23,046 nt of DNA, taken from positions 1-23,046 of the IMG/VR virus record IMGVR_UViG_3300013286_000588; one strand, given 5' to 3'. Shown one piece after another: positions 1 to 23,046 of this stretch. Made by a program: the position numbers and the translations under genes. Numbering within the stretch: position 1 is the stretch's first letter; the number at the start of each line of letters is the position of its first letter. The notes beneath the pieces were generated by a model. The model was given only the letters and a program-made list of their open reading frames with translations, was not told the DNA's origin and made no database searches. The stretch is from a virus.

Positions 1-2
1 CA

Positions 3-704
3 AAATCATACGACATTGATACTGCCAAAATGCTACGCAAGGGTTTAGACGATGCGCCCGAACATACACCAGCAGGCTTACAGAAGCGTGTGCTGGATCG
101 TAAGTTGAAAGGTGTGGCGGAAGGCATCAAAGGTGCTATTGCAGGCGGCGCGGCCGGGGCACTACTTACTCGAACTCCAAGCGGAGCAATGACCGGAGCA
201 GATATAGGCAATACGCTAGGCGATATGACAGATGAAAATTATGACGAAGCAGAAACAATGAAAAATAGTCTGCACACAATTATTCGTATGGCTACTGAGC
301 TAGACAAACACATTGATGATAGTTCAGAATTTGACGAATGGGTTTCTGAAAAGATGGGTGCTGTTAAAGGCATGCTAACAGCCGTTGCCGATTATGTAAT
401 AAGTGATCAAGAGATGGGAAGTCATGAAGAAGAAACTGACGAAGAGATTGCTCCTGGCATTGTACATCAACATCAACACGGTACACTAAAACATACATCA
501 ACCGCAATGGAAGGTGCAAAAGTTGATCGTCAAGCAAAACACATTACCAAGAGCATGATGAAATCGCATCCTGGTATGAGCAAGGACAATGCAGAATCTG
601 CCGCCTGGGCACATATTAAGCATCCGAAGAAGAAGAAAAAAGTCAAGGAAGATGCATACAATATCTATCTTGAAGTTTTGCTCAATAAGTCATTGAATAA
701 ATGA
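3..704 (+). CDS. Probable virion-associated protein with glycine zipper (5' partial)
   Basis: The reading frame is open from the left edge of the window, so the true start may lie upstream; the first ATG is at 30 and residues are numbered from it. A Gly/Ala-rich stretch at about residues 28-64 looks like a glycine zipper, a membrane- or packing-prone segment. It is followed by an acidic helical region with DEWVSEKM at about 102-109, a pattern I associate with conserved T4-like phage structural proteins. Near the C-terminus lie AWAHIKHP and a run of five lysines (about 193-205), suggesting nucleic-acid or capsid contact. The stop overlaps the next ATG by 4 bases (ATGA), so the two genes are coupled. 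The virion role is inferred; there is no catalytic motif. Confidence 0.6.
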   Translation, partial: KSYDIDTAKMLRKGLDDAPEHTPAGLQKRVLDRKLKGVAEGIKGAIAGGAAGALLTRTPSGAMTGADIGNTLGDMTDENYDEAETMKNSLHTIIRMATELDKHIDDSSEFDEWVSEKMGAVKGMLTAVADYVISDQEMGSHEEETDEEIAPGIVHQHQHGTLKHTSTAMEGAKVDRQAKHITKSMMKSHPGMSKDNAESAAWAHIKHPKKKKKVKEDAYNIYLEVLLNKSLNK

Positions 705-1138
705 AAATCATAGAACTCTTTGAGGGGATGAAACCTGAACATGTTTCTGGCAAGGAAACTAAAGGTGCGGTAGCCTCTCTAGAAAAAGCCCTGCTTGATG
801 CCAAATCTAAAGGCACTAACCTGGATTATGATTCTATCGATGCTATGATGCAGAAAGTGTGCAAAGACCATCAGCTTACTGGTCAAAAATTACACGATGA
901 TTTTGTCGATAAACATAATCTAGTTCCGGATAACTGGATTAAAAAACAAGTCGACGAAAACTTTGCAGATGGTAAAAATCCAGGACGCAAGGGATTGGCC
1001 AAACGTAGCGGAGTCAATACCAAAGCTTCAGTAAGCAGTCTACGCAGTACTGCCAAACACTCGTCTGGTGAAAAAGCCCGAATGGCACACTGGTTAGCCA
1101 ATATGAAATCCGGTAAAGCTAAGGCTAAAAACAAATAA
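701..1138 (+). CDS. Small basic virion-type protein (MKIIELFE start)
   Basis: This 145-residue protein starts at the ATG of an ATGA overlap with the upstream gene. The N-terminal MKIIELFE is a start seen in many T4-like aquatic phage structural or head-associated proteins, from recall. The C-terminal third (about 90-145) is strongly basic and ordered as GRKGLAKRSGVNTKASVSSLR then SSGEKARMAHWLANMKSGK, a motif I recognise as recurring in phage structural-region proteins without an assigned function. No signal peptide or membrane segment is visible. It is the last gene of its transcription unit: a new promoter begins 8 bases after the stop. A DNA-binding or head-associated role is possible but unproven. 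Confidence 0.6.
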   Translation: MKIIELFEGMKPEHVSGKETKGAVASLEKALLDAKSKGTNLDYDSIDAMMQKVCKDHQLTGQKLHDDFVDKHNLVPDNWIKKQVDENFADGKNPGRKGLAKRSGVNTKASVSSLRSTAKHSSGEKARMAHWLANMKSGKAKAKNK

Positions 1139-1145
1139 TCAAGAC

Positions 1146-1174
1146 TTGACAATCTCCTGTATTCAGTATATAAT
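1146..1174 (+). promoter_or_regulatory. Consensus sigma-70 promoter for the dsbA-like gene
   Basis: TTGACA at 1146-1151 and TATAAT at 1169-1174 are both 6/6 matches to the bacterial consensus with an optimal 17-base spacer. The predicted start site, about 1180-1182, is roughly 14 bases before the ATG at 1195. This implies use of the host vegetative RNA polymerase, as expected for an early phage promoter. Confidence 0.9.
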
Positions 1175-1190
1175 TACTGTACAGGAGATT
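1151..1190 (+). repeat. Large inverted repeat overlapping the promoter (possible operator)
   Basis: AATCTCCTGTA at 1151-1161 is perfectly inverted as TACAGGAGATT at 1180-1190. Nested inside are CAGTA (1164-1168) and TACTG (1175-1179), leaving the TATAAT -10 box (1169-1174) as the 6-base loop. The left arm lies in the promoter spacer and the right arm contains the ribosome-binding AGGAG (1183-1187). The left arm lies upstream of the likely start site, so this is more probably a DNA operator than an RNA hairpin of the same transcript. Confidence 0.65.
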
Positions 1191-1194
1191 AATT

Positions 1195-1503
1195 ATGAGT
1201 AAAGCATATGGCGCACCAGAGCAGGCAAAAATCAAACAACTTATTTCTGAAGGCGTAACAGTCTTGCAAGAAATTGAAGACTTGAACGAAGGTTTGAACG
1301 ACACTATCAAAGCTGTTGCTGAAGAACTAGAAGTTAAACCAAGCATTATTAAAAAAGCAATTAAGATCGCACAAAAGGGCGATTGGGAAAGAGTATTTAC
1401 TGAGTTTGATGACTTGGAAACTATCGTTGATATCAGCGGTCATGCAATTCGCCAAAGCGATTATGATGCACAAAACCCAAACCGCATCGGTGACAATGAT
1501 TGA
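1195..1503 (+). CDS. dsbA: DsbA-like double-stranded DNA-binding protein
   Basis: A 102-residue helical protein. Its core, EIEDLNEGLNDTIKAVAEEL followed by KPSIIKKAIKIA and an acidic WERVFTEFDDLETI tail, has the layout of T4 DsbA, a small double-stranded DNA-binding protein that modulates late-promoter transcription (89 residues in T4). The match is by pattern and length only. AGGAG at 1183-1187 precedes the ATG at 1195 and lies inside the promoter palindrome. In T4, dsbA sits next to rnh; here the 5' nuclease is about 17 kb downstream, so the order has been rearranged. The 3' end overlaps the next gene by 8 bases. Confidence 0.6.
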   Translation: MSKAYGAPEQAKIKQLISEGVTVLQEIEDLNEGLNDTIKAVAEELEVKPSIIKKAIKIAQKGDWERVFTEFDDLETIVDISGHAIRQSDYDAQNPNRIGDND

Positions 1504-1786
1504 TACATTCTTCGCACCAACGCTAAGATGGATCAAAGATGACTGGCGTAGCAATAAGTTTAGGTTCGTTACTGAGCTCTTTGCTTGGGCTATATCTATT
1601 GGCTGTAGTATCACAATGGCAGTCACAGTCCCTACTCCTCCTCTTATTTTACTATATCCTATCTGGATTAGTGGCTGTGCTATGTATGCATGGGCTTCTT
1701 GGACTCGCAAGAGCTTTGGCATGTTGGCTAACTACATTTTGTTAGTTAGTATAGATACTGTCGGTTTGATCCGAATGTTAAGTTAA
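1496..1786 (+). CDS. Small conserved inner-membrane protein
   Basis: The start at ATG 1496 overlaps the upstream gene by 8 bases. I prefer it to the in-frame ATG at 1406, which would lie deep inside that gene. The 96-residue product starts with a charged amphipathic segment (MIDTFFAPTLRWIKDDWRSNKFR) and then has about three hydrophobic stretches, near residues 25-45, 47-65 and 72-93, so it is probably a multi-pass membrane protein with the charged N-terminus in the cytoplasm. Similar short proteins with RWIKDDWRSNKFRF occur in T4-like aquatic phages, from recall, with no known function. A holin-type or membrane-remodelling role is possible, but nothing in the sequence supports it specifically. 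Confidence 0.65.
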   Translation: MIDTFFAPTLRWIKDDWRSNKFRFVTELFAWAISIGCSITMAVTVPTPPLILLYPIWISGCAMYAWASWTRKSFGMLANYILLVSIDTVGLIRMLS

Positions 1787-1796
1787 ATATATTTGA

Positions 1797-1858
1797 GAAC
1801 GGTTCAGCGAACCATAAGTCGCAATGCTGAAGGTTAACCGGCCATAAGCGGTAAGGAG
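1797..1858 (+). promoter_or_regulatory. Structured leader and candidate autogenous operator of gp43
   Basis: The gap before the polymerase gene holds several small inverted repeats. GGTTC (1801-1805) pairs with GAACC (1809-1813). GGTTAACC at 1832-1839 is self-complementary. ACCG (1837-1840) pairs with CGGT (1849-1852) around an 8-base loop, GCCATAAG. CCATAAG occurs twice, at 1812-1818 and 1842-1848. The last hairpin abuts the Shine-Dalgarno AAGGAG (1853-1858). T4 gp43 represses its own translation by binding a hairpin with an 8-base loop at its ribosome-binding site, so this has the expected place and shape. The equivalence is inferred. Confidence 0.5.
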
Positions 1859-1862
1859 AATT

Positions 1863-4532
1863 ATGAGTTATATCGATGCCATCTGGGATCGTGACAATGA
1901 CCGTGTACGTGTCGTTGAGCGTGATCCAAAAAAAGGTCGAATCTATGTCGACTATCCCGCAAGGTACGTGTTTTATTATCCAGATAATAAAGGCAAGTAC
2001 AAATCAATCTACGGCGAAAGCCTATCAAAAGTTACTTGTAAGTCATTCAAGGAATTTGCCAAAGAACAAAAAATACACTCAAGTCACAGACTATTTGAAA
2101 GTGACATCAATGCAAACTTTCGTATCCTAGAAGAAAACTATCTAGGTAAAGATGCTCCAAAGTTGAATGTAGCGTTTTTCGACATCGAGGTAGACTTTGA
2201 TCCAGAACGTGGCTATGCTTCTCCCGAAGATGCATTTATGCCAATCACTGCAATCTCAGTCTACCTACAATGGATGCAGACTATGGTTACATTGGCTATC
2301 CCGCCAAAAGGTCTTAAGATGGAAGATGCTGTGAAACTTGTTGAAGAGTTTCCTAATACGCATCTATTTGAAAGCGAAGCAGAAATGCTTGATACTTTCC
2401 TAAACCTAATTGAAGATGCAGACATTATCAGTGGGTGGAACAGTGAAGGGTATGATATTCCCTATACCGTTAACCGTGTTACCAAAGCACTGAGTAAAGA
2501 AGATACACGGCGTTTCTGTTTGTGGGATCAATTTCCAAAGAAACGTGAATATGAAAAGTATGGTAAAGCCGCAGTTACCTATGACCTTGTAGGTCGTGTA
2601 CACTTAGACAGTCTCGAACTGTATCGCAAGTACACATATGAAGAACGTCATACCTATCGACTAGATGCAATTGGTGAAATGGAGGTCGGTGAGAATAAAA
2701 CAGTTTATGAAGGTACGCTGGATCAACTGTACAACAATGACTTCCGTAAGTTTATTGAATACAACAGACAAGATACCGCACTACTTGATAAACTAGATAA
2801 GAAATTAAAGTTTATTGATCTTGCCAACACACTGGCACATGAATGTACTGTATTATTACAGACTACGATGGGTGCTGTTGCTGTGACCGAACAGGCGATT
2901 GTAAACGAAGCCCACCACAGAGGACTGATTGTTCCAAGTCGTCCAAAGCGTGATGAGAACGCAGACAACCAGGCCGCCGGTGCGTATGTTGCGTATCCTA
3001 AAAAAGGACTTCACGACTGGATTGGGTCAGTCGACATTAACTCACTTTATCCAAGCGCGATTCGTGCGCTCAACATGGGCCCAGAAACCATTGTCGGACA
3101 GTTGCGCCAAGATTACACACAGGCAGAAATTGATGAAAAAATTGCCAAAGGCAATTCGTTTGCCGCGGCATGGGAAGGTAAGTTTGGCAGTAACGAATAC
3201 GAATTTGTTATGAACAAAGACAAAGCCAACGACATTACTGTTGAATGGGAATCCGGCGAAGTCGACGTACTAAGCGGTGCTCAAATCTATGAAATGATTT
3301 ATGAAAGTAATCAGCCATGGATGCTAAGTGCCAACGGTACAATTTTCACATACGAAAACGAGGGGATCATCCCCGGCTTGCTAAAACGTTGGTATAGCGA
3401 GCGTAAAGACATGCAGGCCAAACTAAAGGAAGCTATTAATGCAGGAAACAAAATTGAAGAAGAATACTGGGACAAGCGTCAGTTGGTTAAGAAAATTAAC
3501 CTTAACTCTTTATATGGTGCTATTCTTAACGCTGGTTGCAGGTTCTTTGATAAGCGTATCGGTCAATCCACAACTCTTACAGGCCGATGCATCGCTCGTC
3601 ACATGGCCGCAAAAATAAATGAAGTAATTTGCGGGGAGTATGATTACAAAGGTCGTAGCATTATCTACGGTGATACAGACTCTGCATATTTCTCAGCATA
3701 TACAACATTAAAGACTGATATTGATAAAGGTCGCTTGCCTTGGGACAAAGAAACTGTTGTTCAACTATATAATCAAATTGCAGACGAGGTTAATGGTACA
3801 TTCCCGCAAATGATGTTAGACTTCTTCCATTGTCCAAAGAGTCGAGGTGAAGTTATCAAAGCAGGTCGTGAACTGGTTGCTATCAAAGGACTGTTTATTA
3901 CTAAAAAGCGTTATGCTGTACTGTACTATGACAAAGAAAACAAACGTGCAGACGTAGATGGCAAGCCAGGTAAGATCAAGGCCATGGGCTTAGATCTCAA
4001 GCGCAGTGATACTCCGGAATTTATGCAGAAGTTCTTGGAAGAAATCCTAACTAAGGTACTAAACGGTAGCCAAGAAAAAGAGATACTAGACCGTATTGGC
4101 GAATTCCGAACTGAGTTTAAAGTTAGACCGGGTTGGGAGAAAGGTAGTCCAAAACGTGCTAACAATATTACAGAGTATCGTGAAAAAGAAAAGAAAGCAG
4201 GTAAGGCCAATATGCCAGGCCATGTACGTGCAAGTATTAACTGGAACGTGTTACGAGAAATGAACGGCGACAGGTACTCTATGCAGATTGTAGATGGTAT
4301 GAAAGTTATCGTTTGCAAGGTTCGAGATAATCCAATGGGGTATACAAGTATTGCGTATCCTGTAGACGAACTGAGATTGCCCAAGTGGTTCCAGGAATTA
4401 CCATTTGATCATTCTGAAATGGAGGCAACTATTATCAATAACAAACTTGATAATTTAATTGGCGTGTTGGAATGGGACTTGAAATCAACGACACAAAATA
4501 ATACGTTTGGTAATTTGTTCACATTTGAATAA
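1863..4532 (+). CDS. 43: T4-type family B DNA polymerase (gp43)
   Basis: This is the replicative DNA polymerase with 3'-5' proofreading; 889 residues is close to T4 gp43 (898). Visible motifs in order are Exo I FFDIEVDFD (D107, E109), Exo II SGWNSEGYDIPY (D198), Exo III YNRQDTALL (D304), motif A DINSLYPSAIR (D391), motif B KKINLNSLYGA (about 543-553) and motif C YGDTDSAYFS (D604, D606). All catalytic acidic residues are present. The C-terminus NNTFGNLFTFE fits the short clamp-interacting tail of T4-like polymerases. AAGGAG lies 4 bases before the ATG, behind a structured leader. The clamp gene follows directly, whereas T4 has the order 45-44-62-regA-43. The call is secure. Confidence 0.97.
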   Translation: MSYIDAIWDRDNDRVRVVERDPKKGRIYVDYPARYVFYYPDNKGKYKSIYGESLSKVTCKSFKEFAKEQKIHSSHRLFESDINANFRILEENYLGKDAPKLNVAFFDIEVDFDPERGYASPEDAFMPITAISVYLQWMQTMVTLAIPPKGLKMEDAVKLVEEFPNTHLFESEAEMLDTFLNLIEDADIISGWNSEGYDIPYTVNRVTKALSKEDTRRFCLWDQFPKKREYEKYGKAAVTYDLVGRVHLDSLELYRKYTYEERHTYRLDAIGEMEVGENKTVYEGTLDQLYNNDFRKFIEYNRQDTALLDKLDKKLKFIDLANTLAHECTVLLQTTMGAVAVTEQAIVNEAHHRGLIVPSRPKRDENADNQAAGAYVAYPKKGLHDWIGSVDINSLYPSAIRALNMGPETIVGQLRQDYTQAEIDEKIAKGNSFAAAWEGKFGSNEYEFVMNKDKANDITVEWESGEVDVLSGAQIYEMIYESNQPWMLSANGTIFTYENEGIIPGLLKRWYSERKDMQAKLKEAINAGNKIEEEYWDKRQLVKKINLNSLYGAILNAGCRFFDKRIGQSTTLTGRCIARHMAAKINEVICGEYDYKGRSIIYGDTDSAYFSAYTTLKTDIDKGRLPWDKETVVQLYNQIADEVNGTFPQMMLDFFHCPKSRGEVIKAGRELVAIKGLFITKKRYAVLYYDKENKRADVDGKPGKIKAMGLDLKRSDTPEFMQKFLEEILTKVLNGSQEKEILDRIGEFRTEFKVRPGWEKGSPKRANNITEYREKEKKAGKANMPGHVRASINWNVLREMNGDRYSMQIVDGMKVIVCKVRDNPMGYTSIAYPVDELRLPKWFQELPFDHSEMEATIINNKLDNLIGVLEWDLKSTTQNNTFGNLFTFE

Positions 4533-4539
4533 AATTTAC

Positions 4540-4568
4540 TTGACTTTGATTCAAAATCTAAATATAAT
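4540..4568 (+). promoter_or_regulatory. Sigma-70-type promoter for the clamp/DNA-modification operon
   Basis: TTGACT (4540-4545) and TATAAT (4563-4568) are separated by 17 bases in the gap after gp43. The -10 box continues as TATAATATATA, shared with the promoters at 21383 and 22979. It would drive the clamp gene and, by read-through, the coupled dpdA operon. Confidence 0.85.
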
Positions 4569-4586
4569 ATATAAAAGGACTTTAAC

Positions 4587-5321
4587 ATGAAAGATATTTT
4601 ACAAGACATCGTATCACATACGCACAACCTAGGATTTTTAGAAGTAGTTAAGATCACAGGAACAGAAGAAAAAACTCAAATTGATTCTGTTGCCGGCGAC
4701 CGCTCAATTATCCTATCAGCAGAAACTGCAAATGCACAGCCAGACATGGTAGGCATTTTTGGTATGCCACAACTTAACAAACTAAAGATTCATTTAGATT
4801 GCCCAGAATATAAAGAAGGTGCAAAAATTTCTTTAGTTAAGGGTCAACGTAACGGTGAAGATATTCCTGTAGGGTTACACTTTGAAAACAAAGGTGGCGA
4901 CTTTAAAAACGATTATCGTTTTATGAACCAGACTGTTATTGAAGAAAAGTTAAAGGTTCCTAAGTTCAAAGGTGTTAGTTGGGATATCACTATTGTTCCT
5001 ACAGTAGCAAGCGTACAGCGTTTCAACTTCCAGGCAAGTGCAAACAGCGAACACTCAACATTTGTTGCAAAAACAGATGGCGATAAATTGAAGTTTACAT
5101 TTGGTGATGTTAATACACACGCAGGTGAGTTTGTATTTGCAGACGGTCTCACAAGCAAGATTACTGCTAACCTAAGCTGGCCAGTTGCACAGGTATTAAG
5201 CATCTTGAAAATTGCAGATGTTAACAATACTAAACTGAGTATCAGTAATCAAGGCGCACTAAAGATCACGTTAGATAGCGGTTTGGCAACTTACGAATAT
5301 ATTTTACCAGCACAAGCATGA
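4587..5321 (+). CDS. 45: DNA polymerase sliding clamp (gp45-like)
   Basis: A 244-residue protein, close in length to T4 gp45 (228), starting at ATG 4587 with AAGGA about 8 bases upstream. It is rich in alternating beta-strand patterns. A GMPQLNKLKIHL segment near residues 58-69 matches the clamp's inter-domain helix region, and the C-terminus ATYEYILPAQA resembles the terminal strand of phage clamps. Gp45 forms a trimeric ring that tethers gp43 and, in T4, activates late transcription with gp33 and gp55. Its position right after gp43 supports the call. Similarity to T4 itself is low, so the call rests on fold-like pattern, length and context. Confidence 0.82.
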   Translation: MKDILQDIVSHTHNLGFLEVVKITGTEEKTQIDSVAGDRSIILSAETANAQPDMVGIFGMPQLNKLKIHLDCPEYKEGAKISLVKGQRNGEDIPVGLHFENKGGDFKNDYRFMNQTVIEEKLKVPKFKGVSWDITIVPTVASVQRFNFQASANSEHSTFVAKTDGDKLKFTFGDVNTHAGEFVFADGLTSKITANLSWPVAQVLSILKIADVNNTKLSISNQGALKITLDSGLATYEYILPAQA

Positions 5322-5683
5322 TAAACGGTATAACTCAACAGGGTAGACACATGTACATACATGGGGGGCATTCTAGCAGTCCCTATGTTAACATGAATAA
5401 TTCTTCTGCTGGCATGATGAGATATAACGGCAGTTACATGGAAGTGTATGATGGAAGTGTTTGGCAAACTATTAGCGGTGCTATTGCAACTGTTGGAATG
5501 AATGCCAATGCCGAATCAGCGATTGACTGGGCTATAAAAAAGATGTCTGAAGAAAGAGAGTTTGAATTGCTTGCTGAGAATCATCCTGCTGTTAAAATTG
5601 CATTAGAAAACCTAAATAAAGCACAAGAACAACTAAAAGCTACAGTTATACTGAGCAAGGAATATAATGAAACAACAAATTAA
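5318..5683 (+). CDS. Small protein with fibre-like N-terminus and coiled-coil C-terminus
   Basis: This 121-residue protein is coupled to the clamp gene by an ATGA overlap. The N-terminal half (MYIHGGHSSSPYVNMNNSS then MMRYNGSYMEVYDGSVWQTI) resembles the short beta motif of phage tail-fibre and baseplate proteins, in which a Y-N-G / Y-D-G-S-x-W pattern recurs. The C-terminal half (about 65-121) is charged and helical and probably a coiled coil. I do not know its function. A virion-type protein between the clamp and dpdA is unexpected; it could be an adhesion accessory or a small regulatory protein. Its 3' end overlaps dpdA by 17 bases. Confidence 0.6.
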   Translation: MINGITQQGRHMYIHGGHSSSPYVNMNNSSAGMMRYNGSYMEVYDGSVWQTISGAIATVGMNANAESAIDWAIKKMSEEREFELLAENHPAVKIALENLNKAQEQLKATVILSKEYNETTN

Positions 5684-7313
5684 CTTAACTCCACTACAGA
5701 AAGACTACGCTGTCTATTTGCCAGCTATTAGCAGTTTCTATAGTACATACATTGCAAAACAAAGATTAGAAAAGTTTATCGCTGACGATCGCGTTCCTGC
5801 AGGATTTGATCGCGGTGTCGAAGGCATGAACTTTCTCAATGCTGAAGAAGGCTACTTTACCTACAAGTACGGTCTTTACTCAGCAGGTCACGCACAACTA
5901 GATTTGAATAAGAGTCTAACACAAGAGTCAATGATCCAACAACGAGATCGTGGCAATACGATGATCTTAGGCGACTCCGGTGGTTACCAAATTGGTAAAG
6001 GTGTCCTTAAATTTGATTGGCTAGACTTTGAAGGTCCTAATGCAACTAAAACACGTCAAAGTATTTTAGAATGGTTAGAACTTACCGCTGACTGGTCTAT
6101 GATGCTAGACGTTCCTACATGGGCATGTGATCACGTACACAGTCCAAAGACTGGTCTCAAGACAGTTGAAGATTGTTTGGAAAAGACGCAGTATAATAAC
6201 AGATACTTCTTAGAAAATCGTCTAGGACAAACCAAGTTCTTAAACGTACTACAAGGATGGGATTGGGATTCTGCAGAAGATTGGTACAACGGTGTTAAAC
6301 AATTTAGTGATCCAAATACAACATGGGGCGAAAATAAGAACCCTTCAGCCGAAGGTTGGGCATTTGGTGGTGCTAACATGTGTAAGATGGATATTACTCT
6401 TAAACGTCTAATGACCATGCGTGAAGACGGTCTGTTAACAGGTAAGAATTGGATTCACTTCTTGGGTACTGCACAGCTAGACTGGGCTTGTTACTTGACC
6501 AGTATCCAACGCCAAATCCGCAAGCACATCAATCCAGAACTTACAATCAGTTTTGACTGCGCAAGTCCGTTCATTGCTACAGCACACGGATTGGTTTATA
6601 CCAATGCACAGCATACAACTAAGCGATGGAGTGTTATCATGGACAAGGCTCCAGACAACAAGAGTCTTTCCGGACGGGACGATATACCTTTTCCGTTTGA
6701 ATCAGCGATTGGTCGCAGACTGACAATGAAAGATATTGCCTACTATGATTTAGGTGAGCGCAAGACTGATGCAGAATTAGGTGGTGTTGTATTCGATCAT
6801 CTAAATCCTCAACACTATAATGTTGTTCCTCGCCTTAATAAGCTAGGTAAAATTCCAAACAGAACAAGTTGGGATAGTTTTGCCTATGCGTTGATGATGG
6901 GGCATAATGTCGAATGTCATATTGTTGCTGTACAACGTGCAAATCAATTAATGGATATTGAAACAGCAAAGGCTCAACCCGATTGGCGTCATTGGAAGAA
7001 ACTCAAAGATTCTGAAACAGGTAGTGACCAATATTCAGACTGGGTTCCTCGTAATATTCTTTACTTTAACCGTTTCGTAGAAGAATTGTTTAATACAAAG
7101 ACTAAAGCAGAAGCGTTCCAAATGATTGAAGACGCAAAACCTATGTTGTCTAACATGATGGGTATGCGACTACGTGGTGGTAATGCTGAAAATAACTTTA
7201 CAAGTTTATTTGAAACTGAAGAAGTAGTATTAGATAAAACTGTAAGTCCTGTAACTGCAATGCCAGAGCTAGATGAAGACAAGCTCGACGCATTAGAATT
7301 TGATAATGCCTAA
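5667..7313 (+). CDS. dpdA: DpdA-like DNA guanine transglycosylase (7-deazaguanine insertion)
   Basis: This 548-residue protein belongs to the tRNA-guanine transglycosylase (TGT) superfamily. Visible signatures are GDSGGYQIGKG (DSGGYQ 103-108, substrate-binding Asp103), WAFGGAN (AFGG 232-235), HFLG (264-267) and ISFDCASP (D297, the expected nucleophile aspartate, compare DCxxPTR in TGT). The C-terminal CxCx2C zinc site of tRNA enzymes is absent, which argues against tRNA as substrate. Phage DpdA proteins replace guanine in DNA with 7-deazaguanine bases and protect it from restriction enzymes. QueD-like, QueE-like and FolE genes nearby fit this. The DpdA subfamily cannot be assigned without a tree. 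It overlaps the next gene by 1 base (TAATG). Confidence 0.88.
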   Translation: MKQQINLTPLQKDYAVYLPAISSFYSTYIAKQRLEKFIADDRVPAGFDRGVEGMNFLNAEEGYFTYKYGLYSAGHAQLDLNKSLTQESMIQQRDRGNTMILGDSGGYQIGKGVLKFDWLDFEGPNATKTRQSILEWLELTADWSMMLDVPTWACDHVHSPKTGLKTVEDCLEKTQYNNRYFLENRLGQTKFLNVLQGWDWDSAEDWYNGVKQFSDPNTTWGENKNPSAEGWAFGGANMCKMDITLKRLMTMREDGLLTGKNWIHFLGTAQLDWACYLTSIQRQIRKHINPELTISFDCASPFIATAHGLVYTNAQHTTKRWSVIMDKAPDNKSLSGRDDIPFPFESAIGRRLTMKDIAYYDLGERKTDAELGGVVFDHLNPQHYNVVPRLNKLGKIPNRTSWDSFAYALMMGHNVECHIVAVQRANQLMDIETAKAQPDWRHWKKLKDSETGSDQYSDWVPRNILYFNRFVEELFNTKTKAEAFQMIEDAKPMLSNMMGMRLRGGNAENNFTSLFETEEVVLDKTVSPVTAMPELDEDKLDALEFDNA

Positions 7314-7891
7314 TGGACTTTATATCTGAATATCAATTGTCAGACATTACTATCTGCGACGAACTGTTGAGACTTTTTAGACTTGCAGATAGTAATGGTT
7401 TAACTAATCCTGGTGTTACGGGATCGGACGAACAAATTAGACCAGAGTATAAAGACAGCGTTGATTTCCATTTAGGTGATGCTAGAACATTAGGCAAGCC
7501 CCAAGATTTTAAATGGCCGAATTATCATACTGAATTGTCCGGATTTATTGACAAATACTGCACAGATGCTAAAATATACGAACACGCTGGAAAGTTTACC
7601 ATACGCGATTTACCACAAATACAGTGGTACAAACCTAGTGCAGGTTATCACGCATGGCATATCGATGGCGGTCATGAATTTTGCAATCGTGCAATATCAT
7701 TTTTAACGTATTTGAATACAGTACCAAATGGTGGAACTGAATTTTTGCATCAGAACAGAGTTGTTGAAGCAGTAAAAGGCAAAACAATTTTGTTTCCAAC
7801 TGCATACACGCATATTCATCGAGGACAGGTTACTGCTAACCTCGACAAATATATTTTAATTGGCTGGCTTTGGTGGGATAACGAAAGATGA
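7313..7891 (+). CDS. 2OG-Fe(II) dioxygenase, prolyl-4-hydroxylase-like
   Basis: A 192-residue protein with the double-stranded beta-helix facial triad in order: WHID (H116, D118), then THIHRGQV (H169), then LDKYILIGW, where K179 is the likely 2-oxoglutarate ligand. NGGTEFL (139-145) matches the usual GGxTxF strand. These features define an iron- and 2-oxoglutarate-dependent hydroxylase of the P4H type. The substrate is unknown. Its start codon overlaps the dpdA stop by one base, and it ends in an ATGA overlap with the next gene, so it is made together with DpdA. Oxidation of the inserted base or of a nearby protein are both possible; the base hypothesis is inference. Confidence 0.85.
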   Translation: MDFISEYQLSDITICDELLRLFRLADSNGLTNPGVTGSDEQIRPEYKDSVDFHLGDARTLGKPQDFKWPNYHTELSGFIDKYCTDAKIYEHAGKFTIRDLPQIQWYKPSAGYHAWHIDGGHEFCNRAISFLTYLNTVPNGGTEFLHQNRVVEAVKGKTILFPTAYTHIHRGQVTANLDKYILIGWLWWDNER

Positions 7892-8439
7892 AAAGAGATT
7901 ACGATTCTGGTGTCGCAACAGACATTATGTTTTTTACAGGCATAGAGATTGAAAAGACTCCTGCTTACGGAATGAATACTCTGTTTGTAGTGGGCACACA
8001 TGATCCTCAAACAGTATTGCATATAGCCAACGATACTCAAGCATTACTCGATGAGAGTAAACGTATCAAACATATCTACTTCGGTGCTAATCAAAGTTTT
8101 CCTAAACTTCTAACTAACGATGCTGATGCTTGGCGTCCTTGGGAATATATGATCCAAGAATGTCTTGATGCCGGCTACTGGTGTACACTAGACTTTGATG
8201 TAAGTGTAGTAGAAGGTGTCCTTGAAAGTGCGTTAGTTGAACATCGACGGTTTATTCCTCAGATTTCGGTTAAACTTCCCTACTTGACACAGCTGGGATA
8301 TAATGCTACAATTAAGATTGACGACAAAGATTTTGCCGCAACAAATCATGGAGTGTGGTGCCATAACCTACATGACCTACTTGGTAGAGATAAGTTTACA
8401 AGTTGGGACCAATATGGTAAAGACGAGATTATCAAATGA
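7888..8439 (+). CDS. Unknown protein in the 7-deazaguanine cassette
   Basis: This 183-residue protein sits between the dioxygenase and the QueD-like gene, with ATGA overlaps on both sides. It looks alpha/beta: strands such as NTLFVVG, IKHIYFG, YWCTLDFDV and RFIPQISVKLPYL alternate with helices (VLHIANDTQALLDE, WEYMIQECLDA). Polar residues that could form a site are DFD (near residue 105), EHRR and two His/Cys-bearing stretches (GVWCHNLHDLL). I do not recognise a named family. Because its neighbours handle CDG chemistry and no QueC is present, an enzyme acting on CDG (for example a CDG decarboxylase, the role given to DpdL) or a partner of DpdA is possible. This is by association only. Confidence 0.75.
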   Translation: MKRDYDSGVATDIMFFTGIEIEKTPAYGMNTLFVVGTHDPQTVLHIANDTQALLDESKRIKHIYFGANQSFPKLLTNDADAWRPWEYMIQECLDAGYWCTLDFDVSVVEGVLESALVEHRRFIPQISVKLPYLTQLGYNATIKIDDKDFAATNHGVWCHNLHDLLGRDKFTSWDQYGKDEIIK

Positions 8440-8858
8440 GTATAGAAACAATTAAAGAAGCCGCCCAGCGCCAAATTTGGGTTACCTTTCGAAAAGAAGG
8501 TATTCACTGCTATCCTGCGGCCGCAACAGACCCTGCATTAGCAACCGGCGATGAATATGATGTATCATTCCTCGGTACACCGCATCGTCATATTTTCCAT
8601 TTTCGTGTAGCCATTGATGTGTTTCACAATGACAGAGATATCGAGTTTATCCAATTTAAACGTTGGTTAGAAAATCTATATCAAGGCACACTAGAACTTA
8701 ACTACAAGTCTTGCGAAATGATCGCAGATGATTTGTACACCCAGATTGCGGCACGTTATCCCAAACGTACTGTAATAATTGACGTATCCGAGGACGGCGA
8801 GAACGGATGTGTCATTCATTATAATCTTACTCGCCCGTCACAATCCATTGTAATTTAA
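8436..8858 (+). CDS. queD: Divergent QueD-like T-fold protein (6-carboxytetrahydropterin synthase family)
   Basis: A 140-residue protein whose layout follows QueD/6-pyruvoyl-tetrahydropterin synthases: H24, then PHRHIFHFRVAIDV (H50 and H52 as likely zinc ligands with H24), IEFIQFKRWLE (compare IIDFxELK), SCEMIADDLYTQI (compare the PTxENxA helix) and IIDVSEDGENGCVIHY (compare VxETxxxGCxY, E119). By eye, the catalytic Cys expected four residues before the HxH and the Asp-His pair of the LDHxxLN segment are missing. It may make 6-carboxytetrahydropterin in an unusual way or do another reaction on the same pathway. ATGA overlap upstream couples it to the dpdA operon. Confidence 0.72.
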   Translation: MSIETIKEAAQRQIWVTFRKEGIHCYPAAATDPALATGDEYDVSFLGTPHRHIFHFRVAIDVFHNDRDIEFIQFKRWLENLYQGTLELNYKSCEMIADDLYTQIAARYPKRTVIIDVSEDGENGCVIHYNLTRPSQSIVI

Positions 8859-8870
8859 GGAACTTAAAAA

Positions 8871-9131
8871 ATGGCACAGCCAAAATGGCTCGACAAGTAC
8901 CTGGTAATGAAACCAGATGTTACTAAACTCTTCGACGATCTCGAAGCCTGGCACGATCATTGCAGATTTGAAATGATCGATTTTAACCCTGCAGACTTGT
9001 ACAAGTCTAAGGCCTATAGAGACTTCACCTATAGGAAAAATGGTGGTAAAGGTTACCGTGGAAACGGAGAACGCAAACCTTACCTAGGTAAGAATCCAAG
9101 GCCATATAACAATGACCGTTTTTCTAATTGA
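8871..9131 (+). CDS. Small protein with basic, glycine-rich tail
   Basis: An 86-residue protein. AAGGAA (8858-8863) is the probable ribosome-binding site before ATG 8871. The N-terminal half (PKWLDKYLVMKPDVTKLFDDLEAWHDHC) is helical and resembles small proteins of T4-like cyanophages that begin xxPxWLxKYLxMKPxVxKIFDDL, from recall. The C-terminal 35 residues are rich in Arg, Lys, Gly, Tyr and Asn (YRKNGGKGYRGNGERK), typical of a disordered nucleic-acid-binding tail. No function is known. The gene overlaps the glycosyltransferase by 20 bases. Confidence 0.65.
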   Translation: MAQPKWLDKYLVMKPDVTKLFDDLEAWHDHCRFEMIDFNPADLYKSKAYRDFTYRKNGGKGYRGNGERKPYLGKNPRPYNNDRFSN

Positions 9132-10212
9132 TTTAGAAGCAGTAGAAACAAGGTACACGGGTCAGTGGAAGACTCATGTACCTAGTCTCTTACGAAAGGC
9201 AGGACACAATGTCAACATTATATCAGGCCCCACTGATATTCCAACTGCTACTACTCCTGGAGCTTTTCTTAATTTTGGCGGCACCAATATTTACAAAGCC
9301 AGACAAGTTGAGGAAATGGGGCGTCTATTTTGTTCCGGCGCTGTTTGTCCAGGCGACCATTTTATTTTTACTGACGCTTGGCATCCTGGCATCATTAATC
9401 TAAAGTATATGAGTGAGTTGTTAGGGATTCCTATTACAACACATGGCTTATGGCATGCTGGTAGTTATGATCCTCAAGACTTTCTAGGTCGACTTGTTGG
9501 CAACAAACCGTGGGTTAGACATGCAGAGCAAAGTTTCTTTTACGCATTTGATCACAACTACTTTGCCACTAAGTTTCATATTGAACTATTCCATAGAGAA
9601 TTGCTCAATGGAGGATTCCAAATAGAGAATCCCTGGTATGAAGAAGAACTAGACGAAATTCTATCAGGCGAGTATAAAAAGATTGTACGCACTGGCTGGC
9701 CAATGGAGTATATGGACGGTACATTAACCGGATATAAGAACATGCCCAAACGTGATCTTATTTTGTTTCCGCATCGGATCGCTCCTGAAAAACAAGTTGA
9801 GATTTTTAGAGATCTAAAAGAACATTTGCCGCAATATGAATTTGTTGTGTGCCAGGATCAACATCTAACTAAGAATGAATATCATAACCTACTAGGCGAA
9901 GCTAAATTAGTGTTTAGTGCAAATCTACAAGAGACGTTAGGCATTAGTTGTTATGAAGGTGCTGTAGTAGATGCTATTCCAATGGTTCCAGATCGCCTTA
10001 GTTACACAGAAATGTATTACGATACATTTAAGTATCCAAGCAAGTGGACTGAAGACTATCAATCATATACTGTTTATCGCCCAGACTTGTGTCATAAGAT
10101 CATGCAGTATATGGACCATTACGAAAGTTTTATTCCAAAAGTAAAACAACAATCACAAGACCTAACAGAGCACTTTTTCAGTGCCGGAGAATTATTAAAA
10201 TGGGTAAAATAG
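9112..10212 (+). CDS. GT-B fold glycosyltransferase
   Basis: A 366-residue protein with the two-domain layout of GT-B enzymes. The C-terminal domain carries LILFPHRIAPEKQVEIF (HRIAPEK 221-227, compare R-x5-K of GT4 donor sites) and ANLQETLGISCYEGAVVDAIPMVPDR (E274 and E282, the E-x7-E nucleotide-sugar motif, followed by a P-rich loop). The N-terminal domain contains conserved-looking WHPG (90-93) and HGLWHAGSYD (111-120). It would transfer a sugar from a nucleotide donor. The acceptor could be phage DNA, a virion protein or host glycan. It is followed with a 13-base overlap by a UDP-glucose-dehydrogenase-like gene, so sugar-nucleotide and transferase are probably used together. Confidence 0.8.
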   Translation: MTVFLIDLEAVETRYTGQWKTHVPSLLRKAGHNVNIISGPTDIPTATTPGAFLNFGGTNIYKARQVEEMGRLFCSGAVCPGDHFIFTDAWHPGIINLKYMSELLGIPITTHGLWHAGSYDPQDFLGRLVGNKPWVRHAEQSFFYAFDHNYFATKFHIELFHRELLNGGFQIENPWYEEELDEILSGEYKKIVRTGWPMEYMDGTLTGYKNMPKRDLILFPHRIAPEKQVEIFRDLKEHLPQYEFVVCQDQHLTKNEYHNLLGEAKLVFSANLQETLGISCYEGAVVDAIPMVPDRLSYTEMYYDTFKYPSKWTEDYQSYTVYRPDLCHKIMQYMDHYESFIPKVKQQSQDLTEHFFSAGELLKWVK

Positions 10213-10988
10213 GTATTATAGGATTAGGATTTGTAGGCAATGCTATTAAACAGGCATTTTGGGACGATAGCCGATTAGTATTAGTCGACAATGACAAAAC
10301 CCGGGGGCGCGATCCATTCCAGGACCTAGCGCAATGCGACGGAGTTTTTATCTGTGTCCCAACTCCGCAAGACTACGATGGTACTTGCGATACCACTATC
10401 TTAGAAGACATTCTAGCAAAGTTGGAAATAATCAAGTTTGAAGGAGTTATCATTAGTAAATGTACAGCGCCTCCAGATACCTATACTAGATTAAACGAGC
10501 AATATCCAAATCTTGTACATGCGCCAGAATTTTTAACTGCCGCCAATGCCGCTAGAGATTATGCCAATGGTAAGTTTGCTATCATCGGTGGTCGTATTAA
10601 AGCATATAGGGATCTAGCCGAAAGTGTTATTAAAGAAACACAAGGTGGATTAGAAAGCGTTCATCATTGTACTATTGCTGAAGCAAGTTTGGCAAAGTAT
10701 GCTATCAACACATTTATGGCCACTAAGGTTACATTTATGAACGAATTGTATTCTTTGGCAAAGGCCAGCGACTGCGATTACAATCAAATTGCTAAAATGA
10801 TTAAAAGCGATGTAAGAATTGGTAACAGTCATATGCAGGTTCCAGGGCCGGACGGCTCCTTTGGTTTTGGTGGAGCATGTTTTCCAAAGGACACAAACGC
10901 ATTAATAAAATTTGCAGAAAGCAAAGATGTTCAAATGAATGTATTGGATGCGGCTGTGAAGAAAAATACTTTGCTTCGCTTGACTTAA
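10200..10988 (+). CDS. Short UDP-glucose/GDP-mannose dehydrogenase-like protein
   Basis: A 262-residue protein with a Rossmann GLGFVG (8-13), CVPTP (52-56), HAPEFLT (107-113, with the conserved Glu110), EASLAKYAINTF (161-172, Lys166 and Asn170) and GFGGACFPKD (222-231), which carries the catalytic Cys227. These are the active-site motifs of nucleotide-sugar 6-dehydrogenases, which oxidise UDP-glucose or GDP-mannose with two NAD+. Typical enzymes have about 390-440 residues. Here the chain stops after the linker helix, so the C-terminal nucleotide-sugar-binding domain is missing. It may be a natural short form, as in some phages, or use another substrate. The stop lies over the next promoter's -35 box. 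Confidence 0.82.
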   Translation: MGKIGIIGLGFVGNAIKQAFWDDSRLVLVDNDKTRGRDPFQDLAQCDGVFICVPTPQDYDGTCDTTILEDILAKLEIIKFEGVIISKCTAPPDTYTRLNEQYPNLVHAPEFLTAANAARDYANGKFAIIGGRIKAYRDLAESVIKETQGGLESVHHCTIAEASLAKYAINTFMATKVTFMNELYSLAKASDCDYNQIAKMIKSDVRIGNSHMQVPGPDGSFGFGGACFPKDTNALIKFAESKDVQMNVLDAAVKKNTLLRLT

Positions 10989-11008
10989 CCTAAATAATAT
11001 CGTATAAT
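10980..11008 (+). promoter_or_regulatory. Sigma-70-type promoter for folE
   Basis: TTGACT (10980-10985) and TATAAT (11003-11008) have a 17-base spacer. The -35 box overlaps the end of the preceding gene. Inside the spacer CTAAATAA (10990-10997) resembles the TAAATA core of T4-type late promoters, so a second mode of use is possible. Confidence 0.8.
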
Positions 11009-11046
11009 AATACAAAGACATCCACGTCACAAACTCGGAGAATAAA

Positions 11047-11784
11047 TTGACAGAATCAGTAATATACAAAAATATAGACGACAAAGACTACGAAGAATGT
11101 AACCTAGCAGATGCCATTCGCTTTAAGATGAAGCGTGAAGGCAAACGTTTTTGGGCTGGCGATAACATCAGCGAATACTTGCACGAAAGTGACAAAGAAA
11201 ACTTGATCAACGAAGCAACTAATGCCTTTGAAAAAGTATTGGATACGCTGTTAATTGATAGAGAGAATGATCCAAACAGTCGAGGTACAGCACGACGATT
11301 AGCTAAAATGTATTTCAACGAAGTAATGGCAGGCAGATATGAACCAGCACCAGACGCAACCGCGTTTCCTAATGATAGTGAAGATCGTTATGAAGGTATG
11401 TTGGTGGTTAGGTCTGAGCTTCGTAGTATGTGTAGCCATCATCATCAGCCTGTTTCTGGTGTTGCCTACATCGGAATCATTGCCGCCCAAAAGCTCATCG
11501 GACTGTCCAAGTATACACGTATTGCCCAATGGTGTAGTCGTAGAGGAACCCTACAGGAAGAATTGTGTAATGACATAGCTAAAGAAATTAGCAAGGCTAC
11601 CGGTGCAACAGACTTAGGTGTTTATATTCAAATGATACATGGTTGCTGTGAGAATCGCGGCATTATGGCACATTCTAGTCTAACACAAACTACTGTATTG
11701 AAAGGTGCTTTTAAAGAAGACGGCAATACAAAGAAAGAGTTTTTTGATAATATTAAATTGCAACAAGAGTTTGCACCACGTTAA
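11047..11784 (+). CDS. folE: GTP cyclohydrolase I
   Basis: FolE converts GTP to 7,8-dihydroneopterin triphosphate, the first step of both folate and 7-deazaguanine synthesis. The 245-residue protein starts at TTG 11047; GGAG at 11037-11040 gives proper spacing, while the first in-frame ATG (11128) lacks one and would cut off the N-terminus. Key motifs are MCSHHHQPVSGVAYIGI (C129 and H132 as zinc ligands), KLIGLSKYTRI (149-159) and MIHGCCENRGIMAHSS (C200 as third zinc ligand, R204), all standard for type I enzymes. With QueD-like and QueE-like genes nearby, it probably feeds phage 7-deazaguanine synthesis. The TTG start may limit its level. Confidence 0.93.
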   Translation: MTESVIYKNIDDKDYEECNLADAIRFKMKREGKRFWAGDNISEYLHESDKENLINEATNAFEKVLDTLLIDRENDPNSRGTARRLAKMYFNEVMAGRYEPAPDATAFPNDSEDRYEGMLVVRSELRSMCSHHHQPVSGVAYIGIIAAQKLIGLSKYTRIAQWCSRRGTLQEELCNDIAKEISKATGATDLGVYIQMIHGCCENRGIMAHSSLTQTTVLKGAFKEDGNTKKEFFDNIKLQQEFAPR

Positions 11785-11800
11785 AATAAAAGGAAATAAA

Positions 11801-12322
11801 ATGACACAGACAATACCAAACGTAACATTCGCATTTCGCGAAGGAGATGAAACACCAGCAAGTGGTGGTTGCCCAATTGGAGGCAATTTTGTTTTTAAAA
11901 CAACCAACGATTTATTTGCCGACAAGCGAGTAGTGGTATTCAGCTTGCCCGGAGCATTTACACCAACTTGCTCAACATATCAACTGCCTGGCTTTGAAGA
12001 ACAGTTTTCTCTTTTCCAAGCAAAAGACATCGATGCAATCTATTGCGTTAGTGTTAATGACGGCTTTGTTATGAATGAATGGGCACGGCATTTAAACATT
12101 AAGAACGTTAAAGTTATTCCAGACGGTGCGGGCGCCTTCACAGAAGGTATGGGCATGACAGTTGATATGAGTGCCATTGGGTTTGGGAAACGCAGTCGCC
12201 GTTATGCCGCAGTAGTTAACAACGGTCTAGTAGAACACATGTTTATTGAACCAGAATCCAGTGACACTGATCCTGATCCATACAGTGTATCTAGTCCAGA
12301 AAATGTTTTGAAGCATCTATAA
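11801..12322 (+). CDS. Peroxiredoxin (Prx5/AhpE-like)
   Basis: The start is ATG 11801, with AAGGAA a few bases upstream; a longer in-frame ORF begins inside folE but lacks support. The 173-residue product has the thioredoxin-fold peroxidatic motif VVVFSLPGAFTPTCSTYQLPGFEE, with peroxidatic Cys57, plus VSVNDGFVMNEWAR and IPDGAGAFTEGMGM, both diagnostic of the Prx5 subfamily. It reduces hydrogen peroxide or organic hydroperoxides with a glutaredoxin- or thioredoxin-type partner. C24 is the only other cysteine near the N-terminus, and there is a third near residue 88, so disulfide recycling details are unclear. It may protect infected cells, or iron-dependent phage enzymes, from oxidation. Confidence 0.92.
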   Translation: MTQTIPNVTFAFREGDETPASGGCPIGGNFVFKTTNDLFADKRVVVFSLPGAFTPTCSTYQLPGFEEQFSLFQAKDIDAIYCVSVNDGFVMNEWARHLNIKNVKVIPDGAGAFTEGMGMTVDMSAIGFGKRSRRYAAVVNNGLVEHMFIEPESSDTDPDPYSVSSPENVLKHL

Positions 12323-12332
12323 GGAGAATATT

Positions 12333-12356
12333 ATGTTTGGCGACAAGAAAGAATAA
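12333..12356 (+). other. Seven-codon ORF with a strong Shine-Dalgarno (possible leader peptide)
   Basis: AAGGAG (12321-12326) followed 6 bases later by ATG starts an ORF of only seven codons, MFGDKKE, ending in TAA. The ribosome-binding site is better than that of most neighbours. It could be a leader peptide keeping ribosomes moving toward the gene at 12377, or the remnant of a decayed gene. Nothing confirms translation. Confidence 0.3.
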
Positions 12357-12376
12357 TCATTAACAAAGGAAAAATC

Positions 12377-12553
12377 ATGCAGATAAGAGTAAAAGAAAAT
12401 CCAGAAGAGTTTGGAACATGTGGTTGCGGTCGTAGTCCAACAGGTCAGTGTTGTGGATGGCACGGACTGGGTGAAGATGAATTCCGTGAAGCATTGGCAA
12501 AGTACGAAGCTGATCATATCACAAAAATCAACGAAGCTAAAAAGTATGACTAA
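12377..12553 (+). CDS. CDGSH-like cysteine/histidine mini-protein
   Basis: A 58-residue ORF with AAAGGA (12366-12371) before its ATG. The centre reads CGCGRSPTGQCCGWHG (C15, C17, C25, C26, H29). CDGSH iron-sulfur proteins have C-x-C-x2-(S/T)-x3-P-x-C-D-G-x-H; here C-x-C-x2-S is kept, C25-x3-H29 fits, and one residue is missing before the third cysteine. It may bind a 2Fe-2S cluster or zinc. Similar small proteins occur in aquatic phages, from recall. Its 3' end overlaps the following gene by 8 bases. Function is unknown; an electron-transfer or cluster-supply role for nearby iron enzymes is conceivable. Confidence 0.7.
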   Translation: MQIRVKENPEEFGTCGCGRSPTGQCCGWHGLGEDEFREALAKYEADHITKINEAKKYD

Positions 12554-12854
12554 TTGGTTAAAACTTAAACTACGCTATTGGATAAACACCGCACAGGATA
12601 TTGAAGATATGAATTACGCATCACAAAAAATGTCAACAGCAAATTCTATAGGTCTTGGCCGCGGTCCAACGCTAGACAGCGATAAAGGTATTCGATTTCA
12701 AGTATATAAAGCCACAGGCGGCATGGTTGTAGAAACAAGTATATATGATAGACACAAAGATCGTCACCACAATAGTTTGCATATCATTACCGATGAGCAA
12801 GATTTAGGCAAAGAAATTAGTAGGATCATTACAATGGAAACATTGAAGATCTAA
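12546..12854 (+). CDS. Conserved phage protein of unknown function
   Basis: A 102-residue protein starting at ATG 12546, overlapping the upstream gene by 8 bases; an upstream in-frame ATG at 12411 would run through that gene and is not supported. It begins with a basic amphipathic stretch (MTNWLKLKLRYWI), then has a beta-rich core GIRFQVYKATGGMVVETSIYDRHKDR and a C-terminal helix LGKEISRIITMETL. The layout matches short conserved hypothetical proteins of T4-like cyanophages, recalled as xxSGIRFTVYKAxGGxVIE. No catalytic motif is visible. TAATG coupling to the next gene indicates operon translation. Confidence 0.65.
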   Translation: MTNWLKLKLRYWINTAQDIEDMNYASQKMSTANSIGLGRGPTLDSDKGIRFQVYKATGGMVVETSIYDRHKDRHHNSLHIITDEQDLGKEISRIITMETLKI

Positions 12855-13060
12855 TGTTACAAAAACATAAGAAATTTGGGTCAAGTGAAACTATTGATTT
12901 GGATACTCAACACAAATGGGCTGTGCAATATCGAGTAGATTCACTTACACTAGGAAGATTGTGTTCGGAGTTTCCGGGGTTGCAAAAATCCTGGGAACAG
13001 TTTAAAATAGTGTATGAACTTTGTAAGAGCGAAAATGAAACTAACAGACACCCTACTTAA
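12854..13060 (+). CDS. Short phage protein of unknown function
   Basis: A 68-residue protein whose ATG overlaps the preceding stop by one base (TAATG). The sequence is mixed helical (TLGRLCSEFPGLQKSWEQFKIVYELCKSE) with two cysteines and no recognisable motif. Spacing and coupling with neighbours are the main evidence that it is real. It resembles small proteins found among T4-like phages where WxxFKxxYELC recurs, but I cannot name a family. The last 26 bases overlap the cupin gene. Confidence 0.55.
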   Translation: MLQKHKKFGSSETIDLDTQHKWAVQYRVDSLTLGRLCSEFPGLQKSWEQFKIVYELCKSENETNRHPT

Positions 13061-13529
13061 TTGTCTAGAAAAGCTAGACCGTAAGCGTATCATCATGGAT
13101 CGAGAAAGTAACGAACCATATCTAGAACGATATTATATATTTTTGAAAGATAGGCCCAACTGGTTTCCGTTCAATGCGTTTATCCATAAGTTTCTTAAAT
13201 CAGATCCAGACGAAGTTCATGATCATCCGTGGCCGTATTTTACCTTAATCCTCCAAGGTGGCTACTGGGAATGGATTCCTAAGATTAATACCCTAGGGGA
13301 AAAATGGGGAGAGTACAAGATATGGCGAGGCCCAGGTCACTTTAGAACTTGTGAACCAGAAAGCTATCACCGTATTGAATTAGAACCAGGTGTTACACCT
13401 TGGACACTATTCATGCCAGGTCCAAAAAAGCGTGAATGGGGATTCCTTGATAATAACAAATGGATACACAACGAAACTTATTTGAAAGGCAGACGTGAAC
13501 AAGCTAATATTAACACCGCCGCAGTTTAA
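13035..13529 (+). CDS. Cupin-fold protein
   Basis: A 164-residue protein read from ATG 13035; an in-frame ATG at 13014 is also possible but lies deeper in the previous gene. The cupin signature is visible: EVHDHPWPYFTLILQGGYWEW (H62, H64), GHFRTC (H102) and SYHRIELEPG (H112). These histidines could bind one metal ion in a small beta barrel. VHDHPW followed by LxGGYWE is frequent in phage cupins of unknown role. It might be a sugar-modifying or dioxygenase-like enzyme or a binding protein. It overlaps the phosphoribosyltransferase by 35 bases, one of the longer overlaps here. Confidence 0.75.
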   Translation: MKLTDTLLNCLEKLDRKRIIMDRESNEPYLERYYIFLKDRPNWFPFNAFIHKFLKSDPDEVHDHPWPYFTLILQGGYWEWIPKINTLGEKWGEYKIWRGPGHFRTCEPESYHRIELEPGVTPWTLFMPGPKKREWGFLDNNKWIHNETYLKGRREQANINTAAV

Positions 13530-13995
13530 TGGCCTAATTGCAAAAATATGTAGAGATATCATGCTCAGTGATTGGCGTCCTGATATCATAGTAGGCATTG
13601 GTCGTGGTGGACTGTTGCCTGCTGTCATGATTAGTCAATATTTTAATATTAAGATGAACAGTTTAGATATTAGTCTACGTGACGGTGGCGATACTGTGAG
13701 TAATTGCGGCTTAGCCTCAGACGCATACGAAGGTGCAAATATTCTAGTTGTAGACGATATTAACGATACTGGTGCTACATTTAACTGGCTTATGGAAGAT
13801 TGGCGTTCCAGTGCGTTGCCAAGTGCCATACGTTGGGACAACGATGTTTGGAATAAAACTGTAAAGTTTGCAGTAGTAGTAGATAACCTTGCAAGTGAGT
13901 GCAATGTTAAAATGGACTTTGCCGGTATGGAAGTTAACAAGGCAGAGAAAGATGTGTGGATAGAATTCCCTTATGAGGAGTGGTGGACAAAATGA
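13495..13995 (+). CDS. Type I phosphoribosyltransferase
   Basis: A 166-residue protein starting at GTG 13495. The PRPP-binding loop is NILVVDDINDTGAT (motif 85-95), preceded by DIIVGIGRGGLLPA (30-43), the usual PPi-loop strand of type I phosphoribosyltransferases. Family members salvage a base with PRPP or regulate pyrimidine genes; the closest in layout are hypoxanthine/xanthine-type enzymes. In this phage it could salvage a purine or a deazapurine, since CDG-type bases are made nearby, but substrate residues cannot be judged by eye. The GTG lies in a 35-base overlap with the cupin gene. The end overlaps the next gene by 4 bases. Confidence 0.85.
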   Translation: MNKLILTPPQFNGLIAKICRDIMLSDWRPDIIVGIGRGGLLPAVMISQYFNIKMNSLDISLRDGGDTVSNCGLASDAYEGANILVVDDINDTGATFNWLMEDWRSSALPSAIRWDNDVWNKTVKFAVVVDNLASECNVKMDFAGMEVNKAEKDVWIEFPYEEWWTK

Positions 13996-14231
13996 CAACA
14001 TTTACAACAGAAGATAGAATCAAAGCGACCGAACCTCCCAAGCTACCCAAAGACGGAAGTAGATGGGCAGGTGCGGATCGAGATGTGTTTCATGTCTTAC
14101 ATACTATTGAATTAGAAGGGCATATATGGGTTCACTATATTAGAGAAACCGTAAAAGAAGACGGGCGACCAAGAGAGTTTAGTTGCTATCTAGAAAGTTT
14201 CCTAAGCAGATTTACAGAAATATTAAAATGA
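13992..14231 (+). CDS. Small conserved protein of unknown function
   Basis: A 79-residue protein from ATG 13992 (ATGA overlap with the upstream stop); GTG 13980 would give four more residues. The core PKDGSRWAGADRDVFHVLHTIELEGHIWVHYIR followed by REFSCYLESFLSRFTE is a small beta-rich domain. The same DGSxWxGxDxxxFxVxxxxxxxGxxWVxY pattern is seen in short T4-like phage proteins, from recall. Function unknown. It is coupled on both sides by ATGA overlaps, so it is part of the same translation unit as the phosphoribosyltransferase and the sugar-isomerase-like cupin. Confidence 0.65.
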   Translation: MTTFTTEDRIKATEPPKLPKDGSRWAGADRDVFHVLHTIELEGHIWVHYIRETVKEDGRPREFSCYLESFLSRFTEILK

Positions 14232-14590
14232 CACAATTAAAAGGCCTAGTTCCAAAAGGTTGGGGTTCAGAATTTATCTGGGCCACTAACGACAAATACT
14301 GCGGCAAGTTTATGAACTTTGAAACGGGTCGTAAATTCAGTATGCACTTCCATCGAGACAAAGAAGAAACCTGGTATATACAATCAGGTAAATTTATTGT
14401 TCGTTGGATTGATACTGCTACAGCAGAGGTTCACGAAAAAGAATTACGTGACGGCGCTGTATGGCATAATACTCCGTGCATGCCGCATCAATTAGAGTGT
14501 ATTGAAGCAGGTACAGTCATCGAAGTCTCTACACCTGATAGTGTCGAAGACAATTATCGTGTTGGTAAAGGCGATAGCCAGAAAGGTTAA
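14228..14590 (+). CDS. Cupin, mannose-6-phosphate isomerase type II-like
   Basis: A 120-residue single-domain cupin starting at ATG 14228 (ATGA overlap). The metal site is easily read: SMHFHRDKEETWYI (H40, H42, E46/E47) and MPHQLECIEAGTVIEVSTP (H87), matching HxH-x(3-4)-E and the later His of cupins. KGWGSEFIWATNDKYCGKF and the E-x-S-T-P end resemble the isomerase domain of type II mannose-6-phosphate isomerase/GDP-mannose pyrophosphorylase. A role in sugar-phosphate isomerisation fits the kinase and nucleotidyltransferase just downstream. Substrate assignment is inferred; many small cupins of this sort have no known activity. Confidence 0.75.
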   Translation: MTQLKGLVPKGWGSEFIWATNDKYCGKFMNFETGRKFSMHFHRDKEETWYIQSGKFIVRWIDTATAEVHEKELRDGAVWHNTPCMPHQLECIEAGTVIEVSTPDSVEDNYRVGKGDSQKG

Positions 14591-14591
14591 T

Positions 14592-14813
14592 ATGTACAAA
14601 ACAATTTATACAGAAGTCGAAGTAGATGTTGATTTGAGCGACTTTGATACAGATGATCTAATTGAAGAATTGGAATCACGTGGGTCAGCTGTTATGGACT
14701 ATGGTGATGGCAAGGAAGTGCTGGAATCCATTTACCAAAAACGTAGGCTGGGTCAAAATTATCAATCCGAGCTGGAACAACTAATCTATCTAGGGTTAGG
14801 TCGTGTTATATGA
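14592..14813 (+). CDS. Small acidic conserved phage protein
   Basis: A 73-residue protein with AAAGG (14582-14586) before ATG 14592. It is acidic, with EVEVDVDLSDFDTDDLIEELESRG then KEVLESIYQKRRLGQNYQSELEQLIYLGLGRVI. The DVDLxDFDTDDLIEELExRG block is a pattern I recall in T4-like cyanophage hypothetical proteins. It appears to be a short beta strand followed by helices. Function unknown. It ends in an ATGA overlap with the nucleotidyltransferase. Confidence 0.65.
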   Translation: MYKTIYTEVEVDVDLSDFDTDDLIEELESRGSAVMDYGDGKEVLESIYQKRRLGQNYQSELEQLIYLGLGRVI

Positions 14814-15211
14814 CAACTGTGATAGTTAACGGAACATTTGATATTCTTCATCCGGGACATATTGCCATGTTAAACACTGCTCGCAGTTTAGGCGATTATC
14901 TTATTGTATGCATTGATACTGACCGCCGTGTTAAAGAACTCAAAGGCGACAACCGTCCTATTAACAATCAAATCTTTCGCAAGGTTATGTTGCAGAATCT
15001 CAAGGCTGTAGATATTGTTGAACTATTCGATAATCAAGAAGAATTGATTAATTGTATTAAGTTATACAAGCCAGATATTATGGTCAAAGGCAGTGACTGG
15101 AAAGGCAAGAGCATAGTAGCAGAGCAATATGTAAAAGAAATCTTTTGGTATGATAGAATAGATGAATACTCAACTACAAAAACAATTCAAGATATTATTA
15201 GTCGGGGATAA
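14810..15211 (+). CDS. HldE/RfaE2-like nucleotidyltransferase
   Basis: A 133-residue cytidylyltransferase-like protein with VNGTFDILHPGHIAML (HPGH 14-17, the nucleotide-binding motif), RKVMLQNLKAVDIVELF (58-73), IMVKGSDWKGK (KGSDW 93-97) and EYSTTKTIQDI (119-129, the ISTTKI-like motif). This set defines the family of the HldE C-terminal domain, which makes ADP-heptose from heptose 1-phosphate and ATP; glycerol-3-phosphate cytidylyltransferase is the closest alternative. The PfkB kinase follows with a 50-base overlap. In HldE the order is kinase then nucleotidyltransferase in one chain; here they are two genes in reverse order. Confidence 0.85.
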   Translation: MTTVIVNGTFDILHPGHIAMLNTARSLGDYLIVCIDTDRRVKELKGDNRPINNQIFRKVMLQNLKAVDIVELFDNQEELINCIKLYKPDIMVKGSDWKGKSIVAEQYVKEIFWYDRIDEYSTTKTIQDIISRG

Positions 15212-15920
15212 CTGTATCGACATCTACCGGTATGGTAGTGTAGATCGTATTAGTCCAGAAGCACCAATCCCAGTGTTTGTGCCAAGGTATGATATTGTCA
15301 AAGACGGAATGGCTGGTAATGTTCTTCTTAACCTAAAAGCATTGGGATGTGATGTTAATTTTCTTTGCGGACATGCAAGTGAAAAAACTAGACTTATTGA
15401 TACTCGTAGCAAACAACAAATAGTCCGTATTGACAAAGACGTAACGTCGGCTCCAATTACAATAGAAACAGCGTTGCCCGATTACGATGCTATTGTTATT
15501 AGTGACTATAACAAAGGCGTAGTTAGCTACGAACTTATTGAAGACTTACGCAAAAACTTTTCTGGCCCAATCTTTATTGACACAAAGAAAACAGACCTAG
15601 CAAGACTAGAAGGTTGCTTTATTAAGATAAACGAACTCGAACATAGTCGTGCTACAAGTTTTCCAGAAGGAGTGCCGTCAGGACTAATTGTTACCTACGG
15701 TGAACGAGGAGTCGTATATGATGAGTTTGCGTTCGGGGCAAGAACTGTAGAAGTAGCAGATGTATGCGGTGCAGGTGATACATTTTTATCAGCATTAGTT
15801 TACGAATACCTAAATACCCTGGACCTACACAAGGCGATCAGCTTTGCTATCGATGCGAGTGCAATCACAGTACAGCATTTAGGAAACTACGCACCAACAT
15901 TAAAGGAAATAAATGGATAA
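15162..15920 (+). CDS. PfkB-family sugar kinase, HldE N-domain-like
   Basis: A 252-residue ribokinase/PfkB protein with LLVGDNCIDIYRYGSVDRISPEAPIPVF (15-39), which contains the RISPEAP signature of RfaE/HldE kinases. DGMAGNVLLNL (48-58) matches the GGAxNxAxN motif, ISDYNKGV (113-120) the SDYxKG motif, and DVCGAGDTF (200-208) the PfkB signature 2 with catalytic Asp206. It should phosphorylate a sugar phosphate at C1, by analogy D-glycero-D-manno-heptose 7-phosphate. It is about 60 residues shorter than the HldE domain. The start overlaps the nucleotidyltransferase by 50 bases, so start choice is less certain. Confidence 0.85.
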   Translation: MNTQLQKQFKILLVGDNCIDIYRYGSVDRISPEAPIPVFVPRYDIVKDGMAGNVLLNLKALGCDVNFLCGHASEKTRLIDTRSKQQIVRIDKDVTSAPITIETALPDYDAIVISDYNKGVVSYELIEDLRKNFSGPIFIDTKKTDLARLEGCFIKINELEHSRATSFPEGVPSGLIVTYGERGVVYDEFAFGARTVEVADVCGAGDTFLSALVYEYLNTLDLHKAISFAIDASAITVQHLGNYAPTLKEING

Positions 15921-16311
15921 GATTTTTAATGATATACCTGATGCTATCGAAGACAGCACAGCACCTTGGGACAATCTTTACAAAGAAGACTTTCACATTG
16001 CAGTATACTATGACAAGTATCCTTGTACACCGGGCCACTTATTGTTCGTGCCTAAATATAATACAATCGGAGTTTTAAATGATGCTTTTGAAGACGCAGT
16101 TCGCGAAGGTAAAAGAATGGTGGAAGCCGGGGAATGGGACGGTTTCAATGTGGGACTTAACTATGGCCCTAGCGCAGGACAAACTGTCAACTGGCCTCAC
16201 ATTCATCTTATCCCCCGTCGGAAGGGTGATGTTGAAGATCCAGTCGGTGGTGTCCGCAACACAATCCCGGGCAAAGGCAACTATCGAAGCCCATCGTATA
16301 AGCAAGATTAA
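15913..16311 (+). CDS. HIT-family hydrolase
   Basis: A 132-residue histidine-triad protein with FHIAVYYDKYPCTPGHLLFVPK (27-48), a typical HIT beta strand, and QTVNWPHIHLIPRRKGD (90-106). The usual H-phi-H-phi-H triad is W94-P-H96-I-H98: the catalytic middle and last histidines are kept, the first is Trp. HIT proteins cleave nucleotide-phosphate or phosphoramidate bonds (for example dinucleoside polyphosphates or AMP conjugates). VEDPVGGVRNTIPGKGNY follows the site and is common in phage or bacterial short HIT proteins. Its ATG overlaps the kinase by 8 bases. Substrate unknown; with the upstream sugar enzymes, nucleotide-sugar turnover is possible. Confidence 0.85.
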   Translation: MDKIFNDIPDAIEDSTAPWDNLYKEDFHIAVYYDKYPCTPGHLLFVPKYNTIGVLNDAFEDAVREGKRMVEAGEWDGFNVGLNYGPSAGQTVNWPHIHLIPRRKGDVEDPVGGVRNTIPGKGNYRSPSYKQD

Positions 16312-16795
16312 ACCTATTCAGTTTACGATTAATCCCGGGCTTAGTGGGCAGATATTACAAAGCAGTGGTGCAGGATTTAACTATACGGCATTACCATACA
16401 ATTCTGGGCAATACAATACTGCTATTGGTTATCAAGCAGGATATAGTATTGCTGGTTCTGGATTAGGTATAAATCAGAGTACACAACGTAACACTATAAC
16501 GTTTGGAAACCCAAGTTATCCGGCTGTGTTAGTTATCACCTCAGACGGTGATGTAGAATGGAACGGTAAACCTAGTGAAGCCGCAGATTGCCTAGTTCGT
16601 ACTTTCCAATTTGCGGTAGAAGATATGAAAGGTGTTACCAAAGCGGCTAGACGCAGGTATTATTACAAGGCCTGTAAAAATATTCTAAATAAAGCAGAGA
16701 AGATGGAGCATCAAGAGTTTCTTGACTTTCTCCAAAAACAAGTGTATAATAAAGAACGTAGAGTAATTATGGATTCGTTAAGAGGTGACCTGTGA
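16229..16795 (+). CDS. Fibre-like protein with helical C-terminal domain; start uncertain
   Basis: The conserved part begins near 16298 (SKIKPIQFTINPGLSGQILQ). PYNSGQYNTAIGYQAGYSIAG resembles the NTAIGxxAG beta-roll repeats of tail-fibre and adhesin heads. PAVLVITSDGDVEWNGKPSEAADCLV precedes a helical C-terminal region with KAARRRYYYKACKNILNKAEK, VYNKERRV and the end RGDL. ATG 16229 is the nearest canonical start, with AAGGG just upstream, but leaves an 83-base overlap with the HIT gene. The codon that looks like the natural start, at 16298, is ATA. Function is unknown; a neck, tail or fibre-related protein is possible. The stop overlaps GTG 16792 by 4 bases. Confidence 0.6.
   Translation: MLKIQSVVSATQSRAKATIEAHRISKIKPIQFTINPGLSGQILQSSGAGFNYTALPYNSGQYNTAIGYQAGYSIAGSGLGINQSTQRNTITFGNPSYPAVLVITSDGDVEWNGKPSEAADCLVRTFQFAVEDMKGVTKAARRRYYYKACKNILNKAEKMEHQEFLDFLQKQVYNKERRVIMDSLRGDL
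16722..16750 (+). promoter_or_regulatory. Sigma-70-type promoter inside the preceding gene
   Basis: TTGACT (16722-16727) and TATAAT (16745-16750), 17-base spacer, lie within the 3' end of the fibre-like gene. A start near 16757 would serve the 77-residue gene and queE. It has the same form as the intergenic promoters, so it is likely functional despite lying in coding sequence. Confidence 0.75.
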
Positions 16796-17025
16796 CTACA
16801 GCCAAAGATATATTTGATCAAACTATGCATAAGATTAAAAATATGCAGATGTTTGAAATAAAACGTGAAGTCGGGCCAAACTGGTTGCCGCGTGGTTCCA
16901 TTCCATTTGACATTCATGCAGGTAGTGGCGTTGCTACATTTACCGTATACGCAGAATTCTTACAAGACGCAGAAGATCAAGTAACACAATTTTTAGAAAG
17001 ACAGGACGAAGATGAGCAAGATTAA
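16792..17025 (+). CDS. Small phage protein of unknown function
   Basis: A 77-residue protein that begins at GTG 16792, overlapping the previous stop by 4 bases (GTGA), with AGAGG a few bases upstream. The N-terminus (AKDIFDQTMHKIKNMQMFEIKREVGPNWLPRG) and a beta-rich middle (PFDIHAGSGVATFTVYAEFLQDAEDQV) give a compact domain, and the end is acidic (ERQDEDEQD). I recall similar proteins next to queE in T4-like phages but know no function. Overlap with queE by 14 bases suggests coupled translation. Confidence 0.65.
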   Translation: MTTAKDIFDQTMHKIKNMQMFEIKREVGPNWLPRGSIPFDIHAGSGVATFTVYAEFLQDAEDQVTQFLERQDEDEQD

Positions 17026-17869
17026 ATTAGCAGAACTATTTTATAGTATACAAGGTGAAGGACGTTACATGGGTGTACCGTCTGTTTTCTTGCGTACATT
17101 CGGTTGTAACTTTACCTGTCAAGGTTTTGGTATGCCCCGTGGCGAACTGTCCAATGAACGTGAAGCTATTGCAGAGCGTATTCTAGAATTTAAAGAATAC
17201 AATGAACTTCCATTAGTAAGTACAGGCTGTGACAGTTATGCAAGTTGGGATGCCCGTTTTAAAGATCTCAGTCCGTTAGTTGAAACAGACGGCATTGTAG
17301 CACGTATTATGGAAATGCTACCTCACGGCGAATGGCAAGACGAGCATCTTGTTATCACCGGCGGTGAGCCAATGTTAGGATGGCAACGTGCTTATCCAGA
17401 CTTGTTAGATCATCCTAAAATGCAGAATCTTAAAGAAATTACTTTTGAAACAAACGGCACAATGCGTTTGACAAAAGACTTTAGACAGTATTTGTTAAAC
17501 TGGACATTAGGTAATAAAGACCGTGGACGTATTGCTCTAACATTCAGCATTAGTGCTAAACTGCCTTGCTCTGGTGAGCCGTGGGAAGATGCTATCAAGC
17601 CCGAAGTGGTGTGTAGTTATGAAGACATCGGTTATGCATATTTGAAGTTTGTTGTGGCAACAGAAGAGGATCTTGTAGATGCAGAACGAGCAGTTGAAGA
17701 ATATCGTGCGGCAGGTTTTAAAGGTCCTGTGTATGTTATGCCTGTCGGTGGTGTTGAGCGGGTGTACATTCTTAATAATAGATCAGTGGCGGAGATGGCA
17801 ATGCGAAAAGGATGGCGGTACAGTGACCGACTTCAGGTGCCACTCTTTAAAAACGAATGGGGAACCTGA
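17012..17869 (+). CDS. queE: QueE-like 7-carboxy-7-deazaguanine synthase (radical SAM)
   Basis: QueE is a radical SAM enzyme that converts 6-carboxytetrahydropterin to CDG with a 4Fe-4S cluster, SAM and Mg2+. The 285-residue protein shows AELFYSIQGEGRYMGVPSVFLR (7-28, the QueE N-terminal signature EIFxSIQGEG), LRTFGCNFTC, and VITGGEPML (GGEP 117-120, SAM-binding). Cluster cysteines appear to be C32, C36 and, after a 36-residue insert, C73 (STGCDSYASW) instead of the compact radical SAM CX3CX2C. This spread layout is one I recall from phage and some bacterial QueE-like proteins. It is longer than usual QueE (about 210-245). ATG 17012 gives the canonical N-terminus. Confidence 0.88.
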   Translation: MSKIKLAELFYSIQGEGRYMGVPSVFLRTFGCNFTCQGFGMPRGELSNEREAIAERILEFKEYNELPLVSTGCDSYASWDARFKDLSPLVETDGIVARIMEMLPHGEWQDEHLVITGGEPMLGWQRAYPDLLDHPKMQNLKEITFETNGTMRLTKDFRQYLLNWTLGNKDRGRIALTFSISAKLPCSGEPWEDAIKPEVVCSYEDIGYAYLKFVVATEEDLVDAERAVEEYRAAGFKGPVYVMPVGGVERVYILNNRSVAEMAMRKGWRYSDRLQVPLFKNEWGT

Positions 17870-18501
17870 TGCAATTTGAGGCTATCAATCCTTATCCTCC
17901 AATAGTGTTTAAAGCACACTATGACGGATTTACTGATGCCCATTTAGATGCCGCTAGAGAAATTATGGCGGGCGCAAAAAGCGGTGGTGAGCTTGAATTA
18001 GAAGTTGGACAAGCATGGAGTTCTGTATCTAACCAAAAAATGCCGCCGCATCACCATCCCATGTTTAAAGATTTCTATACTTGGCAACATGAGGTAGCTG
18101 TTGAGGTTTTGTTTGGACAATTACTCTTAGAAAGTCACATGCCTTATTGGGTTACTAATAGCTGGGTTAATTTGCACAAAAAGGGCGGATATACATTCCC
18201 ACATGCTCACGGAATGTGTAGTTTGAGTATTGCGGCATATTTGCAGATGCCTGAAGATGGTGGATTTATCATGTTTAAAGATCCGCATTTTGATCTGCGC
18301 AGTATTCAGCGTAAAAACACACAGCCCAACAGCCTTGAAGAATATCAACCGGTAGCCGCAATCACAGGAGATGTGCTATTCTTTCCGGGCTGGATACAAC
18401 ATCAAACACAGGATAACCAAAGCGACAAAGATCGTTGGGTTATTACCACTAACTATTCTAACGTAGACTACAGGAAAAAACCACAAAGGACAGAATTATG
18501 A
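17869..18501 (+). CDS. 2OG-Fe(II) oxygenase-like protein
   Basis: A 210-residue protein from ATG 17869 (TGATG overlap with queE; an in-frame ATG at 17857 is also possible). It has the putative 2OG-Fe(II) oxygenase layout common in cyanophages: NSWVNLHKKGGYTFPHAHGMCSLSIAAYLQMPEDGGFIMFKDP (97-139) with PHAH at 111-114, then GDVLFFPGWIQHQTQDN (H178) and RWVITTNY (R189). His114 or His112 with a downstream acidic residue and His178 would bind iron and Arg189 2-oxoglutarate. Substrate unknown. It is the second dioxygenase of the window, coupled to queE as the first is coupled to dpdA. Confidence 0.8.
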   Translation: MQFEAINPYPPIVFKAHYDGFTDAHLDAAREIMAGAKSGGELELEVGQAWSSVSNQKMPPHHHPMFKDFYTWQHEVAVEVLFGQLLLESHMPYWVTNSWVNLHKKGGYTFPHAHGMCSLSIAAYLQMPEDGGFIMFKDPHFDLRSIQRKNTQPNSLEEYQPVAAITGDVLFFPGWIQHQTQDNQSDKDRWVITTNYSNVDYRKKPQRTEL

Positions 18502-18890
18502 TAGAAAGAATCAAACAATTTTTCAAGCGAAAGCCTAGCCAAGCTCAAATAGAAGCTGAGGCTAAAAAATATGCGGAAGTTGTAACCGAAACACTACCTC
18601 CAAAAGAAGCGGCTACACTGAAAAAAGAGCCCTATGTCGCGGTATTAAATACACATATTAACGAAGATAACATACGAAATGGCTTTTTTGAGCTTGACTG
18701 GAACGAGTATTTCATAGTAAAATTAAGAGAAGCAGGATACACAGGCGACACTGAAGAAGTAATAGTCGACGCCTGGTTCAAGGATCTTTGTAGAGATGTT
18801 GCAATGGAAGAAAATGTCAACATGTCTCAAAGAGGAGTCGGTTACATCAACGTAAACAGTCTTGGCAATGGCAAGGCGGAAATATTCTAA
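18498..18890 (+). CDS. Conserved T4-like phage protein
   Basis: A 130-residue protein beginning at ATG 18498, an ATGA overlap with the upstream gene. The basic N-terminus (MIERIKQFFKRKPSQ) leads to a conserved-looking core EPYVAVLNTHINEDNIRNGFFELDWNEYFIVKLREAGYTG and DAWFKDLCRDVAMEE. I recall the RNGFFELDWNEYF block as a hypothetical protein of T4-like cyanophages. No catalytic motif is visible. It precedes the 5' nuclease with no gap. Confidence 0.65.
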   Translation: MIERIKQFFKRKPSQAQIEAEAKKYAEVVTETLPPKEAATLKKEPYVAVLNTHINEDNIRNGFFELDWNEYFIVKLREAGYTGDTEEVIVDAWFKDLCRDVAMEENVNMSQRGVGYINVNSLGNGKAEIF

Positions 18891-19874
18891 ATGACATATA
18901 TTATTGTAGATACAGCAAATACATTTTTTCGTGCTAGACACGTAGTTCGTGGAGACATATCCGAAAAGGTCGGAATGAGCCTGCACGTTATTCTCAACTC
19001 AGTTCGCAAAGCATGGAAAGACTTTGATGGGAAACATGTTGTATTCGCACTAGAAGGTCGAAGCTGGCGAAAGGATCATTACGAGCCTTACAAAAGAAAT
19101 AGGCAAGTAGCACGTGACAAATTGAGCCCACGTGACGCAGAAGAAGATAAAGTTTTTTGGGAAACATTTGATGAGTTTAAAAATTTCTTAAATGAAAAAA
19201 CCAATTGTACAGTATTGCAACACAAGCAACTAGAAGCTGATGATTTAATCGCCGGATTCATTCAAGCACATCCAAACGATAATCATGTTATCATTTCAAC
19301 AGATGGCGATTTCGCGCAGTTGATTGCACCCAATGTAAAACAGTATAATGGTGTTAGTGGTGTTACTACTACACATGAAGGTTATTTTGATGAAAAGGGA
19401 AAACATGTTATTGACAAGAAAACAAAAGCTACCAAGCCTGCTCCAGACCCAGAATGGCTCTTATTCGAAAAATGCATGCGTGGAGATACCTCCGACAACA
19501 TCTTTTCTGCTTTCCCAGGAGTGCGCGAAAAGGGTACAAAAAACAAAGTTGGACTCAGAGAAGCATTTGCTGACAGAAAATCAAAGGGGTACAATTGGAA
19601 CAATCTCATGCTCCAACGTTGGACCGACCACGAAGGCATCGAACATCGTGTTCTAGACGACTACATTCGAAATATTAAATTATGTGATCTCACTGCACAG
19701 CCAGAAGAGATTAGAACAATCATTACAACAACGATTGCAGAAAATGCAATACCAAAAGACATCCCACAAGTTGGAATTAGGCTTATGAAATTTTGCGGAA
19801 CTTACGATTTGATCAAAGTTACAGAACAAATTCAAAGTTATGCAGATCCACTTAACGCAAGGTACACAGTATGA
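18891..19874 (+). CDS. rnh: T4 RNase H-type 5'-3' nuclease
   Basis: A 327-residue FEN-family protein, close in length to T4 RNase H (305). T4 RNase H removes RNA primers and some adjacent DNA at lagging-strand junctions, working with the clamp and gp32. Motifs are IIVDTAN (D7), FALEGRSWRKDHYEPYKRNR (52-71, arch region), EADDLIA (115-121; D117, D118), STDGDFAQL (136-144; D138, D140) and MRGDTSDNI (196-204; D199, D202). The conserved acidic residues for two Mg2+ sites are thus in place. The overlap with the next gene is ATGA. Confidence 0.9.
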   Translation: MTYIIVDTANTFFRARHVVRGDISEKVGMSLHVILNSVRKAWKDFDGKHVVFALEGRSWRKDHYEPYKRNRQVARDKLSPRDAEEDKVFWETFDEFKNFLNEKTNCTVLQHKQLEADDLIAGFIQAHPNDNHVIISTDGDFAQLIAPNVKQYNGVSGVTTTHEGYFDEKGKHVIDKKTKATKPAPDPEWLLFEKCMRGDTSDNIFSAFPGVREKGTKNKVGLREAFADRKSKGYNWNNLMLQRWTDHEGIEHRVLDDYIRNIKLCDLTAQPEEIRTIITTTIAENAIPKDIPQVGIRLMKFCGTYDLIKVTEQIQSYADPLNARYTV

Positions 19875-20389
19875 ACATGGAGACAAACATGACAGAAGCA
19901 CTAACTAAGCCAATCATCGATGGCAAGTTTTGGTTATTGGAAGTAAAAGGTGAAAAACTAGGAACCCTAACCAAAGAGAAAAAAGGTTATAGTTTCATGC
20001 GCAAGGGTCAAAAAGTCGACCTTGCTGACCTAGCGGTGTTCCAAACATTATTTGGAATTTCAATCAGCGAAGAACAACTGAAGAAAGAAAAAACTTCTCT
20101 CAACACGAAATCCAAAGATCAGGATTACAATATATACGAATTTCCCTGTTCAAGCAGGCCTTATAATCCTGTGTATGATGTTCAGCAAAAGTTACCAATC
20201 TACTCAAAGAGCGACAAGTCAAAGAGTCAATATTGTGCAGGATATTATGTAATCAAATTCCGCAAGGGTTGGGTCAAATCATTCTGTCCAAAACTCATCA
20301 CACTAGAAAGATATGTAAACAAAGGTCCATTTAAAACTGAACTGGAAATGCGTCAGGTATTGAGCACTATAGGCAAGTCAGCTACATGA
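19871..20389 (+). CDS. Conserved phage protein of unknown function
   Basis: A 172-residue protein. ATG 19871 overlaps the preceding stop by 4 bases; ATG 19889 has GGAG (19879-19882) with good spacing and may be the true start, giving MTEALTKPIIDGKFWLL. The N-terminal part is a small beta domain, GKFWLLEVKGEKLGTLTKEKKGYSF. The middle has EFPCSSRPYNPVYDVQQKLPIYSKSDKSKSQYCAGYYVIKFRKGW and a helical end. The same PCxSxPYNPVYDVxxKLPIYSKSxKSKSxYCAGYY pattern appears in T4-like phage hypothetical proteins, from recall. C- and Y-rich spacing suggests a metal- or nucleic-acid-binding fold, without proof. Confidence 0.65.
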   Translation: MNMETNMTEALTKPIIDGKFWLLEVKGEKLGTLTKEKKGYSFMRKGQKVDLADLAVFQTLFGISISEEQLKKEKTSLNTKSKDQDYNIYEFPCSSRPYNPVYDVQQKLPIYSKSDKSKSQYCAGYYVIKFRKGWVKSFCPKLITLERYVNKGPFKTELEMRQVLSTIGKSAT

Positions 20390-20613
20390 GACAATTGAAC
20401 ACTATTCCTATTGAAAACTACCTAGATAAGGCAAGAATCGCGGCCAAATCAGGTCAGAAAATTGTTACTTTAGACATTTTAGAAGCCACTGAGTTAGCCA
20501 ATAGCCTAGCAGTAGTTATGACACGTATTAGCGGTGAACTAGACACTATCCTACAAGCGGCAATGCAGGATCAACCAGATACACAGGTTCAGATGGACGG
20601 TGGTAATTTCTAG
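20386..20613 (+). CDS. Small helical protein
   Basis: A 75-residue protein coupled by an ATGA overlap to the upstream gene. It is mostly helical, ENYLDKARIAAKSGQKIVTLDILEATELANSLAVVMTRISGELDTIL. No motif or family is recognised. Its stop is followed by a -10-like box and hairpin for the next gene. Coding is supported by tight overlap and even amino-acid use. Confidence 0.55.
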   Translation: MRQLNTIPIENYLDKARIAAKSGQKIVTLDILEATELANSLAVVMTRISGELDTILQAAMQDQPDTQVQMDGGNF

Positions 20614-20618
20614 CTGTA

Positions 20619-20653
20619 TATAATAAATAAGTGCGTACATTTGGAGAACGCAC
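20619..20653 (+). promoter_or_regulatory. -10-like box and RBS-presenting hairpin
   Basis: TATAAT (20619-20624), preceded by TGTA, is followed by GTGCGT (20631-20636) and its inverted copy ACGCAC (20648-20653) around an 11-base loop that contains GGAG (20643-20646). The ATG is one base beyond the stem, at 20655. No good -35 box was found (TGGACG at 20594-20599 with a 19-base spacer is poor). If transcription starts near 20631, the message would begin with this hairpin and display its ribosome-binding site in the loop. Confidence 0.45.
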
Positions 20654-20654
20654 T

Positions 20655-20942
20655 ATGAGTCGCCCTAAGCCTAAAATATTGTTAGAAATAACAAATAAGA
20701 AAAACTACAAGACAGAACAAGTACTTGAAGCTGATGCCATTTGGGCGGTGTTTTATAAAGCACAACCGGTTAATTTAAAAACTACAAGTTTGGTAGCTCA
20801 ACAACTTGGTCCAAAGTACAAAAAAGTATCCTTCTCAAATTCAGGTCATGCCCATAACCTTGCAGACAAATTAAACAAACTGTTTAACTGTGAAGACTTT
20901 GGTGTTTATAAATTGACCACTGGCGAACTTATCAAAGAATGA
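20655..20942 (+). CDS. Conserved phage protein of unknown function
   Basis: A 95-residue protein. I place the start at ATG 20655 because GGAG (20643-20646) precedes it by 8 bases; the in-frame GTG at 20631 forms the hairpin stem instead. The basic protein starts SRPKPKILLEITNKKNYKTEQVLEADAIWAVFYKAQPVNLKT and ends FGVYKLTTGELIKE. The RPKPxILLExxNKxxYKxEQVLEADAIWAVFYxxxPxNL pattern is familiar from T4-like phage hypothetical proteins. It may be a small regulatory or nucleic-acid-binding protein. An ATGA overlap links it to the next gene. Confidence 0.7.
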   Translation: MSRPKPKILLEITNKKNYKTEQVLEADAIWAVFYKAQPVNLKTTSLVAQQLGPKYKKVSFSNSGHAHNLADKLNKLFNCEDFGVYKLTTGELIKE

Positions 20943-21328
20943 TTACCAAAAAAGATCTCAGCAAGAAACTCTATGAAGAGCTAGGCGAAAGATCGGAGAA
21001 TGTTGGGTTCGAACAATTCCATAAAAGCGTATGGAAAAGTCTACGTAATAAAAAAGTAGGCGGATGGGGTCTAACATTTGACGGATACAAATATCTTCGA
21101 GATGTGTTAGGATACAAAGACTATCGCATTGAGTTCCCAAAAGACGAAGAATTTCAAGTAACTTCTCAAACGGTAATTTGGATGGACCGATTTATCGATT
21201 GTCCATATTTTTTGGACAAGGATGCTATCATCGTGTTCAAAGAAAAAACTGCCTTCCAATTAATCCTTTTCTCCGGTGACGTCCACAAGTTTGGATGGAG
21301 CTCAAACGAAGCAAAACATCTGTTGTAA
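20939..21328 (+). CDS. Conserved phage protein of unknown function
   Basis: A 129-residue protein that begins at ATG 20939. The core GFEQFHKSVWKSLRNKKVGGWGLTFDGYKYLRDVLGYKDYRIEFP then VIWMDRFIDCPYFLDKDAIIVFKEKTAFQLILFSGDVHKFG is a pattern I recall from T4-like aquatic phages. GGWGLTxxGYxxL looks like a winged-helix-type turn and the RFIDCPYFLD part like a beta-rich second half. No function is assigned. It ends at a hairpin that may stop transcription before the next promoter. Confidence 0.7.
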   Translation: MITKKDLSKKLYEELGERSENVGFEQFHKSVWKSLRNKKVGGWGLTFDGYKYLRDVLGYKDYRIEFPKDEEFQVTSQTVIWMDRFIDCPYFLDKDAIIVFKEKTAFQLILFSGDVHKFGWSSNEAKHLL

Positions 21329-21341
21329 AAATACAACAGAT
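21318..21341 (+). terminator. Hairpin at gene end, possible terminator
   Basis: ATCTGTTGTA (21318-21327) pairs perfectly with TACAACAGAT (21332-21341) around an AAAA loop, a 10-base stem that includes the stop codon. The following bases (TGGTTTATC) are only weakly T-rich. It may be a weak terminator or a 3'-end-protecting hairpin ahead of the promoter at 21360. Confidence 0.5.
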
Positions 21342-21359
21342 TGGTTTATCCAAAAGGTG

Positions 21360-21388
21360 TTGACTTCCCTGCACAATGACTATATAAT
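21360..21388 (+). promoter_or_regulatory. Sigma-70-type promoter for the MoxR-like gene
   Basis: TTGACT (21360-21365) and TATAAT (21383-21388) have a 17-base spacer. The box sits in TATATAATATATAC, the same 14 bases as at the 22979 promoter. The leader to ATG 21443 is about 48 bases, T-rich, with AAAGG (21430-21434) as ribosome-binding site. Otherwise the gap holds nothing notable. Confidence 0.88.
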
Positions 21389-21442
21389 ATATACTTAGAG
21401 CGTAGTAAATTACATTTGTTTTTATTTTGAAAGGTTACACAA

Positions 21443-22528
21443 ATGGCAAAAGGTGAGATCAGTACTAACCGTACACAAAGTCCTAATGAAGCTAAAGCGG
21501 CTATCCGCAAGTGCTTCAAGGTAAATCGTCCAGTATTCATGTGGGGTCCTCCCGGAATTGGCAAGTCAGATATTGTACACCAGATTGCTGGTGAGACAGG
21601 ACGTGAAGTAATTGACGTTCGTTTGAGCTTGTGGGAACCTACAGACATCAAAGGCATTCCGTTTTACAACAGCAAATCAAATTCTATGGAATGGGCTCCT
21701 CCAATTGAGTTGCCTAGCGATCCAGAATCTACCGCTGTTCTGTTCCTAGATGAACTTAACTCTGCGGCTCCCGCTACACAGGCCGCGGCATATCAACTTA
21801 TTTTGAACCGCCGTGTAGGTACTTATTACTTGCCAAAAGGTGTTAGCATTGTTGCCGCAGGTAACCGTGAAACTGATAAAGGCGTGACTTATCGTATGCC
21901 TGCTCCGCTGGCAAACCGTTTCCTACACTTGGAATTGAAAGTTAATTTTGATGACTGGCAAGAATGGGCAGTTACCAATAAGATTAACGAGCAAGTTGTT
22001 GGTTACATCGGCTTTGCTAAAAACGACTTGTACGACTTTGATCCAAAGAGTTCAGCACGTAGTTTTGCTACTCCGCGTTCTTGGAGCTTTGTATCAGATC
22101 TGCTTGGCGACGACGACCTGCCTGAATCTACGCTCACTGACCTCATTGCAGGTGCGGTAGGTGATGGACTTGCTGTCAAGTTTATGGCTCACCGCAGAGT
22201 CGCCAAGCAGATGCCTAAGCCAGAATCCATCTTAGACGGATCTGTTAGCAAGTGCAATATCAAAGAAATCTCAGCAATGTATTCTTTGGTAATTAGCCTG
22301 TGCTACGAATTGCAAACTGCACATGAAAAGAAAGTTAAGGACTGGAATAAAATGGCCGATAACTTCTTTGGCTTTATGATGGATAATTTCCCAACTGAGC
22401 TTGTCGTTATGGGTTCCAAGGTTGCGTTAACTAACTATCAACTGCCGTTTGATGCGTCGAAGATGAACAATTTCGATCGCTTCCATGACAAGTATGGCAA
22501 GTACATTATCACAGCGATGGAGAATTAA
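21443..22528 (+). CDS. MoxR-type AAA+ ATPase
   Basis: A 361-residue AAA+ protein. Walker A is WGPPGIGKSD (GPPGIGKS 35-42), Walker B is AVLFLDELNSA (99-104 core), sensor 1 is IVAAGNRETD (AAGN 138-141), followed by MPAPLANRFLHLEL (152-165) with an arginine in the finger position. This is the set of the MoxR branch, whose members act as chaperones, usually with von Willebrand A (VWA) partners, to insert metals or remodel complexes. Phages of this type often carry MoxR ATPases with unknown targets. It has its own strong promoter and terminator. The gene starting at 23015 is a possible partner, but only its first ten codons are visible. Confidence 0.9.
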   Translation: MAKGEISTNRTQSPNEAKAAIRKCFKVNRPVFMWGPPGIGKSDIVHQIAGETGREVIDVRLSLWEPTDIKGIPFYNSKSNSMEWAPPIELPSDPESTAVLFLDELNSAAPATQAAAYQLILNRRVGTYYLPKGVSIVAAGNRETDKGVTYRMPAPLANRFLHLELKVNFDDWQEWAVTNKINEQVVGYIGFAKNDLYDFDPKSSARSFATPRSWSFVSDLLGDDDLPESTLTDLIAGAVGDGLAVKFMAHRRVAKQMPKPESILDGSVSKCNIKEISAMYSLVISLCYELQTAHEKKVKDWNKMADNFFGFMMDNFPTELVVMGSKVALTNYQLPFDASKMNNFDRFHDKYGKYIITAMEN

Positions 22529-22532
22529 AACT

Positions 22533-22557
22533 GGGCCCTTCGGGGCCCTTTTACTTT
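22533..22557 (+). terminator. Rho-independent terminator with UUCG tetraloop
   Basis: GGGCCC (22533-22538), loop TTCG (22539-22542), GGGCCC (22543-22548), then TTTTACTTT. The C(UUCG)G tetraloop and GC-only stem make a very stable hairpin with a T-tract, four bases after the ATPase stop. Confidence 0.95.
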
Positions 22558-22582
22558 AAATAATGAAAAGAGAGAGAATAAT

Positions 22583-22759
22583 ATGGCTGTAAAATCTTGG
22601 TACCTAACCGTAGTCGAAAAAGGAACAAATAAGTCTGTACAAGGACTTAACAGTAAATTGTTTTTTACTGCTCCAGATATGAACAAGTGGATTAAGGAAC
22701 AGGAAATCTTAGAAAAGTATCCTACAACTGAATACTACATTGTCAAGGAAAATTATTAA
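22583..22759 (+). CDS. Small phage protein (58 residues)
   Basis: A short ORF, ATG 22583 to TAA 22759, with a purine-rich AGAGAGA upstream as ribosome-binding site. The sequence AVKSWYLTVVEKGTNKSVQG, LFFTAPDMNKWIKEQEIL and PTTEYYIVKENY suggests a beta-alpha-beta mini-fold. Its stop overlaps the next ATG by one base (TAATG). A TTTAAATAAT stretch (22555-22564) resembling the T4 late-promoter core precedes it, which could provide a promoter between the terminator and this gene. No known family is recognised. Confidence 0.6.
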   Translation: MAVKSWYLTVVEKGTNKSVQGLNSKLFFTAPDMNKWIKEQEILEKYPTTEYYIVKENY

Positions 22760-22959
22760 TGTCATACACTGTCTTTCAGCATAATAAAGAATACACAAGC
22801 CGAAAAGGTTTAGAAGGTCCATTTCATTATCCAAATGGTCGTGTTCTTTATTATGATCCAAATGCAGGAGAATATTGGGATCCTAGAACAGACTTCTATG
22901 TACCAAATGACGAAGTTGCTGACCTTCAAAACAGCATTTTTGGTCTAATCAAAGGTTGA
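22759..22959 (+). CDS. Small aromatic-rich phage protein
   Basis: A 66-residue protein starting at ATG 22759 with TAATG coupling to the gene before. It is rich in Tyr, Asp, Pro and Asn: FHYPNGRVLYYDPNAGEYWDPRTDFYVP. PNGRVLYYDPxxGEYWDPxTDFYV reads like a repeat of two short beta turns, as in small scaffold or adhesin fragments. Function unknown. Its last codons overlap the -35 box of the following promoter. Confidence 0.6.
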   Translation: MSYTVFQHNKEYTSRKGLEGPFHYPNGRVLYYDPNAGEYWDPRTDFYVPNDEVADLQNSIFGLIKG

Positions 22960-22984
22960 CAAAACCAAAAAGAAAGTATATAAT
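22956..22984 (+). promoter_or_regulatory. Consensus sigma-70 promoter at the window end
   Basis: TTGACA (22956-22961) and TATAAT (22979-22984) with a 17-base spacer. The -10 lies in TATATAATATATAC, identical to the 21381-21394 region. It serves the gene starting at 23015, with GGAG at 23006-23009. Confidence 0.9.
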
Positions 22985-23014
22985 ATATACATACACTAAA
23001 GAAACGGAGTTAAG

Positions 23015-23046
23015 ATGTCGCAAGTAATGAAACAAGAAAAGACCAA
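23015..23046 (+). CDS. Start of a gene cut by the window end
   Basis: ATG 23015 follows GGAG (23006-23009) by 5 bases and a strong promoter. Only MSQVMKQEKT is visible, so no function can be read. In many genomes MoxR ATPases are followed by a VWA-domain protein; whether this gene encodes one is open. Confidence 0.6.
   Translation, partial: MSQVMKQEKT

Follow-up and report, generated by a model that had tools for sequence, protein, structure and literature searches.

A freshwater phage locus with a candidate module for CDG-derived and possibly glycosylated 7-deazaguanine in DNA

The window that we analysed, the whole 23,046-nucleotide stretch of record IMGVR_UViG_3300013286_000588, is freshwater phage DNA in which four open reading frames (548, 192, 183 and 140 amino acids) occupy positions 5667-8858 and overlap one another by 1, 4 and 4 bases according to the ORF list of the window (Table 1). 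An earlier note on this DNA had described the run as a coupled cassette of a DpdA-type DNA guanine transglycosylase, a P4H-like dioxygenase, an unrecognised protein (UNK) and a QueD-like protein (QDL), with FolE and QueE-like genes in the same window. The four reading frames were recovered as described, and the FolE and QueE-like genes are present (PF01227; phrog_2076 and NCBIfam models). The earlier list had omitted a glycosyltransferase gene (GT), which lies one small gene downstream of QDL. The window also contains a phosphoribosyltransferase-like gene that recurs in relatives and whose product has a possible role in guanine salvage, and further sugar-related genes encode a heptose adenylyltransferase-like protein (14810-15211) and a PfkB-like protein (15162-15920).

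Table 1. Genes of the window that bear on the proposed modification pathway; fractions are relative loci that carry the gene.
Feature	Position	Strand	Basis
DpdA-like DNA guanine transglycosylase, 548 aa	5667..7313	+	TGT motifs invariant; profile match to TGT 85%
2OG-Fe(II) oxygenase, 192 aa	7313..7891	+	PF13640; lineage-specific insert, outside the core
UNK, conserved alpha/beta protein without assigned function, 183 aa	7888..8439	+	59/59 loci
QDL, QueD (PTPS-fold) paralogue, 140 aa	8436..8858	+	QueD profile match 94.8%; 51/51 loci
Small conserved ORF between QDL and GT, 86 aa	8871..9131	+	48/49 loci
GT, GT-B fold, GT4-like glycosyltransferase with EX7E motif, 366 aa	9112..10212	+	Predicted structure; 46/46 loci
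NDP-sugar dehydrogenase-like protein, shorter than usual, 262 aa, optional	10200..10988	+	TIGR03026 partial, below cut-off; 5/29 loci
FolE, GTP cyclohydrolase I	11047..11784	+	PF01227 2.3e-37
Purine phosphoribosyltransferase-like protein	13495..13995	+	Xanthine PRT model, partial, 1.5e-9
QueE-like radical SAM enzyme (CDG synthase)	17012..17869	+	phrog_2076 5e-51; several NCBIfam QueE models, all below cut-off

The product of the first gene has no match of its own in Pfam, PHROG, NCBIfam or PADLOC, and its homologues are found in PA5oct-like phages, Phosso and Vibrio phage 2.275. Residues D103-SGG-Q108, D148 and D297 (in FDCASP) are invariant in an alignment of 26 homologues, and a profile-profile comparison with hhalign related the protein to bacterial TGT with a probability of 85%, an alignment that pairs DSGGYQ with DSGGFQ, VLQG with IVQG, GWAFGG with GYAIGG, FLGTA with LMGVG and FDCASP with FDCVMP, and that also includes D148. 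The CxCxxC zinc motif, which is present in most of the bacterial TGTs compared, is absent from its sequence, as the earlier note had observed. Judged from these motifs, the protein is a divergent transglycosylase that has retained every TGT-type motif but the zinc motif. The motifs common to the phage protein and TGT would also suit an enzyme of the queuosine pathway that acts on tRNA, yet we regard such a role as extremely improbable and rejected it upon comparison with TGT: the zinc motif is missing, the phage proteins diverge strongly from tRNA TGT, a QueC or QueF partner is absent, and related phage DpdAs act on DNA (PMC6884629). A second DpdA type, represented by phrog_10773, was related by profile comparison both to TGT (95.6%) and to the type present in the window (90.5%).

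The locus has hundreds of relatives in IMG/VR, and its genes are grouped in them more than by chance. The counts given in Table 1, each taken over the loci long enough to show the gene in question, identify QDL, UNK and GT as the conserved partners of DpdA. Hence, the coupling of DpdA to the unrecognised protein and the QueD-like protein recurs across genomes, while the membership of the dioxygenase in the cassette did not stand. The identity of this enzyme had been read correctly, since it matches the 2OG-Fe(II) oxygenase family PF13640 above the gathering score (E-value 1.1e-7; 33.1 bits versus 27 in a Pfam search), and its WHID...THIHRG (HxD...H) motif is intact. However, of 112 distinct loci, 6 have an oxygenase gene between DpdA and UNK (4 of 96 non-redundant loci), and in the remaining loci this slot is either empty or taken by unrelated small genes. 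We therefore rejected the oxygenase as a core member; it is an optional, lineage-specific insert. The idea that a coupled dioxygenase, together with the unrecognised protein, tailors the 7-deazaguanine base into an oxidised derivative can draw on the intact motif and on the 1- and 4-base overlaps that couple the oxygenase gene to its neighbours in the window and in a few relatives. We consider it quite unlikely in view of the rarity of the gene at this position and because its family consists of common cyanophage accessory genes (377 records), although the oxygenase could act on the base in this particular sub-lineage.

Although Pfam reports no PTPS match for QDL, profile comparison relates it to QueD at 94.8% (QueE control, 0.2%), which agrees with the earlier description of a divergent QueD-like protein. 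In the QDL alignment the zinc histidines H24, H50 and H52 as well as E94 and E119 are invariant, whereas the catalytic Cys and the Asp-His pair of QueD are absent. By these residues, QDL is a QueD paralogue of the PTPS fold that has kept the zinc site and lost the catalytic residues. Of the records that carry QDL, 14 of 18 in one survey and five of seven in another also have a canonical PTPS, and compact clusters in Magnetospirillum, the L203 contig and phage ACP17 contain both QDL and a canonical QueD. Since most relatives thus possess a canonical QueD besides QDL, the latter probably serves as an additional enzyme in the 7-deazaguanine pathway and not simply the QueD of the phage. Were QDL nevertheless the CPH4 synthase of this phage, a QueC of the host could make preQ0 for insertion by DpdA; hosts often have QueC, and a canonical PTPS/QueD was found neither in the window nor in the closest large relative (G001; 200 kb). 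With the catalytic residues lost and canonical QueD encoded alongside QDL in most genomes, we rejected a mere QueD function, which we judge to be very unlikely.

QueC had no match in the genomes of PA5oct, Phosso, ACP17, BUCT-ZZ01 and RHph_I1_18, all deposited as complete, nor in five further QDL phages; phage D479 and a few of the IMG/VR relatives gave weak partial matches of 16-33 bits. A pathway without QueC, as envisaged from the window, is thus also seen in finished QDL genomes, and it plausibly leaves the known route at 7-carboxy-7-deazaguanine (CDG). Vibrio phage 2.275, which has DpdA and no QDL, has a full QueC gene together with one whose annotation is QueF-type reductase. DpdL has reportedly been proposed by Cui and co-workers in 2023 as a CDG decarboxylase, with dCDG and dDG in phage DNA, and we assume that QDL may be this published protein. 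QDL is also present in six phages without any DpdA of the tested types.

The predicted structure of GT (pLDDT 85.5) matches BshA and other GT4 structures (Foldseek E-value about 1e-8), with Z about 23 to BshA and to sucrose-phosphate synthase, in agreement with a GT-B fold. E274 and E282 of its EX7E motif, the motif of retaining GT4-type enzymes, are invariant in two alignments of 26 and 31 sequences. On the strength of this model, GT is a GT4-like glycosyltransferase of the GT-B fold. Its gene adjoins QDL or lies one gene apart from it in seven distant lineages (PA5oct, Phosso, ACP17, BUCT-ZZ01, X1, a Magnetospirillum island and the L203 contig), and in the window it is the second gene after QDL, beyond the small ORF at 8871-9131; the GT-QDL pair is found with three DpdA types (that of the window, phrog_10773 and phrog_887). 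In a set of 13 finished phage genomes, profile A4 places GT in five of the six with QDL and DpdA and in none of the seven others, a distribution with a chance of 6/1287 if the genomes were independent, for a small number of genomes with uncorrected relatedness. The association of GT with the module, both in unrelated phages and in Magnetospirillum, suggests that the swapped base may end up bearing a sugar. GT is not obligatory, since it is missing from phage Roos, which encodes QDL and a DpdA, and the GT homologue of PhiXhv-12 has neither QDL nor DpdA in its neighbourhood. In Magnetospirillum, a CoiA-like gene lies upstream of the cassette; it was considered as a possible nuclease partner and dismissed, as it is present in only two of five loci.

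The third protein, UNK, remained unrecognised, as before: it has no match in Pfam, PHROG or NCBIfam and no meaningful match to PDB sequences. PDB sequence searches with the DpdA, QDL, UNK and GT profiles yielded nothing usable, and PADLOC and NCBIfam models did not recognise the DpdA, UNK and GT of the window. A structure predicted for UNK (pLDDT 79.5; the alignments used for the structure models comprised window and IMG/VR sequences) gave middling matches, with the QueE structures 5th5 and 6nhl among the first ten at Z about 6, which is within background. Because the sequence profiles of UNK and QueE give no support (0.2%), this resemblance is a lead only.

We think that the phage genes probably serve to swap some guanines of their own DNA for a home-made 7-deazaguanine, and we put at about even the chance that they form a DNA hypermodification module in which a CDG-derived base is made, inserted by DpdA and given a sugar by GT. 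The analysis shows the genes, folds, motifs, co-occurrence and absence of QueC; from them we infer each reaction beyond CDG, how the steps follow one another and that a sugar is added. FolE, QueD (of phage or host) and QueE would yield CDG, which without QueC would not be converted to preQ0. QDL would process CDG to yield the base destined for DNA, perhaps in a decarboxylation like the one proposed for DpdL, and DpdA would exchange guanine in DNA for the QDL product. The GT4-like enzyme would then move a sugar from a nucleotide sugar onto the inserted base, with UNK as a putative accessory of this sugar-adding branch, and the finished modification would hide the DNA of the phage from nucleases. 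Should QDL do no more than decarboxylate CDG, its product has no obvious hydroxyl for glycosylation. Roos, the six QDL phages without a tested DpdA type, G001 with no canonical QueD found and the isolated GT homologue of PhiXhv-12 also count against such a module.

A modification without a sugar, in which QDL is DpdL, DpdA inserts 7-deazaguanine or CDG, and GT and UNK act elsewhere, for instance on host sugars, appears rather unlikely to us, although it has several observations on its side. QDL is a QueD paralogue in phages without QueC, it occurs without GT in Roos and in the six DpdA-less phages, the window has other sugar genes (heptose adenylyltransferase-like, PfkB-like and NDP-sugar dehydrogenase-like), and Iyer et al. 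(2021; PMC7824862) explain sugar gene clusters of cyanophages by surface polysaccharides. However, GT adjoins or nearly adjoins QDL in seven distant lineages, Magnetospirillum among them, whose DpdA types differ, and was found in all 46 relatives; since it tracks QDL and DpdA so closely, a role in host sugars is not expected. The glycosylated variant in its broad form, i.e., a CDG-derived 7-deazaguanine in the DNA of phages and Magnetospirillum that is inserted by DpdA and decorated by a GT4-like enzyme, as the work of a module that pairs freely with DpdA of three types or more, has in our estimate somewhat less than an even chance.

If this glycosylation reading is true, phages would glycosylate guanine, through a 7-deaza handle, in addition to cytosine and thymine, and a widespread family of freshwater phages as well as the PA5oct/Paride group of Pseudomonas phages would have unrecognised armoured DNA. 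A function would thereby be offered for two families without an assigned role, phrog_17812 and phrog_10773, and a specific prediction is given for cultured phages (PA5oct-like phages, ACP17 and X1).

Among known systems, DpdL resembles QDL in being a paralogue of QueD with a proposed action on CDG in QueC-less phages; we know of no glycosyltransferase partner of DpdL. Modification of DNA with 7-deazaguanines by DpdA is described for phages 9g and CAjan (Hutinet et al., 2019; PMC6884629), whose systems likewise have FolE, QueE and a DNA transglycosylase resembling TGT and would be expected to share protection from restriction, whereas the window lacks QueC, adds QDL and GT, and has a very divergent DpdA. 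Jumbo phage PA5oct, which has the same DpdA, QDL, UNK and GT genes as the window, is listed with a system for deazaguanine synthesis and incorporation by Iyer et al. (2021; PMC7824862) in passages that make no mention of a link to GT or the QueD paralogue. BshA and the tetrahydrobiopterin glucosyltransferase BGluT (PDB 3mbo and 5zes) share the fold and the EX7E motif of GT at about 10-12% identity, and BGluT acts on a pterin. The glucosyl-hydroxymethylcytosine of T4 provides a parallel of a phage glycosyltransferase that puts a sugar on a modified DNA base, a role which is predicted here for GT; in contrast to the T4 DNA glucosyltransferases, GT would act on a 7-deazaguanine and is GT4-like with a BshA-like fold.

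Open reading frames in the 23,046-base window, which is probably a viral fragment and includes a T4-like replication region, bore out the overlaps of 1, 4 and 4 bases claimed for the four genes at 5667-8858; further features are tabulated. Models from Pfam, PHROG, NCBIfam and PADLOC all failed to recognise the first protein. With tblastn, relatives turned up in Phosso, Vibrio phage 2.275 and the PA5oct group, 13 phage records in all. Since D103-SGG-Q108, D148 and D297 are invariant across 26 homologues, the profile matches seven bacterial TGTs at 85% with the barrel motifs aligning in succession, and the TGT zinc motif is absent, motif and profile identify it as a divergent DpdA-type transglycosylase. 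Its substrate would be DNA, to judge from the DpdA literature (PMC6884629).

Features of the window outside the four-gene cassette
Feature	Position	Remark
Small ORF	8871-9131	86 aa; downstream of cassette
Glycosyltransferase (GT)	9112-10212	downstream of cassette
NDP-sugar dehydrogenase-like gene	10200-10988	262 aa
FolE	11047-11784	
Phosphoribosyltransferase-like gene	13495-13995	purine type
QueE	17012-17869	

The earlier note had coupled a dioxygenase and an unrecognised protein to DpdA. The latter, a conserved alpha/beta protein (UNK), and the QueD-like protein (QDL) held their places, being present in 59/59 and 51/51 of the IMG/VR relatives long enough to show each (GT: 46/46), whereas the dioxygenase did not. 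It is a genuine 2OG-Fe(II) oxygenase from a family widespread among cyanophages. Of 112 distinct loci, however, only 6 have it in the slot separating DpdA from UNK; in the others this slot is empty (30 loci) or occupied by unrelated small proteins. It is an optional insert, not a core member of the cassette.

QDL alone does not match any Pfam PTPS model; a profile of 52 homologues nevertheless matched 16 QueD sequences at 94.8% (control against QueE, 0.2%). H24, H50 and H52 (zinc) and E119 and E94 (pterin side) are invariant, as is a new S92-C93-E94 motif. Because the QueD Cys preceding HxH and the Asp-His pair are missing, and canonical PTPS coexists in most genomes searched (15/19, plus 5/7 further ones), adjoining QDL in Magnetospirillum and the L203 contig and lying a few genes off in ACP17, QDL is most likely an additional enzyme rather than the QueD. 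In G001, the nearest of the large relatives, 200 kb show no canonical QueD, so the window phage may depend on its host for this step. The radical-SAM cysteine motif of the window QueE is interrupted by an insertion (CNFTC, followed by the third Cys at least some 35 residues later, GCDSYASWD). Two contigs of Streptomyces sp. NEAU-Y11 carry a QDL homologue (39%) next to QueD, FolE, deaminase-like and FAD-oxidase-like genes, without DpdA and with no QueE seen within 20 kb.

QueC, not seen in the window by the earlier note, was likewise missing more widely: PF06508 found no match in PA5oct, Phosso, ACP17, BUCT-ZZ01, RHph_I1_18, Bakedbeans, Ahp1, phi19:2, MA9V-3 or Roos, and only partial, low-scoring ones in D479, X1 and several IMG/VR relatives. 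Vibrio 2.275, in contrast, has the window-type DpdA without QDL, a full QueC and a gene annotated as a QueF-type reductase, a distribution consistent with QDL replacing the QueC branch.

The GT model (pLDDT 85.5) predicts a GT-B fold near BshA, MshA and sucrose-phosphate synthase (Z ~23), and the EX7E pair is invariant. The main weight for its link is borne by unrelated examples rather than the IMG/VR relatives: DpdA-GT-QDL in PA5oct; overlapping QDL-GT, with FolE and QueE present, in Phosso; FolE-UNK-DpdA(phrog_10773 type)-GT-QDL-QueE in ACP17; DpdA(phrog_10773)-QDL-GT in BUCT-ZZ01; GT-DpdA-QDL-QueE in X1; GT-QDL-DpdA-QueD at five Magnetospirillum loci; and, on the L203 contig, QDL-UNK-like-GT-DpdA(phrog_887 type)-QueD-QueE-FolE, where UNK-like was assigned by eye from motif order, beyond reach of the UNK profile. 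The Magnetospirillum-type loci form a compact island near a tyrosine recombinase gene, with differing genes upstream of GT. A distant GT homologue in Xanthomonas phage PhiXhv-12 adjoins GlmS-like, BshB-like deacetylase and leucyl/phenylalanyl-tRNA-protein transferase genes, with neither QDL nor DpdA nearby. The NDP-sugar dehydrogenase-like gene, short and overlapping GT, occurs in 5/29 relatives.

Among finished phage genomes, GT occurs in five of the six with both QDL and DpdA (exception, Roos) and in none of the seven with just one (chance 6/1287, assuming independent genomes), which makes it most likely that GT action follows or accompanies that of DpdA. DpdA stands without QDL in Vibrio 2.275; six genomes (RHph_I1_18, Bakedbeans, Ahp1, D479, phi19:2, MA9V-3) have QDL with neither GT nor DpdA of the tested types, and QDL can thus function without either. 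In D479 and phi19:2 the neighbourhood of QDL includes a gene for a dNMP kinase or a kinase-like ATPase, and entry into DNA by a nucleotide route is conceivable there.

In the most likely pathway, FolE, QueD and QueE, in that order, would convert GTP to 7-carboxy-7-deazaguanine (CDG) by chemistry established for their families. QDL would turn CDG into a base X, DpdA would insert X into DNA, and GT would use it there as acceptor, yielding a sugar-bearing base. We regard a CDG-derived 7-deazaguanine in phage DNA as, in our judgement, quite probable, and the chances of the whole model as evenly balanced. Guanine freed by DpdA could be salvaged by the purine phosphoribosyltransferase-like protein or XGPRT; genes of the former type recur alongside the pathway, and XGPRT lies between QueE and QueD in BUCT-ZZ01.

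Decarboxylation of CDG by QDL would match DpdL, for which this reaction has reportedly been proposed. As decarboxylated CDG offers no obvious sugar acceptor, X could instead be some different C7 derivative, or a carbon or nitrogen could receive the sugar. DpdA-based 7-deazaguanine modification of DNA is already known (PMC6884629), and PA5oct has already been described as carrying such a system (PMC7824862). Our literature search, which reached few subscription papers and not the principal recent study, found no glycosyltransferase tied to DpdA or QDL.
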